The notes beneath the pieces are model-generated. The model saw only the letters and a program-made list of their open reading frames with translations. It had not been told where the DNA came from and did not search any database. A stretch of 64,000 nt of DNA from Bolinopsis microptera (taxonomy: Eukaryota; Ctenophora; Tentaculata; Lobata; Bolinopsidae), in contig NC_087074.1 in assembly GCF_026151205.1 (NCBI RefSeq), forward strand, positions 14,694,667 through 14,758,666, read 5' to 3'. The first letter of the stretch is position 1; each line of letters opens with the position of its first letter. The position numbers and the translations under genes were made by a program. This document shows positions 1 through 64,000 of this stretch, piece after piece.

Positions 1-237
1 TCCTCAAATTATTTGTTATATAGTAGTGTTGAAAGTACACATTAAAAAAGTATATAACAGCACATTGTACTGAATTCAAGCCTGTGTCCCAATATTAAAG
101 TTTGGACAATATAATACACAGATAAATTCTGCAATATGGTTACTGTATGATTAGACACCATTTAAAATATAACTCCACTTTTGACCTATTTGACGGCCAC
201 TTATTTTTTTCATAATCGCACCGGTTAATTTTTCAGG

Positions 238-903
238 GAGTGCGATTACAAAACTAATCGCACTGTTTTGAGAGAAATCGAAAACATATTCAGTGCGATT
301 ACAAAACTAATCGCACTGATTTTTTGAAAGATACTGTAATATCGTGTTCCGCAATTTCCTGTCCATACGCTAACATAAGTTTACAGTATATTAGTTGCAC
401 TAGCGTAATAATAAGTTAATATTATAGCTCAATAGTATAGTGTAAATAAAGAGCCACACGCTGAGGCTACGAGGGCGGTTATCCGTTGAAATGTTAAGTT
501 CGCGTGACCACCGCGTGTGAGTCACAATTGAAGAAGCAAGTGACTTGCCAACGTATTCAATACTCTGAGACCCTATGGGCCATGAGGCTTAGTGTGACCA
601 ACCGCTTCTTTGGTTTTGTTACGGGGCCGGTATGGCAGTTGCTTGTATGTTCTCATGTTGTGGTTCAAATCCAATTCCTGCTGAATCCCAAACAGTGCAG
701 ATCAAGGTCATCGTTAACAGTCTAGTTGTACTAGATTACTGTAACGGTACTTCACAGGTAGTGCGATTATAATCTAATCGCACTGTTTTGTCAGTTGCTC
801 ACAAAAGAGTGTGAATAGTTCACACTCTGGCTCCATAATATGAAGGACTTAATTCTAAATGAAAACCTCGAATATCCAGTGCGATTATTAACTAATAGCA
901 CTG
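238..903. repeat. Cluster of short GTGCGATTA hairpin repeats
   Basis: Four imperfect palindromes lie near 240-264, 291-321, 760-785 and 877-903. Each has arms AGTGCGATTA and TAATCGCACT around a short A/T loop. The last copy has a mutated right arm. No gene is evident in 1-1190. The open frame at 840-1190 is low-complexity and overlaps one hairpin, so I do not call it coding. The copies may be termini of small MITEs, but no target duplication is clear. Confidence 0.6.
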
Positions 904-1194
904 ATCATAACACCAAAAGCGTGGAGTTATACGCTAATCTAACTGCATGTATAATACCATTACACCAGATATTGCACTCAGTTGCGCCTCGTGAAATAAC
1001 TGCAATAATCGAACTCGGCTTCGCCTCGTGCGATAACTGTATCAATTTGTACTCTGCTGCGCCTCGTGCAATTAATAGTGTAATCGAATTGTACGCAGTT
1101 AGATTAGAGTATTATATAATACAGTCAACAAATTATAATAGTAAAATTGTGAGTAAAATCGTAAAAAGGGTAAAAACACTTATTAGATGAAATA

Positions 1195-1533
1195 GCATAG
1201 TGAAGGTGCAACAAATGTTACGAAACACAAATTTCCAAGAGTGTCTGCTTTCCAACTGTTGGTCTCCTTTAATATGAACTTTTCTACCCCTTCTTCCGAT
1301 CTAATCCAGTATATGACCCAAGATAGCGATGGTGTTCAGTGGTTGTTATATGTATATCTGGAAATAGTTCCTTAGCTTTGGTAGCATGCTCTGGTTTTTA
1401 CAATAAACCATGTTTTGTTGGGTTTAGGGTAATACCCATACATGGGGCCATGATCGTTCAGGACCACCCACCATTTCACAAATTGTTCGAGTTTATCCCC
1501 TACTGCAGAGTCATCTGCATACCAAAGCCTGTC
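1195..1533 (-). pseudogene. Reverse-transcriptase fragment of a retrotransposon, decayed
   Basis: Read on the minus strand, the segment encodes a polymerase motif LWYADDSAV. It is followed by a KWW motif, GYYPKPNKTW and, after an in-frame stop and a frame change, a LFPDIHITTT...RYLGSY stretch. This is the palm YxDD region and the following thumb-side sequence of a retrotransposon RT family common in invertebrate genomes. Stops and at least one frameshift show it is dead. It lies just upstream of the first recognised exon of the double-PHD gene and probably marks the edge of that locus. The element class is inferred from motif memory only. Confidence 0.7.
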
Positions 1534-1711
1534 TGTGATATGTGTTTAGTTCCCTTTCTGATTCTGTGTCTGGTTCTGTCTGTTTTACCAACAATCCTCC
1601 CCTGTATCCATCAACGCGAACGTGTTGGTTATTTTGTTTATGTCGTAAGTCCAAGATTCAAGTCCAGGCATATTTCAATGCATCTTATATCATAATTATT
1701 TTCCACCGAAG

Positions 1712-4700
1712 GAACCTGAAGCTGCAAAAAGAGAAGATTTTACTGAAACGGAAGATACTGGCCGTTGAGCGGGAAAATAACAGCCTTAAAGATGAAATCG
1801 GAGGACTGGAGAAACAGCCACTTGCTAATTCCGCACAAGCTCAGCTCAGAGCGCCCCATTCAGGTAAAAGTTTAAAAGGAGACTTGTTTGGGCAGTTTTT
1901 GGCGGTTTCGATTTCCCCTCTATTTTGGTAGTCTACTCTGAAGTTTGGAGTAAACTGCCGACTGAGCCGTCGCCAGATATTGCTAGTTTTTGGTACTTTG
2001 GTGTATCGCAACGCTCTTCGCCTTCGCGCGTGATCGATCGTCGTGACGCGCGCGCGCGCTCGCGCGCTTTATACATCGATCGAATTTAGCTAAGTAAAAT
2101 CAGATAGCCATTATTTCGAAACTTTATTAACAGTCTTAGCTTACTGATTATTATTACGAAATTATTATATTCCTTGCTCAACTGTCATATCTTAATTTCA
2201 TTGTTACATCATACTATATAATTGTTTAGAATATCTTGATCAATGAAATTTCACGATAACCGTGCAATCATTGCTTTGTGCCAATATTCAACAGCTGCAC
2301 AATTAATGAAAGACTTAAATTGTACAGAAAACCTTACTGAAAACTTTGCAGTAACAGGTGTAAGGGTACCATCAGCACAGCTCCCCCTACGACTTAACAA
2401 CAGCTATAACAATTTACACAGGTACACTAACAAATACGTCCGTGACATTTTGATATGTATACTCTTGTTGAAGTTCCTGTAATGATTTGATTGGTTTTTA
2501 TTCACTCTTAGACATTTGTACTTCAAAAAGCATGTTAAAATCATTCCCTTAACACACATGATATTATACGAAACCCACAAATATTATGGTTATTGACTGG
2601 TTTGTTATTTCAGACAGCATCAAGCAGCTAAAGCTGCCCAAGTACAACTACAGCAGCAGCAAGTTGCCCAGCAACAACAGGCAGCCCAGCAGCAGCAGCA
2701 GAATCCCCATCTCAGACCTAACCCCGCCGCACAGAATATGATAAACAAACATTTTCAGCAAAACTCTCACTCACAGCAAGGTACCTGGTTATTTATATTT
2801 CCATCAACACGATTACATTTCTTTGGGTGTCCAAATATACTGTCAAAGTACAACTGAAAGTAAGCAAAGAAATTAATTTCAGTGTCTCGATACCAGAACC
2901 CAGCCGCAGCTGCACTTGCACATCGACTACAGAACCCACATTGGCCCGCTCCAAACAGGCAGTACCAACCCCAACACATACAGAAACCTCTCAACCATCT
3001 CCCCAACACGTCTTCCTACTACACTCCCCAGCAACAAGCGGCCCAAAACGCCGCCGGTCAACATGCTGTCGGTCAGCTGCAGCAACAAGCAGCAACTCAA
3101 CAACACACCCCTGCACCCGTCCCCCAACCCTCGCCCTCCCCACACTTGGTGCAGCACCACACTCAGGTCCAGCAGCAACCAGCTCATCAACCAGCTCATC
3201 AACCAGCTCATCAACCAGCCCACCAACCAGTCCACCAACCAGCTCATCAACCAGCTCATCAACCAGCTCACCAACCAGCTCACCAAGTAAACCGTCTACA
3301 ACACGTGTCAGCTGCAGTCCCACAGCGACATCCAAATCCAGGGTCCTCTAACCACGCTACACTGGCGGCTGTGAACAAGATCCTAAATGGGAGCAGTCTC
3401 TCAGGAATAGCCACCAGTCTCTCAGCTGCAGTTACTAACTTATCCAGCGCCCACAACACCCTCGTCAATAACCACGCTGGCATGCACGGCAGCCAGGCCC
3501 GGCTTGTTCAGGCTCGGCCCATGTCCCAGCAGCAAACCCCGACTAACACTGTGAACTCAGTTAACACAGTTAACACTACGAACAATGCTAACTCTGCTAA
3601 CACAGTTGAGGTTAACTTGGTGAAAAGTTTATCTAACCAGGGATTACATCCTCGTGTTAACGAACAACAAATTAACGATCTCATCAAATCAGCTCTTCAG
3701 AAAGGTTTGTTTAGGTCCTTAATGTTTACCTAATTTACTTGCAAACGTCGACCATTATCAACAAATAAAATTACGATACCAAGGTTTTTGTCCAAGTTCT
3801 GACTAGAAATAATACCCAGGATTTTCAGGAGGTTACGAAAACTTGTTGGCACAGATGCAGGTAATGGCTCGTACTTCTTCCAGCACACCCACCCCAATTC
3901 CCACCACGGAGGCTGTGTCAAGTAGCAGTCTGGAAACTAGTTCCGCTTCTGCTACCGCTGACATCTCACCTACCACCGCTGGTAGGTCTATTTCAAGTGC
4001 TTGAGTACTTTTAATTTTGATACAATTAGTTGGGCGGAACTTTCAGGGGCTAGGTGGGATAGTGGTTAGAGCATCCGCCTTCTGCGCAGAAGGTTTAAGG
4101 TTCGAATCCCAGTGTCACCTAGTCTAGGCCCTAGGGAATAGCTAAAGATCCATTGGATCTATGCGATCTCCTCGGTCGACTCAGCCGAATGATAGGAAAC
4201 TTGATTGAATGAGGAGGGCCAGGGGAACCTGTTAAAATTTCAAAAAACTTCCTAGGAGCCACCTTCAGTACATACTGTAAACATAGTGCTATTAACTATT
4301 AACTATTCAGAAACTAAATATCACTTATTCAACCCAAAAAATCTAAAAAGCTTAATCCAATATATTAGAAATCAGTGTTAATGAATTATAAAAGTCTATT
4401 TGGACGTGTGTGATTTTACCTCAACTATTCTACTAACTGGGTACCAGGGATTAATACCCGCTCTTATCACAAAAACCATTGTAGAAATAGCGTCCCAGTT
4501 TCACAAAAAATGACCGAATAGCAGCCCGTGTTTTTTCAGGAGTTGCCAGCATGGAAGTTGTTGAGTCAAGTGCAGGAGCTTTAGGAACATGTAGTACAGT
4601 ACAGATCAGTGGAGCTAACGAAGATGTGGAGGTAGATATCGGTATCCCTGACAACGACCAAACTGTTAGTTGCAGAACTCTTGATCTAGTACATTTGATG

Positions 4701-6720
4701 ACTAAACTAGACACTTCAGCAGCATGAAACTAATTTTTTACAAGCGCTCGCGCTCAGATTTCTTAAACATAATCGCTCCGTCGGTTCATGGGATGTGACA
4801 TTACCCTTATGACATGTTTCAGGCAATGGATTACTCCGCCAGTTTCACCAACCACCACACCACAAACGACGATCTGGAAACCTTTACAGAGCTCTTCGCC
4901 ATGTCTGACGACCCGCTCAACGTGACGTCACCCACCATGGAGATGCCGAACGGTAACTTGGCGTCAGCTGAACATGGCGCTACGTCAGAGACGGTTCAGC
5001 CAGCCTTCGATTTAAATAAGCTTGATAACGCTACATTGGAACAGCTGATCAGCTCCGTGTGCTCCCTTTGCTCCGGCGACTCAACGGTAATTCTTACTTT
5101 TCTTTAATTCTTGGCAACTTTTTTCTTGCGTTTCCGACTACGATTAGTCTTATTTAACAATTGTACTAAACTTAACCATGATATTCTGTTTTTCTGATGA
5201 ATTTATTGTAAAGGTTTTCACTATTTTAAAACCCAAATATCTACTAAAACACTACCACATCAGCAAAACAAGACTGGGGTACGAGAAGAACTGTTGACTT
5301 GTTGTGACTGCAGCAATAGCGGTAAGATTTGATAGATCTGAAGAGGCACTCATTTTAATTTGTTTTTTAAATGAAACAGCTATGGATGCTTTCAATGTAG
5401 AGAATATAGGCTCTTTTAAAAACTTTGATGCAGAGTCAGTTGCGAATGACTGGGCAACATTTCCACTTATCACACCTGTATCTAACACCATACCAACAGG
5501 ACACCCCAGTTGTTTACAATTCTCCGCGGAATTAACAGAAAAAGTGAAGACCTACTCGTGGCAGTGTATCGAGTGTAAAACGTGTGTGCTGTGTGGCCAG
5601 CTGGGGGACGATAACAAGCTAATGTTCTGTGATGAGTGTGACAAGGGTTTCCATACTGACTGTTTGTCACCTGCATTGTCGGAGGTACCTGAGGGTGAGT
5701 CTCTTCTTTTAGATTATTACTCTCTGAGAATCTTGTTATAACCTCAGTAACATAACCAGAGTTTATTTAATTTTTATTTGACGTATTATAATAGCTAACA
5801 TGCACATTATGCATGTTGGTCCTTTGTGTTGTTTAGTTGTAACATTCCAGTCTATCTTAAAAATGAAAACAAATGATAGATGATCTAGAGTAGAACTAAT
5901 TAACTAACCACAACGCGCACGCAGATACCTAACTTGTTTAATTTTTATTCTCTAAAATAGTTTATGATTGTTTATCCTCTAAAATAGTTTATAAAAATGT
6001 TTACCCCTCTGAAATAGTTTATATAAAAACCAACCCCTCAGGTAATTGGTCATGTGTGTTCTGCAAAGGTATAAGTGTACCCTCAGCGGGCATCATCGCC
6101 AGATCCAGTTCAAACTCACGAGATATTCTTCTACAGAAAGCTAACAAAGTTATTAATAATGGTGAGTTCGTATTTATGTAATTTCCGGATCGGAACAGTG
6201 TTTATTAGCTGATTAGTCACATAGTTAATTAGTTACTGTTGGTTGTTCGAAATATATTGTTTTCACAAAGGAAACTGCTCTCTTTAATAGTAAATAGTCG
6301 ATGTTTCTATATAACATAATATTCATGCTCTCAAATTGAAGTAGTAGTTAGTTTCATTGAAACGTCGACTATGTATTATTGAACTTCGCTAAAAAGAGCT
6401 GTTTTCTTTGTTGCAACAGCGTGAATAATAGAAACTTCTAACGACCCCATATTTAGTTCGTATAAACATGCTAATTATCTTCTGAGAACTATATTGAAGT
6501 CTATCAAACATATTAATTGCAAATCACATATCCTAGCACCACATTCCAGCTATCCTAACACCACATTTCACTAGCGTCCACAGACAAGGGTCCAGCCGAG
6601 ATGATGCAGAAAACAGAAGAGATTATAGCGTCCCTGCTAGCTACAGGTCGCAAGAGAGCAAAGTCCAGTGATAACGACAAAGATGCACCCTCTTCTAAAC
6701 GTGTTCTCCATGACATGTGA
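1712..6720 (+). CDS. Gln-rich nuclear protein with C-terminal double PHD finger (KAT6/DPF-like), no MYST domain
   Basis: Exons by splice site and phase: 1712-1863 (coiled coil, rich in Lys/Glu/Leu), 2296-2421 (or a first exon starting at ATG 2243), about 2617-2784 (Gln-rich), 2883-3704 (Gln/Pro/Ala-rich with AHQP repeats), 3829-3981, 4540-4631 (donor uncertain), 4823-5086, 5264-5321, 5500-5694, 6042-6161, 6584-6720 (stop TGA). The spliced C-terminus carries two adjoining PHD fingers. PHD1 has CSLC, CCDC, the [11 protein letters not shown] signature, then WQCIEC. PHD2 has [14 protein letters not shown], then WSCVFC. The NSGHPSC...WQCIECKTC layout is that of KAT6, DPF and PHF10 proteins, whose tandem PHD reads acylated or unmodified histone H3 tails. 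Here the protein ends soon after PHD2 with a short basic KRAKSS tail. No acetyltransferase follows in the next 1.5 kb. The true 5' start is unknown. The role is inferred as a chromatin reader or coactivator subunit. Confidence 0.85.
3170..3295 (+). repeat. 12-bp coding tandem repeat (AHQP)n
   Basis: About nine to ten copies of a 12-bp unit, CAACCAGCTCAT with small variants, sit inside the 2883-3704 exon and encode repeated AHQP tetrapeptides (one reads VHQP). Period 12 keeps the frame, so copy-number change would be tolerated. Confidence 0.85.
4050..4260 (+). repeat. tRNA-derived SINE in an intron
   Basis: Inside the intron after 3981, positions 4050-4122 look like a tRNA. The 5' CTAGGTG can pair with 3' CACCTAG, there is an A-box-like GGATAGTGGTTAGAGC, and a clear B box GGTTCGAATCC. 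The anticodon stem CCTTC/GAAGG leaves a 6-nt rather than 7-nt loop and the T stem is weak, so a functional tRNA is unlikely. About 130 bases of non-tRNA body follow, which is the layout of a SINE. A real tRNA gene is the alternative. Confidence 0.55.
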
Positions 6721-8254
6721 TCAGATGCCATTCATTAGTTAATTAATTATTTAATTAACTGGTTGATTATTCGAACGAGAGAAAGTGGTTGAGAAATTGA
6801 GTGTTCCGCCGAGAAGTGGCGTGTTCTGCAGATGATGTATTTAGTTTTGAGGACGTTTAAATTGTTTAATAGTTGCAGTATGATGAATATATAATAGAGA
6901 TAAACAATGTAAAGCATGATGTGCCACCATTTACAACTACCGAACTAGTTTGCAGTGGCAAGATTCCATATAGTTAGAACCGTCCTAACTTTTTGATAAA
7001 TTTATTCCTTCTAAAACTTTTCATAGGGTTAAATGAGTGATGTTTCTGACGGTTCATATTTTGTTATAGATATTACGATTTTTATTTGTTGTTACAAATT
7101 TAAATTTACGAAATAGAAATTAAGGCTATGTAATTCTTTTCATCGTATTTCGGTTGAAATTAGGATAAGATTATGGCTTAAAAATTCGCGGACTCATGAA
7201 TATTTCTTCTCTTTCGACTTAAATCTTATGAACAGATAACTTAATTTTACTGATAAACTTAAAGATTTGCACATTGTTATTTAATTCAGGTAAGAATTTT
7301 CTATCAGAGATGCGTTAAATTATCAGATTAGTCTATACAACTGGTTTTCAAATTTAAACTATTTGTCGATGATCATCCTTGAAATAAAATTTTATTGACT
7401 CCGCTATTACAAAATTCGGCGTATTAAGAAAAAGTTATAGTTTGTTAATCTAACAATGGGTCAACTTATTTATTTTTCCTCACTTTCCCTATTAAATAAG
7501 TTATAAGCCTAGTTATAGTACAGTAGACTTTTCCTATATTCAATGGTACTGATAGAGTAATGATAGGTTTATTTATCTGTCAGTGAAATGTTTGGTGAAG
7601 GGTAGAATATCTCCCAACTTTTAGTAGTGAGCAATCTGTAGCCGAGAGAAATAATTACATTTTTGAGATGCCAATATGATACATATCGCGACATGGTGAT
7701 TTACTTTAGTCATATTAGTCATGATGTGAATCAGTAATATTTGATGGTATTAAGAAGCTATGAAGTGTAAATTTAGATACTTTGTGACCAATTGATATTG
7801 TATTTGTGCTCTTCTGAATTAATTACAAATATTTTATGATGCCCGTTGTAACCTATACAGTATACATTGATCACTAATAAATTGTTTTCTCACTTTATGA
7901 ACACACAGCGACCAGATATTTAAATTAATGAGCATTAAAGGGCGCAAAGCTCACATTAATTATTCGATTGAATTAGATTACTCTCGCCACTGGAAACGGC
8001 AGTATTACAATTGAAACGCATCAAGTAAGTGTTGCAACTGGGGAGATAATACATAGTTGACAATAAAACATTAACCACTAGTTCAAAGATACGACGTGGA
8101 AATTAAAACCACATATGAAGCTCAATGCAGTCCCCTCAACAGATAAAGAAATGCACAAAAAACTTCGGGATTATAATTTTCCGAGCAGAAACAGTTCATA
8201 AGTCCAGCTAACCCATCTAGGAATATATCTTTCGTGTCCTCGGAATTCTTCGAC
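6721..8254. other. Convergent intergenic spacer, no gene seen
   Basis: This AT-rich interval lies between the plus-strand double-PHD stop codon and the minus-strand protease stop codon. It holds the 3' UTRs of both genes. AATAAA-like A/T stretches are present, for example near 7382 (AAATAAAAT), but no polyadenylation site can be fixed by eye. No convincing frame, RNA gene or repeat was seen. Confidence 0.5.
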
Positions 8255-11200
8255 TTATACTCTACCGTTCTTTTTCTTCTTCTTTTTCTTCTGCTTCTGC
8301 TTCTCCTCTTTCTCCACTTCCTTTTCCTCCTCCTCATGATCATGTCCGTCACCATCAAAGTGTTCGTCGTCCTCAGCACTGTGATCATGTCCGTCACCAT
8401 CAAAGTGTCCATCCTCCTCGGCACTGTGATCATGTCCGTCATCATCAAAGTGTTCGTCCTCCTCAGCACTGTGATCATGTCCGTCATCATCAAAGTGTCC
8501 ATCCTCATCAGGACACGCGCATCTGGAGAGAATATCCTTTTCACCCCAGGCTCCAGCTTTACAGGTTAGAGACGGAGGACCCGTCATGGTGCAACCTTCC
8601 GAACATGACAGGGTTGCAACAGTGCCCTCGATCAGCTCACCGTCAGTACTGTACACTATCGTACCGTCTTTTACTTTGTACTTGATATCGAAACACGTTC
8701 CTGAAAGCGAATGGTTTTTTAAGTTGTTTGTCAAAGCTAAGGAGACTACATTGTATAATATATGTTGTGGGGGCTGCACTCCCAATTTATTAAATAATTG
8801 CCATTCTCTAATCTCTACCAACCAATTCCTGGTGTATCAAAGTACTTTAAACCGATACAAATATACTTATATTATGTACTTTAATGTAGAACTAGAAGTG
8901 CACATACTTGTTCGACTACAGAGTCCTCTAGCTTGGTATGTCTGTGAGTTCCTCATCGTCCAGTAACCGTCGTTCTTGTTCAACAAACCGTACTTGCCTT
9001 CACCCGTCTTCCGGGTGTAGTTAAAGTAGTTAACATGCCAGCACTTGTTGCTCCAGTGGTAGTGCCCACACTTCTCGGGGTCGCTGATGGATTGAATTGA
9101 ATGACACGTTGGTGGAGGCCTTCTTCCGTAAAATTCCAAATGCAAGAATTTTGTGACTGGGATATTGGTAGTCCTTAGGGTTCTTAAACGTATTTCGTAA
9201 GCAGCCTAGAAGAGGCTGCTAATACTGTAATTTCTACACTGGATAGGGGCGTGAATAAACCGAAATATGTGAACGATTCCTTAATTTGTCAACAATGCAT
9301 AATAATCAAAACAACACATTTATACCGTTAGATATGCTCATTTGGAAGACATGCAACAGTTAATCCTGATTTCTGCACTTACGTAACTCCGATATGGAGC
9401 AGATTGAATTTATCGTCAGACTTGACTCCAGGGAATCTTGCGTTTACCATGTTCACAACCTAATAGGAACAATTTGTTTAACTACTGCTTCCTCGCCCTA
9501 ACACTTAATTAAAGTACCTTTTGTGGTTGTTCAGAGATGTTGTGATCACAACTGAACGGACGTAGGGTTGCATTTAAGAAGGGGTGACACCGTTTGTGAA
9601 AAGTGAAATTGACTGCCAAGCTGACTCTCAAAAACAAGTAGTAAGCTATCTATCATATTGTAACTGAGTATGGTCTATGTACATAGTACATTGTACAAGT
9701 ACAGGTAACAAGTTCTAGAACTTACCTCGTTGTTATGCTGTACGGTGGGGATAACAGCCAGGTCCCAGCCGGTCTCAGTTTCTGTGTCCATGGCCTTGCA
9801 GGACGCCTGGCAAAGAGCTCGAGTCGTTGGTTTTCCGCCGCTACAGAATTCGTATTCCACCTCTGAAAACGTGGTGTGTTAAACCTAAGGTACCGTGTAC
9901 AATGTAGACACCAGTGTATTAAGTTTAACATGTGTACCTAGCAACACAGTTACCAGTATACCAAGTACCTAGCAACACAGTTACTGGTGTACCTAGCAAC
10001 ACAGTTACCAGTGTACCAAGTACCTAGCAACACAGTTACCAGTGTACCTAGCAACACAGTTACCAGTGTAACTAGCAACACAGTTACCAGTGTAACTAGC
10101 AACACAGTTACCAGTGTAACTAGCAACACAGTTACAAGTGTACCAAATGCATAGCAACACAGTTACAAGTAAACCTAGCAACCAGTGTACCAAGTACCTA
10201 GCAATACAGTTACCAGTGTACCTAGCAACACAGTTACTGGTGTACCTAAGAACACAGTTACCAGTGTACCGTGTACCTAGCAACATAGTTACCAATGTAC
10301 CAAGTACCTAGCAACACAGTTACTAGTGTACCGTGTACGTAGCATAAAAATGTACCTTGTCTCGGAGCTATAAGGACAGAGTAGGCGTTATCGAAGAGTC
10401 TGCAGGAATTCATGGTGGGTATTCCCTTTCTATCATAGTTTATGTATCCTAAGTCGCCCCACCATACTCCGTAACTGTAGATAAATGGCATTTGTTTTCA
10501 GTCGTCCTTTACACTTTAAGTGGTAGTGCCCACAAATTATTGAACAAATAGTTTCCAGTTTAGCAGGCATTTGTTAAGGTTGCAAAAGTTAGTAGCTAAA
10601 ATTGTTTGAATAAGTTTTTCTATTTTTTAAAACTCTTAATAAAGTATAATAACCTAGGGTAGCCCCAACCATTAGAAGGGTTGTCGTGGTGATATGGAAC
10701 AATTAAATCATAAATTAACGTACCTTCCTCGTACTCTGAGATATGTTTCAGTGTAACCAACGAGAAGCTGAGCGTGAGCCACAGGCTGTGATGCACACAC
10801 AGGATCATCGTACAATCCTATCAAAATATGGGATGCTAGAAGTTCAAGTATACTTTAATATTGTATCGATATTATTGCATAGCTATTGTATTAGCTATAT
10901 AATATTAATATAGTAGTTAGAAATAACATGTTACCTGCATCAAGAGGCGATAATTCCTAATTTTATGAAACTAGTTATAATTATTCTGCGTAATTAACTC
11001 GAATAATTGTAAATTGCCCCTCAAAGCTTTTACAATTACATGTAAGTACTAAGTTCTTAATGATCAAGAATCAGTGACAAAATCAACCAACCATGGGTGT
11101 AGCCAAAGTAGTTATCGCTGATATACCCTCCAAAAGCAACCGGGCTGTGTCGGAGTCCCCTCATCAATCCGTCCGCGGTTTTGCTCAGGGGATACCAGTC

Positions 11201-12952
11201 CTGTAAATATGCGTTCTTGAAGGCGTTCCTCTTTTTATTGCGGATATCCATTGTCCATTTGCACGGCTGATCTGAAATGAGGTCGTTCATTGTTTACGCT
11301 ATTTAAAATGCAAATATGGTCTTGAGTTTAGTATATATATACATATATATATATATAGCTTAAAGTTAATATTAATCTAGAGTTGTTAACCTTGAAGATG
11401 AACCGGCTGTAAGCAGCATTATATCCTGATGTTCATACTTATTAAGTTGGTTTATAGCTGTAGCTGTATGAAACATCTAAAACTAGACTGTCAGGACGAG
11501 GAATCTTGCCCGGGTTCAGTCCTAAAGTCATTAAAGGGCTTGAAATATGAAACGGTTTTTTAAAAGTATCTTACAGTCAGCAGTGAGCGGCCAATCCCCC
11601 TCACTCATGAGGTACTGGCGATCTTTGGTGATCTTGTAGCCCTGATTAACAGTACCACCTGCACACCCGCTGTACGAAAAGGTGCAGTCAATGAAGTACT
11701 GCTTCGAGTAGACGACAAATTCTCCTGTCAGCTTGTAGTACAGTGCCTCCAAAGTTGCTGCCTGAAATTGATCGGTTATTGTATTAATATCTTATCTCAT
11801 TTTAAGATTCAACAGTTAACCAGCGTTACTGGCGTTGCTAAATAATATGTTTGTATGAAAATTAAACAAATACGGTACTTATAAGGTGTTCAAGACTCGA
11901 TCGTGTCCAAATTTGAAATTATAATTTTTCTATTTTATACTAATGTTGTACACTAAGACTTACAGCGGGGAAGGACCAGCAACTTCCGCAACTGGCTTGA
12001 TCCTGCGGTCTAGACATTCCCAGAGTTTTCTCCCAGTACTGGTATTCCTTTGGCCCTTCACCCGGATTCCAATTTACTTCCTCCGGACTAGGATAGTCTC
12101 TTTTGTCCAGATCCAGGGTAAGGCCTTCCATCCTTTTCATTTTGTGGTTGTCTTCGGCGGAGCGTTCGTTCACCAATAGGGTCAAGTTACCATTTCGTCG
12201 AGTACGAGACACAAGTTCTTCGTGCTCCTCGTCATTCTGGACAGAAGGGTAATCGTTTAGCGGATGGGAGTGTTTATACTTAAGATCGCAAAAAATTCAG
12301 CGGATTCGAATTTTGAGTTATTTGATCTAACAAATTTTAAGTTATAATACTAACGACTAATACACGATGACTTATTATTTAAATTATGTATCAACATGTA
12401 CATGTAAATTACAATTTAAATAGTCATTATATCCTATTGGCGATATCGAAGTAATTTTAATTTGTTAGTTCCTCTAAATTACTAATGTTGTTGAGGCCGA
12501 TGACATAATTTTATTACTGAACAGCAATTTAATGGTGAATCAACAGTTCTAACTTTAGAACAGAAATTTAATCAATTACATACATTGACAGCAAATCGGT
12601 TGAGAGCATCGAGCATAACTCCAGTTGAGGTCTCGTCATGACCCCTCTTCATTCGAACAAGTCGATTGTATCTCTCACTGGAGATTTTTAGTTTAGTACA
12701 TTGTCATTGATTTATCAAATTATAAACCCTTGAATCATAAACCCTTGAATCATAAACCCTTGAATCCGGAGCTAACGAAACAAACAACAACTGAACAGTG
12801 GACTGGTTTTTTAACCTGTGGTCTCGTTTGTCTCTAATTTGTACGCCCCACTTTTTTATCGTGTTCTTGAAGAGCAGGTTGGTGTCGTCAATGGTGCTTT
12901 TTGAGAGAGCCAGGGCTAGAACAGCCCCCACCAGTACTACAAACCGGTGCAT
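8255..12952 (-). CDS. Secreted papain-family (C1) peptidase homologue fused to C-type lectin and CCP domains
   Basis: Eleven exons (high to low): 12816-12952, 12584-12677, 11964-12236, 11575-11761, 11092-11271, 10724-10817, 10356-10474, 9726-9862, 9383-9459, 8908-9119 (acceptor may be 9122), 8255-8700. All phases join, giving about 651 residues. Residues 1-17 are a signal peptide. An I29-like propeptide follows (RFAVN region). The C1 domain has QDQASCGSCW with catalytic Cys near 163, a GCAGG motif, and VAHAQLLVGY with catalytic His near 305. The usual NSWG reads GSYG (residues 321-324), so the Asn that orients His is absent. Residues about 362-500 resemble a C-type-lectin-like domain (WDLAVIPTVQHNNEV, LHIGV, YWTM, ARGLC). 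Residues about 505-560 resemble a CCP/sushi module. Then come four 15-residue HFDxDGHDHSAEE repeats and a Lys-rich end. Likely secreted or vesicular. Activity is doubtful. Confidence 0.88.
8325..8512 (-). repeat. 45-bp coding repeats for Asp/His-rich tail
   Basis: Four copies of a 45-bp unit in the last exon of the lectin-peptidase gene encode HFD(D/G)DGHDHSAEEDE-type repeats. His/Asp-rich runs of this kind often bind divalent metal, which here is inference. Period 45 preserves the frame. Confidence 0.85.
9925..10345. repeat. Minisatellite in peptidase intron
   Basis: Between the exons at 9726-9862 and 10356-10474, about fifteen variable copies of a unit close to CTAGCAACACAGTTACCAGTGTA fill the intron. 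Some copies carry an extra CCAAGTAC. The right edge ends within about 10 bases of the exon's donor. The long open frame across it on the minus strand is an artefact of the repeat. Confidence 0.85.
12718..12768. repeat. Three tandem copies of AAACCCTTGAATCAT
   Basis: Three near-identical units of about 16 bp, ATAAACCCTTGAATC, are in the first intron of the lectin-peptidase gene. It is a short simple tandem array with no further function apparent. Confidence 0.8.
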
Positions 12953-15900
12953 CCTCTAGTGGAAAAAAGGTTAAATGTTATATTATAAAATCTAAGCAAG
13001 ATCTACTGTGGTTTTTATCAAATTTTGAGGAAAATATAATAATGCTAGATAGTCTATATTGCGGTTAAACTTAAATTTAAAATAATAATAGTTAATACTA
13101 GCAAACTAAACGAAATGGAGATTAAGCCTCTATTTCGATATATAACCCGGATTGCTTTTAAAGTTAAACGTAAGCAGTAAGCTCAATGTAGACTGAATTA
13201 AAACGGGGAACAATGATAAACACCTCTACTGGCCAGTGAACCGTAGTCTATTTGATATAAAAGCCCTTGAAACGAACCCATTCTAATGCCTAAATAGTCA
13301 AGTTCATTATAAAACCTTTGCATAAATTAAAAAGTAATAAAAAGGGACACCTCAGCTTGAAATTTACTATTTCATATAACATGAATTGAACTTGAAGTTC
13401 AACCTGACCGCCCTTTGTAGTCACTTTAAAACATACATTTAAACGTCTATCTATTATCAATCATGGACAAGGCTATTAATATTATGGACAATTGAGTAGT
13501 GACGTTATAACAGCTTATAAATTATAAGCACCACCAATCTTTATCTAAGGTAAAATATTGTAAACGCACAATTTAAACTTAAAGTCACATGAGTGGCTAA
13601 TAGCTGCAGTGGCATACCTACGTCAGCTTCCAGCTTTGAAAGAGCCTTTTGAGTTTTGAATATACTGCTGCGGATAAATATAATGAATAAGCTTAAGCAT
13701 AATATGCCGGATATGCTGCATATCCGGCTGCTACTTTAGTCTTATAGCTCTAAAGTTGTCCAAACAATATGTAAATATTCATAATCATGCCGAAGTAAGT
13801 TATACTGCCTTGCTGGTCCCTTTTCATCGTTGAAACTATTCATTTTTAGAACAAAGGCCATACGAGGGCCGAACATGTCGTGAATGATAATGATAATGGT
13901 TTGTTGCCATCAGTACCGCGGTGGAAACGTTTCATTGTCAAGTGTATCACAATATCTTATAGCCCTATGGCCTTTAAGTATAATAGCCATATTACGTACG
14001 CCTTAGAGAGACAACATATAGAACAACAAGGTACGGTAATATTTTGCAAATAGTGCGATCCTGCGACTTATTAAAATTGTTTAATGTGCTGCAATTTAGA
14101 GGGGAAAACTACCTCCATTAAGCTGAGAGTGAGCAATTCGCCAAATTTTCAGTCTTTAGGTTGGATTATTCAGCAGCGTAGTAATAATATATAACGTTGG
14201 CGTTAAATTACACGGTTGTCGAGTTTAACACAACAAGTAACTTACAAGGTTAATGTCCCACACAGAGTTTCCTGACGATTTCAAATTTTTAATTCTAGAA
14301 TTACCCTCGTAGAGGTTTTTACAATTACATGGGTCAGAATGAGCTGGTGCATAATTCGGCAGAGTATTCGATATTATATTAATTATTTATTATGCAACAA
14401 TAACATTATATTCCAACACATTGCGTGTATAGACAATCATGCTTGCAAACTATAATATGGTATTGTGACTAAAGTAACTCAATTTCAATCTGTTAGTGTT
14501 AAGGGATTCATGTGATTCAGCTCGACGAGTGAATCGTTTGCCATAAGATTCACCCTTTTTCGATTTTTACCAAAAGAGAGTGAATCTAATTCAACGTTCT
14601 AATTCTATACTGAATAGAAGGCAGTAGCAGAAATACCGAAGCAATATTGCAGCCAACTCATGGAGAAAATTGAAACATTGAAACGCTTTATATAAGGGAC
14701 TGTAACGAGGGCATGTTTTAACATTTAATTTTGACTGGTTGACATCAGGCGTTCTAATTGACTTAATTAAGGACTATAATTTAAGAATATAAACTGAAAT
14801 AGCTGGAAAGAGAACGTTGCAGCACCCCCTCGATACCCAGCTGCAAATGTTGAGCTTTTTCATGGACCAATTGACGAGTATAAACTTATATGATGTATGG
14901 TACTTAACCAGTGAACACGCCCAAACCTTATATATTTAACAACAATTATTAATTAATTATTTTACAGAGGGGTGTTAATGGTGATAAACTTGTCACTTAT
15001 AGTTTAGGGTTGACATGTGCTCAAATTATAGCCTGAACCACATCAATTACCGTCTTTGAAGGGCAACGGAACTTGCCTCAAAACTGCAATTACAATTAAT
15101 GATAATTGACATTTTCTGACAACTATTATCATCTTTTAGAATAATGATATGTTTAATGTTGTGAGGTAGGTTGCTAATAAACTCAGAAAATGGGTTTCAG
15201 TAGCATCAGACTCAGAAAATGGGTTTCAGTAGCATCAGACTCAGAAAATGGGTTCCAGTAGCATCAGATTCAGGGTAAATACCAGCCGTCTACTGCGATA
15301 TAGTTTTATAGCCAGGCAGAAGATTGAAGTCAGAATTGAAGTCTAAAGATCCCGGGATCATAAAAACTAGAAATACACCTATCTTATTCTTAGTTCTTAC
15401 CGAGCAGGAGCAAAAGTCACGACATTAATATCTTGATAGAAGAGTTGAGCAACGTTAAGACCTAACTAATGTCAAAAGTGAGTCGTAAGAATATTCCAAC
15501 ATGGCCAGCCCTTAAAAGTACGCCCAAGTCTTTAAGTTTGTCTGGATTTTGGGTGGAATATTATCACTGAACACCACTCGCCTTTGCTGCGAATATTTTA
15601 AACAAAGCTCCAATGATCAAACTGACGCACAGGCACAAAGGCACGTTTCTGTGAATTGTGCTGACGGTCAATCAATTTTTGTCATTAACTCCTGATAGAA
15701 AGAACTGCTAAAACTTAATTACGATTTAATTAACATTTAATTATAATCATTGTCAGCAGTTCGGTCTTAATTATTCAGAAAGAATAGTTTAAGTTTAACA
15801 GACACATCGTTAGTATAAAATATATGAGCTACATAATTGAATGAGCTCTCCAAAATTATGAGTTTGACTGAAGGGGTGCGGGCGGTACCTTTATAACTTA

Positions 15901-16270
15901 ACCTTTTTCCGCTGTGTTCATACTTCATGTTGGATTGAAAACAATACTGGTTGCCCTAAGAGTAAGTCCGTCATATTATGACAATATAAATTGCCATAAC
16001 GACTAAACGCTGGTCATTACAATGAGGCCTGTCGGTCGGGTTGGACGGTACAGTTTTCCTTCATAATGAAATGAAATGAGGTATTTATATCCCGCTCATA
16101 TGATTAACCAACAACACAAGGAAGGTGTAGTGGTTAACCGTGTCAGAGCGGCTGACTGTGAGTGATGTGAGCAAATGTGTAAAAGTGAACTTAAGTATAA
16201 CTCATCATAAGGCAAAGACAAAATAATAAGAAATAAAAGCCAGGGTGTCTTGCAAAGTGAAGACAAATGG
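12953..16270. other. Gene-poor upstream region of the lectin-peptidase gene
   Basis: This holds the presumed promoter and 5' flank of the minus-strand peptidase gene. I see no long or splice-consistent coding frame. It is AT-rich, with one 29-bp tandem repeat (15180-15268). A TATA box is not evident at a convincing distance from the ATG at 12952. Exons of under about 80 bases could be missed. Confidence 0.45.
15180..15268. repeat. 29-bp tandem repeat, three copies
   Basis: Three copies of ACTCAGAAAATGGGTTTCAG plus TAGCATCAG. The third copy has GGGTTCC in place of GGGTTTC. It lies in non-coding DNA. Confidence 0.9.
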
Positions 16271-16278
16271 AAAGAAGA

Positions 16279-16990
16279 AACATCAGGACTGATTATATAA
16301 ATGGTTCTTTAACATTCGCTTGAAGCAGTTGGTATCAGTAATACATCTCAACATCAGTGGAAGAGAGTTCCATGCAATCGGTGCATGGCTTGAGAAACGT
16401 CTGTCATCAATTTTGGACCTTTTATTCTTTGGTACCTTGAGCATGAGATGGTCACCAGGTCTCTTCGACCTGGTCATGGTGTTTGAAAGTTATATATCCG
16501 CTACATCCACATCCAGTAGTGCTTTGAGGTAATCAGGTGCAGTATCGTGAACTGCTTTGTGGGTTAATAGACAAACGTTAAAGAAGATTCGTTGGTCTAT
16601 AGGGAGTATGTGGGCCTTCTTATAGAAGGGAACCAAGTCTGTGGTTCTGTCTTCTATGTTATAGATGAAACGAACTGCCCCATAAAGGGTGGATCTAAGC
16701 TTGTTTAATCTGGTCTTGGGTAGATTCATGTATAGAGAATTACAGTAATCTAATATAGATATAACCAGTTGTTTCACCAACATCAATTTAATGCCTTCAT
16801 CCAGGTAACGACCAATAGTTCTCAGGTTCATCATTGTCCAGCTACATTTCCTTTTGACATTATTGATCTGTCTTCCCATATTTAAAGTTTCATCAAATTT
16901 GACACCCAGGCTCTTCCAGCTATCTCCTTTGCACTCGGTAGGTAGAATTTCAGTGCTTCCAAATTGCAGTCTGACACTGAGTTCACACTA
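16279..16990 (-). pseudogene. 3' part of a LINE reverse transcriptase (CR1/L2-like), 5' truncated
   Basis: On the minus strand, 16490-16990 reads through LGVKFDETLNM, then LVISILDYCNSLYMNLPK, then HILPIDQRIFFNVCLLTHKA and APDYLKALL. After a frame change, 16283-16477 gives RFSSHAPIAWNSLPLMLR and FKRMLKNHL. This is the C-terminal thumb and tail region typical of non-LTR retrotransposons of the CR1/L2/Jockey type. The frame change and missing 5' part make it a dead-on-arrival copy. Confidence 0.85.
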
Positions 16991-17164
16991 TAATAAATAA
17001 ACAATATAAAAATCACGTGACATCTAGTTCGGCACATGAGAAGAGCAGGCATGATTACGACTACGAGGCAGGCATGATCACGAGCCCAGGCCCAGTACAG
17101 GCATAATAAACACGTACAGGCATGATAAACACACGCACCTGAATTACGAGATCTTAAAATCATT

Positions 17165-17240
17165 GGAATTGAAATAAGGGGGCGCTTTTTCGGCGGAGGG
17201 GGGGGGGGGGGGGCAACATGCAACGTTACGCCACTGAATA
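17165..17240. mobile_element. Terminal fragment of a poly-G/C-containing MITE ending in TTACGCCACTG
   Basis: The sequence GGGCGCTTTTTCGGCGG, then a run of about 17 G, then CAACATGCAACGTTACGCCACTG matches the termini of the elements near 47201-47460 (TIR CAGTGGCGTAACG) and 48262-48350 (GTGGCATAACGTTGCATG plus poly-C). It is a dispersed repeat family in this genome. Confidence 0.6.
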
Positions 17241-17250
17241 AAGTGACTTG

Positions 17251-17495
17251 ACCCCATGACATAGGGTTAAAATGCTCCCCTGACGAGATGTTGGCGAAAA
17301 GCTGTCTCGATCACGTGATATGACCGTATATTAAGGAAGTTGGTCTAATTTCTCGTTAGGGTTAGGATTTCAGCATATGCTTTTGTTAAAGATTGGGTTA
17401 TGGTTATGGTTGGGATCTGATTAGAAATAGAGGTCTAGGATTTCGAATAGTCATTCAGGGCCAGCTAAAGAACGTGTTTAAAAAGTCCCGTGATA
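17251..17495 (+). repeat. Direct repeat, left copy (pair with 18735-18990)
   Basis: About 245 bp beginning CCCCATGACATAGGGTTAAA, through TCGATCACGTGATATGA, TTTCAGCATATGCTTTTGTT and TCAGGGCCAGCTA. A second copy starts 1.5 kb to the right in the same orientation, with about 90% identity by eye. It contains degenerate TTAGGG-like runs. It could be an LTR-like pair, a MITE pair or a segmental duplication. No polymerase frame lies between them. Confidence 0.75.
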
Positions 17496-18734
17496 GTCGA
17501 GTGTAGAGTGATTATTCATTAATCATCCATGATAACGCAATACGGATAATTATAACAAAGTAACTATAACTTGATTAAAGGCCTTAATTAAAAATCAAAT
17601 AATATTCACGGTTAGCATACAATCATTTAGTAGATCGGGAAGTAACAACATCAATAGGATGATTTTTCCCATTTTACAAATATTCTTACCCCACTCAATA
17701 TATTTAACATCCGGCAAGAAAATCCGGCGTCCAAATTCGCTTTTTTCATGATGTGCCCACAAAATGCAAGAAAGCTTTAAGATATCGTTCACATATTATT
17801 ACATAAACCAGCATAGGGGAGGCGATTTGATAAAGGTCACTAATTTTTAAATAATAACTGTGTTAAAGGACTTACGGCTTACGTAATATGGAACGACGTA
17901 ACATGTAAGTACTACATAGCAATTTTAGATTTAAACGAAATATTGTCACTTTAAACATAGTAATGCATCAAGAGTAAAAATGAATATTGTTTATTATACT
18001 TATACTTTATTAAACTTATACTCGTAATTGTATGAGGATATCACCTTACCAAATGTTAGATCATATCTCCTTATTTTGAAATATCCATCTTTAGCTCTGC
18101 ACTACCAATATCAAAACACATCGATGGTAAAGTTCAAAGCATCATTGGACATTGCTAAGTATTAAAAGAATAGTGAATATCGAAAAAGCCCCTTGGCCAA
18201 CTTGTGGATATTTATTCACCCATTATTTTATGTCCATCATTTAAAAAATACTAAATCTGGTAACTTAGTTTATCTTCGGACGCTGTATAATCGCAAAATG
18301 ATGGGTTGTAAGAGTTTTTAACCACAATGCACACAGTGCAAACAGTGCATGCTTCCCTCTGTAATCAGGATCTATCGTTGAATCCAAAGGATCCCAGATT
18401 CGTTTCATATACCCAACAGCCAGTCGTACTTGGCGAATTTCGGATTTTGATCTTCGGAGCAGTCGATTACTGAATATTCGGATCTCTGGAAATGTTGTAT
18501 TTTTGTCTGAATCAAGATGGAGAATGGTGCTTCAAATGATCTTATTTCATTTCATCTTACCCTTTTCCTGCAAAAAAAACTGTGTTATTTATAATTTTTA
18601 TTTAAATTTCAGGAGGCATTGAAACCGAGCGTGCTAAATCACTCTACAGTCGATCTTCGAGATTGTTCTAAAAGTGTCCCCGACAGTTGAAACCCACTTC
18701 AATCGATGTATTTTCGGAGGTTGATTCCGAATCA

Positions 18735-18990
18735 CCCCCATGACATAGAGTTAAAATGCTCCCCTGACGAGATATTGGCGAAAAAACTGTCTCGATCACG
18801 TGATATGATCGTATAAGGAAGTTAGTCTAATTTCTCGTTAGGGTTAGGGTTTCAGCATATGCTTTTGTTAAAGATTGGGTTAGGGTTAGAGTTGGGATCA
18901 GATTAGAGGGTTAGGGTTTCGAATAGTCGTTCAGGACCAGCTAGAGAACAGGTTGAAAAAGTCACGTGACAGTCGAGTGTAGAGTCATTA
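18735..18990 (+). repeat. Direct repeat, right copy (pair with 17251-17495)
   Basis: Same sequence as the left copy, beginning CCCCCATGACATAGAGTTAAA. It has a longer TTAGGGTTAGGGTTT-type stretch and ends near GTCACGTGACAGTCGAGTG. The 1.25 kb between the copies has no recognisable gene. Confidence 0.75.
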
Positions 18991-19277
18991 ATCATCATCC
19001 CATTGAAACATTGATATTTCGTGATATCTAAAAATGTATCTACATTTTGTAAATTTGTAGTTTTGGGGGTTTCATGAAGACGGCTAAGCTAAAAATGCCT
19101 AATATAACTGCTGTGATAGGATAATTGATAACATGCTTTCCATTATAATAAAACAGTGATCAAAATAGCTGGGAGAGTGAATGAGTCTGAATGATATCCA
19201 AAAGATGCATATTTAATTTTAGTGATCCATAGCATGTAATAACTAAATTAACTGCTCATCACCCTTGTCTTGTCCTG

Positions 19278-22200
19278 TTATCCATGAGTGTTAGACTTCA
19301 CTGCTTGATCGTGTTCAGCTCGAGTCTGACAGATTGGACAGAAGGAACCATTGGAGTCAGGACTCCCATCAACAGTTAGCGGTCCGTAGATCGAGAACTC
19401 GTGGTCATGAGGTGTTGATCCACTGCTCCCACTTTTATGGAGCCCCTGACAAACCGAGCACTTGGAGGTGGTGATACTGATTGGAGCATAGTTATCTTGG
19501 TCTGGTTCCTTCGGTTCGTCAAAGAATTCTCTGATTTTATCAAACATTGATTTCGATGGTTCGGGTGATTTCTCCTGGTTCAATGTCTTGTCGATATCAT
19601 CATAATCACCAATGAGTTTTAGAGTAGCTTCACCAGCAGCTTTGTCAACAAGAGTTGAAGTAGGTGAAGTGGTTGCTGGGTCCGCCGGAATATCAAGAAC
19701 AATTGGGATCGGGTGTTCCTCAGTCTTAGCAGGCTCTAGGAGCTCGTCTAACCCTGCTTTCTCTTCCTCTACAGGACTATATGTGTGAGATTTAGAGAGT
19801 TCCTCCTCAGCATCCACAAACTCTTCGTCTTCAATACCACTCTCTTGTTCAACTCGGGGTCCTTCTTGCTCCGGATACAGGGTATCGTAGTCGTGGTGAG
19901 ATGAAATAGGAAGTGTGTTTATTGATGGTGGTGGTGGGATCGGTTCAGGAGGTGATATTATCTTTTCAGGAGGTGATGACGTTTCCTCTGGTAGTGATGT
20001 CGTTTCCTCTGGAGGTAAATCTTCTGGAGGCGATGGTGTATCTTCTGGATGCATATCTTTTGTGGGATACGGTGACTCTTTCACAACATCTACCGGAGTT
20101 AAGAGTTGCAACTCTGGAGATTTGTCTTCCTCTGGAGAAGGTTGTTCTTCCATAAGATGTGGTGGTTTGATTTCTGGAATCGAGGAGTCCTAAGAATAAT
20201 CCATCTTATAATCTTAAAATCTATCTACTATCCGTAGATTGTGAACGCGGGGAAATGAAAATTTAAGAGATTCCTGGTGAAAGTGTACCTTTATTGGTTT
20301 TAAGACGTTGACGTCCACTCGTATTTTACCATTACTTTCTTGAGAGATTTTCAGTTGTGTCTTCAGCTTCGAGCAGTTTTCGCAATTCTGCCGAAAAATC
20401 TAAAATCATGATTACGATTCTAGCACTGTGACAGTGAATAAAACATTATATTGATAATGTGTTTGTTTTGGGCTCAATATAAGTAATTGAATAAATATAT
20501 CCATATACATGTATCATAGTGGAAAAGCACATCATGATCATCACGCCGCGCGAGTGAACTCATATAAATTTCAGCTAAACACAACTGAAAGTCTACCTGA
20601 ACTTTATGAGACAGCTCTTGTATCTTCTTATGGAGGATTCTATTCTCCTGGGCCGTGTGTTCTAGTTCTCTTGACAGCTCCTTTAACTGTTCCTGACGTG
20701 CTCTGAAAATAAACTAATTAAACTCTGGAGCTTTGTGGAACGAGATGATGGAGAAGAACAGTGAACAAGGAATATGAGAAATGGTGGGGTGTGGCCTTAT
20801 GGTAGTGATAAGTCAATACTACTATCAAAACCAGAAGTACTCATTTTCGTATTATGTGAGTACACCAACATGTATATAACGACATAAGATAACGGTTGAT
20901 ACTAGCAATAAGTGTAAATATAACCTTGAGCAGCTTCTAGTATCGAACAACGTTATACCCTGGTTTCTGTAAGCTCACTTATGAACATCATCTGCCCACC
21001 TTACTTTTGAGAATAAATGTAATACTTTCTTTACTGCTATGAGCTTGTTTAATTTTGAGTTTAACTCGGACATCGCATTTATCTTGCTGCTGTTGGCCCC
21101 ATCGCTTTGCTTTGCTGGATTCCTAGTCACTATAACACTACTGATATGTATACTTAATCAAAATAAACGGATACCGGAGATATGTGAACAATGCTCCAGA
21201 CATATCCAAAGCGACGCCGTACCTCTAGCGGTAAACTATTTTGTTTTAATCTTGAAGTTTCGTGTCCATTTTATAAATAAATAAGGATCGGATACTTCAG
21301 AGCGTGGGTGTGAATTTAGATTTTTTTTTGAAATATTGAGGGATAATTGAACAAGGATAAGTGATAACGTTTCTATTTTACAGGCAGGTAGATCCGAAAT
21401 TTACACGAACGATCAAATACTGGAACTTGCCGCTCCCCAGGACGAAGTAAGACTTTTTTTGTAGTTGTACTCTTCGCTTGTAGACAATTATATTTTAAAG
21501 CCATTTTAAGTTTATCAACGAGGGAAATTTTCGTACTGATTCACTTTCAGTAAAACAAACAAACAAGAACTCTGTTTAGACATAATATCTTACACAGATC
21601 TTTTATGGCAGGTTACACAAAGATATGAATTCTATAGACACGAATCATCAGCTGCACTAAGTCTACCACAATACGAAGCAGCAAATGGCCATCACGAGTC
21701 AGTACAGGCACACCGACCTGATTCTGCCTACACCGATATCCCGGATTCTCCAATGAGAACAATTCCTGGGTACAAACGCAAAAGTTTCCATCACCCTGCC
21801 CGAGTAAATGTCACATTTTCAGATCTAGCGCTGCAAGATCCCCCCTCCACACAAACGTACGGGTCAGTTCCTCTACCTAGTAACCAGAACAGGATAAGTT
21901 TGTACGTTGATACAAATATTGCTGGAGAACATGCTGCAGAGGAAAAGTTTCTGTTCGACGACGTCTCCGAGGGCATCTACGAAGGCATGGACTTAGGACA
22001 TTATGACACCGTTACACTTCCAACCCCTCCAGAAAATGACGAGAACACCAACAATTACGAAGATGTTGTGATTACCCTGAAAGGCAACTACCATAGTATG
22101 GACGTTCAAGGAGACGGCCATAATGACAGCGTTACGCTTCCAAGTCATCCCAACTTTGACGACAACGACCATTATGATATTCCTATGAATCCTAGGAATA

Positions 22201-25200
22201 TCACCGGAAGAGATATGGGTGGTCAAAGCAGAGAGTTTCACGAAGATAATGAAGAGTTTCCGTTTCCAAAAAACTCTGATATGGAGCCAGAAAGTCCTTA
22301 CGAGATTCCTGATGTCCTAAAAAAGCGGAAGCGGAGAAATAAAGAAATTCCTGATGGTCGCCACGTACACGAGTGAACTTAATGTTAAGGTGCTTAACAT
22401 TGATTACTGCCTTAGTTAACGATTAGAAGCCAGGGTAATCAGACTTAATTGCAAGAGCTGTGCCGGTTTTAATCTTTAACATGTTATTAAGAACGTAATC
22501 AGAAATTTAATTTTAATGCTGCAATATAAATTAAAGTTTTAAGCCGCAGATTTATCTATCTGTTATGATAGAACAAGTAAAAGGACAACCCCATTTGACT
22601 TTTTTCGCCCTCATAAATATTAATTTTATTCTTCCGCAATATTCTCGATTTAGTAAATTAGTTATAAAAACTTCAAGTAGTACTACTTCCTGGGGCGTAA
22701 CATTGCTTAATAAGTAAATAGAGAAGAAGCAGACAGTTCAGAACATTAATTAATGCTGACCACAAAATGGTGAAATCAATTTTAAATTACAGTTTTTCTT
22801 CCTTGATTTATTGTTTACAGCCTTCAAATAACCACTCTAATATCTTTCACGGAAAGAACTGTAGGATTTACACATCGAAACTTTTTATTCGGTAGTCGCA
22901 GTAAATGCTGACCATATCTAAATACTGGACGAGTTTTCTCTCGAAATTATCCTCGACTAATTCGAACTATTTTCGTATCTCTTTTGTGTCCAGTTGCACC
23001 ATGTCAAGTCTAACCACCAACAGAAGTTGATTGTTAAATTAACTAAATTAGAAGTAGCTGCAAACGTGCCATGTTACTTCCATAATATTTTCTATCTGCC
23101 ATGCATCTTTATTAGAATTAATTGATTTAAGTCTCACCAATTACATATGAGCTGTGTCGCATACAATGGTTGTTATTCCCGTTTTATACGAGTTAAGTCG
23201 ACTTTCTTTGGATTTATTCAGAAAGCCATACACCATCAACAATAACCACAGAAGCTACGGTTAGAGTTATTCAGATTGCAGTTAAATTTGAGTAGACAGT
23301 TTGGGTTACGAATTCATTTTTCATTGCAGTTACTTTTGTAGTTTTGTTAACTTTTGAGCTGTTATATTTTCGTTTATTTGTTTTGATGTCACTTCCTCCA
23401 ATGAGGGTTAGGTTTAGGTTGAAATAAAAAGCTCATACCCGAACCGTTATAGTCAGTCAATCTTTCAATTCTCTATCTTCTAGTTGGCCATGATATTCCA
23501 ATTATTGGCTAGGCATGTAAACTTGCATTTGTTTTTTCAAAATAGTTATCCAAAAGTTTGTAATGTTATTTTATTTAATTAAACTCAAAGCCATCCATGT
23601 AAAATTAAATGACGTAATTAATGTATAATTATGTTAAATAATCGATTGTTTTCTTATTTCATGAAACTTGTTCTTCATAAAAAATGTTCACGTTTAATTT
23701 TTATAACCCTCCTATTAGTAGTTGAGCACTGTACAAATCTCTAACTCTAAGTCTGAACGAAAACTTCCAATGTATATCTCATAAGCAATGTAACACTGTT
23801 ACTATTAGTAGCATGTGCACTGTTACTAACACTGCACATGCTGTAAACACTAAACATTGAATGCCCTTGCAAATAATATTCTCCGTATGTCTGAGGGACA
23901 ATGACCAATATACTAACCTACTTGCGGTAGATTGTAATTAGTTTCTGCTCTAAATAGTTATAGCACTCAAATAAAAGTTCAACTATATATAGTGTTCTAG
24001 CTCATCATCAATATTAAATACCTCCGAAATGTCTATAGGTATATTTACAGATTGATGTAAGTGTGATATCGCTATGTCAAGCGCAACTTGCAGTAATCTC
24101 AACTTCAGTTATTGGGAATATATTGACAGATAACCTTGGCAATTTGCCAGTAGCACAGCTCACGTGAACACTATATTCTATCCCGGAAGTGACTCGCGTG
24201 TGGGGTGTGAATTACCAGCAACTTAACAAGGCAGCTCTCAAGGCTTATCGACATATTGGGATTATTGAGCTGGAGATAAGGATGTTATGATCTAAGATAA
24301 ACCTGATTCATGTCCGGTCAAATGATAAAGCCTCACAGATACCTCACAGATGTGTCTATTATTCTGCGCGACTACAGCTTGGGTCATCTGGAATCTCTTG
24401 GCTATAACTCGTTGTTGGACAAGATAAGTACTATTTGATAGTACTGGTTTATTAGCTGTTGCATATAGCTCTATTAAGCTATTAGCTGTTACAGCAGATC
24501 CAACTCAATTTTAAACTTAAAGCGCAGTATTACACGGCTTTATTGCATAATGCATCAGTCTAAATACAGCTGCAATTCCTCTCGGCTCTTCAGGTAATGT
24601 GCATTTGTTATTTTCTTGTGTCACGTTCTGACTTCTGTCATGAACATTATACGAGAAATGGTAAAGCAGAGTTTTCGGTCATTACAATTTTCTTGAAAGT
24701 TGCACGGTGACTGTTAGCCACTAATCTGAAAGACAGCTTCAAGCTGACCAACTTTTATTACAGCTCTATAAATATTTACTAGCAGGAATCTGACTTTATT
24801 ATTTCTATGAGCGACGTGATAATTATAATCTGGTTTATTTATGCAGTTTTTAACGTCAGTTGTTTGGAGAGTAATATATTGTTAGTTATTTAAGGGTTGA
24901 CAAATCCAGAAAAATCTAGCTTGATGGATTTTTTTGCAGTTACATGTTTTAGGGATGTCAACCTTATAAAAACATCAAACTGTTCATTTTTGCGATTTTG
25001 TAGGTTTAATACACACTTGAGTTCTCTCCACGAGGCTGGCTATCACAACTATAAGGCGGGTTACATCGTGCCGTAGCAGGGCGATGCCATGGAGTTCAAT
25101 GACTGAATTAATAATAAGTTGAACTCGAGATGCCTGAGCAGCCTCAATTTTATGATATTATTAGAGTATTAGTTACTTTAGCTCTATTAATTAATCTAAA

Positions 25201-28200
25201 ATTAATTTGCTTGTAAGAATTGTTAACGTTATCAAGTAGAGGTGAGAGCCCTTTTCGACTTATCACTATATTTCATTGCGTTTGTCATTCCCGAAACAAC
25301 GACGAAATGCACGTGTTGTTACTGGATATTCATCATATGAAAAGTAATCATATGAACACGACTGACGACAAACTATTATCTTCCTCATCCAATATCTTCT
25401 CCTTTTGTGTAGAGACAAAAGGAGAAGATCCGTGAGTTTATGCTACTTCTATTGTAAGCAAACAATGCTGTGTTATATAATGTTGAGTATGAATTAATTA
25501 ATGCAGCTACGTCAAGTTTAGGTCATCTTCAGGGGAAGAAAGTGAAATACATTACGTATATTATATTATTTGCTCAATTGGTTACGTAGTGAGTGCCATG
25601 ATCGATAGAACCTATATTGTGCTTCACAGTTACCAGTTTTTTCTGCCAGGAATTGCTGAAAATCGAAAATTGTCGTCGACAATCCGTAGAATATGATTTC
25701 CATTTTACTTTGGATTGTTTTAATTTTGAATCTTGAGTTGTTTTTATATATAACAAGGTGTGTTTGCCAAACACGGTTCAATAGTTGCTTTCAAGTGGTT
25801 CTTGTGCAGTTCCAGAAAAACCATAATTGAATGAGATATTAAGTTGTTTTGTTTAATTCTACTTACTATAATTTTATTTATCATGTTTGTAGCATGTAGT
25901 GTTTACAAAGCATTGTTTTATAGCTCACATACCAGTACAAAGGCCACTTCATCTCGTGATATTTTGAATAGGGTATTCTTTGAAATCTTTATGAAGAATT
26001 TATCAAAATTACGACCATATGCTTTCCTGTGAATGAGACTCAGTCTTTTCTAAGACAGAGAATGATCGTGTCTTCAATCCTTTAAGCAACCACGTCCACG
26101 ATATAGTTTTATCGAACTTATATTTGATTTAAACTGACTTTATTGCAGATATCTATTTATGATTCAACATTAAAATACGAATGGATATTTATTATTTAAG
26201 CCTCTTAATCATCATCATTCAGGTTTTAGCCATGAAATTTAAGTTTGTTGAATCGACCAACTTCACGACGGTGGAGGACATCAACCTGCACCTGCACCTC
26301 TCTGAGCCCGCTTACGTCGGCCTGGTGACCTACCACTCCATCGCAACCATATTCGGACTAATCGGAAACCTGGTGGTCCTGATTGGCTCCCTTAAGTTCC
26401 ACGCTATCGCTGTGGATAAGATCTCTACACTGCTAGTAGAAGCGCTTGCAATACTGGACATCCTCATAGTGGTGACCTTCTCAGTACCGGTGTGGGTGAC
26501 TCTACTTCTCAGAAGGTGGGTCCTAGGTTCTGTGATATGCTACATCCAGGGGTTTGCTGGATTCTCCTGCTGCATGATAGAGATGACGGTTATCCAGGGC
26601 GTGTCTATTTACCGGTTCTACGCTCTCTCCCACCCCCTCTCTGCAAGGACTCTGACTTGCAGGCTAGCTAGACGCATTATACTGGGTATAACAGTGTTTA
26701 TAGCTTCCTATATGCTGTGTATACACTTCATGGGACAATACTGGTTCTTCTCTCCCAATCTCCTGAGTTGTCAACCCTCGGGGATAACAGATCCTCGGAC
26801 CTACATGGTGGTTTACACTGGAGTTGCTACAGTTCTCACCATGGTCCTCCCTCTCACAACTATCATTCTAGCCAACATTGGGATCCTCGTTTGTGTCACC
26901 AAGAGTAACTCTCAGAAGCAGAAAAGAGAAATGAAGCAGTGTGCTTATAAAGCTGATGATAAAGAGCATAAGATCAATTTAAGGAGAAACCTTCCCGGCA
27001 AGAAAGCCATCATCACAGTCTCCTGTATCGCCTGGGCATTTGTCATCTCCGTCACTCCAATGACCATAAGAATCCTTCTCCAGATCAGCCAAGTCAGTAT
27101 GGACTCCTGTTTTAAGGTGATCTCTATAGAGGCTCTCTTCATTAACTCCATATCAAACCCCCTAATCTACACCATTACAAACCAGAGGTTTAGAAACTTC
27201 ATGTACAAGATATGTGGTGAATTCCTGCACGTGCTCCGCACAGGCAGACGGAAGAGTGAGTCGTTCTCGTCCAGCTGGGCACAAAGTCACAAGATACTGG
27301 ACTCCAGGCAGAGACTGACTAGGATGAATCTGAGCAGGAGTGCCAGCTCCCGGACCCAGGAGAGCCAGGCTAATACACCCTTGACACCTCTAGCGGAGAG
27401 CAAGGAGATGAGGACACCTCTCGGACTCACTCCTGAACAATGAAGCACATGATGACCCTCAGGGCCCAAGGGTAACCCTCAGGGGTGATCCCTACAATCC
27501 CTGGTACAGAACAAGGAGTATGAACCTTGAAACAGTCCTCTTGAGTTTCAACTCGCAAGTTTCTACCCTCAGGGGGCAAGTTTCTACTCTCAGGGGGCTT
27601 GTTACCATGGTAACATGATAACCATTGTCACAATATTACAATTTTTGACTCCTTGAAAACAATATGAAATGACCAGGATAAGACGAAAGATATGTGTGAT
27701 CTGATGAAAAAACCATTCCAATAAACAAAAGACAAAACTTATAAATAAAACGTTTAGTAAACTCACATGGATTTCTCGTCGAGAGCGGAGGTAATTTGTT
27801 CCTTGAGTAGCTTTTAGTTTCTCGTCCCGTTCAGTGACCTCTTTCTTGGTCATCTTGTGACCCTCCGCAAGTTGCTTGGCGTGCTGCGATGTTAAACGTA
27901 TGTCAACATTGTTTAAAAAACTGGATTTGTATCGTTATTTTGGAGTGTGTGCTAGTTGTGCGGTAGTGCATTTTTCGATTTTAGCGGGCTTTTAAAAATT
28001 CCTGGTATCTCTGTTCGGTAAGATTGCAGGATAGTACAGAATTTTTACTGTAATGTGTTTTGCCGATAACTCCCTGAATTTCTCATTACAGAATATATAT
28101 GTGTAAGCTTGATTTGGAGCGATGCCCTAGGTAAAACGTTGTTAAATAGAAATTTATTTCATACTCAAGATTCAACTTTAAAAGGTTAACTTGGCTCTTT

Positions 28201-31200
28201 ACATAATTATTGGAGAATTATTATTTTCATGTTGCACAGCTATATTTTCAACAAGTGTAGGATTTATGATACATATGTACCAACAAACGCAGGATAATGA
28301 CTTATAAATAATGTAGGATAAATACAGACTATAATTTGATATTAGACTACAGAGCTGTATGGTATTTCCAACCTCCTAATCGCCCCCGATGTAGCACTAG
28401 CAGTAACAAAATATTTTTTATTGTGGAATTTATTTCAAGCTTCATAAGTACAGGGTGGGCCAAAAGTCAGTACCCATACGTTGGCCTTAATAGCACCGCC
28501 GTGTTTTATATTTGAGAGACTGTTGCTTTGCAGATGGCATACTTTACCTACTGGTTCGAGGATTCCGTCCGTCAAAATTGAAAATTCGAATATTTAGACC
28601 ACGCCATTCAATATTAAAACACCTAAATTGTTTTTCCATCTGACATCGAAACGCCTAATTTTTAGAGACGTAGATTATCATATGTTGCATATGATCTCCA
28701 ACATAGCAAAACGGATTAGAACTGACGAGTAATCAAGCATTTTCTGTATCTCGATAACAAAATTTGACTGGTGATTATGTGGACACCTGACACGAACACC
28801 TTTAAAATGGGCACCCTTAAACAATCCCATAATGTTTAACGGTATTAACGGGTCACCTTATCACGTGATTAGGTAAACCCAATCACCCTGATCACACCTA
28901 ATGAATAAACTCGGTATTCTTCATATCTCGGTCATCTGAGAAGCTACAGTTCTAATTCTTTCAGACAAACGCAATTCGAAATGGCCAACACAATTCAATA
29001 ATATTGGATGCGTGATCCGACTATCCAAACTATCAAATAATTATGAAATGAACCTCCATTTTGAAACAAATGAACGCGAATATTTTTCGAGTTGACAAAA
29101 TTCCTCGAACCAGTGGTGGTTACTAAGTCATACCCAAAAGAAGTATGTAAATTGGGCACTCAGTGACTGAGCTATTTAAGCCAAACGTATGGGTACTGCT
29201 TTTTGGCCCACCCTGAATATATACTCTGAGGATCTCAGTCAGCTTTAAATAATTCTAGTTACTTTAAAATATTGATGTAATATTTGGATTGCGGTGACAG
29301 TATCATGTCGATATTGTGTTTTTTCAAATCTTTGTAAACGCGTGTTTAAAAAAGTAGAATTAGTATTACGTGATTTTATCATGTATTTACATTTTTTGTG
29401 TCGAGATGTAACTGTTTATATTGATATAAAAAACGTTCAAAACATATCCCAGTTTAATACCCGGGGGGGGGGGGGGGGGGGAGTCTTTCAAAGCCTGAAT
29501 TCGGTCAGTTTGTGACAGAATGACTGCCTCTAACTCCTTCTCTTTTCGAGCGGCAATGTCTTTGTACTGCAACACCTAAAAAACCACAATGGCCTACTAA
29601 TTACAATTATATATAATTTACTTTAACTATTATTAATGAAAAACGTTTAGTAACAAAACGAGACGAGCATGTCATTCATCTTATCTAAAAAGTTAATAAA
29701 GAAGTTTTTATTTATAAGCTTCTCATTACGACTGCAGATATAATGAAATGGCATATGTCTAGCGCACTTACTTTAAATTGCCGTAACTAGACAGGGGACA
29801 ATGAGCCCTTCAGACAATATAATGATATGGAGCTTATATATTCACTTCCAGAGAGAGGGTCAGTGCTTAAAAAGTTAACAATGTGTTTCTAAATAAACTT
29901 TCTTATATAATGAACGAATATTAAAATATGTACAATCAAAGTTTGAATTATGGAATGGCACTCCTTCTTTTGATATAGACAGGTCCGTTCGTTGGCTACA
30001 GACTTGTTAAAAATGGACTAAACTTTACAAAATATTAACCAGACTTCATGAGGATAATTTCTAACCCTTTACTTAAAAACGACCTAATCTGGACGTCACC
30101 TGATAGAATGTACCACACGTGACCTAACAGAACGGCAGCCCGGAACAAGCTTACTGGGGGAGGGGTTCTTATATAGTATAGTGTAAAAAAATGTTGTGTA
30201 AAATAGCCTAAAAAAGCCTTAAAACGTGTAAAAAAGTGACATTTTTTTTCTCACCAAAAATATGTTTTACCTTTTGGAAATGTACTATGTGAAGACTGAT
30301 TCGAAAATAATAAGAAAAAAGAAGATTTTTAGAAGATAATTTGGTTAATGTAATTTAAAAGTGTAATTAAAAGTGTAAAAAAGTGTAAAAAAGTGTAAAA
30401 AAGTGTAAAAAAGTGTAAAAAAGTGTAAAAAAGTGTAAAAAAGTGTAAAATGGTGTAATATTAATAAAGTGTACCTTTTTTACTACACTTTTTACTACAC
30501 CATACACCAAAAAAGGTAAAATGTAGTGTAAAAAAAGTGTAAAAAGTGTAGTGAAAACCCCACCCCCCCCCCCCCCACTTACTAAACATCCTGATTACTA
30601 GACATCATAATCACGTGACAAACCACGTGACATACCACGTGACATATCACGTGACATACCTCGTCCGTGCTCTCCTCTAGTTCTCTCTGTAACATCCTGT
30701 ACTCCTCTAACGGTACTGTCGCCGCACAGTTAACGAGCTTGCTTTGGAGTTCAAACACTAGAGCTTCAGTCTTGGTGTAGAGGGTAAAGAGCTGCGGGGG
30801 CGAAATACTGGCTAAAGTGCTGAATTTAAGTGGCAGTAAAGTTGTGTTAAAGCTGTCTTTTATAGATGTTAGGCTCATTAACTTGGCTTACGGCTATAAT
30901 AGATATCAGATTATGAACATGAAACTTTCATACAGTTTCAAAATATGAACTCAGCGATTAAATCAAACCAAATTGCTGCTTCCTCGGGTTATATGCTCGG
31001 TTAATAAAATCTCCTATCTAATCTAACGTTAACTAACCTTATTGTGTTCATCTTTGTTGACAGAGCTGTCCCTGAGAAGAATCAGCTGATCCTCCAGAGA
31101 TAACTTCTCCGAGCATACCTCTCCGTACTTCTCCGTTACCTCTGCTAATTCCCCCTTTAATCTCCTCTCCTGCGGGTATCAGTTGTGAGTTTGTGATATC

Positions 31201-32857
31201 AAACTCAAGTTATACTCCTCCAGTATGAGATACTATCATTAAGGAACCATGGCAGAAGATACATTACCTAGACATATTTAGATTCAGTCAAATGGAAGGA
31301 CCTTATCAGAGGCTACGATACATTGTGTGGAATTATTTAGATTGAATTAAATAGAAGGACCTTATCAGAGGCGATGCGGCGGGTTGCTAGAACTAGGTCC
31401 TCTTTGTCGGATAGTGTTTTCTGCAGCCGCTGTATCTCCTGCTTGAGTTTATCTATCGTGCAGGCGTCCTGCATTCCCGATGTATTGAGGCTCTGGGGAT
31501 AGTTAGTTTAGAAATAGTAACACTCTCACACAGAGAACAATGAATATTGTAATTCGCACTTTTCCCACGACGAGGAAATGTACTTCTCCGATGGATGGTA
31601 ATAATATTCATTGGATGAGTGGTTTCTCGTTGCGAAACTAATGGCATACTAGGAGAACAATCACATTCACAGTTACCAGTTTACATCAGTCAGCTATTAG
31701 CTATATATTCACAAAGACGACATGGTCTACCCAGTTCAATGATAGACTGCCACGTGGTAGATGTAGCTTAACATTGGTCAAAAGTGAAGTGGTTTTCTTT
31801 GCTTTACTGTGAAAGCTATGAATGCTGAATTCATGTTTATTTAAAATGATTCATAGATCTACAGACTGTAGCCAATTTCTTGTCAGATGGCAGTTTAGGT
31901 CGTGGTCAATAAGGCCGCGTACTGTGGTTATTATACGTTAATAGAACACTTCTGCTTAACACTGGACAAACAATTCTTGTTTGGATTTGCTTCAGATTAA
32001 AGTTTGTGCTTCACAAAGTTTAACGCAGCGCTCTGATCACGATCATGACATTAAAATATATTGAGTTATCTTCTACTTACGTATAATAACCTCGTATCAA
32101 ATGTTATATTTACTAATATCAGCAAAATGGCTACAGTTTAATCACCACAAACAAATACTAATCCTTACTGAACATCACAACAAAGTATCACTGGTTACTA
32201 CAGAAACTAAAGCACGATCTCACATTATGTGTAACCTGCGGCAGTAGCTCAGGCGAGTACCACGACTCCACAACCTACGAGATCTCAAGTTTAGTAGGAG
32301 AACTTTACATTTAATAAACCTACAATTACCTTACGTCCAGAGACCCAACATTTTTCGCTCAGTCAACTTGGTAGAGAGCGATACAACTCGAAATAAAGTG
32401 AAAATTTCTGACAAAGCCATAATATTATAGATTTACATCGCAGAGCATGGTTGTCAGACCATGGTGGTTAGTTTGATCATGAGTTAGAAATCTGATCTCG
32501 AACGTTGAACGACCACCCGTGATTATTTACCAGCTTTCGTGTTCGCGATTATTAATCATCTCATTGGATGAAACTGCATACTTTCTGAGAGCCGTTCAAA
32601 GATCAGCTCTACAAAAACACGCAGCAAACCCGCACCTTATCATTCAGAGAAGTCCTCCTAAAAACCACACCCTCTTCTTCGGGCCTGGTTGATCCCGCAG
32701 TCCGGATATCCCTCAATATCCCGCCATTGCCCACGGACCGCTCGGGAGTGAGGAGCTTGCGGCCGCTTGCGAAGAGGCGGGCGGTGAGTGGGTCGTTCTG
32801 AAGGGGCTTCAGTCTAGTGCCGTACACTTGAGAGATGCAATCAGGTCCTCGGTACAT
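19278..32857 (-). CDS. Coiled-coil protein with acidic, Pro-rich tail and two CxxC pairs; function unknown
   Basis: Exons (high to low): 32636-32857 (ATG at 32857), 31361-31492, 31038-31169, 30660-30791, about 29444-29575 (donor uncertain, beside a poly-C run), 27767-27883 (one-base frame problem), 20597-20702, 20289-20399, 19278-20189 (stop TAA). Nearly all introns are phase 0. Exons two to four are each exactly 132 nt. The middle is Leu/Glu/Lys/Gln-rich coiled coil (for example KLKQEIQRLQKTLSDKEDL and KELSRELEHTAQENRILHK). The 300-residue C-terminal exon is acidic and Pro-rich and has two Cys pairs, KCSVCQG and FCPICQT, that could bind zinc. A second possible first exon is at 33322-33378. 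Two plus-strand genes sit inside the 20703-27766 intron. I do not recognise the family. A cytoskeletal or centrosomal scaffold is only a guess. Confidence 0.75.
21039..22376 (+). CDS. Single-pass membrane protein with Tyr-rich cytoplasmic tail, transmembrane-adaptor-like
   Basis: Three exons, all phase 0: 21039-21230, 21384-21446, 21612-22376, giving 339 residues. A very short N-terminus (about 11 residues) precedes one hydrophobic segment (about 12-39). Then comes a juxtamembrane CEQC (49-52) and about 285 hydrophilic residues. The tail has spaced tyrosines in SH2-ligand-like settings: SAYTDI (125, fits the ITIM pattern), TYGSV (168), IYEGM (208, YxxM), HYDTV (216), NYEDV (234), NYHSM (245, YxxM), HYDIP (273), PYEIP (315). 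It ends in a basic KKRKRRNK stretch. Short ectodomain, CxxC palmitoylation-type site and multiple Tyr motifs are the layout of LAT/PAG/LAX-type adaptors. Sequence homology to them is not claimed. The gene lies wholly inside an intron of the minus-strand coiled-coil gene, 3.8 kb from a GPCR gene in the same intron. Confidence 0.75.
22377..26180. other. Spacer between the two intron-nested genes; no gene seen
   Basis: The 3.8 kb AT-rich interval inside the large intron of the minus-strand coiled-coil gene presumably contains the 3' UTR of the adaptor-like gene and the promoter of the GPCR. The short open frames here (for example 25220-25435, 25566-25781) have no splice support or familiar motif. 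An inverted AGAGACAAAAGGAGAAGAT / ATCTTCTCCTTTTGTGT pair lies at about 25394-25431. Confidence 0.45.
26181..27443 (+). CDS. Class A (rhodopsin-like) G-protein-coupled receptor, orphan
   Basis: This is an intronless frame of 420 residues. Seven hydrophobic segments are visible. TM1 carries IGNLVVLIG (61-69) and TM2 ALAILDILIV (about 88-97). Cys120 begins TM3 and pairs presumptively with Cys197 in loop 2. The DRY position at the end of TM3 reads YRF (144-146). TM6 is CIAWAFVISVTPM (282-294) and TM7 carries NSISNPLIYT (322-331). An amphipathic helix and a Ser-rich 75-residue tail follow. NFTT at 27-30 is a possible glycosylation site. Met18 (26232) is an alternative start. A signal-anchor-like N-terminus precedes it. 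The ligand cannot be told from sequence. The Asp of DRY is replaced, which often alters basal activity. The gene is nested in an intron of the opposite-strand coiled-coil gene. Confidence 0.92.
   Translation: MDIYYLSLLIIIIQVLAMKFKFVESTNFTTVEDINLHLHLSEPAYVGLVTYHSIATIFGLIGNLVVLIGSLKFHAIAVDKISTLLVEALAILDILIVVTFSVPVWVTLLLRRWVLGSVICYIQGFAGFSCCMIEMTVIQGVSIYRFYALSHPLSARTLTCRLARRIILGITVFIASYMLCIHFMGQYWFFSPNLLSCQPSGITDPRTYMVVYTGVATVLTMVLPLTTIILANIGILVCVTKSNSQKQKREMKQCAYKADDKEHKINLRRNLPGKKAIITVSCIAWAFVISVTPMTIRILLQISQVSMDSCFKVISIEALFINSISNPLIYTITNQRFRNFMYKICGEFLHVLRTGRRKSESFSSSWAQSHKILDSRQRLTRMNLSRSASSRTQESQANTPLTPLAESKEMRTPLGLTPEQ
28451..29215. mobile_element. Non-autonomous Tc1/mariner-like MITE, full-length copy (765 bp)
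   Basis: The termini are inverted repeats. The left end starts CAGGGTGGGCCAAAAGTCAG then TACCCATACGTT. The right end, reverse-complemented, reads CAGGGTGGGCCAAAAAGCAG then TACCCATACGTT. The left flank has TA, while the right flank reads AATA, so the TA duplication is imperfect. There is no transposase frame. Related fragments lie near 43625-43775, 46541-47517, 53020-53205 and 62055-62150. It sits in an intron of the coiled-coil gene. Confidence 0.85.
29463..29481. repeat. 19-bp poly-G (poly-C on coding strand) at exon edge
   Basis: A run of 19 G on the plus strand abuts or interrupts the 29444-29575 exon of the coiled-coil gene. Read through, it adds six prolines that would break the coiled coil. 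Homopolymer length is uncertain in most assemblies, so the exon's true 3' end and frame are doubtful. Confidence 0.8.
30176..30576. repeat. AAAAAGTGTA tandem array with inverted half and poly-C tail
   Basis: About eight head-to-tail copies of a 10-bp unit (GTGTAAAAAA) at 30360-30450 are followed by the reverse-complement form (TTTTTACTACACTTTTTACT) at about 30475-30505. Further GTGTA units follow, then a run of about 15 C. The array could fold into a long stem. It lies in an intron of the coiled-coil gene. Confidence 0.8.
30610..30660. repeat. Four CACGTGAC units beside an exon donor
   Basis: Four spaced copies of CACGTGACA(T/A)A(C/T) lie directly against the donor of the 30660-30791 exon. 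Each contains the palindromic E-box CACGTG. This is most likely a small tandem repeat. A regulatory role is possible but unsupported. Confidence 0.7.
31258..31378. repeat. Local tandem duplication spanning an exon-intron border
   Basis: The blocks ending AATGGAAGGACCTTATCAGAGG (near 31291-31312) and AATAGAAGGACCTTATCAGAGG (near 31351-31372) share about 45 bases with small differences. The second contains the donor end of the 31361-31492 exon. The first is an intronic copy carrying a duplicated donor. Confidence 0.75.
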
Positions 32858-33321
32858 CAGACAGCAGGGAGCAGAGAGTCAGGCACGTGGGGGCGCCTTG
32901 GGCACATCTACTGAACAACGTCTGGATAAAACCAGTATAGTAATGAAACGACACGGTGTATAACGAACTGGGAAAAGACAGAGTACTAAAAGCGCGAGGG
33001 TTAAGTTATTGCTTTTTCCAGTTTCTCAAAGTTCTAAATAAAAGGTAATTTTTCAACAAAGACACACAAAATTTTAGCCATTAAAAAAGTCGGCTAAAAA
33101 TCTTTCAAAAAGTAATCTTATGAAGGTGGTTTCCTCAGTGGATATAGTTTGTGATGTTTTAAGTGAAACCAAACAAAGTGAACGTGACTAGAGTGCCCAA
33201 CTGCTCGGTTGTAACCTGATTCCGACATCAAGACCTAACTGTGGAAACGGGGGACCATGTTATATTTAGATACACCTGAATCAACGAGTAAACACAAAAT
33301 TGACACCACACAAAATCTCAC

Positions 33322-33378
33322 CTTGACCCTCAGGTTAATCTTCCTACCACTAACTGAAGCAGGATTATAGTCCAACAT
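33322..33378 (-). CDS. Possible alternative first coding exon of the coiled-coil gene
   Basis: The ATG at 33378 opens 19 codons (begins MLDYNPASVS) ending at a good donor, AAG|GTGAGA, in phase 0. It cannot join the 32636-32857 exon, because the upstream acceptor there gives an immediate stop. It would join the 31361-31492 exon in frame. An alternative promoter and first exon is therefore plausible. It could also be a chance frame. Confidence 0.4.
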
Positions 33379-33913
33379 TTTCACAGCAACGTACCGGTCA
33401 AATAACCGATAGTATCACATCGAAAATATGATGATAGCAGAGAGCTAGTAAACTTATAGTGACAACTTTAACGTGCTCTAGCTTTTTATTATATAATCGT
33501 AAGTAAGCTGTGCTTCATTAATAATATCGAGTATTGAGGGCGGTAACGATGTGGCACCGGGGTTCGACCAATTCTAATGCTACGAATCTTGTCGCTTTAA
33601 AGGCTGTCCCGGGCAGTAGCATACTAACGACTATATTGAACCTTGATAAATTGTTCCCCGGAGCGGATCGGTTGGATCATTACCGCCACGCTTCCCCGAT
33701 ATAATGGGAGTTAGTGATGCAAGTGCATGAGAAGATTCGACGGTTTTCTAAGCTGCTTACCCGATGATTAAGAGGCAAATGCTGATCAAGACTATTCTGA
33801 CGCAATACCGACGTGATTTCAGTGATGAGGACTGATGAGGATGGACACGAATCACAATTTAACACCATCTGGAAATATCCAGAGTGTCATGGCGTGGTCG
33901 TGTCTACCCCAGA

Positions 33914-35510
33914 TTAGAAAAAGATGGCACTTACGAAAACACCCCGGTGAATGCTGGTTGGGGATGACAGGATGGATACAGGCGAGGTGAGTCCACTGAC
34001 TGGAGGGGACTTACTCCTCGACAAGCTTATGTCATCCTTGATTATCCCGGATACTGGAGATGGGACCGTGTCACCCTTCCTCATCACTTGATCGAGGTAC
34101 GGAGATTTGAAGTCACGGGACACTTGCCCAGATCGGGGTTGGAAGTCAGGTATGTGGAGGTCGATCACCTCCTCTATGAAGTCATCCTCCTCTTCTCCGC
34201 TCTCTAAAATCTCTTCAGGTTCTTCTTCTTCCACTGGTGTCATACAGTAGTCTCTGTAGTCTAACCAGGGATACTCTACCTCTTCCTCTTTTCGTTTCAT
34301 TTTAAGGTACTTAATAAATTGTTTAACTTTCTTGCCAGTGTTCTTCACACCATCTTTAACCTTTGGTTTGGTTGTCTCAATGAACTGAGCCGTTTTATTT
34401 TTAGTTAATCTAGCACCTTTCCGGGTTTTATATTCAGCTATCTTGGCGCCCTTTCGTGTATGATAAACAGTCCTTTCGGCACTTGTTTTGACTCCAGGGA
34501 TCACTTTTTCTTTGGTGAAATGTTTTGTTGCGGATGCACCCTGTCGCGCCGCAGGTATAACTTTCTCTGTCGCGAAATTCTTTGAAGCAGGAATAACTCT
34601 ATCTTTCGTGAATGTTGCGAGCTTATACGGAAATGGTGGTGGTTTCGGAGCGGTCTGGTCTCGAGGGAGGTCTCGATTGGGATTCACATGGGGAGCAGGA
34701 AGGAGCCTCCCTCGTGGTCGAATTCCCAAACCGTCAAAACTCCTTGACACTTTAATAGGTTTATCATCAAATTGTCTATCCCTCCGTTGAGATGATTGGC
34801 TTGATGTTGATGGTACGTCGTTGTTAGTGGACCGTACCTCTGACCTTGTATCACTACTCTCTGATCGCTGTCTAACTGGTTTCACCTTCTTTTTGTTCTG
34901 AACTCCCATCTCCTCCTGAATAGTGTTGAGAGCTGTGTAAGTGAAGGGTTCCTGAGTACTCTGATGATGTCTGATCCCCCTGGTGAAGACTGCGTGAGAG
35001 TCAGGGGCAGGGGTGCGGGGGATGGGTGTTGGTGGTATATCTGGCGCTCTATCTGTCGGTGCCACCCCCACATCCACCTCCAGATAGTAACCACTGGTAC
35101 CTGTGGACCTTCGTACAAAGGGAGCCGTGACCCCGGGTATACCTTCATACGGACCAAGGTCCATCCTCGGTGACTTCCTGGAGACTTCTGGGTAGACTTT
35201 CTGGGTAGACTGTTGCAGACACAGAATACGAGCAACAAAACGGAAAGTGTTAGGCAGAGTTTACGTGTAAGCAAAGTGGAGACACCATGTGATTTGTTTG
35301 CCAGGAGAAATAGTTGCACACACAGAATATGGTAAAATACAAATATAACTAACTGCGCAAGGTATTGATACTGATAACCAATCATCAAGACTATTTCAAA
35401 ATAACCTTTCAAACAGTCTATTAGTCTAATTTATTTATTAGTCTAATTAGTCTAACCTGAAGACGGTCACCTCTGACAACAAATTTTACTGCACGTCTAA
35501 AGTTCTCCAT
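33914..35510 (-). CDS. Basic/acidic low-complexity protein with KVIPA-type repeats; function unknown
   Basis: Exon 1, 35457-35510 (ATG, 18 codons, donor CAG|GTTAGA, phase 0), joins exon 2, 33914-35209 (acceptor GCAACAG). This gives 449 residues if the frame is read to the TAA at 33914. A phase-0 donor TTC|GTAAGT at 33935 would instead allow splicing onward, for example into the coiled-coil gene. The protein has a Ser/Arg-rich first third and repeats of the type TKDRVIPASKNF / ATEKVIPAARQG / TKEKVIPGVKTS. A Lys/Thr-rich segment with YHTRKGAK and YKTRKGAR follows. A very acidic block comes next (VEEEEPEEILESGEEEDDFI), then a Ser/Pro end. There is no signal peptide or membrane segment and no recognised domain. 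The repeat and charge pattern suggest a structural or cytoskeleton-associated protein, as inference only. Confidence 0.7.
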
Positions 35511-37413
35511 GAGCAACTAAACTACAAACTGAAAACCATAATCTCACTGCATCGACCAACAGAAACAACTGTCGCAAAAACACACCATCTTAACTCAATA
35601 TCGTGAAGTATCTTGAATGTGCTTGTCCTAAGAAGCTTTATCATTGCATGAACCAATCCTCTATCACTGCATGAACCAATCCTGAAATTATAATCCATGG
35701 ATTGAGTATACAGCAGAGCCGTGTGATAGTGCTTTATAAACCTCACAAAACAATATTTACTCCTGGAACCATGTTTAGAGGACTCCTCCAGCTGCCCGTG
35801 ATTAATAAGCAGCTGAGTGGTTTGTTGAGCTCGAGGCCTGCAGACCACCTTGGAACTCAACCTGAACATCAGGTCATGTGTGGTGTGTTTACTGTTGCGT
35901 GTTTATCACTGTCTGCTCTGTTTTTAATATTGCGTTATATCCTGCTAGTCAAAACATATTGCTAGTCTGCAATTCTGAGGACACATTGTTCTGTTAAATT
36001 AATCATCACCAACCGGATGTTCTCTACAACCGGATGTTCTATGAAAACTTTCAGCCAACTTTCGCTGAACTCTTCAGTGTCACACTCTTCCGTGTCACAC
36101 TCACTAAGTTCAGTGTCACATTCTTCGTGTCACACTCACTAAGTTCGTGGTTGGAGTGACGTTATCTCGTGATCGTGAGTGAGCACAAAGTAAAGTTTAA
36201 GTTAAAAGTAACAGATAAAGATGAATAATACGATAAAAGTGACCAATAGTGCGGTTCTAAAGACCGATAACGATAAATAACAAATTGAAAGAGGAAAGTC
36301 AGACTACAAACACCGTGTCAGAAAGCAGCCACGGCTAGAAATACAGTCATTTAACAGAACTCATGGCAAGCAAAACAAGCAGCAGTACATATCGATGAGT
36401 TGAGTACAAAATTAGTGCATAGAGGAAATCAGCACTGTGCGAGCAATCAATAAGGGTCATTAATGACATGACTATCAGTAGTGGTTTATAATGGTATAAT
36501 TAGCAACTCTCACGGTACTGGGCTGGTAACTTGGTTCGTGGTCTACATCTAGGCTTGTTGATCACCATGCAATTAATATGCCATGCAAACTTATTAATGC
36601 TTCGTGGCGTCGTATATTTAATATCGTAAAGTTAAAACGTAGCTAACCGTAACGATGAAAATAGCGATACTATAAGCGAATGAGTGGTGGGTAATGACAA
36701 AGCTTTTTAAAAACACCATTCTAACGAAAACTATAAACGATAAAGTTAAAAGTTTGAGTGAATCAGATAAACGAGCAATGTAAATATCCATTAACAAAAC
36801 AAGCTACAAAAAAGCAAACACCAGACCACACATTGCTTTCAACAAAATGATCACACACAGAACTGTTTTATCTGTGTTCTTCATTCCAACTGAAGTCACG
36901 ATTAATACAAAGTCGATGTAGTAAGCAGCAACGAGCACACGAGAGGAGCTCGGAATAACGACTTATAGTTCATTATCACTCGTTAGGAGTCATCATCTTG
37001 GAAACGTGACGACGCTGTGGATATATTTCATGCGCAAAATAAGAGAATATTATACCGTGAAAATGTATTTGCATACAAAAAGTCATCAAATTCAGTTCGT
37101 GAGGAGAAATGGTAATATGTCACGTACAATCTGTTGATCTTTTACACAGCAATATGAACAATACTAATACCATATAATATGGACTGTGGGTACGGTTAGA
37201 AAGTAAATTTACTTTTCATCAGCATGTTAAATATGCTACTGAATATTGAAATCAAGTTATCACCTAAATTTAAAGCATAACATTAAATTCGGTCGCCCAG
37301 CAAACAGCCTCGGTAGCTCAGCAAACCAAACGAAACATATCAAAACTGTAATCAGTTAAACCAGATAACAAGATAATATTTCAGTTTTGAGGTGTGAAAA
37401 TATCGAAACTTAC
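35511..37413. other. Intergenic region, no supported gene
   Basis: This is the 5' flank of the minus-strand gene ending at 35510. A UTR exon may begin at the acceptor GGTTTTCAG just upstream of the ATG. Short repeats of TTC(A/C)GTGTCACACTCACTAAGTTC lie at about 36072-36147. A minus-strand frame near 36810-36890 is open but unconvincing. Nothing else was recognised. Confidence 0.4.
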
Positions 37414-37535
37414 CTTCCCAATAACCATCATCATATTTGACATGGACCAGGATTCCCTCACACTTTCCTCCCGTCCACTACAGCGCTAAGTACAAATAAA
37501 TCACCTACATTGAAGGTAGTGTTTTTAGTTGCCAT
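37414..37535 (-). pseudogene. First exon with Tudor-like sequence, interrupted by a one-base frameshift
   Basis: The ATG at 37535 sits in an optimal context (GCCATGG). It opens NVGDLFVLSAVVDGRK, then hits TGA. In the next frame the text continues without loss as CEGILVHVKYDDGYWE up to a strong donor (GAAG|GTAAGT). Removing one base near 37460 would fuse the two halves into one smooth sequence. The VGD...VDG...EGILVHVKYDDGYWEG pattern resembles the first strands of a Tudor/agenet-like barrel, at low certainty. It may be a real first exon with an assembly indel, or a decayed one. Downstream exons were not found. Confidence 0.4.
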
Positions 37536-40500
37536 GGCACCAAATGGACTCTCTATTCGTGCCTAATGACGTGATTTTTAGATATAAAATAACAGTTCCA
37601 GTAGGAGACTGAGATAATAACTTAATCTTCTCTTCTTCTACAACAGTTCATAAAGTAAAACTGGTGGCAAAACGTTGTGAAAACTCGAAAATTTCAAGAA
37701 ACTGACAAAGAAAAGGTTTAATAGCCACAACTGAAAAAGGAAATATTGTATGAAAACCCGTAATATTTCTCTCACCACAACGGAAAATGTGGGGACTGAG
37801 CAAGGAGGAGGGGGAGGCGGTTATATGATTCATTCGGAATTTATTGTTGTGCTTAAGTGCTTAGCATAATCGGACTAGATTTAAAGGAATCAAGCAATCA
37901 CCTAATTGCCAACAATTACGCAAAACTCCGAGCTATTCGAGAGCATTTAATGTTTATGCTACATTATCTAAAGATTTTAAAGCGTTTTTCAGAAATTAGT
38001 CGCAGAGAAAAATGACATGTAACAAAGGTAAACATGGAGAACGTGGATAACTATATTCCGCAAATCATGGTAGTATACCGGCAATGAAGCACATCCAATG
38101 TCATGGTCGGATAGCTGTGACCCGTGTCGTTGGACGCAGCCTGTTGTTTGTAACCCGATATGAAGCATGAAGTATTTCTATTAGGTTATTGCAGGGAGAC
38201 GAGGGCAGTAGTGTTGTGGTCAACTCGCATGCTACTGATCATATTATTTGGAGATGATCTCCGTGAGGCCAAGCTGGTCACTGAGAATGAAAAGTTTTTT
38301 ACTGAGCGCGAAAAATCTGTAATTTCAAGTAATTTTCAAAATGGAAAGAAAATGGATAAGACCATGCTTTGTTGTGGTTAGTTTTGTGACGTTAGAACGA
38401 CGCGACACTGTTTATTTTTATATTATAAATGTTTTAAAATAAGAGTGCAATTGTTTTTATATTTGTATGGAGATATTTTCTGACCGTTTGTTCGATTTTT
38501 TAAATGTACATGATATAAAAATATTGCATGTTCAATGAATTGCTAGTATTAACCCCACCTAAGTAGGAACAGCAGCTACAAAATTTGACTGAAATGAAAA
38601 AACTTTTGCCCGCTAGTCTCATATGTATCACAATATGGCGATAGCACACATCCTTCAGCTGTGTTGGTTTTGAAAGAATAGTCGAATACTGATTCTGAGA
38701 AAAACAGTGAGATGGTCAATTATGAATATTATGAACATTTGATGTTTGACTGGCTGCATCAAAGCTGCTTAATTCGACCAAATGCTCGTTCAAAATACGC
38801 GCGCGATAACGCGCGCATTTTGTTATTATATGAGGACGATAGAAAAGTTTTTATTATATGTATTTTATTGCGCCGTACTTAAAATAATGCCCAGGAGGAC
38901 TTTCGACTAAATGGTTCAAATTGCAAGGCCGGAAATCAAGCGTTTATTATATATATATATATATAGTTTTAGGCAATTGCATAAAATAATTGTTTGTTAA
39001 TCTTATTATACGATTTTCTTCTCACTTTCCAGATAGTAAGATAATAACAATAAGACTAACAATCAGAGCAAGTTTGGGCGAATTTCTATGTGACAAATTT
39101 GAGATATCACCAACACAAGAAAATATTTCCAAATTCTAAGGAACGCATGCAATTATCTTCAGATCCAAATATTTGATCTTCTTCAAACTTCTCAGATACA
39201 GTAAAACCCCGATTTACCTCGGGCTTTGGGAAAGAGAAAACCCTCGGTAAAACAGGGGTTGTACCTTGCAGTAAATCGAGGTTTTGGTTTTTGGGGTAAT
39301 ATTGTTTCTCATGTGGCACCAACCAATCCCAGACCCAATATGCGTGCCCTGTCATAGAAAAAGGTTGTCAAGCATCGCAGTAACGAAGGCGGAAGGCGTT
39401 ATACGAGAACACGTGATTCGAGAAGCAGCATCGAGCAAGAGTTAACAAGCTCACCTTGACGGGAGCAAACAAGCTCGCCTTGAGTCCTGTATACAACCAT
39501 TACGTGATATCAATTCAAATCTATATATCACGAAGAGATAATATAATTTCACTACATCTGCCGGATCATCACCTTCCTCTAAACGAAAACGTACAGAAAT
39601 GATCCAGATGCTGAACAACTTCTTCACTGTATTTACTAAACGACCCCTATGAGTATACGAGTGATGATATGTATGAGTTTGGGTAAAATTTAAATGTGCC
39701 GAATTTAAGATATCTGTTGAAACACATATTTACAAATATTTATAAATCCATGGCGCGCTGCAGGTGATTATCTGAATATCCTACTATACCATTTTTTTGC
39801 AACTTTACAGAATAAATAGTAAGATGGACATAAAACAGGTCGAAACAATTTTCTACGTGCAAAATTTGAGATATTAGTTCAAATTTGATTTGGAAATATT
39901 TTCTTGTCTTTGAAGTCATATCTCAAATTCCTTGGTGCAGGCGGGCCAAGCCACTCAAATTAATGAGGAGATCTCAGGGGTTCGACGTGGCGAAGAGGGG
40001 AACTTCCTTTTAGTTAGGAAGACCAAGAGTTCACCTTCATTACCATCAGGAGTTTCAAACTATTAAAACTGTCTTCTGATCTTCAAAGCAGTACTAATCC
40101 TGTAGCTAGAACGACTTTATGCTTACAATATTATGTCTCTTAACGTTTAGCATATTATTAGAAGTTAATCTGAAGAAGAAAAGTAGTTCAAGATCGGAAT
40201 TTATAATTTAATTAATAATATACCGTTTTCGTAATTTAAACAAGAGGCAATACAGTAAATGAAGACGGGCGGATTCCTCCAATCAAACACCAGAAAATGA
40301 TATCTTACGACAGATAAACCAATCACAGTGTCTGGCTGTAGTCTGCGAATTGACGGAGTGTCAAGTGATAATGAACGGCAGACAATCGTGGGATCGTGGG
40401 AGGATATTATACGGACATGGCAACGAAGATCAGCGCCAGTATCCAGTCACCACAGTCTAAGAGGTTGCTATTACTCTATTAGCATTGACCATTGGCCAGC

Positions 40501-41235
40501 TTTAGCCGGTACCCTGTTTTTTAAAGCTCCATGTCTTTGTTATAGGATAAGTTTATAAGCTATCAGTTGAAGTTTTCAGAGACACCATTTATCTTTGACT
40601 GTACATCATCTTTGACTGTACATTGCATTACATTTTGCAAATTAATACAACCATATAAAACACGAATAAAAATCTAGAAATATAAATAATGAACAAAAAC
40701 TGTTTCTGTAACATAATCACTAAACGATGGAATTTAACATTTTACACTTTTATAAAACCTAATCACTAAACGATGGATGTACTAGAGTAGCAGAGTGTAG
40801 TTAAGTGTGCACTTCAATGTACACAATGTTTGACCACACAGGGTCTTTCATTAGGTCATTCCACACCAAAAATCATCTAGGTACCCAATTTGTATCGCTA
40901 GTCCCAGTCCTACAGGGCGAAATTTCTCAATTGCCCTAAGGCGTAAATTTGGGATTTTTGTATCTCGGCTTCTGAAGGACTTATAGACTTGAGTTTTAGC
41001 TTAAAACTGCAATAGCATTATTTATATACAAGTTATAAAGCAATATAAGATCTTAAGTGCTTAGTTTTAAAGATATTTATGAAAAACTGTTTTTTGCTCA
41101 TCGCAGCCCAAAATACCACATTATCTTTTTATTTATCTATTTTTATAATAACATTTCACAAAGTGCAATAAAATTGTTTTCTAGTCTTAAGAAATGAACA
41201 AGGAAGAAAAACATTAATTTCACAACGAACCTGAC
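37536..41235. other. Repeat-bearing intergenic region, no gene seen
   Basis: No convincing exon was found. It contains a GCGCGCGATAACGCGCGC palindrome at about 38799-38816, a (TA)n run near 38950, and a Tigger-like fragment at 39199-39287. The frames at 38160-38381 and 40328-40558 lack splice support and motifs. Confidence 0.4.
39199..39287. mobile_element. Pogo/Tigger-like terminal-repeat fragment
   Basis: CAGTAAAACCCCGATTTACC at the left and, inverted, CCAAAACCTCGATTTACTGC at the right bracket about 90 bp that also contain CCCTCGGTAAAACAGGGG. The CAGTAAAACC(T/C)CGATTTAC end is typical of Tigger/pogo-type DNA transposons. No transposase is present. Confidence 0.5.
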
Positions 41236-41281
41236 TTGTAACTTTCAGTTCATTCTCATCTGTCTCTTCCTTGTGCTTCTT
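41236..41281 (-). CDS. Possible orphan 46-bp coding exon
   Basis: On the minus strand a clean acceptor (TTGTTTCAG) is followed by an open charged stretch, KKHKEETDENELKVT, and a GT donor (ACAA|GTCAGG, phase 1). The composition looks like a coiled-coil exon. No partner exon was identified, so this may be chance. Confidence 0.3.
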
Positions 41282-41582
41282 CTGAAACAATAAGTTTGAA
41301 AGGGGTCGTTAACATATTACGTAAGGTAGCTTAATAGGCGGAGGAGGTCTAGAATGATAAAAATATGGCATTGGTAATATGTGAAGTGTGAACCATTCCT
41401 AACATTCTAATACCATATAATTATGCTCGTTAGGTAACCAATCATAATGCTATAATGTTACAAACGTTCTAGATTTGTCACTACAAGGGTTGCGATAAAC
41501 GTTTTGGCGTCAGAATGTGAGTATTGTTTTGAAATACCACCACACTAAATTTAGGATTAGCCCCAAATTTGTTGAAGTGAAC

Positions 41583-41670
41583 CATGTCCGACTCATGTTC
41601 GACTCATGTCCGACTCATGTTCGACTCATGTCCGACTCATGTCTGACTCATGTCCGACTCATGTCCGACT
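41583..41670. repeat. 11-bp tandem repeat (ATGTCCGACTC)n
   Basis: About eight units of ATGTCCGACTC or ATGTTCGACTC, with the C/T difference alternating in part. It is non-coding. Confidence 0.9.
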
Positions 41671-42106
41671 CTGAGACCACTCAGTAAGAGCTTCATTCCA
41701 GCATCATATCCGCTACATCTTACCTGCTACAGTGTAGCACTGTAGCAGCTTATACGTGACAACGATCTACACCTTACAGCTTAATCTATACGCTTGTCTT
41801 TTTCTTTAAATGTAGTATGAAAGTGAGTAAAAACACCCCTGATTGATACCATCAAGATAACGTCATGATAAGAGTGGACAGTCTAAAACAGTTAGTTCAC
41901 CTTAACATGATCCGACTACGGACCCCCAACAGAGACCTTCCATGTCACGTGGCAATAGTAGCTTGTCATGTGACTCTTAACAACCATTTGATTGGCTTGA
42001 AGATAGGCTCACACTACGGAAAAGCAGAGAGCGTCCTGATGAGAAAATATTATTATGAGAGTGATCAAACACACTGCCAACACGTCATAACACTTAACTG
42101 TTGACA

Positions 42107-42568
42107 TTTAGTCACCAGAGCAACTGTAGAAACCAGATTTAGTTACCAGAGCAACTATAGAAACCAGATTTAGTTACTAGAGCAACTGTAGAAACCAGAT
42201 TTAGTTACCAGAGAAACTATAGAAACCAGATTTAGTTACTAGAGCAACTATAGAAACCAGATTTAGTTACCAGAGAAACTATAGAAACCAGATTTAGTCA
42301 CCAGAGCAACTATAGAAACCAGATTAAGTTACCAGAGCAACTATAGAAACCAGAGTTAGTTACCTGAGCAACTATAGAAACCAGATTTAGTTACCAGAGC
42401 AACTATAGAAACCAGATTTAGTCACCATAGCAACTATAGAAACCAGATTTAGTCTCCAGAGCAGCTGTAAAACCAGATTTAGTTACCAGAGCAACTATAG
42501 AAACCATATTTAGTCACCAGAGCAACTGTAGAAACCATATTTAGTTACCAGAGTAACTATAGAAACCA
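42107..42568. repeat. 31-bp minisatellite, about 15 copies
   Basis: Units close to TTAGTTACCAGAGCAACTATAGAAACCAGAT, period about 31. Variants include GTCACC for GTTACC and CTGTAG for CTATAG. The array directly abuts a reverse-transcriptase relic. Confidence 0.92.
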
Positions 42569-42760
42569 GTCTTCAGATGTTAATGGTATGTCGTCTGGAA
42601 CGTCCACATCGGCAATGATCTTGGTCCTCACTTTTCTGCTTTTTTCTACGTCCAAGTAGCTCCTCATCATCACTATGGCTTGCCTCATACAGTAGTCAAT
42701 GACTATTGCAAAGAGGTATGGTGCTAAGGTATAACCCTGTAACACACCAGCTAGTATCTC
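42553..42760 (-). pseudogene. RTE-type reverse-transcriptase fragment
   Basis: On the minus strand, LQGYTLAPYLFAIVIDYCMRQAI is followed about 25 residues later by ADVDVPDDIPLTSE. These match the QGD(T/P)LAPYLF and (Y/F)ADDI(A)L(L)S motifs of LINE reverse transcriptases, with the active-site context altered (DVPDD). The fragment is short and cut by the minisatellite. Confidence 0.75.
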
Positions 42761-43624
42761 AATTATGTTTCTCCGTCTGGAGATAGGACTTTGGCGATTG
42801 TCTTCTCATACATGAGCTATATGAGCTCTACGACTTTGACGGGATGTCATATTAAGCTGCTACTATCTTGAACATTTTCCCACGGTATACGCTGTAGAAA
42901 GCCTTCTTAAAGATAGATATATAGTGATGACATAATTTAAAATAGCTGCACCTATAATACTTATTACAATATCCACTTCTTCACACTTCATTAATCAGAA
43001 AATTAAACTTGGGTCCCTATCAAGTTATCATAACTTAAGAAGCTATGAAACGTACGTGGCAGTCAGATTACTGCATGGAAAAACTTGATAAACTCCAAGT
43101 TCTTATCATGTTATTATCCCTTGCAGAGCAATCTGATGTACAGTGCAACAGTGAACACTAACAAAGTAGCAATAAACGCGTCATCGCAGATGCGAAGGAA
43201 GCAGAATCATTACCTGCAGCTGAATAATAATTGCTGTAAGGTCGGCACTTCTGATTCCAGGATAATGCCAATAAGCGGTACTTTCAATTCTATATCAAAA
43301 TTCATTATTCTTCCTCATTATCATTATTCCACAGGTTGTACGAAGAATGTTGAATACTTCGGATCATTGAATACGCCATACTATTATCTTATTATATATA
43401 TACGTTATAAAGTTAAGTTTTTGATAATATGATATTTGTAAAGGCACAACTCATTTCCAGATTCGGCATAACATTTCTTGTCACTTCTTCTGTTCACATT
43501 TACGGTAACCTTCTGCAATCTGTTTGAGGTAATCTAGCAATGTTTAACAGCTTTACATCCTTAATCCATTTTTCATCGTACTACTTTAAGTTGAAGTTTG
43601 ACCCACCGAACAAGATTTGTGAGG

Positions 43625-43775
43625 GAGCTGGAACATACGCGAATATTTTTCGAGTTGACAAATTCCTCGAACCAGTGGTGGTACTAAGTCATACCAGAAG
43701 GAAGTATTTCAATTGGGCACTCAGTGACTGATCTATTAAGGCCAACGTTTGCACACTGACTTTTGGCCCACCCTG
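43625..43775 (+). mobile_element. Mariner-like MITE, 3'-end fragment
   Basis: CGAATATTTTTCGAGTTGAC, then CTCGAACCAGTGGTGG, the GGGCACTCAGTGACTGA block and the terminal GGCCCACCCTG match the right end of the 28451-29215 element. It lies just downstream of the stop codon of the minus-strand gene ending at 43797. Confidence 0.8.
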
Positions 43776-43796
43776 TATGTATTTCTGGTGAAATAT

Positions 43797-46700
43797 TCAA
43801 GAAATGGAGTGGACTCTAAATGTGAACTGTGTAAAGATACAGGATTGTACCAGCGGGCTGGTGTCCATTTTCATCATGACATTGTTGTTGAAGACATGTA
43901 TATATACTGGATTGTTCCGGAGTACTTCCGGGTTAAAGTTGAAGTTGAAGAAGATAAAGGAGGTCCCGTTCACCTGGGCTAGTGGTATTGGTTTGATGGA
44001 GTTGTTGGAGCTAATACGATTAAGAAGCGTGGAATAATCTAGCAAAGATAAAGCTCGTGAGATGGGCTTATTAAGATAGAAGGACTGATATGCTTGATGG
44101 AGAGTGAGGTAACCAGAAGAACAGTAACCAGCCTGATCATGGACACAATACAGCACTGAAGTTGAATACAATCGATCTTCACAGTGTCAAACATTGGCAT
44201 TTCAAATTATCATTACTATTCATATATTTTTTTCTGTATTTTGGATTGTACCTTTTAAGAAAGAACTGTTTAAATAAATTAACCGTACAAACTCGAACAC
44301 CATCAATTCATAAACAAAGATCTGGAAAAGTCAATAAATTGATAATGAAATTCGATAACTTACCAATTTGGTGAAACTTTTGGTGAGTGTAGCAGTTATA
44401 TGTTTTATCTCTCCTAGTTCTGGTGACTTCCTCCTTGTTTCTACCTTTTGGATAGGAGCTGAAGAATATTTAAGTAGGAACTTTAAATTCTTTTAAATTC
44501 TTTGATGGTTATTAGCTTGTTTGATATTTTGGAACTGTTTGTTTCCTGTAAGTGTAACTCTATTAATCTCAATGGGGATATCAATGTCATATTATATAAT
44601 AATAAATTGAATTTTCAACAAAAAAAAATGGGGCTATCAATGTTTCATAATATAGTTACTCGAATAAGGCCAAGGCTTGTTGTCTGTCATGCGAGCTTGA
44701 CACTTTTAAATTAAATTAAACGATAGGGATATACAACATATTATATACAACATCTAAGTGATAATATCGTAATTATTTAAACAAGTATGGTTTATGATAC
44801 AGATAGTCATATTATATGAAGGTTAAACTGAATTAGATCCTTCCAAATTTCGACTCACATAGTTTGTTGATATGAAGAGATCTCTGGTCGCTTGGAGGTG
44901 TGAGCTGTTTCAAGAGCGATCTTTCGATCGATATCATTTCAGCACAAACGTCCAAAATGGCTCCTGTCCGATCTGAAATAGTTTCAATGAAAATTTAAAT
45001 TTTGTAAACACAAATTCCCATGAAAACTATCATTATGAACCCTTCTTAATATTCTAAAAAGAAATATTAGGATTTTTTGGAATCACCGCTTAAGGTCTTT
45101 GGTTCGATGGAGTTGACACACATGAGAGGAAAACTTTCAACTGTTACCCGCCCCCTAGAGCGTGGGGTCCGTGGATTTGGAAGAAAATGTGGAGGCTCAG
45201 GCAGGGAACACCACCTCTCGGTCCTTACAGGTCCCCTGCAACGTGGGGTCCGGGGATTTTGTAAGACAGGGGGTGGATCAAATACCAGGGACGGGAACAC
45301 ATTCATATTCTTTGTTCCCTTCATAAAGTTACCAATTAGAGATAGGAAACATTGACCACAATGACCCGTTGTGTGACTCCACAAGTTGTTTGACTACACC
45401 TGTTATGTGACTACACCTGTTATGTGACGACACCCACCCAAGTAGGAGTTTTTATTCTATAGGAAGTGACTACGGTCAAAAAACATGATGTGCGTGCAAC
45501 AAAACGAACGTCGAACGAGGATAAGACAATGAATGAGACCTCACCTAAACTTGTGTCCACCTAATTTGAACACATTGTGATCAGTTGCTTCACAAATTCC
45601 TCTGTGCAACGCGACAACTCCCATTGGAAACATCTTAAAGATTGATATTTGATAGAGATTCTTATGATTGATAGCTCAAGTTCCAATTCAATGATATAGG
45701 TGTTCCAGTGATTGATATTCAGATCACGAGGTAAGGTCTATACAAATTGCATGCAAAAATATTCTGAATATTTTATGCATGATTGTAATATTGACCATCC
45801 AGTTTATAACATGTTCTCAAATCAATTAACCTCTCTCTCTTCAGGTAGAGTCAATGTGTTTACATATTTGCATGACGTCACACAAATGCACAATATTTCA
45901 CACATGTCACGTCAATCACTTAACGAATGTGCCTTAGTGGGAACTGAACAGTGATCACAATATGAGATAATGCTCGACCTGGTGTTCTATAACAATGAGA
46001 ACCTAATGAGTTTCGATTTTATGCTTGGTTATAATAAGGTACGGATTGGGCTACTCACAGCGCAAAGGTGGTAGTGATCGTTTTCCACTAAATTTGCCAC
46101 ATCTGAGCATCCCAAGGGGGCGGGGTCTCACAGGTGCCCTGCACAGCACCATGCTATTGTTGCAGTTTCCACAAATCTAGATAAAGAAAATTTAAGGTAT
46201 GCAAAAATACATGAAATCGAATGAAAATTGTATGACTAGTTTGATATGAAGCCGTAGTTGGCTAATGTAATGAATTTAAATGCATGTCTAACCTTGTAAT
46301 GTGGAAATAAATGATCCCAACCTTTCACTGGAGTAGAAGGAGCATTTTGACACATGAGATCTAAATGCACATCAGTGAAATGAGAACACATGCCATCATT
46401 TGCTTGAACTGGAAATATAGAAAATCTGTATGACAAGACTTTTAAGATTGATACAAAAACAATCATCCATACAAGGTTTACAAGGTTTACAAGGTTTACA
46501 AGGTTTACAAGGTTTACAAGGTTTACAAAAAATAGATCTACAGGGTGGGCCAAAAGTCAGTACCCTAACGTTGGCCTTAATAGCTCAGTCACTGAGTGCA
46601 CCATTGAAATAATTCTTTCTGGTATGACTTACTACCACCACTGGTTCGAGGAATTTGTCAACTTAAAAAATATTTGTGTTAATTTTTTACAAATGAAGGT

Positions 46701-47636
46701 TCATTTTCGAATTTATTTGATAGTTTGGATACTTGGATCGAGCCAAATTTTTTGGATTGTGTTTGGCTATTACTTTTGTACTAAAAAGTTGTAGCTTCTC
46801 AGATGGTTGAGATATGAAGCATAACGAGTTAATTCATTAAGTGTGATCAGGTGATTGGCTTACCTAATCACGTGAGAAGGTGACCCCGTTAAACATTATG
46901 GGAATCGTTAAGGATGCCCAATTAATATTTAAGGTGTCGTGTCACGGTGTCACATAATCAGCCAGTCAATTTTGTTAACGAGATACACAAAATGCTTGAT
47001 AACTTCGTCATTTCAAATCTGGTTCACATCTTTTTTTCAGATCAGATGCAAAATTTAATAATCTACCGTCTCTGAAAAAAATTAGGCGTCCAGCATGTTC
47101 AGAGAAAAAAATGTTTTAATATTGAATGGGCGTGGTCTAAAATATTCGAATTTTCAAATTTTTGCTACGGAATCCTCGAACAAGTAGGTACAGTATGCCC
47201 AGTGGCGTAACGTTGCCTGTTGGGACCCCAGCCGAAAAAGTGCCCCCCTGTTGGCACCCCCTCCCCTTTTGGCGCCCCTTCCTAAAATTAGACAAATTAG
47301 GTGATTTTAGAGGATACACTGGTAAAATCTCTTAAAAATGTGTTTCTAGAGCAAAACGCGCAGTTTTGCTAGTACCTCAGTTAAGTTTTTCAAAATTGTC
47401 CCACAATCAAACAACAATTTAAGATAGCGGGGTCAGTAGGGGCCCTTCATTACGCCACTGAGTAATGAGTTTGCCATCTGCAAAGCAACAACTCTCAAAT
47501 ATAAAACACGGCGGAGATGTAAGACCCAACGGTTCTAAAAAGTCATAGTCCGAAACCCAAGTAGAAAATCTGTTATCATTAAAGAGAAAGTCATGCTGTC
47601 GTTCTAAAGGCAAGTGCTTATCGTTCAAGCTAATAG
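43797..47636 (-). CDS. 3' part of a multi-exon gene of unknown function
   Basis: Exons with matching phases (high to low): 47526-47636 (donor weak), 46293-46408, 46059-46176, 44859-44972, 44364-44458. The terminal exon is about 43797-44155 (stop TGA). Fragments: DYDFLEPL; CSHFTDVHLDLMCQNAPSTP; then a Cys-rich ICGNCNNSMVLCRAPVRPRP; AILDVCAEMISIERSLLKQL; KVETRRKSPELGEIKHIT; and a final exon with VNGTSFIFFNFNFNPEVL and NNPVYIHVFNNNVMMKMD. The CxxC...C pattern could bind zinc. The 44364 donor is phase 0 but the last exon needs phase 1, so a small exon is missing or one base is in error. The 5' end is not found. It may extend through the isolated minus-strand exons at 52-62 kb. The family was not recognised. 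Mariner-like and other repeats lie in the introns. Confidence 0.6.
45067..45384 (-). other. Open frame with internal PRTPRxRG repeat inside an intron
   Basis: A 105-codon minus-strand frame lies within the 44973-46058 intron of the unknown gene. It contains GHCGQCFLSLIGNF, then two similar blocks (VLQNPRTPRCRGPV and FLPNPRTPRSRGRV) arising from a GC-rich DNA duplication (CCCC...GTGGGGTCCGGGGATTT). It could be an alternative exon, but no phase-consistent splice sites were found. A repeat-derived frame is as likely. Confidence 0.3.
46471..46528. repeat. 9-bp microsatellite (ACAAGGTTT)n
   Basis: Six perfect units are followed within about 15 bases by a mariner-like MITE end at 46541. On the minus strand it reads as a (NLV)n artefact frame. 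Confidence 0.92.
46541..47517. mobile_element. Mariner-like MITE copy split by a second element
   Basis: The left end CAGGGTGGGCCAAAAGTCAG at 46541 begins a copy of the 28451-29215 family, which continues to about 47200 (AGTAGGTACAGTATGCCC). It resumes at about 47470 (TTTGCCATCTGCAAAGCAAC) and ends near 47517 (AAAACACGGCGG). The interruption at 47201-47460 has termini CAGTGGCGTAACG and TTACGCCACTG, so it is a younger insertion from another family. Confidence 0.8.
47201..47460. mobile_element. 260-bp MITE with CAGTGGCGTAA termini, nested insertion
   Basis: AGTGGCGTAACGTTGCCTGT at the left and CATTACGCCACTG at the right are inverted ends. The inside is GC-rich, with CCCCCTGTTGGCACCCCCTC. Related ends occur at 17165-17240 and 48262-48350. 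It sits within the mariner-like copy, giving a clear insertion order. Confidence 0.75.
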
Positions 47637-47869
47637 CTAACAAAGAGATAGAAAAGCAGGCAAACCCTTACAGAAAAACAAAGTGAAGTGTGAAGAATGA
47701 TGATGCTTGAGATATGTCCGTGTGGGTGTGGTAAAGGAGTCGAAGATGTGATTGTGGTGGAGTGGAGTGCAAATGTAGAGTGCAAATGAAGGGGCTGCAG
47801 AGGAATGGTGATGTCTCGAACTGTGACATTAATGTTTGTGTTTTTTGTAGGAAATCGTGTTCTGCATGG

Positions 47870-48200
47870 CTGAGCAACGAACTTTGTGAATTCCACTATG
47901 TGCTCCGGTAAAAGAGGTAATTCTTCATGTCATGAAATAACAAAGACTTTATGGGCTCCTTTATGTTAGTCCTACTGGAATGGTACCTGGGACATGTTCT
48001 AAGGAAGTGTTCTTCATCTTCTATTATCGGGTCAACACCTGGAAGATTAAGGAGGAGCTCCATCTCAGACTTTTTGCGTCAGAATTCACATATTCTGTGA
48101 TGTCGACTTTTAGTTCTGCTCCCATATCTTCCAGTTTCTACGTTTAGCTTATGACCACTCATTCGGATCCTAGCCACTAATATGCATGTATTGTGTCGTA
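47870..48200 (-). pseudogene. C-terminal tail of a LINE ORF2, decayed
   Basis: On the minus strand the text reads RIRMSGHKLNVETGRYGSR, then CxF, a frame change, then PGVDPIIEDEEHFLRTCPRY. These match the conserved post-RT tail of several non-LTR elements (R(L)RMSxHxLxIETGRY...EDExHFLxxCPxY). Several stops are present. It is unrelated to the neighbouring gene. Confidence 0.65.
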
Positions 48201-48261
48201 TTGCTATGGAATACAGCTCGATTGTCGAGCTGCGATGTGAGCTCTGATAAATCAAAATACA

Positions 48262-48350
48262 AGTATTCGGTGGCATAACGTTGCATGTTGACCCCCCCCC
48301 CCCCCCCCCCTTTATTGGTGCCCCTCCCCTTTTAGCGCCATCCTTAAAAT
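48262..48350. mobile_element. Fragment of the GTGGCGTAACG MITE family with poly-C
   Basis: GGTGGCATAACGTTGCATGT is followed by a run of about 19 C (near 48291-48310) and GGTGCCCCTCCCCTTTTAGCGCC. It is the same family as 47201-47460, in the same order. Confidence 0.65.
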
Positions 48351-48744
48351 TAATGTAATACAAGGATATAAAATGCAACTTGAAGGTGAATATTATCTCC
48401 TGGAGGGCTGGTGGTAGATTATGGGCTTTGTACTAATGATTATAATGATCTCATTGAAAATAAAAATTCCAAAAATTGGGGAAGGAACACTTTACATCCA
48501 ATATCATGACAACAAACAATCCAGGCCTTTACCAAACAAACACTCCCTGAATGTGTATGATCTAGGAGTTTTGATCAGGTTAAGATTCAAATCAATTATT
48601 GCTGTAGGTTGCAGGGTTTTGGCAACTTTGCAACCTCTGATAGATATTATACAAGTTCGGAGCAGATCATATCGCAGTCTGCGTTTGCAGTTTGTTTGAT
48701 ATTATGCCAACCCCTCCAGATCGTTGCTCTGAGAAGATGCTTCA

Positions 48745-50400
48745 AGAATCTTACCTGGGGACCTCACTCCTCAGGCTATCATGTTCATAAACATAGAGAT
48801 TAGGCGGAATGACAGGCCGGCTGAGCGCGGCCCAGTAACAAGAATCGAAACACATCCAACGCTTGATTGACGATGTCAATCCTTCGCATCTCGCCGATCT
48901 GCTTCGCTGTGGTTGCGAGAAGCATTATTGGATGCGCGCGCGACCCAGTAGTGCATCGCGCTACAAATCCGAAAACAAACGCCAATTTTCCTGTAGTACT
49001 GAACGCGAGTTCAAATAATAACGCGAGTTCAAATAATAATAAAAGTGGAGTAAAGCGTAACTTTAATAAATATCACACTTGCACGAACTTAACTGGCCAA
49101 ACATGGTTTAATTGATTAGCAAAGTAGGTTGATTCACGATGTCAATCCTTTACTGGGCCGCGCTCAGCCTGTCATTCCGCCAAATCTTTATTCGGTTATT
49201 ATGTTAATGAACATAATAGCCTGGGGTCCTCAGGTAATCAATCCTTCGCATCTCGCCGATCTGCATACGTGGTTGCGAGAAAATGCGCGGCGCGACCCAG
49301 TAGTGCATCGCGCTACAACAAATTATGCCTTGGGGAACATTAGCAAATATGCCAAGTGTATCGTAGTATGTCATTTAAATCAAAAATTTTGTACTACTAG
49401 CTATTGTTTTTTAGAACGTGAAATTTTTCACACTACAAAATTTGTTTTACTTTTAAAATTATTATTAAGTTTTACCTGAGGACCCCAGGCTATTATGTTC
49501 ATTAACATAGCCTGGTGAGACTGAACCCTCTAATACGCGCAAGTCTCTCTAAACGGGCGCGTTTTTGCGCGTGGAATGCTGAGCGCGCAAAATATATGTT
49601 TTGTAATGTAATAATCTCATATCTGAAGACCGTTCATACGTTTTTGAAGAAGTACGTGACAGTGGCAACAAGAGAAATGTAAGTTCTAGGTGCAGTAGCG
49701 TGATACTTCATGAAGGTTCTCCTCATGTCCTTTGGTCAATTGCAATTCCGAACTTTGACGGATCAAAGGTTTCATGATTATATAACTATTATTAATTAAT
49801 GAATATGATCACATAACAACTCGCCTAGCATTCCACACAAAAACGCGACCGATGTAGTTCCACCATATATTATATATGGTATATCAGTTGTGTTAAAAGC
49901 CAGAGGTCTACAGGTTGAGGTAAATATAATAAAGTGATTGACATTTCACAAAATGTTAACTTTAATAATCTAATAATTTGATTACATACATCAAAGAGAA
50001 CAGTACATGATGGACTCATTCGTAAACAGTAAACTATTGACATGACAAATAGATTGACGGGAGTGCTATGGCCAGTACCAAATACACAATTCACTTATAA
50101 ATATAATGATTCCTAGCTTTAAATTTACCCGGGGACCCCGGGCTTTGTGTTCTTAAACACAGTTGTCATATTAATACTTTAATATGAGACTTGAGTTTTA
50201 GTAAATATATTCAATTGATACGTTTATGAGAATTTAAAACGGGGTCCCCAGGTAATACTAATAAGACTCAATCGAATAGATATTTAAAAGATTTCGAAAC
50301 CCAGTATTATCATACCTCTTACTGGGCGGCGCTTAGTCTGTCATTCCGCCGAATCTCTATTCGGCGGAACATTATAGCCTGGGGTCCCCAGGTAACATAC
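48745..50400. repeat. Cluster of hairpin modules carrying the CCTGGGGTCCCCAGG palindrome
   Basis: Five to six related modules lie near 48750-48836 (inverted), 49147-49232, 49478-49518 (inverted, partial), 50128-50162, 50238-50260 and 50328-50396. The best copy reads TGTCATTCCGCCGAATCTCT, then ATTCGGCGGAACATTATAG, then CCTGGGGTCCCCAGGTAAC, that is, two nested palindromes. A separate 80-bp block, starting CAATCCTTCGCATCTCGCCG and ending GTAGTGCATCGCGCTACAA, occurs twice (about 48880 and 49238). No coding sequence is seen. A related module lies at 63195-63273. Confidence 0.75.
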
Positions 50401-50879
50401 CTCATGCAGGTCATGCATTTTCGTATAATAAAGAATGAAATTTACCGCGGACCACCGTACTGAGTTTCTACTGAACAAGGTCTACACTAAACAGTAAACA
50501 ATAAACATGCGATCAAGATGTTTAATCACTCAACACTCGACCAACACGTAGGATACTTTAACACGTACTTCAAGTGACTATTTAAAATCCAACCCCAAAC
50601 TAGAGTGTAGGACTAAAGCGTATGTTGAAAACCCGTACGAGAAACTAGACCAACATCCTTATTATATATTTGTCATAACCCCTGGTCATAAAACCAAAAC
50701 ATATCAGAATAATTTTTCATCAATTAGGCTTATTTGACGTTCATAAAGCTCAATAACATTAACAACCGAACACAAGTTTTCAAGTTCCAACTTGAATTGC
50801 TTCAAGAGTTTGTTGGCCTATTCTTGCTGCAAGGAGAGTTCTTCGCTCTAAAGGTATGTCTTGAGGACTGTCGTGATGA

Positions 50880-51450
50880 TGGCTAATACTCTGTCCACAC
50901 TCTTGTACTTCTGAAGACTCTGTAAGTGTAACAAACGGGTGTCGGCGGAGGCTGCAGATTCAAGGAAAGGAGCGTTGAACCAAGCTCTTAAGTAAACGAA
51001 GACAACAACGTGAGCCATCTTCTGCACGTCTCTCTTCTTCGTCCAGTGAAGTGGTATCTAGTGAAGTAGAATCATTTTCATAATGTATATGGACTTAGCC
51101 ATCCATCTGACATGGTGGTCAGCTCCAGGTCTTTGTATCTGGAAGACGCATCCTTTCTTCATCTCTATGCTTTCTCCATGGATAAGTTTAGCTCTAGTAA
51201 TTCCTTTTATTCTCCTGGGCTGGTTGTTGAGTTGACGGATTTGAGTAATGAAGGATAGAAGATCTTCCGTTCCTGTTGCAAGTAGGGATATCAGGAAGGA
51301 CAATGTTCTGCAGATTGAGATCTTCCCAGGAGGTCTTCATGATCTTAAAAAGGGTTACTTCAAGTGATGTTGTGTCACCGAACAGTTGCTTAGAGGCAGA
51401 TCCTCTTACAAGATCCGCCTCAAGGACGTGATGTCTGCAAGCCATCAAGA
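50880..51450 (-). pseudogene. Degenerate transposon-like coding remnant
   Basis: On the minus strand, three frames in order carry MACRHHVLEADL...FGDTTSLEVTLFK, then LLSFITQIRQLNNQPR and DHHVRWMAKSIYIMKM, then MAHVVVFVYLRAWFNAPFLE and ERRTLLAARIGQQTLEAI. This order (RHHxxE, HHxRWMAK, YxxAWFxAP) is one I associate with a multi-copy invertebrate mobile-element protein. I cannot name its superfamily. Frameshifts and stops show it is dead. Confidence 0.55.
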
Positions 51451-52037
51451 GGATCTGTCGATTGAGGAGCGGCTGAAAAGTAGGACATGCTCCTTTGTGG
51501 ACTCCAGTATTTTATGATGTCGTATCAAATTCATCGGCTATTATTTTATCTGCTAGGCTTCGGTCGTCGAATCTTCTTCACTTTCTCTGCCTCTTGCTAG
51601 TTCCTGTAGAGTCACTTGTCTTACAGATTGCAAGTATGTTTACTTTCCTAAATCATCCGAGGTCTGCTAGAAGTTTTCTGTCGAAATTTATCTGTTTGAC
51701 ATTGGAGGAAAAGTCTCCTTTGATCTTTGCTGCTTGCTCTGATCGGACTGAGGCTCTGTGACAACGTGCAGTGGACTTTAAGAGGGATTAACAGCTTCAT
51801 ATCCCCGTGTCTCCACCGAGCAGTGAGATGCAGTGTCTCCTCAAACCGTCACTGAGGGAAAGAAAATAAGATTCTACGTGTGAAAATGAGAGAAAATGTC
51901 CAACTTCCAACCAAGGAGACGACAGTAAATTATTAACAAAGCTGATTTATTTTTAATTAAAGATGACCATGCAAAAAGGCTTTTAATTTTAACAACCAGG
52001 ATTTAAGCCAGGCAGGATAGCTTTTAATAGTGAATAC

Positions 52038-52142
52038 CTGATTTCGAGAGATACAACTGCAGCCAAGACCGATATCAAGACGAAGGAACTCCGCAAATTT
52101 CTGGCCAAAAATATATCGTCTTTGTTTATTGCAGATCCCCTC
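52038..52142 (-). CDS. Isolated coding exon, unknown gene
   Basis: A clean acceptor (TTCTTTCAG) and donor (ATCAG|GTATTC) flank 105 bases that are open in phase 0 and read EGICNKQRRYIFGQKFAEFL then RLDIGLGCSC. The composition and borders look like a real exon. It may belong to the same minus-strand gene as the exons at 55973-56032, 61829-61912 and the 43.8-47.6 kb gene, but linking exons are missing. Confidence 0.5.
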
Positions 52143-52837
52143 CTGAAAGAATAAGTGTTCGTTTAGAATCTATTTAAAAACCCATTCATTTGGGCTAATA
52201 GCATCGATCGGAACTTTAATAACTGTAATGATATCCCAGTTATTTTTTACTGATCTTCTTTGTAGACTTATCAGAACTTGGGGATAGGGCAAATGAGATT
52301 AATAATTCATTGTTTGTGACAGAATAAGCCTATATAATATTTATACTCAGAACTTCTCTGACATACGCTGCGACAATCTGGCTCAATGGTGTGTCCAAAA
52401 TAAAAAGCATAATTGAACAATCCTAACAGCGGAGAAATGATAATCTTAACAGGAGATAAAAAAGTGGAGACATTAGTCAGTCTGAGAGCAGAATGAGGAA
52501 ACCGTTACAAGTACCGTGCTATCAACTCAGGTCTGCCTTTTCTGATTTGATGACCATCCTACTACTCACTAAATCGGTATCTCAGCAACGCACCGAAGAT
52601 ACTACCTGCCATGATTATTGAGTCTAGAAAACTCTATTCACAGGTTAGTCAGGTAGTGGCTTACATTCTGATGACATCTCTTTTTGGAGGTTTTCCGACT
52701 CTCAGACCACCTAGTTGAGTGTGTACCACAACCTGCACCATGCCCAAAAGTCCGGAAGCCCTGGACCTATGTGACAAGCCTGCCCCTGAACAAAAACAAA
52801 TCCTAAGCAGCGTACAGCAGCTAGAGAATATTCTCAT

Positions 52838-52925
52838 AGGGGGGGGGGGGGGGGGAACGTAGAATAAAGTAGAATAAAGTAGAATAAAGTAGAGTAGAAT
52901 TCTACGTTGCCCCCCCCCCCCTCTC
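52838..52925. repeat. Poly-G / poly-C bounded hairpin with AGAATAAAGT repeats
   Basis: A run of about 17 G, then AACGTAGAATAAAGT with AGAATAAAGT repeated, then AGAATTCTACGTTG and a run of about 13 C. The G-run and C-run plus AACGTAGAAT/ATTCTACGTT can pair, giving a stem-loop of about 85 bases. It is probably a tiny MITE remnant. Confidence 0.7.
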
Positions 52926-53019
52926 ATAACAGGAGGGTTACCATCGACTTCTGAGTTCTGGAATCTGGACCAGCTCTGGTCAGTGGGCATAAGTTGGGTC
53001 TTATACCAACGTCGTGTCT

Positions 53020-53205
53020 TATTTTAGAGGGTTGTTGCTTTGCAGATGGCATACTGTGGCGAAGATATTATAGTATTATATCTCGGTCATATGAGAAACC
53101 AGAATTCTCATTTTTTTCAGGACAAATGTAATGCGATTGAATTATTTCGATTGGGCACTCAGTGACTGAGCTATTAGGACTTTTGCCCCCCTCCCCCCTG
53201 TATAT
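53020..53205 (+). mobile_element. Internally deleted mariner-like MITE
   Basis: TCTTATTTTAGAGGGTTGTTGCTTTGCAGATGG-type left-part sequence joins directly to ATATCTCGGTCATATGAGAA and then to the right-part block TTGGGCACTCAGTGACTGAGC. The middle of the element has been lost. The terminal repeats are eroded (CTTTTGCCCCCCTCCCCCCTG). Confidence 0.65.
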
Positions 53206-54778
53206 TTATCCTTGCTTGGCGACACAAAATTACACCGAGACTGAAATATCAGACTGACTTATAAGTTGTTACCAGCAACTTTCGATTGAGGCGATATTAA
53301 TTTGGGCCGGGGTTCAAAGCTTTACTGTACATACATCTTCAAGGGGAACAACTAGTCTTTCAGTTTTCGAATAGTTATTTAATTGCGTAACTGAAGGAAA
53401 GATCACTTTACCGTATGCACTTGAAAATTCACGTAACTTATAACTTAGGAACATATCGAAGTTCCGGTGTCGTGTAGAGTGATTTATATCTATTGTGTCA
53501 GAATAAAGCTGGCAGACGTGCCAGTACATTATACAAATTCTAAACACTATAATTACAGTTGAATAGAATGTATGATGTTCAGAGCTGCGTATAAGTGTCA
53601 TCTTAGAATATATGCTATAACTCTGGTTTATTACAGTAGCTGGCATTTGCCGAAAAGATTACAGATTTCAGTAACACACTAACATGTAAATATGCCTGTT
53701 TAGAGAGATTTTCTCAAAACCCGTCTCAAATACCAAAGGCAAAACTATTAGTAGCACCATTAGCTTTAAACCCATCTGGGGATAGCACTAATTTATATAA
53801 TATTATAATATCGAGCAGGAAGGCTCAAGGCGGGAGGGGTTATGTTGTTTTTGCTCACAACATCAGTTATCAGTATGATACGATTCTACGCCTATCGAGA
53901 ACTGAGATATGGACAGTATGGCGGAGATTCTTGAAAAACCGCCAACTTTAACAAACTAAGGTTTAACTTATAATAGCTTTGCTCGGACATCAAAGCCGCA
54001 CTAAGTCAAGTATCATTATGGAACCGGATTTAAAGCGAATAGAATCCCACATTTCGCCTTTTAAACAAACAAATAGCATTAATAAGAGCTATTGGTCGAT
54101 GTTTGCTTCTTCTTAGTAAAATCCCTCACTTTCGAATAGTCCTTAAACCTTGGTGAGCTAAACAAAACACTAGGGACATTATGATGTACGCCTAATCTTC
54201 AACTCAAAAGTCACAGTAAACTATTGGGACCAGAATACAGTAGTTTATTTATCTGACCGTAAGGCGTAACACCAAAAGCGGTTCATCCCAGTTTATTGAC
54301 TAAACCAATTTGTCCGTTTCGCAGTATAGTATAGTACTTTTACTTTCACACTCTCTCACACTCTTTGTTCACTAAATAAGTAAGATTATACGTCACGTAC
54401 AGTACGTGATCACGTTATGATTGTTAAACCGAGACGATACGTCATAATCATATAAAAGGAACTGCGGTGCGCGCGCTTAACGTACCTCGAAAAATGTTTG
54501 AGCGTGGGTCCTTTTTTTATCTAAAGGTGACATATTTGCTAGTTTTTTAGAAAATTAACCATAATTTGTCCCGTTAATCGTCACTACTTATTACTAAGAG
54601 GTGTCACGTCACTAAAAAATTTATTACAAATACACCAAAGGGCCCTGTATAGCTAGACACATTCCCTGACTCGTAATTACACTGACTGTTAACTATATCA
54701 CGTGACATGCATTCAAACTCTCTTATTTAGACATGCCGTAAACATATTAAGCACCCACTGTATTAACCCAACATTCTC

Positions 54779-55734
54779 GGGCAGTATCGAGATAGCCCGA
54801 CCACTGTCCGCGGACAACTGTCCGCGGTCAGTTGTCCGCAGACACCTGTCTACCAGATCATATTACTGTATAATAACAGTATCCCCTGAATCAAGCAGGG
54901 TTCACATCATCCCCTGAATCATTGAATCGAGCAGGGTTCACATCATCCCCTGAATCAAGCAGGGTTCACATCATCCCCTGAGTCAAGCAGGGTTCACATC
55001 ATCGCACGCGAATTTCAATCAGCGGTGGTGTCAAGGCTTATTAAACGATTAAGCAACCTTACGAGATCAGTTCACATCATGCAATATATAAAGAATAACT
55101 ATTATCAGACTGCATCAATCATTTCTATAATCAACTCCTTCTTGAACAACTACAACTATGGTCTCAGAGAAAACGAAACGGATGAACTCAGCCCTACTCT
55201 GCGAACAGCAGTTGTATGAAGGTCTTGAGAGCGAGCTTCTGTCCAGAGAGGATGCTGTCTGTTCTGATATTCTTGTACTTCTTGCAGGGGGAGCAGCGCC
55301 ATATCAGGCCATCTGGAGACTTCGAGGACGAGGAGGGAACCAGGGACATAGATGCATTACACCCAGAACAGGACATGGAGCTCTTTAGGAGGTTTTTCTG
55401 GAATAGGAAGTCTCGAGGGAGGCGGTGGGTCCATTAATTTCGTCCATTAGACAGAAGAGTACCATGTCAGGAATTGGAATAGTTGTCGTTGTTGATGATG
55501 GCAACTGATAATACTTCACCAAAAACGAACGACTTATATACCACATTTTAATCGTAATCATTTATTTCATTGAGCAATCAATATTATTAGTAACTAATTA
55601 TATCCGAGAGACCACATTTGAATCTATTTTGAACTATTCACAAACACCTGTTTGCTTGATTCAGGGGATACTGTTATTATACAGTCTGCGGACAACTGTC
55701 CGCGGACAGTGGTCGGGCTATCTCGATACTGCCC
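54779..55734. mobile_element. 956-bp TIR element with ATTCTC target duplication
   Basis: Inverted ends begin GGGCAGTATCGAGATAGCCC, with GACCACTGTCCGCGGACAAC following, and continue to TATAATAACAGTATCCCCTG. The right copy is the reverse complement. ATTCTC flanks both sides (54773-54778 and 55735-55740). Inside are four to five copies of a 28-bp direct repeat (CCTGAATCAAGCAGGGTTCA...) at 54886-55000. A possible two-exon coding scrap follows (MVSEKTKRMNSALLCEQQLY and, after TTGCAG, GEQRHIRPSGDFEDEEG). It is non-autonomous. The superfamily cannot be assigned from a 6-bp duplication. Confidence 0.8.
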
Positions 55735-55972
55735 ATTCTCGGAAGTTTTAAACATTTGTGGTTAGGTACTATAATGTTCAAAACGCCCCAGTTTGAAAAC
55801 TTAATTACTTAGCTGCCCTATCGGTATTCCTTGGTCTACATTATTGTACTAGATTGGATAAATATTACAATTAAAATGACCTTCGGGACGTTATAATATC
55901 TCGTAATACCCCTGGTTTCTCACCATGATAACGCCAACCAACAAAATATCAATTTTTCTATTGTTCACCAAC

Positions 55973-56032
55973 CTTCGTTTTGGAGAGTTAAGAACACGCT
56001 CCTTGCATCTTCTGAAGTTGTGGTGTTGTGCC
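55973..56032 (-). CDS. Isolated coding exon, unknown gene
   Basis: The acceptor ATTCCGCAG and donor CGAAG|GTTGGT enclose 60 bases open as AQHHNFRRCKERVLNSPKR. It needs two bases from the previous exon and hands on two. It lies antisense just upstream of the first recognised exon of the RecQ-like gene. Its link to neighbouring minus-strand exons is unproven. Confidence 0.4.
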
Positions 56033-56210
56033 CTGCGGAATGGGATTATGATAACAACACAAAATTAGGAATATTTTGGAGTGTATCGTATCAGCACATT
56101 AATGTAAACTTAAATTTTTTAGAATTGCAGTAATTGTATACATCTGTTGTTATTACACATTTATTTGATAAATATATTGTATAGCCAGATTTCTCTGCTT
56201 TAACATTTAG

Positions 56211-59200
56211 AAAGAACTAGAGCATATGTGACACTTTCTGTAATGTTGCATCAGTTGATGAGAATCTCGCAAAATCCTGTTAATAGCAGGATTTCTTTAA
56301 TTAATATCCCGGGAAAGCTAGACATAGTACCACTGGTGTCCTTACTTGAGAATGAAGCAGAAGAGTGTCCCAGGGTGATAATCTTCGAAAACTCGTTGGT
56401 TGACTGCGGATATAGATATTTAGAATTCATGCAGGTAAAAATGGTTATTTGCCAGCATATATACAATTAATATGATTGATTGTGCACATACTTAAGGGGG
56501 GGGGGGACAATGGATATTTTTTTGTGAAACTTGATTTCGAGATAGCAGTTGACCAACAAACTAGGACCAGTGACCAAACTTTTGAGGGGGTCCCGGACCC
56601 CAACCGCCAAACTGTGCCCGCGGGGCAGCCACGCCCATATTTGGTTCAAATTAGGCCCAATTTAGCCAAATACCCTGAGCATGCCCAAAACCCAGATTTT
56701 AGGTGCTCTACTTGTAGCTAGTGGTCTCCTGAACTCGTATATGAAATTTCATCAAGATTGGACAAAAAATGACTGAGTTATGGGCCAAAAACCATATGCC
56801 CATATTTGGGCATACGCACCAAATTTGGTAGATTTCGTCCCATAAATTGGGCAAATATCAATATTTTTGATTGAAACTTACTTTATAAGAAAGGTAAGCC
56901 TAAACTACATATTCTCTGTAAGTTATAGCTTTATATCTGGTTAAATGTGGATACTAAGGCGAAAAAACCACAAAAAATGAACTAAATTGCCTGTATCTTG
57001 GATCGCGATATTCGCGGAATTGATCTCATTAAAATTGTAACAACTCAATCAGTTTTCAAAATTTTTCCATGAAATTTTGGGAATCGACTCGAAATCGCAT
57101 TTCCACCTTATTTTGAGAACAGATTTTTGATTTAGGCCTCCAAAAAAATTTGGCGGCCAAATTCCAAAATTCTCCCGGAAAAATTCAGAATTTGGCCGCC
57201 AAATTTTTTTTGAGTCCTAAATCAAAAATTCGTTCTCAAAATAAGGTGGAAATGCGACTTCGAGTCGATTCCGAAAATTTCATGGAAAAATATTGAAAAC
57301 TGATTGAGTTGTTACAATTTTAATGAGATCAATTCCGCGAATATCGCGAACCAAGATACAGGCAATTTAGTTCATTTTTTGTGGTCTTTTCGCCTTAGTA
57401 TCCACATTTAAACAGATATAAAGCTATGACTTACAGAGAATATGTAGTTTAGGCTTACCTTTCTTATAAAGTAAGTTTCATTCAAAAATATTGATATTTG
57501 CTCAATTTATGGGACGAAATCTACCAAATTTGGTGGGTATGCCCAAATATGGGCATATGGGTTTGGCCCATAAATAACTCAGTCATTTTTTGTCCAATCT
57601 TGATGAAATTTCATATACGAGTTCAGGAGACCACTAGCTACAAGTAGAGCACCTAAAATTTGGGTTTTGGGCATGTTGAGGGTATTTGGCTAAATTGGGC
57701 CTAATTTGGACCAAATATGGGCGTGGCTGCCCCGCGGGCACCGTTTGGCGGTTGGGGTCCGGGACCCCCTCAAAAGTTCGGTCACTGGTCCTAGTTTGTT
57801 GGTCAACTACTATCTCGAAATCAAGTTTCACAAAAAAATATCCATTGTCCCCCCCCCTTAAATAATTCATTTTATGGCCACATGTTTAGCTTATATGGGA
57901 TATAAAATATTGAAGACTGACATAACCATTTAACTTGTTCATACTTAAACTTGTTAAACTGTTGTTTAAAAATTTCTTTTTGTGCCGGATTATCAGCATT
58001 TAAACCATCTACCGACTTAACTAAAGTTAACTGTGTACGGAACTCATTATTTACCAATTACCAGTGACATTTTCTTAATTTCAGGCACTCAAAAAGGATC
58101 CGAGGAAAATTAGTCTTGTTGAAGTATTTCACTCCCAGATACCAGACAGTAAACAGGAAGAAATAGCGGCTGATCTAATGAATATCAATGGGCGTATCAA
58201 ATTCGTCATAGCTACAAGTGCCTTATCTATGGGATTTGATGCAGCAGGTATGTACTATGTTTGGCACCAAGTATATCGAAGACTATTTTAAACACCTTTA
58301 AACAGTCTATTTCAAACAAATGGATTCTCTGTGTTAAACACGGTTAATAGTAAATTTGATAAAAATGTATATTCTTTAGGGATCCAATACGTCATCCATT
58401 CGAAAATGGCTCGTACGGCAGAGGATTTCATCCAGATGATTGGTGGGTAATGTGAAACAATTAAGTTATTTGTAATAATTTTATAGAGCGCTCTGCACAT
58501 ATACCTCTATTAAAGGTTTAACGAGCTTAATTGTCTTAAACGTTGCTTTTTAATCTCAGGTCGGGCTGGGAGAAGTGCAAATCTAAAGGCGATATGTATT
58601 GTATTTACGCACAACAAGACCAGGGATATGGACGGAGAGTGTCTTATGTACCGCGACCAGAATGGAACTTGCCGTAGGATAATACTTTCTGGTACCTTTA
58701 AAGGTAAAACAGCTCCACGTAGTCCTACAATTGAAAAAGTAATTCAATATCCTTTATTAGTTGGCAAATACTTTAAGTTCTCCAACGGCATTTGAAATCA
58801 CAAATTTTAGCCATTTCAATGCGATGACATAAATGTCATCAGGGGTACTCAAGCTGCATGACAACGTTTATAACGATACTTGCTGCGATGTTTGCAGACC
58901 TTCCCAAGACCCACTCATTCAAAGACTCCGGGAACGGAATAACAAGCAGAGGAGGTCGGATGTAGACATGCGTGAGTACTGAGTACTTAGTACCGAATGT
59001 TTTAAATCACATGTAATATTTGTAACGTTCATGCCTAAACTGTGCTTTTTTGCTTTTATCGAAAAGTAATGATAACAACAACAACAATTTAACTTTGTGC
59101 TCCTGCGAGTGGTGAAGAATCAGCAATATCAGTCATAATATTTCCAGAACCTAGACGCACAGTGACGAAAGAAGATAGGGAGTTCTTTGCAAAAGCGTTA

Positions 59201-59389
59201 GCATGCCAGCTGACGTCCTATAGTGACAACAGACCCTTTCTGGACTGTGAACTCACGGAAGGAGTCATTAAACTTCTCACAAATGAATGCGGACATATTT
59301 TTAATTTGGAAGATATTGAAGGAATCGTGCCAGGACTGAGTGACAGGGTGAAGAGGGACATACTAGTTATAACTAACGATATATTTTAA
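56211..59389 (+). CDS. C-terminal half of a RecQ-like (SF2) DNA helicase
   Basis: Exons: 56211-56434, 58085-58247, 58380-58442, 58560-58702, 58843-58971, 59148-59389 (stop TAA). All phases match. The first part has CPRVIIFENSLVDCGYRYLE (start of the helicase C lobe). Then come VFHSQIPD, IATSALSMGFDAAGIQYVIH (motif V) and QMIGRAGR (motif VI). A RecQ-type zinc region follows with CLMYR, CRRIILSGTF and CCDVC, and a 90-residue C-terminal tail. Motifs 0-IV with the Walker A and DExH boxes are not found between 55.7 and 56.2 kb or further left on this strand. The gene is therefore 5' truncated, rearranged, or its N-terminal exons are missing. A 1.36-kb palindromic element fills the first intron. 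RecQ-like genes also occur within mobile elements of invertebrates, so cellular or transposon origin is open. Confidence 0.8.
56496..57857. mobile_element. 1362-bp near-perfect palindrome flanked by TTAA
   Basis: The left end starts with about ten G and ACAATGGATATTTTTTTGTG. The right end is its reverse complement ending in a C-run. The arms (about 680 bp each) match almost throughout, meeting at about 57177 (CAAATTCCAAAATTCTCCCG / GAATTTGGCCGCCAAATT). TTAA lies directly outside both ends (56492-56495, 57858-57861), as in TTAA-targeting transposons (piggyBac or Kolobok type). There is no transposase. Mirrored frames of 78-81 codons in the arms are not genes. It lies in an intron of the RecQ-like gene. 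Confidence 0.92.
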
Positions 59390-59412
59390 GTAACCTCGTC
59401 TCAATTTTCGTT

Positions 59413-61332
59413 TATGGACACGTTCATTTGAGTTTGAGGATATTGGTAAATATAAGTGACCCTATTAAAAGGCACAGTGTAGTTGACTTTGTCACACTAT
59501 GAAATTACACAAACCCTTGATGGTTAGGATAATCGTCTCATCCTCTAGGTTAACTTTGTCACATAACGATATCTTAATCAGGTGATAAGATATCGCTTAA
59601 ATACGGCCGGCACGGAAATGGTTACATTGTCACCTTTTAAACATGTGACGGAGTAAATATGGACCCCTTGCTGCCGTTTTTGACCAAATTTTTGAGTGTC
59701 CAGTTGATTGGATGGGTACATATGACTATTACCTACATATTTGACAACTTTTTTCGTTAGATGGTGCACTCAGGTTTACTCTGTCACACATTTAAGAAAA
59801 TATGTAAAGAATGTTTAGGGCACCCTGACAAGCAATGCTGAGTAGTGTAGGTTTATTTGATGGCCTGGAAGTGCTAGGAATTGTTATTATATCATATAGT
59901 CGTAAGGGATTAAAATACAGAAGGCACAAACACGTTTACTTTGTCACATAATCTTGATGATATCTGAACATGTGTGAAATTGAACAAATAATGATATACC
60001 AGCTTAAACCCCTTATATTACGCACTATGGATCAAACAACACTGCTAGTGCTAGTACCATGCACCAGTCACACAAATCATTATCGGGTGGTGATATGTTA
60101 ACAGTGTCACAATTAAACTACCGCAACATGATCAAAAATAGGGTAATTTCGTCACAAAAAAATATTATAACTCTGTTAGCTCCTTGCTGGCAAAATCACT
60201 AGTTTATCGACAATTTGTTGATGATAAAGTTACATAGTATTCTAATAGAGGTGTAGTTCTTCAAAATAGGGGCAAGACATGTTTACTTTGTCACATCAGT
60301 TATTATAAGAGTTAGGTAATCGTCATCAGATTAACAGATCTTTTTCGTAGTTTGGATCGATTTATATAGGCAATAAAGCACCCTATGACAATTTTAACAC
60401 ACTATCTTGAAATTGTTGGGGCAGGAAAAGTTAATTTTGTCACATTTTTAGTGACTTTGACAAATTTAACCTAAAATTGTTAAACTTGAGCTCTGATGTT
60501 CTGGACAATATTCTACCAATTTTTTTTCTTAAAGAATGTTGAATTCTAATAGAGTTATAGAATATATAGATCTTCAAAATAGGGGCAAGACATGTTTACT
60601 TTGTCACATCAGTTATTATAAGAGTTATTATAAGAGACTATTTCATTCTATAATCATGGTTTTTAACCTATTTACGATTTCGTATCATTTTTTGTGACAA
60701 TGTAAACATCAACTGATCTTAACTTGCATCAACTACATTGTCATCATATAAAGTTTTCCCGCCATTCAAACCAAAATCAGATATAAATAATTCGCCCAAA
60801 ATTTAAAATTCCATATATTGTGACAGAATTAACCTTATTTCCCAATAACCAAGTGCCTGTATTAGCTAACTATTCGAAAAAAACATATTTTAGGGCTATG
60901 ATTGGTAGATCAACCATCAAATAATGAGTTAAAAGGGTTTTGAGGACACCTCACAGTAGAATAGAGGTATGGTATTCTGAGTGTGACAAAGTTTCCCGAA
61001 TATTGCCTTGTAACCGTTCGATCCGTGCCCTTTAACCAATGTTGTATCATAATTGTTAGATTGACCTAATCTACTATATTTCAGACCAAGGAATGATAAT
61101 TAGACAACTGCAGTTAACTAAGTCACACAAAATGTGACATTTGAAACATTATAGTGCCTAACAACAATAGATTTTCTTTCTGAGCAGTGCATATGGGAGT
61201 ATGGGTTACGTGGCTAATGTTCAGAACTTCTGAACGTGATAGGTTAATAAATGCCCAAATTAAGCCACTATCGTCGAAAACGCTATTATTTTTGTTTACC
61301 AATATCCTCAAACTCAAATGAACGTGTCCATA
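59413..61332. mobile_element. 1.9-kb TIR element with repeated TTTACTTTGTCACA motifs
   Basis: Inverted ends: TATGGACACGTTCATTTGAG then TTTGAGGATATTGGTAAA at 59413, and its reverse complement ending at 61332. It begins 24 bases after the RecQ-like stop codon. Inside, the motif (T)TTACTTTGTCACA or its variants recurs at least ten times on both strands. A block starting CTTCAAAATAGGGGCAAGAC is duplicated (about 60258 and 60572). No coding frame was seen. Confidence 0.8.
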
Positions 61333-61828
61333 TCGCAAAATAGCGGAGACCTAATCATGAGTCAACCGGTGAATTACACATTTGTTTGGATATATTATAA
61401 ATCATATGTTCAAATTGAATGTATACTTACTTAATGGTAATTAATTAAATAAGACATTTTGGAGAAACTATTTAGATTGAGGATTTTAGATTAAGTTCAA
61501 ATAATATATTAAATCTTGTATGCTCAAATACGTTGAGCCCAAATTCTGCACAGTACGTTTTTTACAGTGTTATTAAAGTCTATTTCTGGCAACAGGGGTA
61601 TGGATCCTTTGTTTACCTTTGATACATTTTCAGTTCGGTCCATAAATTAAAACTTGATTACTACCTTGAGTTAACATATTTGTGTAATGTATAGTGTATA
61701 CTGCACTGTATATTATATAAATATAATACAATTGATTAATATAGAAGATTTCAATAGAAAAAGGTTCAGGTATTTAAATAAGAAAGAAATGTGTTATAAT
61801 TCTTAAATTCGTAAAATTATGAACTTAC

Positions 61829-61912
61829 ATAGTGTTGTGACAGTAAGCGGAGTAGTCTAGAAGCTTTCTTGAGGTTGTCTTGTGTATACTGTACTCGTTG
61901 AACAGAATTCAG
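61829..61912 (-). CDS. Isolated coding exon, unknown gene
   Basis: The acceptor TCTATTTCAG and a strong donor (CACTAT|GTAAGT) frame 84 bases in phase 0 that read LNSVQRVQYTQDNLKKASRL then LRLLSQHY, a likely helix. If it belongs to the same minus-strand gene as 55973-56032, then the RecQ-like gene is nested in its intron. No connecting exon has been found. Confidence 0.5.
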
Positions 61913-62054
61913 CTGAAATAGAAAGAGGGTTAAACTGAGTAGAATAATAATGCGTTGATAAAGACGTTGATAGTTGATAAACCTGATTGTTCCACTGTAC
62001 AAATATGCAAAAACATACATTTTGACGACGGAATCTCGTCGAACCATAGTAAAT

Positions 62055-62150
62055 ACAGTTATATGCCATCTGCAAAGCTACAGTAAAATGTAAAACACGG
62101 CGGAGCTATTGAGGCCAACGTATACCAACTGATGTTTGGCCCGCCCTTAT
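62055..62150 (-). mobile_element. Mariner-like MITE terminal fragment
   Basis: ATGCCATCTGCAAAGCTACA, AAAACACGGCGGAGCTATTG and AGGCCAACGTATACC...TTTGGCCCGCCC match the left end of the 28451-29215 element in reverse orientation. Confidence 0.75.
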
Positions 62151-62532
62151 TATATACATTCATCAAGTACCAACTCACGATAAACAACGCGACTAAATGA
62201 TCACAATATTTAACTATGAAGTGGACACCTTATTCGCCCGGAATATAGTTGTTGAATGTACGGGGCAGATTTAAGCGCCAAATATTGCGTGTAAATAATT
62301 GTATGTACATTATATGACACACCTTGGTAAAGCGGATTAGTTAGTATGCTTGCTTATAGCCTTTTATGAACGATATTCCACTCATGTCCTGTTTACGTCT
62401 GTAACTATGGCGACGGGGACGGGTTACTAAGGAGAATTATGCAATTATATCATATATGAAGGAGAAGGTTGGACAGTGTTGCCAAGTTGGGCTGGGTTTA
62501 GATGTTAGAGTGATTACAACGATTTTAGGATC

Positions 62533-63028
62533 AAGTTCATTTTTATTCATTTCGTTCATTTCATGAACCAAGGGATTATTTGGCACTTCTGAGAGACTGA
62601 ACATGTTAGTTCACATGCCCATTGCCCCTCTACCATAACAGATCAATTTTAAGTCAGTCCAGGCATAACTACTGCCCAAAAGCCTGTTCCAAATTTGTCT
62701 CAATCCAGTTCCAAAATCTCAACTACTCTGAAACCAAAATGGGACATTGCCCTTAGAGCCCTTTCTGAGCATGCTAGAGCCTCCAAACTTTTCAGGAATA
62801 CTCCTAGTATCAATACCAATCGATTCTGATTGATTTCAACTCATTTCAGGCGATTTTATGGAAAGTTCATTTTTGTTCATTTCGTTCATTTCATGAACCA
62901 GGGGATCATTTGGCACTTCTGATCAGTGACTGAACATGTTAGTTCCCATGCCCCTTATACCAGATCAATTTTAAGTCAGTCCAGGCATAACTACTGCCCC
63001 AAAAGCCTGTTCCAAATTTGTCTCAATT
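62533..63028 (+). repeat. Pair of about 165-bp direct repeats
   Basis: Copy 1, about 62533-62705, and copy 2, about 62872-63028, both run from AAGTTCATTTTT(A/G)TTCATT, through TTCATGAACCA, to CCTGTTCCAAATTTGTCTCA. Identity is about 90% by eye. The spacer is about 165 bp and no coding sequence is seen. Confidence 0.85.
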
Positions 63029-63089
63029 CTGTCTTACTGTTCCAAAATATCGGATTCATGAACTCTTAGGTTTACTATTCTGTGTGTGT

Positions 63090-63275
63090 GTGTGTGTGAC
63101 TGTGAGTGTAACCACTATAATTAGCATTGCTTCGATTGAAGCACGGTTAGAGCCGCGCGCACGTGTAGACGGTGGAGTTACTGGGCACAGTAACCCTCAG
63201 ACTGGGTGGCGCCCAGCCTTTCATTTCACCGAATGTCTATGTTAATGATAATTATAGCCTGGGGTCGCCAGTAAC
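63090..63275. repeat. GT microsatellite followed by a hairpin module
   Basis: A (TG)n run at about 63081-63098 precedes a copy of the module found at 48.7-50.4 kb: GACTGGGTGGCGCCCAGCCT, TTTCACCGAATGTCTATGTT and AATTATAGCCTGGGGTCGCC at 63195-63273. Confidence 0.7.
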
Positions 63276-64000
63276 AGGAAAGTGTGGAGTATTGGTTATA
63301 TGTGTGAGTAAGGGCCAATTGTAAACATGTAGGTGGACAAATATTTGTTATGACTAACGATATAATCTGCCGTACACATTAAGAGATTGTAACAATTACC
63401 CTCAATTTAACATGTTACCTGATTAAGAGATAATCTATGCTATGTATAGGTCACGTTCCCTGATTTCTAAAGCCGCTCTCAATTACTATCTGTAATTTGA
63501 CCCTGGAAATGTAACTAATTGAACAAATGGCAGATAATATTAATGATAAAATATAATATCGAGCTTGGAGGGGTTAATCAAAAGAAGCTATCAAATAAAG
63601 TGAATTGTTAAATGAATGTACTTAATTTAAAAAATAAAATAACAACCTTTATCCTATAAGTATAATATAATATGAAGATCGTCGAGCTTTGAGAACTGAG
63701 AAGTGAAGAAGTCTACCATCTTGCAGATGAAACTATATGAAACACAATCGAGTTTATGAATTAATTCTTCGATTTATCGATCCGCTCGTCTTAATATTAT
63801 CTCTCTATCTAAAATTATCGAGTTAAGGTTTAAAAAGCAACTGTCGAAATTGTAAGTATTTCATGATAAATCATAGCTCAAGATGGCTAATCTAGTTATT
63901 CTAGCCGCCACATTAACAAATACTTAATACTTATTCATGGCAAACTCTAAACAAATAAATTGAATATTCGCATAAAATCGGAACTTTTGTCTTAGTATTA
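63276..64000. other. Right edge, no feature seen
   Basis: AT-rich DNA to the window edge. No exon-like frame, RNA gene or repeat of note was recognised. Confidence 0.4.

What the first reader, a model, noticed from the sequence alone, without database searches (positions are those of the whole stretch)
8255..12952. Papain-family peptidase fused to C-type lectin, sushi and metal-type His/Asp repeats
Eleven exons join without phase conflict into one secreted protein: I29 propeptide, C1 peptidase, C-type-lectin-like region, CCP-like module, four 15-residue HFDxDGHDH repeats and a Lys-rich end. Most papain-family enzymes end at the catalytic domain. Adding two glycan- or protein-binding modules suggests a targeted or adhesive role, for example in immunity, digestion or secretory granules. 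The lectin and sushi calls rest on motif spacing, not alignment.
Basis: partly seen in the sequence, partly recalled or inferred. Interest (0 to 1): 0.8.

Follow-up and report, generated by a model that had tools for sequence, protein, structure and literature searches.

The report
Comb-jelly papain with lectin-sushi tail
A comb-jelly gene encodes a probably secreted papain-type protein-cutting enzyme carrying two binding modules (C-type-lectin-like and sushi) at its end; it belongs to a small family with the same layout, one member of which is an intron-free copy that confirms how the pieces join.

Summary
On the minus strand, eleven exons (12952→8255) give a 639-residue protein: signal-peptide-like start, prodomain, C1 peptidase, C-type-lectin-like domain (CTLD), sushi/CCP module, four HFD(D/G)DGHDH repeats, Lys-rich end. 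Exon 10 starts at 9083, not at the site I tried first (9122). That exons 8-11 belong to the gene is shown by an intronless paralog on the same chromosome (552 aa) with the same domain order and 55% identity. Seven further multi-exon paralogs share most intron positions and phases. CCP is confirmed; CTLD is confirmed for the family but not by Pfam for this member alone; I29 is not confirmed. The genome is a ctenophore's, probably Bolinopsis microptera. The CTLD is bounded by phase-1 introns (8 of 8), a mark of exon shuffling. Catalytic Cys, His and Gln are kept in 9 of 9 members, but the papain Asn175 position is Ala or Gly in 8 of 9. The His/Asp repeats were found only in this gene. Most likely it is a secreted, substrate-targeted cysteine protease; activity, ligand and tissue are untested. 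Within my searches I found no description of this architecture. New variant of a known kind, moderate interest.

The parts
12816..12952 (-). Exon 1: ATG, hydrophobic signal-peptide-like start, beginning of prodomain
   Evidence: GT donor, open frame; signal peptide is by eye; matching start in the intronless paralog
12584..12677 (-). Exon 2: prodomain (ERY...NRF)
   Evidence: the intron after it is in 8 of 8 multi-exon members
11964..12236 (-). Exon 3: rest of prodomain and start of C1 domain, with Gln19-like Gln and catalytic Cys (11979-11981)
   Evidence: Gln and Cys kept 9 of 9
11575..11761 (-). Exon 4: C1 peptidase (highest identity of the C1 exons to L001 when aligned alone, 79%)
11092..11271 (-). 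Exon 5: C1 peptidase
10724..10817 (-). Exon 6: C1 peptidase with catalytic His (10774-10776); Gly at the Asn175 position (10726-10728)
10356..10474 (-). Exon 7: end of C1 peptidase; followed by a phase-1 intron at the domain border
9726..9862 (-). Exon 8: first part of C-type-lectin-like domain
   Evidence: family-level Lectin_C
9383..9459 (-). Exon 9: middle of C-type-lectin-like domain (HIGV where the others have W(I/M)G)
8908..9083 (-). Exon 10 (corrected start): end of C-type-lectin-like domain; followed by a phase-1 intron
   Evidence: acceptor CATCAG at 9084-9089; the 9122 acceptor adds 13 residues
8255..8700 (-). Exon 11: CCP module, His/Asp repeats, Lys-rich end, stop
8513..8698 (-). 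Sushi/CCP module
   Evidence: Pfam Sushi 20.9 bits alone, cut-off 20.7; at E up to 1, 8 of 9 family members hit Sushi, best 1.8e-8
8337..8511 (-). 45-bp tandem repeat, 3.9 copies, 91% match, coding four HFD(D/G)DGHDH units
   Evidence: one match in the genome, this gene (5 candidates scored, E up to 0.01)
8255..8336 (-). Acidic then Lys-rich C-terminal end
9932..10334 (.). Minisatellite (24/55-bp period) inside intron 7

Best explanation
This is a member of a ctenophore family (nine loci found) of papain-family (C1) peptidases in which a C-type-lectin-like domain and a CCP module were joined behind the catalytic domain by exon shuffling. The protein is made as a secreted zymogen. After the prodomain is removed, a Cys-His (dyad-type) active site cuts proteins, and the CTLD-CCP tail holds the enzyme on a target surface or matrix such as prey, mucus, microbes or tissue. 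Shown here: gene model, domain order, family, shared introns, amino-acid constraint on the modules, retention of Cys/His/Gln and replacement of Asn175. Inferred: shuffling as the origin, secretion, zymogen step, proteolytic activity, binding role. Guessed: the site of use; extracellular digestion or defence by gland cells is my first guess, because ctenophore digestive proteases are partly cathepsin-like and unidentified (PMC6733828, passages). The His/Asp repeats are an add-on of this gene that might bind metal or sense pH.
For: Exon joins and frame; exon 10 fixed. Intronless full-length paralog sister to this gene with support 100/99. Nine loci with the same order. Shared intron positions, with phase-1 introns at the C1/CTLD and CTLD/CCP borders in 8 of 8 multi-exon members. 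Window gene against paralog: dS 2.36, dN 0.29 in C1; dS 2.64, dN 0.28 in CTLD. Pfam at E up to 1: C1 9 of 9, Sushi 8 of 9, Lectin_C 5 of 9 full proteins. PDB profile searches: the CTLD profile finds C-type-lectin-like proteins, the CCP profile CCP-bearing proteins, complement ones first (60 of 102 shown). Predicted prodomain-plus-C1 fold of the paralog superposes its C1 part on papain-family structures, Z 26.8-27.4, rmsd 1.9-2.6 over 206-215 residues in the 50 rows shown. Cys25, His159, Gln19 kept 9 of 9. Asn175 is non-essential and its replacement not uncommon in papain-like proteases (PMC8244254, passage).
Against: No transcript, protein or activity data. Asn175 position lost in 8 of 9, including this gene, and Trp177 is Tyr in 9 of 9, which could mean weak or no activity. 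I29 not detected. This member's own CTLD gives no Pfam hit, and 0 of 9 members has the recalled Ca2+/sugar motifs EPN/QPD or WND, so sugar binding is unlikely to be of the classic kind. The CTLD structure prediction failed (pLDDT 38.6). Sushi and lectin terms are over-represented among colloblast candidate genes of Mnemiopsis (PMC6278862, passage), so a tentacle or adhesive role is as open as digestion.
Confidence: 0.6

Rival explanations
1. Pseudoprotease: the C1 domain no longer cuts and serves as a scaffold or decoy, while the CTLD-CCP tail does the work, as in the catalytically dead papain relatives TINAG and silicatein (recalled).
For: Asn175 position Ala/Gly in 8 of 9 and Trp177 to Tyr in 9 of 9, whereas 12 of 12 other C1 proteins that I chose from this genome keep Asn. 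No I29 match.
Against: Catalytic Cys, His and Gln are kept in 9 of 9 members, at 43-55% identity of the others to the intronless paralog; dead papains usually lose the Cys (recalled). C1 is as constrained as the CTLD. Asn175 is non-essential (PMC8244254, passage).
Confidence: 0.25
2. Innate-immune sensor protease: CTLD and CCP recognise microbial surfaces and switch the protease on, a cysteine-protease counterpart of horseshoe-crab Factor C, which combines CCP, CTLD and a serine protease (recalled).
For: Same kinds of module with a protease in one protein. CTLD proteins, some with sushi, are a diverse set in Mnemiopsis (42 genes) and were discussed as potential immune receptors (PMC11797021, section 6 part 1).
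Against: No expression or binding evidence; no cascade partner sought; module order differs from Factor C (recalled). The part of PMC11797021 that I saw names no papain partner for CTLD in text or figure legend.
Confidence: 0.12
3. Artefact: a papain gene and a separate downstream CTLD-CCP gene wrongly joined, or transcripts ending after the C1 domain.
For: Intron 7 holds a minisatellite and no transcript data were available; a truncated isoform cannot be excluded.
Against: The intronless paralog has the two halves in one open frame, and eight multi-exon members share the phase-1 junction intron at the same residue.
Confidence: 0.03

Closest known systems
Cathepsin L-like C1A peptidases (papain, cathepsins L/S/K)
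   Same: C1 fold, Cys/His/Gln of the active site; best PDB sequence match is a tick digestive cathepsin L
   Different: Asn175 replaced by Gly, Trp177 by Tyr; CTLD, CCP and repeats added; propeptide not recognised as I29
Marasmius oreades agglutinin (fungal chimerolectin, PMC8244254, passages)
   Same: Lectin fused to a papain-like protease; third triad residue is not Asn
   Different: MOA's papain-like domain is suggested by its authors to be convergent with papain, and its lectin is of another fold (recalled); here the protease is a true C1 and the tail is CTLD plus CCP
C1A with fused lectin domain in a prokaryote (Cwp84, PMC10380794, passages)
   Same: C1A domain with a lectin-like domain in one protein
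   Different: Bacterial; the lectin-like domain is not a CTLD and there is no CCP (recalled)
26/29 kDa peptidases (LolA fold + C1A, PMC10380794, passage) and granulin-tailed plant papains (recalled)
   Same: C1A with an added domain
   Different: Other domains; no CTLD or CCP (recalled)
Horseshoe-crab Factor C (recalled)
   Same: CCP and CTLD modules with a secreted protease zymogen
   Different: Serine protease, other module order and more modules
CTLD-sushi proteins of Mnemiopsis leidyi (PMC11797021, section 6 part 1)
   Same: CTLD combined with CCP in a ctenophore
   Different: No papain domain is mentioned in the part that I saw

Membership tests
Papain family C1A | C1 peptidase domain by sequence and fold | tested here: met
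   Pfam 7.9e-29, 9 of 9 members; fold of paralog L001, Z about 27 to papain-family chains
Papain family C1A | Catalytic Cys25 and His159 with oxyanion Gln19 | tested here: met
   9 of 9 members
Papain family C1A | Asn175 completing the triad | tested here: not met
   Gly in this gene; Ala 6, Gly 2, Asn 1 of 9; non-essential by PMC8244254 (passage), so the C1 call stands but 'classic triad' does not
Papain family C1A with I29 prodomain | Recognisable I29 inhibitor domain | tested here: inconclusive
   Pfam 0 of 7 cut-outs at E up to 10, 0 of 9 whole proteins at E up to 1; hhalign to six own-genome prodomains (5 of the 6 proteins hit I29 at E up to 0.01, 4 over cut-off) prob 6.4, E 0.0057, control E 0.65; similar R..NxF..E pattern
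C-type-lectin-like domain superfamily | Significant match to the CTLD profile | tested here: met
   Family level only: Lectin_C 7 of 8 cut-outs at E up to 10, best 1.4e-6; of four members looked at singly, L004 29.4 and L003 22.7 bits are over the cut-off of 22.6, L001 16.6 is under it, this gene has no match
C-type-lectin-like domain superfamily | WIG motif and conserved terminal cysteines | tested here: met
   Four cysteines at matching places 9 of 9; W(I/M)G(V/L/I) 8 of 9, HIGV here
Ca2+-dependent sugar-binding C-type lectin | EPN/QPD and WND motifs (recalled) | tested here: not met
   0 of 9 members
Sushi/CCP module | Four-cysteine, one-Trp module above Pfam cut-off | tested here: met
   20.9 bits, cut-off 20.7, when cut out; 16.5 in the whole protein; 8 of 9 members at E up to 1, best 1.8e-8; four Cys and the Trp invariant in 9
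Class 1-1 shuffled extracellular module | Phase-1 intron on both sides of the module | tested here: met
   CTLD: phase-1 introns at both borders, 8 of 8 multi-exon members; CCP: phase-1 intron before it, none after in the window gene as it lies in the last exon
Chimerolectin (MOA type) | Active protease plus lectin that binds sugar | not testable with these tools
   Needs enzyme and binding assays

The most novel reading that the evidence does not exclude
Ctenophores evolved, by shuffling class 1-1 CTLD and CCP modules onto a papain, a family of surface-targeted cysteine proteases with a rebuilt Cys-His active site (Asn175 and Trp177 replaced), an animal counterpart of fungal chimerolectins or a cysteine-protease analogue of Factor C, used in extracellular digestion or innate immunity; in this gene a His/Asp repeat array adds metal- or pH-dependent control.
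Probability: 0.35. Interest if true: 0.65.

Novelty: new variant of a known kind. Interest (0 to 1): 0.5.

Why it matters
It shows a papain joined to CTLD and CCP modules, with phase-1 introns at the joints, in a lineage argued to be sister to other animals (PMC10232365, title and passages), so complement-type modules were coupled to a cysteine protease there. It supplies candidates for the unidentified cathepsin-like proteases of ctenophore digestion (PMC6733828, passages). The one Asn-bearing paralog (L007) beside eight Ala/Gly members is a natural test of what Asn175 does in a papain.

Tried and rejected
Wrong joining of two genes: rejected by the intronless paralog and shared junction introns. 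First acceptor for exon 10 (9122): replaced by 9083 after alignment to the paralog. I29: looked for by Pfam, hhalign and alignment; left open. Structure prediction of the CTLD of L001 failed (pLDDT 38.6) and is not used; fragment alignments A5 and A9 were misaligned and dropped, A6 and A7 were replaced. The prodomain in the second model did not superpose convincingly: the proform structures listed align over 323-351 columns at rmsd 11.2-12.2, and the VIA-align rows span mainly model residues 97-318; nothing is concluded from that absence. Prokaryotes: 80 of 349 relatives were listed; the listed matches end at or near the end of C1 (several begin in the prodomain, L026 at residue 6, not followed up) except four that run past residue 360, L030, L092, L096 and L101; I looked at these four and L031, and saw no CTLD-CCP tail. 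NCBIfam: no match for 2 proteins. Repeat array elsewhere in the genome: none. Organism: the first iGluR query was not telling; a second one ranked Mnemiopsis ML032222a (name's species recalled) and 4zdm (Pleurobrachia, recalled) first. Papers: ten searches, some on other questions; no listing names a C1-CTLD-CCP protein, but most papers were seen only as listings. Passages of PMC11452194 (placozoan secretory cells) held nothing on this architecture.
Full report
What is there. The gene lies on the minus strand, 12952 to 8255. Eleven exons with GT..AG borders join in one open frame. Guided by a paralog, my own spliced aligner moved the start of exon 10 to 9083; the first choice, 9122, added 13 residues that do not align to the paralog. 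The protein has 639 residues: a hydrophobic start, a prodomain, a C1 peptidase, a C-type-lectin-like domain (CTLD), a CCP module, four 15-residue HFD(D/G)DGHDH repeats (a 45-bp tandem repeat, 3.9 copies, 91% match) and an acidic then Lys-rich end.

Organism. The window lies in a 264.65-Mb assembly of 232 contigs, of which C1 to C13 reach at least 14 Mb by the coordinates and lengths seen. A glutamate-receptor fragment from it has as best PDB matches ML032222a (a Mnemiopsis name, recalled) and 4zdm (Pleurobrachia, recalled), ahead of NMDA receptors (60 of 204 shown). PMC11797021 (table passage) gives Bolinopsis microptera 265 Mb and 13 chromosomes; PMC10232365 (passages) describes 13 chromosome-scale scaffolds. 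So it is a ctenophore, probably B. microptera; scaffold counts differ (232 here, 346 in that table).

The join is real. Searches (exons 8-11; exons 1-7) found an intronless open frame at C3:16319622-16321280, minus strand, locus L001, 552 aa, with all domains in one frame. It is sister to the window gene (support 100/99) and 55% identical. Because its sister and the other members carry introns at shared places, it is best read as an old retrocopy, in effect a natural cDNA (inference; no transcript was seen). Seven further multi-exon loci were modelled: L002, L003, L004, L005/L006, L007, L008, L009. Intron positions agree to the residue and phase: the introns at L001 residues 78, 147, 209, 269, 300, 339 and 469 are in 8 of 8 multi-exon members, the one at 46 in 6 of 8, 410 (phase 2) in 7 of 8, 385 in 4 of 8. 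Weak points: the L003 and L009 models lack their 5' end and the L005/L006 model has doubtful small exons. For these reasons L005 was left out of the CTLD alignment (8 rows) and L003 and L009 out of the prodomain alignment (7 rows).

Module borders. The introns between C1 and CTLD (339) and between CTLD and CCP (469) are phase 1 in 8 of 8. Class 1-1 modules are the mark of exon shuffling in animal extracellular proteins (PMC8001218, passages). This is the best account of the origin; no donor gene was sought.

Domain calls. C1: Pfam 9 of 9, this gene 7.9e-29; the predicted structure of the L001 prodomain plus C1 (mean pLDDT 77.5) superposes its C1 part on papain-family chains at Z 26.8-27.4. CCP: Sushi in 8 of 9 at E up to 1 (L001 is the one without); this gene 20.9 bits when cut out, cut-off 20.7, and 16.5 within the whole protein; the family profile finds CCP-bearing proteins, complement ones first. 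CTLD: Lectin_C in 5 of 9 full proteins at E up to 1 and 7 of 8 cut-outs at E up to 10, best 1.4e-6; this gene is the cut-out without a hit, and of the four seen singly two pass the curated cut-off. The family CTLD profile matched 22 PDB sequences at E up to 10; 21 carry names I know as C-type-lectin-like proteins, one (TRACeR-I) I cannot place; the strong E-values belong to multi-CTLD proteins and sum over weak single domains, and the best single-CTLD chain has E 0.004. The recalled Ca2+-type sugar motifs are absent in 9 of 9, so 'lectin-like' is the right word. Structure prediction of the CTLD failed. Prodomain: no I29 match in 7 of 7 cut-outs at E up to 10 or 9 of 9 whole proteins at E up to 1; against six prodomains of the same genome (5 of those proteins hit I29 at E up to 0.01, 4 over the cut-off) hhalign gives probability 6.4, E 0.0057, against E 0.65 for an unrelated control. 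I call it a prodomain by position, not an I29.

Active site. Gln19, Cys25 and His159 are kept in 9 of 9. At the Asn175 position there is Ala in 6, Gly in 2 (this gene and L001) and Asn in 1 (L007); Trp177 is Tyr in 9 of 9. In 12 other C1 proteins that I chose (not at random) from the same genome, Asn is kept in 12 of 12. PMC8244254 (passage) says Asn175 is important but not essential and that replacements are not uncommon. So the family probably works with a Cys-His dyad, or is weakly active; a dead enzyme is the main rival.

Selection. Between this gene and L001: C1 dS 2.36, dN 0.29; CTLD dS 2.64, dN 0.28; CCP dS 2.19, dN 0.65; whole 2.72 and 0.36; for the prodomain dS is saturated with dN 0.49. 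L008/L009: whole dS 0.07, dN 0.025, but in their CCP dS 0.03 and dN 0.022, too few changes to judge. The modules look constrained, the CCP least in the window/L001 pair. These are simple Nei-Gojobori estimates and dS is near saturation.

What is special to this gene. The His/Asp repeats were found at one place in the genome, this gene (5 candidates scored). The other eight loci end differently. Two extra CTLD cysteines and HIGV in place of WIG are also its own (L005's doubtful model has one other extra cysteine). The repeat resembles a metal-binding or EF-hand-like loop by eye only.

How it probably works. A secreted zymogen-like papain is brought to a surface by its CTLD-CCP tail and cuts there. 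Ctenophore extracellular digestion shows cathepsin-B-like and tryptic activities whose enzymes are unidentified (PMC6733828, passage), which makes digestion a fair guess; CTLD and sushi combinations in Mnemiopsis are discussed as immune (PMC11797021, section 6 part 1), which makes defence another; sushi and lectin terms are over-represented among colloblast candidate genes (PMC6278862, passage), which makes an adhesive or tentacle role a third. None was tested.

Known or new. The parts are all known; the order C1-CTLD-CCP was not found in the passages that I saw of two recent papain surveys (PMC10380794, PMC10318531), in section 6 part 1 of PMC11797021, or in the listings of my ten paper searches. 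No eukaryote genome or proteome collection other than the window's own assembly could be searched here, so absence elsewhere is not shown. In prokaryotes 80 of 349 relatives were listed; their matches end at or near the end of C1 except four, in which I saw no CTLD-CCP tail. In the same genome other papains carry ShK tails (4 of 9 scanned at E up to 0.01, 3 over the cut-off; 9 of the 12 fetched were scanned), so modular papains are not rare in this animal.

Noticed in passing
G000 (own genome): 154 C1 matches (exon-level; 150 of 281 candidates scored); many of the top ones cover nearly the whole domain in one open frame. 4 of 9 scanned proteins carry a C-terminal ShK match (L016, L018, L022, L023; L023 under the cut-off).
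   Followed up: partly
window 9932-10334: Minisatellite of 24/55-bp period in intron 7.
   Followed up: no
window 12718-12766: 15-bp repeat (3.3 copies, 97%) in intron 1.
   Followed up: no
window 26163-27443 (+): Single-frame rhodopsin-family receptor, Pfam 7tm_1 2.7e-23.
   Followed up: partly
window 16490-16987 (-): 165-aa frame resembling a retrotransposon polymerase piece by eye; no Pfam hit.
   Followed up: no
L008 and L009 (contigs C1 and C11): Two family members nearly identical (dS 0.07) on different large contigs: a recent interchromosomal duplication.
   Followed up: partly
L014 and L020: Intronless C1 genes with long Asp runs between prodomain and catalytic domain.
   Followed up: no
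L030 (Myxococcales): Bacterial C1 peptidase with a long modular tail containing DxDGDG-type repeats.
   Followed up: partly
L026 (Bacteroidales): Best prokaryotic relative; its match begins at residue 6 of L001, so it may share the prodomain region.
   Followed up: no
window 12953-12975: An acceptor-like site (TTTTTTCCACTAG) just before the ATG, as for a 5' UTR intron or trans-splicing.
   Followed up: no
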